DNA of 5,972 bases from Pseudomonadota bacterium (lineage in GTDB: Bacteria; Pseudomonadota; Gammaproteobacteria; Xanthomonadales; Rhodanobacteraceae): NCBI GenBank assembly GCA_021798675.1, contig JAJZGE010000139.1, positions 1 through 5,972 of the forward strand. The letters run 5' to 3'. The notes under the pieces were generated by a model that searched no databases, was not told the DNA's origin, and saw only the letters and a program-made list of their open reading frames with translations. How positions within the stretch are numbered: the first letter of the stretch is position 1; the number at the start of each line of letters is the position of its first letter. The position numbers and the translations under genes are program-made. Of the stretch, positions 1-5,972 are shown piece after piece.

Positions 1-153
1 GCGCCGCGCCAGCAGCTGCCGCCCGGCTGAGCTGAACCAGGGCGGCGCCCGCGCGCCGCCGCTGCGCACACGCCATCTGCCTGCATCCGCCGCGGCCAAG
101 GCTGCGTAGAGAAGAGGGCAGGCAAGCGGCCTGCGTCTCGTGCAGGTGATCCC
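1..153. other. Leader region upstream of the first gene
   Basis: I see no complete gene here. Frame 1 on + reads APRQQLPPG and stops at 28-30, and frame 3 reads APAAARLS and stops at 33-35. Either could be the tail of a gene lying to the left, but neither can be recognised. A GC-rich inverted repeat (arms 41-47 and 54-60, GGCGGCG/CGCCGCC) follows these stops and could end upstream transcription, although no T tract follows it. A second small inverted repeat (arms 118-123 and 129-134, GCAGGC/GCCTGC) lies just before the ribosome binding site AGGTGA at 144-149. No convincing -35/-10 pair was found. Confidence 0.4.
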
Positions 154-525
154 ATGTCCATCCATCCACGCCTCGGCGCGCTGTGTGCAGGGCTGCTGCT
201 GGCGAGTGCGCTTGCCGCGCATCCGCTGCCGCAGCGCAGTGCACAGGGCCTGCTGATCAGCGCCAGCGGACAAACGCTCTACACCTATGACCGCGACGGC
301 AGCACTGGCAAGAGTGCGTGCAGCGGCCCGTGTGCCGCCGTGTGGCCGCCGTATGCCGCCACTGCCGGCGCCGTAGCGAATGCGGACTTCAGCGTGCTCA
401 CGCGCGCCGACGGTACGCCGCAGTGGGTCTACCGCGGTCATCCGCTGTACCTCTTCGCGGGCGATGCCAAGCCGGGCGACAAGGACGGCGATGGCGTCAA
501 CGGCGGTTGGCACGTGGTGCATTGA
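154..525 (+). CDS. Secreted Yx(FWY)xxD-repeat protein (COG4315/Lipoprotein_15 type)
   Basis: This 123-residue protein is predicted to be exported and to act in the periplasm or at the cell surface; the molecular role of the family is unknown. Residues 1-21 form a signal peptide, with likely cleavage in the ALA-AHP region. Cys11 does not sit in a proper lipobox, so it is probably not a lipoprotein, unlike many relatives. The mature part holds two copies of the family signature: YTYDRD at 43-48, followed by a Cys pair (C56, C60) and a VWPP turn, and YLFAGD at 99-104, followed by GDKDGDG and the terminal GGWHVV. The length is normal for a two-repeat member. The start at 154 is supported by AGGTGA at 144-149. 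The next gene begins 87 bp downstream, so co-transcription is possible but not shown. The DKDGDG stretch (109-114) resembles a calcium-binding DxDxDG loop, which is only a suggestion. Confidence 0.88.
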   Translation: MSIHPRLGALCAGLLLASALAAHPLPQRSAQGLLISASGQTLYTYDRDGSTGKSACSGPCAAVWPPYAATAGAVANADFSVLTRADGTPQWVYRGHPLYLFAGDAKPGDKDGDGVNGGWHVVH

Positions 526-612
526 ATCGTCGCGGTTGCATCCGTATCGCCACAGCGCGCGTATGTGGGATGGCGTGCACAAGGCGCACCATTTCAGAAG
601 AGGGAGGTTTTC

Positions 613-1524
613 ATGCAAACGTATCGAAAGAACCGGGCAGCATGGCTGATCGGATTGGCCCTGAGTGGCTGCCTGCTGTCGATCACCGCCTCCGCGGCCG
701 ACACCGGCACGGGCGCCAGCATGGCCACCAGCGACAAGCTGCTGCTCACCGGCGGCGTGTCCGAGATCGAAGGCTCCGCCGGCGGCGGCCTCACCCCATG
801 GGCGGTGATCGGCGGCTACGGCACGCAGGACGAGATCGGCGCCAACGCCTTCTACACGCACGTGAATCTGCCCGACTATCACCTGGACGACGTCGGCGCG
901 CTGGTGGGTTTTTACAACCGGGTAGAGCTCTCATTCGCGCAGCAGCGATTCAACACCGAGAAGGTCGGCGGCGCGCTGGGCCTGGGCAACGGCTTCACCT
1001 TCACCCAGAACGTGATCGGCGTGAAGGTACGCCTGTTCGGTGATGCCGTGCTCGATCAGGACAGCTGGCTGCCGCAGGTGTCGGTAGGCCTGCAGCACAA
1101 GACCAACGATCAGACCGCGGTGCTGAAATACATCGGCGCAAAGTCCGACCAGGGCACCGATTACTACATCAGTGCGACCAAGCTGATTCTCAGCCAGAGC
1201 GTGCTGCTGAACGCCACGCTGCGCTACACCAAGGCCAACCAGATCGGCATCCTCGGCTTCGGTGGCGACAAGAACAATTCCTACCAGGCCGAGTTCGAAG
1301 GCTCGGCGGCGTACCTGCTCAGCCGCCACTGGGCGGTGGGCGCGGAGTACCGGCAGAAGCCCAACAACCTCGGCATCGCCAGGGAAGACAGCTGGTACGA
1401 CGCCTTTGTGGCGTGGGCGCCGACCAAACACGTGTCGGTGACGCTGGCCTATGCCGACCTCGGCAACATCGTCATCAAGCAGCGGCAGCGCGGCCTGTAC
1501 GCGTCGGTCCAAGTCGGTTTCTGA
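613..1524 (+). CDS. DUF3034 family protein, putative outer-membrane beta-barrel
   Basis: This 303-residue exported protein matches the DUF3034 family as I remember it: a KLLLTGGVSEIEG opening to the mature chain, then GGGLTPWAVIGGYGT, a central DSWLPQVSVG segment, LGFGGDKN, AVGAEYRQKPNNL, and a closing RQRGLYASVQVGF. Residues 1-28 form a signal peptide (basic MQTYRKNR, hydrophobic core, ASA cleavage site). The chain alternates short polar and apolar stretches and ends in Phe, as outer-membrane barrels recognised by the BAM machinery do. No biochemical function is established. An in-frame ATG at 565 exists, but 613 is preferred: AGGGAGG lies at 601-607 with 5-nt spacing, and only this start puts the signal peptide at the N terminus. 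It is the first gene of a tight group with the truncated hemoglobin (27 bp downstream), the cupredoxin lipoprotein and the Cache protein. It could be a channel or an outer-membrane anchor for those periplasmic partners (inference). Confidence 0.9.
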   Translation: MQTYRKNRAAWLIGLALSGCLLSITASAADTGTGASMATSDKLLLTGGVSEIEGSAGGGLTPWAVIGGYGTQDEIGANAFYTHVNLPDYHLDDVGALVGFYNRVELSFAQQRFNTEKVGGALGLGNGFTFTQNVIGVKVRLFGDAVLDQDSWLPQVSVGLQHKTNDQTAVLKYIGAKSDQGTDYYISATKLILSQSVLLNATLRYTKANQIGILGFGGDKNNSYQAEFEGSAAYLLSRHWAVGAEYRQKPNNLGIAREDSWYDAFVAWAPTKHVSVTLAYADLGNIVIKQRQRGLYASVQVGF

Positions 1525-1551
1525 TCGCCATTGCCCACCAGGAGCACTCTC

Positions 1552-2046
1552 ATGTTCAAGCATTCCCTCCACCTCGCCGCGCTCGCCACGGCGGTATTTT
1601 TTGCAAGCGGCGCGATGGCGCAGGAAGCCGCGACGATGTCGGCGCAGTCCGCTGCCATGAACGCCAGCGCGCCGCGCGATCCCGCACTCAAGCCCGTGTT
1701 CGATGAGTTTGGCGGCAAGCCCGGGCTGGTCGCGATCATGAACGACTTCATGGACAACCTGGTCGCCGACCCGCGCACCCATCCGTACTTTGCCAACGCC
1801 GACCGCGATCACATCAAGGCTGAACTGGTGGACCAGTTCTGCGTGATCCTGGACGGCCCGTGCACCTATACCGGCAAGGACATGGCGAAGGCGCATCAGA
1901 ACCTTGGCATCAACTATGCGGCCTTCAATGCGCTGGTCGAGGATCTGCAGAAGGCCATGGACAAGCACCACGTGCCGTTCCGTGCGCAGAACAAGCTGCT
2001 GGCCAAGCTGGCGCCGATGAACAAGGCGATCATCACCAGGAAGTAG
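1552..2046 (+). CDS. Exported group 1 truncated hemoglobin
   Basis: A small heme protein that should bind O2, NO or another diatomic ligand. Residues 1-23 are a signal peptide (hydrophobic LAALATAVFFASG, AMA-Q cleavage), so it acts in the periplasm. An Ala/Ser/Met-rich linker (24-45) precedes the globin core (about 48-162). Core motifs are FGGKPG (53-58), DFMDNLVADPRTHPYF (65-80), the DQFC...DGPCTYTG block (95-108) and KAHQNLG (113-119). His115 is the expected proximal heme ligand (F8). Phe66 aligns with B9, and the usual B10 Tyr position is Met67, so the distal pocket differs from cyanobacterial GlbN. Cys97 and Cys104 could form a disulfide after export. The length (164 aa) suits an exported member of the family. 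ATG 1552 is chosen over TTG 1531 because AGGAG lies at 1540-1544. The gene starts 27 bp after the DUF3034 gene. The physiological ligand and function are unknown. Confidence 0.92.
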   Translation: MFKHSLHLAALATAVFFASGAMAQEAATMSAQSAAMNASAPRDPALKPVFDEFGGKPGLVAIMNDFMDNLVADPRTHPYFANADRDHIKAELVDQFCVILDGPCTYTGKDMAKAHQNLGINYAAFNALVEDLQKAMDKHHVPFRAQNKLLAKLAPMNKAIITRK

Positions 2047-2054
2047 TTGCGCGC

Positions 2055-2085
2055 GCGGCAGGTCACTGCAACATCGACCTGCCGC
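2055..2085 (+). other. Intergenic hairpin 1 after the globin gene
   Basis: A perfect 10-bp inverted repeat has arms GCGGCAGGTC (2055-2064) and GACCTGCCGC (2076-2085) around an 11-nt loop, starting 8 nt after the globin stop. It is followed by ACATGTTTATCC rather than a run of T, so it is not a textbook intrinsic terminator. It may be a partial terminator, an attenuator or an mRNA-stabilising 3' end that sets the ratio of the globin to the downstream products. The arms are seen directly; the role is inferred. Confidence 0.5.
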
Positions 2086-2102
2086 ACATGTTTATCCATG
2101 CA

Positions 2103-2133
2103 GGCCACGCTGTTGTCAGACGGCGGCGTGGCC
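2103..2133 (+). other. Intergenic hairpin 2 upstream of the cupredoxin gene
   Basis: Arms GGCCACGC (2103-2110) and GCGTGGCC (2126-2133) are exactly complementary. In the + strand RNA the stem can continue inward through G-C and G-U pairs (2111-2115 with 2121-2125) to a 5-nt loop TCAGA, giving a stem of 13 pairs. Three of the inner pairs are G-U, so the hairpin is stronger as + strand RNA than as the opposite strand. It lies between hairpin 1 and the cupredoxin ribosome binding site. No function can be assigned. Confidence 0.45.
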
Positions 2134-2142
2134 AATGAACGG

Positions 2143-2160
2143 ATGACCACAGGGGGTCAT
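2143..2160 (+). promoter_or_regulatory. Small hairpin covering the cupredoxin ribosome binding site
   Basis: ATGACC (2143-2148) and GGTCAT (2155-2160) are exact inverted repeats around a 6-nt loop ACAGGG. The Shine-Dalgarno sequence AGGGGG (2151-2156) lies in the loop and the 3' arm, and the start codon ATG follows at 2161. Folding would partly hide the ribosome binding site, so initiation could depend on opening by upstream translation or by a regulator. The ATG at 2143 is in frame with the gene but has no ribosome binding site of its own, so 2161 is kept as the start. Confidence 0.4.
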
Positions 2161-3051
2161 ATGTCCATCCAGCGAATCTGCCTGATCGGCAGCCTTGCAC
2201 TGATCGGCGCCTGCAGCATGGCGCCGGCGCAGCACTCCATTGCGATGACATCCGGCGCATCGACCATACCCACCGCGGCCGCCGTGCCGATGACGGCAAC
2301 GGTCGCCGCCGTGCCGGTGAGTGAGGCCATGCCGGCAGCTGCAGCAGCGGTTATCCCGGCAGCGTCATCTTCGCCGCCCGAGCCGGTACCGGCTCCCGCG
2401 CCCGCGGCTGCTGCGCGCGTCGCGTTGAAAAAACCCGTAACCGAGGCGGTGGTCGCAGCGCCTGCGCGCGCGCAGATCAACGGGCACGTCAATCTGACGG
2501 CCGGCCGCGGTCAGCAGATCGAACCGGGCGATCAGACCGATACGCTGGTCTACTACGTGCCGGCCAGCGGCGGCGCCCGCGTCCGGCCGGGACAGTTCAA
2601 TGTCTACACGCACAACCGCGACTTCAGCCCCGAGGCGCTGGCCGTGCCGCTTGGCAGCACGGTCACTTTCGTGAACCTGGACGACGTGCGCCACAACGTG
2701 TTTTCGGTGACGCCGGGTTCGGCCTTCGATCTCGGCTACCAGGGCTCCGGCGAAAAGGCCTCGCACGTGTTCAGTCACGCCGGCATCGTGCTGGTCAGCT
2801 GCAACGTGCACCGCTCGATGGAGCTGGACGTGCTCGTGGTGCCGAGTCCGTACTCGGCCAAGGTGGCCGCCGATGGCAACTTCACGCTGCGCGGTCTGCC
2901 GCCCGGCCCGGGCACGCTGCACTTCTGGAATCCACGCGCGCAGCCGGCCAGCCAGGCGCTGACGCTGCCGCTCGGCGGCGCGGTAAAGCAGACCCTGCAG
3001 GTGACCAGGCCGCGGATGACGATGGCACCCAGCGGCAAGGGTGCGGTATGA
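2161..3051 (+). CDS. Cupredoxin-domain lipoprotein ('methylamine utilization protein' type)
   Basis: A 296-residue predicted lipoprotein carrying a type 1 copper-like domain, likely an envelope electron carrier or copper/redox sensor. Residues 1-17 form a lipoprotein signal with lipobox IGAC, so Cys18 is the lipidated residue. Residues 22-95 are a low-complexity Ala/Pro/Val linker. The cupredoxin domain spans about 100-228, with candidate copper ligands His178 (in VRHNVFS), Cys214, His217 and Met220. The CNVHRSM loop has C-x2-H-x2-M spacing, the short ligand loop known from amicyanin. Residues 230-290 (ADGNFTLRGLPPG, then HFWNPR) resemble a carboxypeptidase-regulatory-like beta-sandwich that often follows this cupredoxin type. 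ATG 2161 is supported by AGGGGG at 2151-2156. The stop overlaps the next start (ATGA, 3048-3051), which indicates translational coupling to the Cache protein. Nothing nearby encodes methylamine dehydrogenase, so the customary database name should not be read as its function. Confidence 0.88.
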   Translation: MSIQRICLIGSLALIGACSMAPAQHSIAMTSGASTIPTAAAVPMTATVAAVPVSEAMPAAAAAVIPAASSSPPEPVPAPAPAAAARVALKKPVTEAVVAAPARAQINGHVNLTAGRGQQIEPGDQTDTLVYYVPASGGARVRPGQFNVYTHNRDFSPEALAVPLGSTVTFVNLDDVRHNVFSVTPGSAFDLGYQGSGEKASHVFSHAGIVLVSCNVHRSMELDVLVVPSPYSAKVAADGNFTLRGLPPGPGTLHFWNPRAQPASQALTLPLGGAVKQTLQVTRPRMTMAPSGKGAV

Positions 3052-4136
3052 AACCCGCCAATCGCTTTCTGCTGTCCGGCGTTGTGCTGGTGGCGGTGCT
3101 CGGCGTCGCATCCGCGGCCGGGATGCTCTGGCAGACGCGCCGTGCTGCCGCGGCCAGCGCCCTCGGCCGTCTGCAGGTCGCGGGCACGGTCGAGAGCGAG
3201 CTGCAGGCCAATCGCCTGCGTGAGCTGCAGCTGCGCGCCGAGGTGCTGGCCAGCGATACCGCCTTCGTCGATTACGTGGCGCAGTCGCTGATCCCGAACC
3301 CGCAGCTCGGCGGCGCGGTCGACGCCGCCTCGATCAGCGATCTGCTGACCGAGCGGCGCCGAGGCTACGACATTGCGGCGGTACTTGATCCGCAGGGCAG
3401 GCTGATCGCCACCTCCGGCATCCTGCTGCGAGATCCGGTCGCGATCCTGCACGATCCGCTGGTGCTCAAGGCGATCCATTCGCAGACGCCGGTGCAGGGA
3501 ACGTGGGTGGACCACGGCGAGCTGCTGTGGGTGGCGGTCAATCCGCTGTTGCGTGGCGGCGCGCTGCAGGGCGTGCTGCTGACGGCTACGCATGTGGACA
3601 GCGCTTTTGCGATCGCGGTGGGCCGGATCGCGCGCACGCCGGTGACCTTCGCGATCCAGCCATCGCCGGGTGCGTCGCCAGCGCCGGCTTCCAGTGGCGT
3701 GGACGACTGGGTGGCGCAGGCAATCGGCGCCCAGCTGCCGGCCGTGCTGGCGCCAGCCCCGGCGCATGCGTTGACGCTGGCCAGCGGGCTGCACCGCAGC
3801 GCGGCGTGGGTCACGCCGCTGGATACCCAGGGTGGGCGCGCAGCGCTGGTGGCGCTGGCGGCGAATCCCGCCGGCAGGAGCATCCCGGACGGGGCGCAGC
3901 CGCTGCTGCTGGGCGTGGCCACGTTCACCGGGCTGGGCCTGCTGGTCGTCCTGCTGCTGTGGCGGCGCACCTGGTTGCCGTTGCAGGAGATGCTGGAGCT
4001 GATCCGGCGCGCGGCGCAGACCGGCGATCAGCATCTCACGGCGCGGGTCAGCGGCAGTCCGATCGTCCGCGACCTGCGCGACAGCATCAACCCGCTGCTG
4101 CTGCGCCCGCTGTCGAAGCAGCAGCGGGAGAGCTGA
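3048..4136 (+). CDS. Membrane sensor-like protein, Cache-like periplasmic domain plus HAMP-like tail, no output domain
   Basis: A 362-residue inner-membrane protein. TM1 is at about residues 8-28 and TM2 at about 285-305 (a Leu/Val-rich stretch ending in WRR). Between them lies a periplasmic domain of about 255 residues. A helical start (38-80) leads to PAS/Cache-like strands, notably YDIAAVLDPQGRLIATSG (107-124) and LLWVAVNPLL followed by LQGVLLTATHVD (159-184), which is the layout of extracellular Cache sensors. The cytoplasmic tail (306-362) has PLQEMLELIRRA and DLRDSINPLL, which look like the two helices of a HAMP module. The protein then ends, without a kinase, GGDEF, EAL or methyl-accepting domain. 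The start overlaps the cupredoxin stop by ATGA, with AAGGG at 3037-3041, so the pair is probably co-translated. The Cache and HAMP calls rest on pattern only. It may signal through a partner protein, or be a shortened descendant of a larger receptor. Confidence 0.75.
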   Translation: MKPANRFLLSGVVLVAVLGVASAAGMLWQTRRAAAASALGRLQVAGTVESELQANRLRELQLRAEVLASDTAFVDYVAQSLIPNPQLGGAVDAASISDLLTERRRGYDIAAVLDPQGRLIATSGILLRDPVAILHDPLVLKAIHSQTPVQGTWVDHGELLWVAVNPLLRGGALQGVLLTATHVDSAFAIAVGRIARTPVTFAIQPSPGASPAPASSGVDDWVAQAIGAQLPAVLAPAPAHALTLASGLHRSAAWVTPLDTQGGRAALVALAANPAGRSIPDGAQPLLLGVATFTGLGLLVVLLLWRRTWLPLQEMLELIRRAAQTGDQHLTARVSGSPIVRDLRDSINPLLLRPLSKQQRES

Positions 4137-4163
4137 GCAGACTGCCCGGCCGCGCATCGGCGC

Positions 4164-4195
4164 CAGGCGACGCGGCTATCACGCCGTGTCGCCTG
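4164..4195. terminator. Hairpin between convergent genes, possible bidirectional terminator
   Basis: AGGCGACGCGGC (4165-4176) pairs with GCCGTGTCGCCT (4183-4194) around a 6-nt loop. One G-U pair occurs in the + strand RNA, and an extra C-G pair (4164/4195) makes 13 pairs. It starts 27 nt past the stop of the Cache protein gene, and its loop contains the fdhD stop codon (TCA on +, 4179-4181). The stem is strong and correctly placed to stop transcription from the left, but no T tract follows on either strand, so it may be only a 3'-end-protecting hairpin. Confidence 0.45.
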
Positions 4196-5036
4196 CGTTC
4201 CCGGATAGCAGTCGTGCGGGATGGGTGTAGACGTTGTGGCTGCCCGGGCGCGCAAAGCCGACCAGGGTCATGCCGGCGCTGCGGGCCAGTTCGATCGCCA
4301 GCGCGGTCGGTGCGGAAATCGCGGCCAGCAGGGTGATGCCGGCGCTGGCCGCCTTGGTCACCATCTCGTAGCTGGCGCGGCTGGTGACCAGCGCGAAGCC
4401 GCTGGCCGGCGCGATGCCGGCGTGATGCAGGGCGCCGATCAGCTTGTCCAGCGCGTTGTGCCGACCGACGTCTTCGCGCACCAGCACGATGCGGCCGTCG
4501 GCATCCGCCCACGCTGCCGCATGCACTGCGCCAGTGGCCAGATTCATTGGTTGCTGCGGCTGCAGATCGGCCAGCGCGCGCTCCAGCACCTGATGCCGGA
4601 ATCCGCCGCCGCCGTGCACTGCCGGCGGCTGGCGCACAGCGTTTTCCAGCTGGCGGGTGCCGCACAGACCGCAGCCGCTGCGTCCCGGCAGCAGGCGCTG
4701 GCCGTCCCGATCGAGGTGTGCGCCGTGTGCCTGCGCCGCCACCGTCATCGCCAGCTCGATCCCTTCCAGCCGCGGCTGGACGCGGATCGCCTGCAGCTGC
4801 GTCGCGTCGTCGATCAGCCCCTCGCTGAGCGAGAAGCCCAGCGCGAAATCCTCCAGGTCGTGCGGCGTAGCCATCATCACCGCGAACGAGCTGCCGTTGT
4901 AGAGCATCGCAACGGGCATCTCCTCGGCCACGCAGTCGTCGTGCGGCGTGGCCGCATCGCCGCGCCAGCGCTCGATGCGGCGCGTGACATGGCCGCGGCT
5001 GACGGTGGGCGGGGCAGGCAAGGGAGGCTGGCTCAT
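4179..5036 (-). CDS. fdhD: Formate dehydrogenase accessory sulfurtransferase FdhD
   Basis: FdhD is a cytoplasmic protein that passes sulfur, obtained from a cysteine desulfurase, to the molybdenum cofactor of formate dehydrogenases. Without this step those enzymes are inactive. The 285-residue product (E. coli FdhD is of similar size) shows the family marks: EDFALGFSLSEGLI (62-75), the GCGLCG motif with Cys122 and Cys125 that carries the sulfur, TGAVHAA (168-174), REDVGRHNALDK (188-199), SRASYEMVTKAA (219-230) and ISAPTALAIELA (240-251). The ATG at 5036 gives the usual N terminus. In-frame ATGs further out (5072 and 5132) would add residues not expected in the family. No Shine-Dalgarno sequence is evident before 5036. 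It converges on the Cache protein gene and diverges from moeA, another molybdenum cofactor gene. No formate dehydrogenase subunit is visible within the window. Confidence 0.95.
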   Translation of the reverse strand: MSQPPLPAPPTVSRGHVTRRIERWRGDAATPHDDCVAEEMPVAMLYNGSSFAVMMATPHDLEDFALGFSLSEGLIDDATQLQAIRVQPRLEGIELAMTVAAQAHGAHLDRDGQRLLPGRSGCGLCGTRQLENAVRQPPAVHGGGGFRHQVLERALADLQPQQPMNLATGAVHAAAWADADGRIVLVREDVGRHNALDKLIGALHHAGIAPASGFALVTSRASYEMVTKAASAGITLLAAISAPTALAIELARSAGMTLVGFARPGSHNVYTHPARLLSGNAGDTA

Positions 5037-5042
5037 CCATGC

Positions 5043-5048
5043 ATCATA
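5043..5048 (-). promoter_or_regulatory. Possible -10 element of a leaderless fdhD transcript
   Basis: On the minus strand TATGAT (from 5048 to 5043) matches the TATAAT consensus at five of six positions. It ends 6 nt before the fdhD start codon, so transcription would begin at about the A of the ATG. The -35 position at 16-18 bp spacing (around 5065-5072) reads only TGCCCG-like sequence, which is a poor match. Together with the missing Shine-Dalgarno sequence this fits a leaderless mRNA, but the evidence is modest. Confidence 0.3.
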
Positions 5049-5116
5049 GCGAGCCCGCGCGGCGGCGGGCATCGGATGACCGCGTCCGGATGGACGATCG
5101 TCGCGGTTGTCAAAGC

Positions 5117-5134
5117 GCAGGCAGCGCTGCATGC
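5117..5134. promoter_or_regulatory. Imperfect 18-bp palindrome in the fdhD-moeA divergent region
   Basis: The core GCAGCGCTGC (5121-5130) is a perfect 10-bp palindrome. After one mismatched pair the symmetry continues for three more pairs on each side (5117-5119 with 5132-5134). It lies near the middle of the 152-bp region shared by two divergent molybdenum-cofactor-related genes, a usual place for an operator. No regulator is encoded in the window and I do not recognise the site. In GC-rich DNA such a palindrome can arise by chance. Confidence 0.3.
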
Positions 5135-5188
5135 TTTCCCGGTTGACGCCGTGCGCGTCGTGGCCGCACGGCGCAGGCTTTCATTTTC

Positions 5189-5972
5189 ATGAGCGAGCTC
5201 ATTCGACTTGCCGAAGCGACCGCGCTGATTCGCGGGCAGCTGCCTGCGCTGGGCGGCGAGAGCGTGCCGCTGCAGGCAGCCCTCGGCCGCCTGCTGGCCA
5301 ACGATATCCGCAGTCCGATCGCGCTGCCCTCGTTCGACCACGCTGCGATGGACGGCTATGCGCTGCGTGCTGATCCGCAGCCGCTGCCCGCCGGCTCGGA
5401 ACATCATGTGCGCGGCTCGCGCGCGGCCGGCGATGCCGTCACCGAGGCGGCGGGCGCAGGCGACGCCTGCGAGATCATGACCGGTGCGGCGCTGCCCGCC
5501 GGGCTCGACGCAGTGGTGGCGGTGGAACGCACGCAGCTGCTGCAGACGCACGCCGACGGCACGCCCGCGCGTATCCGGCTGCTGGACCCCCTGCGTGCTG
5601 GCGACAACGTGCGCCGCCTCGGCAGCGATGTTGCCGAAGCCGCGCCGGTGCTGGCCGCCGGCACGCGCATCGGGCCGGCCCAGCTGATGCTGCTGGCGGC
5701 GCTCGGCGTGGCGCAGGTACAGGTGGTGCGCCGCGCGCGGGTGGCGATCATCTGCACCGGCAAGGAGCTGCAGGCCGATCCCACGCAGCCGCTGGAAGCG
5801 GGGCGCATCCACAATTCCAACGGTCCCTACCTGGTGGCTGCGCTGACGGCCGCCGGTGCGCAGGTGCTGTCGTGCGACAGCGTGGACGACACCGTCACGA
5901 CTTTCACAAGCGCCCTGCAACGCGCGCTCGACGCCGGTGCCGACCTGGTAGTGAGTACCGGCGCGGTGTCGA
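5189..5972 (+). CDS. moeA: Molybdopterin molybdenumtransferase MoeA (5' part, runs off the window)
   Basis: MoeA is the cytoplasmic enzyme that inserts molybdate into adenylated molybdopterin, the step that produces active molybdenum cofactor. The first 261 codons are present and open to the right edge; the family is usually about 400 residues, so roughly a third is missing. Family marks are PSFDHAAMDGYAL (47-59), GDACEIMTGAALPAG (91-105), GDNVRRLGSDV (138-148), CTGKELQ (189-195, where many relatives have TGDE), GRIHNSNGPYL (205-215) and STGAVS (256-261) at the edge. The start ATG 5189 gives the typical N terminus (SELIRLAEATALI). Only a weak AGG at 5175-5177 precedes it, 11 nt away. It is divergent from fdhD, which suits a shared need when molybdoenzymes such as formate dehydrogenase are made. 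Confidence 0.94.
   Translation, partial: MSELIRLAEATALIRGQLPALGGESVPLQAALGRLLANDIRSPIALPSFDHAAMDGYALRADPQPLPAGSEHHVRGSRAAGDAVTEAAGAGDACEIMTGAALPAGLDAVVAVERTQLLQTHADGTPARIRLLDPLRAGDNVRRLGSDVAEAAPVLAAGTRIGPAQLMLLAALGVAQVQVVRRARVAIICTGKELQADPTQPLEAGRIHNSNGPYLVAALTAAGAQVLSCDSVDDTVTTFTSALQRALDAGADLVVSTGAVS

What the first reader, a model, noticed from the sequence alone, without database searches (positions are those of the whole stretch)
613..4136. Four-gene envelope module: DUF3034 barrel, periplasmic globin, cupredoxin lipoprotein, Cache sensor
Four same-strand genes with gaps of 27 bp, 114 bp and a 4-bp overlap all encode exported or membrane products. Together they carry a heme centre, a type 1 copper-like centre, a possible outer-membrane barrel and a sensor-like receptor. 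From memory, DUF3034, group 1 truncated hemoglobin and 'methylamine utilization' cupredoxin genes recur together in proteobacteria, often near GGDEF/EAL genes, but no function has been described that I know of. An attractive reading is a periplasmic O2, NO or redox sensor in which globin or cupredoxin state is read by the Cache protein.
Basis: partly seen in the sequence, partly recalled or inferred. Interest (0 to 1): 0.7.

Follow-up and report, generated by a model that had tools for sequence, protein, structure and literature searches.

The report
Heme-copper envelope relay, tail-less receptor
Four neighbouring genes encode an outer-membrane channel, an exported heme globin, a blue-copper protein and a membrane receptor; the set recurs across Proteobacteria, usually beside a signalling enzyme fused to the receptor, but here the receptor lacks that enzyme, so how it signals is an open question.

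Summary
The four genes are real, placed as described, and form a conserved module; my searches found no paper on it. In 38 DUF3034 loci from an even draw over the phylum, the exported globin lies directly downstream in 38, a type 1 copper cupredoxin is in the locus in 32 and a full GGDEF-EAL receptor in 30 (both in 29). The module is two pairs. DUF3034-globin is nearly obligate: this globin class is in 39/39 DUF3034 genomes and 2/359 others. Cupredoxin-receptor also occurs alone, and the receptor head can carry a Ser/Thr kinase or a nucleotide cyclase instead.

It stops after a conserved HAMP-like segment, as in its relatives, and is under purifying selection. Its closest output-bearing relatives on my tree carry Ser/Thr kinases.

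Best reading: an envelope heme-copper redox or gas relay whose copper protein is read by the dCache receptor; in Rhodanobacteraceae the receptor would act through a partner in trans. Linkage is shown; ligand, electron transfer and contacts are inferred. Denitrification genes are not enriched in DUF3034 genomes, which weakens an NO-only reading.

The parts
154..525 (+). Lipoprotein_15 (PF03640) secreted repeat protein, signal-peptide-like start; possible fifth member in this clade
   Evidence: PF03640 94.3 bits; upstream of DUF3034 on the same strand in L001, L002, L004-L007, not detected in L003 and L008 (6 of 8); no match at the other 38 loci
613..1524 (+). DUF3034 outer-membrane protein, predicted 12-stranded beta-barrel with a conserved Gly-rich N-terminal segment
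1552..2046 (+). exported group 1-type truncated globin, signal-peptide-like start, no lipobox
   Evidence: PF01152; profile best matches HbN in the PDB
1840..1842 (+). globin Cys97, invariant
   Evidence: 47 of 47
1861..1863 (+). globin Cys104, invariant; possible disulfide with Cys97
   Evidence: 47 of 47; disulfide not tested
1894..1896 (+). globin His115, proximal heme ligand (F8)
   Evidence: 47 of 47; aligned with HbN via (HbN helix positions recalled)
2161..3051 (+). cupredoxin lipoprotein: lipobox, Pro/Ala linker, type 1 copper domain, C-terminal CarboxypepD_reg-like domain
   Evidence: PF00127 over and PF13620 under cut-off; lipobox-like in 9 of 9 of the clade (crude motif)
2692..2694 (+). 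type 1 copper ligand His
   Evidence: invariant in 40 of 40
2800..2820 (+). type 1 copper ligands Cys, His, Met (CxxHxxM, amicyanin-like loop)
   Evidence: invariant in 40 of 40
3048..4136 (+). membrane receptor: TM helix, dCache-type periplasmic domain, TM helix, HAMP-like end; no output domain
   Evidence: pLDDT 89.8 model, Cache-type Foldseek hits; homologues dCache_3; 103 proteins of similar length, the window's own included
3966..4103 (+). HAMP-like segment at the end of the receptor
   Evidence: mean conservation 0.67 over 103 proteins against 0.50 for the membrane-proximal Cache part; tails listed; no Pfam HAMP match in this protein

Best explanation
An envelope heme-copper relay made of two pairs. 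Pair 1 is the DUF3034 outer-membrane barrel with the exported globin, where the heme meets its ligand or oxidant. Pair 2 is the type 1 copper cupredoxin with the dCache receptor, where copper redox state, or copper-protein docking, is read across the inner membrane. In most loci looked at the receptor is a GGDEF-EAL protein, probably acting mainly as a phosphodiesterase because EAL is kept while GGDEF is often degenerate; in other lineages the same head carries a Ser/Thr kinase or a nucleotide cyclase. In Rhodanobacteraceae (this window) the enzyme is gone, and the receptor most likely signals through its kept HAMP-like segment to a partner protein in trans. Shown: linkage, conservation, domain make-up, output swaps, absence of the tail, purifying selection. 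Inferred: heme and copper loading, electron passage from globin to cupredoxin, cupredoxin-Cache contact, enzyme activities, signalling in trans.
For: Globin directly after DUF3034 in 38/38 phylum-wide loci; cupredoxin in 32/38, full receptor in 30/38. Globin class in 39/39 DUF3034 genomes, 2/359 others. Receptor head directly downstream of the cupredoxin in 15 of 20 loci without DUF3034 (20 of the 26 copies over 110 bits were fetched) and in 19 of 19 loci examined of the window's family (21 strong hits there; some of these loci were already seen). Same head on GGDEF-EAL (5 of 5 scanned; motifs in 32), nucleotide cyclase (L092) and Ser/Thr kinase (L097, L136-L138). Copper ligands 40/40, heme His 47/47. 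Lipid anchor: lipobox-like motif on the globin in 23 of 38 other loci but on the cupredoxin in 1 of 32; in the window's clade cupredoxin 9/9, globin 0/9 (crude motif). DUF3034 genomes hold more EAL domains: median 23 (39 genomes) against 11 (41), p 4e-5. Tail-less receptor dN/dS 0.15-0.33 in seven pairs; HAMP-like segment conserved over 103 proteins.
Against: No contact, redox or binding data. 5 of 38 DUF3034-globin loci have neither cupredoxin nor receptor, and two genomes without an adjacent receptor have a single EAL match (G024, G083), so pair 1 can be kept without c-di-GMP output. 5 of 20 cupredoxin-only loci lack the receptor. No partner in trans for the tail-less receptor was identified; no close detached kinase in five relatives (best matches about 30% identity). 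Many Cache domains bind small ligands (recalled), which would not need a protein partner. No globin-receptor or cupredoxin-receptor fusion in the 120 rows listed of 292.
Confidence: 0.5

Rival explanations
1. A periplasmic electron sink: the globin reduces O2, NO or peroxide with electrons from the cupredoxin, and the receptor only monitors or, when tail-less, merely anchors the system. Detoxification comes first, signalling second.
For: DUF3034-globin persists without receptor at 8 of 38 loci; tail-less receptors have no enzyme; apolar distal pocket fits a redox-active rather than O2-storing heme. [quoted passage not shown] Periplasmic truncated hemoglobin is proposed to reduce O2 in cable bacteria (PMC12093952 and PMC11976967, passages).
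Against: In 29 of 38 loci cupredoxin and full receptor are both beside it. No further family was seen in more than 9 of 47 loci once antisense frames are set aside, so no third catalytic partner is evident (the small clusters were not annotated).
Confidence: 0.22
2. An outer-membrane electron conduit: barrel, monoheme protein and cupredoxin pass electrons across the envelope, like the Cyc2-rusticyanin route of iron oxidisers.
For: Barrel prediction; heme and copper proteins side by side in 32 of 38 loci.
Against: 12 strands give a narrow barrel; the globin is a separate protein; the linked fourth gene is a signalling protein. The Cyc2 comparison is recalled, not tested.
Confidence: 0.08
3. Copper handling or copper sensing: the cupredoxin reports copper loading.
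Against: Type 1 sites usually bind copper tightly and work by redox (recalled); the globin is left unexplained. Copper-resistance genes near the loci were not specifically sought.
Confidence: 0.08
4. In Rhodanobacteraceae the receptor is a decaying remnant.
For: It lacks GGDEF, EAL and kinase domains.
Against: 103 proteins, 97 of them 348-371 aa; dN/dS 0.15-0.33; conserved HAMP-like end; 4-bp overlap with the cupredoxin gene in 9/9 loci.
Confidence: 0.05

Closest known systems
YfiBNR-type and NspS-MbaA-type envelope c-di-GMP control (recalled)
   Same: A periplasmic protein, and in Yfi an outer-membrane partner, governs an inner-membrane GGDEF or GGDEF-EAL receptor
   Different: Here the periplasmic parts are a heme globin and a copper protein; the window's receptor has no enzyme
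Globin-coupled sensors and H-NOX/GGDEF-EAL systems
   Same: Heme protein linked to c-di-GMP enzymes
   Different: Those are cytosolic and often fused (recalled); here the globin is exported, on its own, with no polar distal pocket and two invariant Cys
Group 1 truncated hemoglobin HbN (PDB 1idr)
   Same: HbN chains are the best sequence matches in the PDB; proximal His and CD1 Phe kept
   Different: Distal residues replaced by aliphatic ones or Phe; exported; Cys pair
Amicyanin / plastocyanin family
   Same: Type 1 ligands with a CxxHxxM loop
   Different: Far below amicyanin and pseudoazurin cut-offs; extra C-terminal domain; lipoprotein in this clade
FapF, KdgM, NanC, COG4313 outer-membrane channels
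   Same: Barrel fold of the same kind
   Different: 6-14% identity in those rows; no shared function shown
Cable-bacterium periplasmic truncated hemoglobins
   Same: Globin domain proposed in the periplasm
   Different: One kind is fused to a multiheme cytochrome (PMC11976967 passages); no DUF3034 or cupredoxin mentioned in the passages seen

Membership tests
DUF3034 (PF11231) | Pfam profile over cut-off along the full length | tested here: met
   369.5 bits, profile 1-255/255
Outer-membrane beta-barrel | signal peptide and barrel | tested here: met
Group 1 truncated hemoglobin | Bac_globin profile, proximal His, CD1 Phe | tested here: met
   invariant in 47/47
HbN-type O2-stabilising / NO-dioxygenase globin | distal Tyr B10 and Gln E11 | tested here: not met
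   B10 L/M/V/I in 46/47 (Met in the window), E11 L/F in 47/47
Type 1 copper protein | His, Cys, His, Met ligands | tested here: met
   invariant in 40/40; copper binding itself not tested
Amicyanin / methylamine utilisation | amicyanin equivalog score | tested here: not met
   TIGR02657 13.3 bits, cut-off 110.2
Amicyanin / methylamine utilisation | methylamine dehydrogenase genes nearby | not tested
   no dedicated search; none among the window's genes
dCache receptor | Pfam Cache profile over cut-off in this protein | tested here: not met
   CHASE4 15.6 bits, cut-off 26.2; five homologues pass dCache_3
dCache receptor | periplasmic Cache fold between two TM helices | tested here: met
   Cache-type ligand-binding domains among Foldseek hits, E 1e-7 to 1e-6, TM only about 0.3-0.5
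c-di-GMP enzyme (GGDEF/EAL) | GGDEF or EAL domain present | tested here: not met
   none in the window's protein; present in homologues

The most novel reading that the evidence does not exclude
A general heme-copper envelope sensor with an exchangeable cytoplasmic end: one cupredoxin-read dCache head is wired to c-di-GMP turnover, to a Ser/Thr kinase, to a nucleotide cyclase, or, in Rhodanobacteraceae, to nothing of its own, so that it signals through HAMP in trans. It would be a channel-globin-cupredoxin redox chain reporting the state of the cell surface to the cytoplasm.
Probability: 0.35. Interest if true: 0.82.

Novelty: new variant of a known kind. Interest (0 to 1): 0.68.

Why it matters
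A domain of unknown function (DUF3034) gets a predicted fold, a nearly obligate partner and a pathway context. If the relay is real, bacteria read a heme-copper redox state in the envelope and pass it to c-di-GMP, to kinases or to cyclases with one interchangeable receptor head. The tail-less form makes a sharp question testable: what does a receptor without an enzyme talk to?

Tried and rejected
NO from denitrification as the general ligand: in 39 DUF3034 genomes against 41 without, NirS 5/39 v 10/41 (matches over 200 bits, my line), NirK over cut-off 3/39 v 4/41, NosZ 5/39 v 10/41; no enrichment. The 41 controls were 13 genomes of 3.4 Mb or more among the no-match rows printed and the later lists, and 28 at regular steps through the handles, so not fully random. 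This does not exclude external NO.

Detached kinase in Rhodanobacteraceae: the kinase domain of L136 was sought in G001-G005; best matches about 30% identity; no clear detached partner.

Single or repeated loss of the output: in the trees the tail-less receptors need two changes, but one clade is not rejected (p-AU 0.245). Left open.

Fusions of globin or cupredoxin with the receptor: none in the Pfam column of the 120 rows listed of 292; one histidine-kinase form seen (P0165).

Promoter-like sites 0, terminator-like 3 (2.0 expected), tRNA 0, Rfam 0 in the window. Papers: DUF3034 in 2 papers, of which I saw one passage, a table entry for an actinobacterial protein (PMC4255298), the other only as a listing; PF11231 in none; cupredoxin/GGDEF/truncated hemoglobin in pairs, 10 papers listed, of which I saw passages of one (PMC3770913: globins and GGDEF genes discussed apart); periplasmic-globin phrases, 1 paper; other combinations gave nothing on the module by title. 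Absence in print is claimed only for these searches of an open-access library.

Limits: searches scored only the best 7 or 9 candidates per genome, so weak hits may be missed. Start codons were chosen by a simple signal-peptide rule; lipobox counts use a crude motif and include doubtful hits. Rows dropped: one of 41 cupredoxins (L076, late start) from A2; L080 (partial) from A4. The receptor of L005 runs to the end of its contig, so its tail-less end is not shown; it is counted in the 9 by order and length. The search admits only proteins of 0.55-1.75 times the query's length, so full-length forms could not appear in it, and some of its rows may be contig fragments.
Full report
WHAT IS THERE. 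The window encodes, in order, a Lipoprotein_15 protein (154-525), DUF3034 (613-1524), an exported globin (1552-2046), a cupredoxin lipoprotein (2161-3051), a Cache-type membrane protein (3048-4136), then FdhD on the minus strand and the start of MoeA. No whole genome is held for the window. Its closest named relatives are Rhodanobacter, and the same four-gene order is found in 8 of 8 loci fetched by the cupredoxin.

IS THE LINKAGE REAL. PF11231 was found in 39 of 398 genomes drawn evenly over the phylum. I fetched the surroundings of the 38 beside the Rhodanobacter reference. The globin is the next gene on the same strand in 38 of 38. Cupredoxin is in the locus in 32, a receptor of 741-798 aa in 30, both in 29. 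Orders: cupredoxin-receptor-DUF3034-globin in 20; divergent in 6; DUF3034-globin alone in 5; cupredoxin between two receptors, then DUF3034-globin, in 2; DUF3034-globin-cupredoxin without receptor in 2; three others once each, one of them (L055, Xylophilus sp. Leaf220) with the window's order and a full receptor (name). Among other clusters of neighbouring frames the largest three overlap the module genes on the other strand; the next covers 9 of 47 loci at varying places. Co-occurrence: globins of this class (143 bits or more) are in 39/39 DUF3034 genomes and 2/359 others, with a drop to 93 bits below them; the two exceptions have no DUF3034 within the 16 kb fetched.

TWO PAIRS. The cupredoxin profile hits 96 of 398 genomes, many weakly. 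I fetched 20 of the 26 copies over 110 bits that lie outside DUF3034 loci; 15 have the same receptor head directly downstream and 5 do not. In the window's own family (59 genomes; 21 strong hits), 19 of 19 loci examined have the receptor head next to the cupredoxin; some of them were seen before. So DUF3034-globin and cupredoxin-receptor are separable units; in four genomes (G218, G230, G266, G394) both are present but apart.

OUTPUT SWAPS AND LOSS. Five full receptors scanned are dCache_3-HAMP-GGDEF-EAL. In 32 full receptors the EAL and DDF/DDY motifs are present, with EVL for EAL in one, while an exact GGDEF is kept in 9. The same head carries a nucleotide cyclase in L092 and Ser/Thr kinases in L097, L136, L137 and L138. 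The window's receptor and its kin end after the second TM helix and a HAMP-like stretch, with no output; L005 is cut by its contig end and cannot be judged. The homology search found 103 proteins, the window's own included, 97 of them 348-371 aa long, but it could not return full-length forms because of its length limit. On the 40-row tree a 100/100 branch parts the nine tail-less and four kinase-type receptors from the 27 others, which are GGDEF-EAL or cyclase types; L136, a kinase form in the commonest gene order, falls among the tail-less ones; L134 is tail-less in the commonest order and L135 tail-less without DUF3034 and globin in the fetched stretch. One loss is not rejected. The tail-less receptor is under purifying selection, dN/dS 0.15-0.33 in seven pairs, and the HAMP-like stretch (0.67) is more conserved than the membrane-proximal Cache part (0.50) and less than the distal one (0.74).

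WHAT LIGAND. Denitrification markers are not enriched in DUF3034 genomes. Two DUF3034 genomes with one EAL match, G024 and G083, lack a receptor at the locus, which fits coupling to c-di-GMP but also shows that the DUF3034-globin pair is kept without it.

VERDICT. A conserved heme-copper envelope module on which my searches found no paper; a signalling relay is the best reading at about even odds, an electron sink the main rival. The window carries a special version with a tail-less receptor. Cable-bacterium papers (passages only) give the nearest printed precedent seen for globins in the periplasm, as proposed O2 reductases.

Noticed in passing
window 154-525: PF03640 secreted repeat protein with a CSGPC motif, upstream of DUF3034 in 6 of 8 Rhodanobacter-type loci; no match at the other 38 loci.
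   Followed up: partly
window 4179-5972: FdhD (minus) and MoeA (plus) follow the module; in the fetched relatives only one FdhD match was seen, in L067, about 5 kb from the module.
   Followed up: no
window 931-1971, 2775-4157 (minus strand): Long antisense open frames over the module, typical of high-GC coding sequence.
   Followed up: no
L043, L044: The cupredoxin gene sits between two full receptor genes with the same sensor head.
   Followed up: no
L088:7125-8333, L091:7377-8603, L099:5173-6405: Three cupredoxin genes without the receptor are followed by a 403-411 aa protein; the two scanned (L088, L099) have no Pfam match.
   Followed up: partly
L103 (G083): A second, apparently broken DUF3034-globin copy in the same genome (DUF3034 in pieces, one TAG in the globin).
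   Followed up: no
e.g. G223:C275, G105:C14: Tandem groups of three weaker truncated-globin matches in genomes of about 2 Mb.
   Followed up: no
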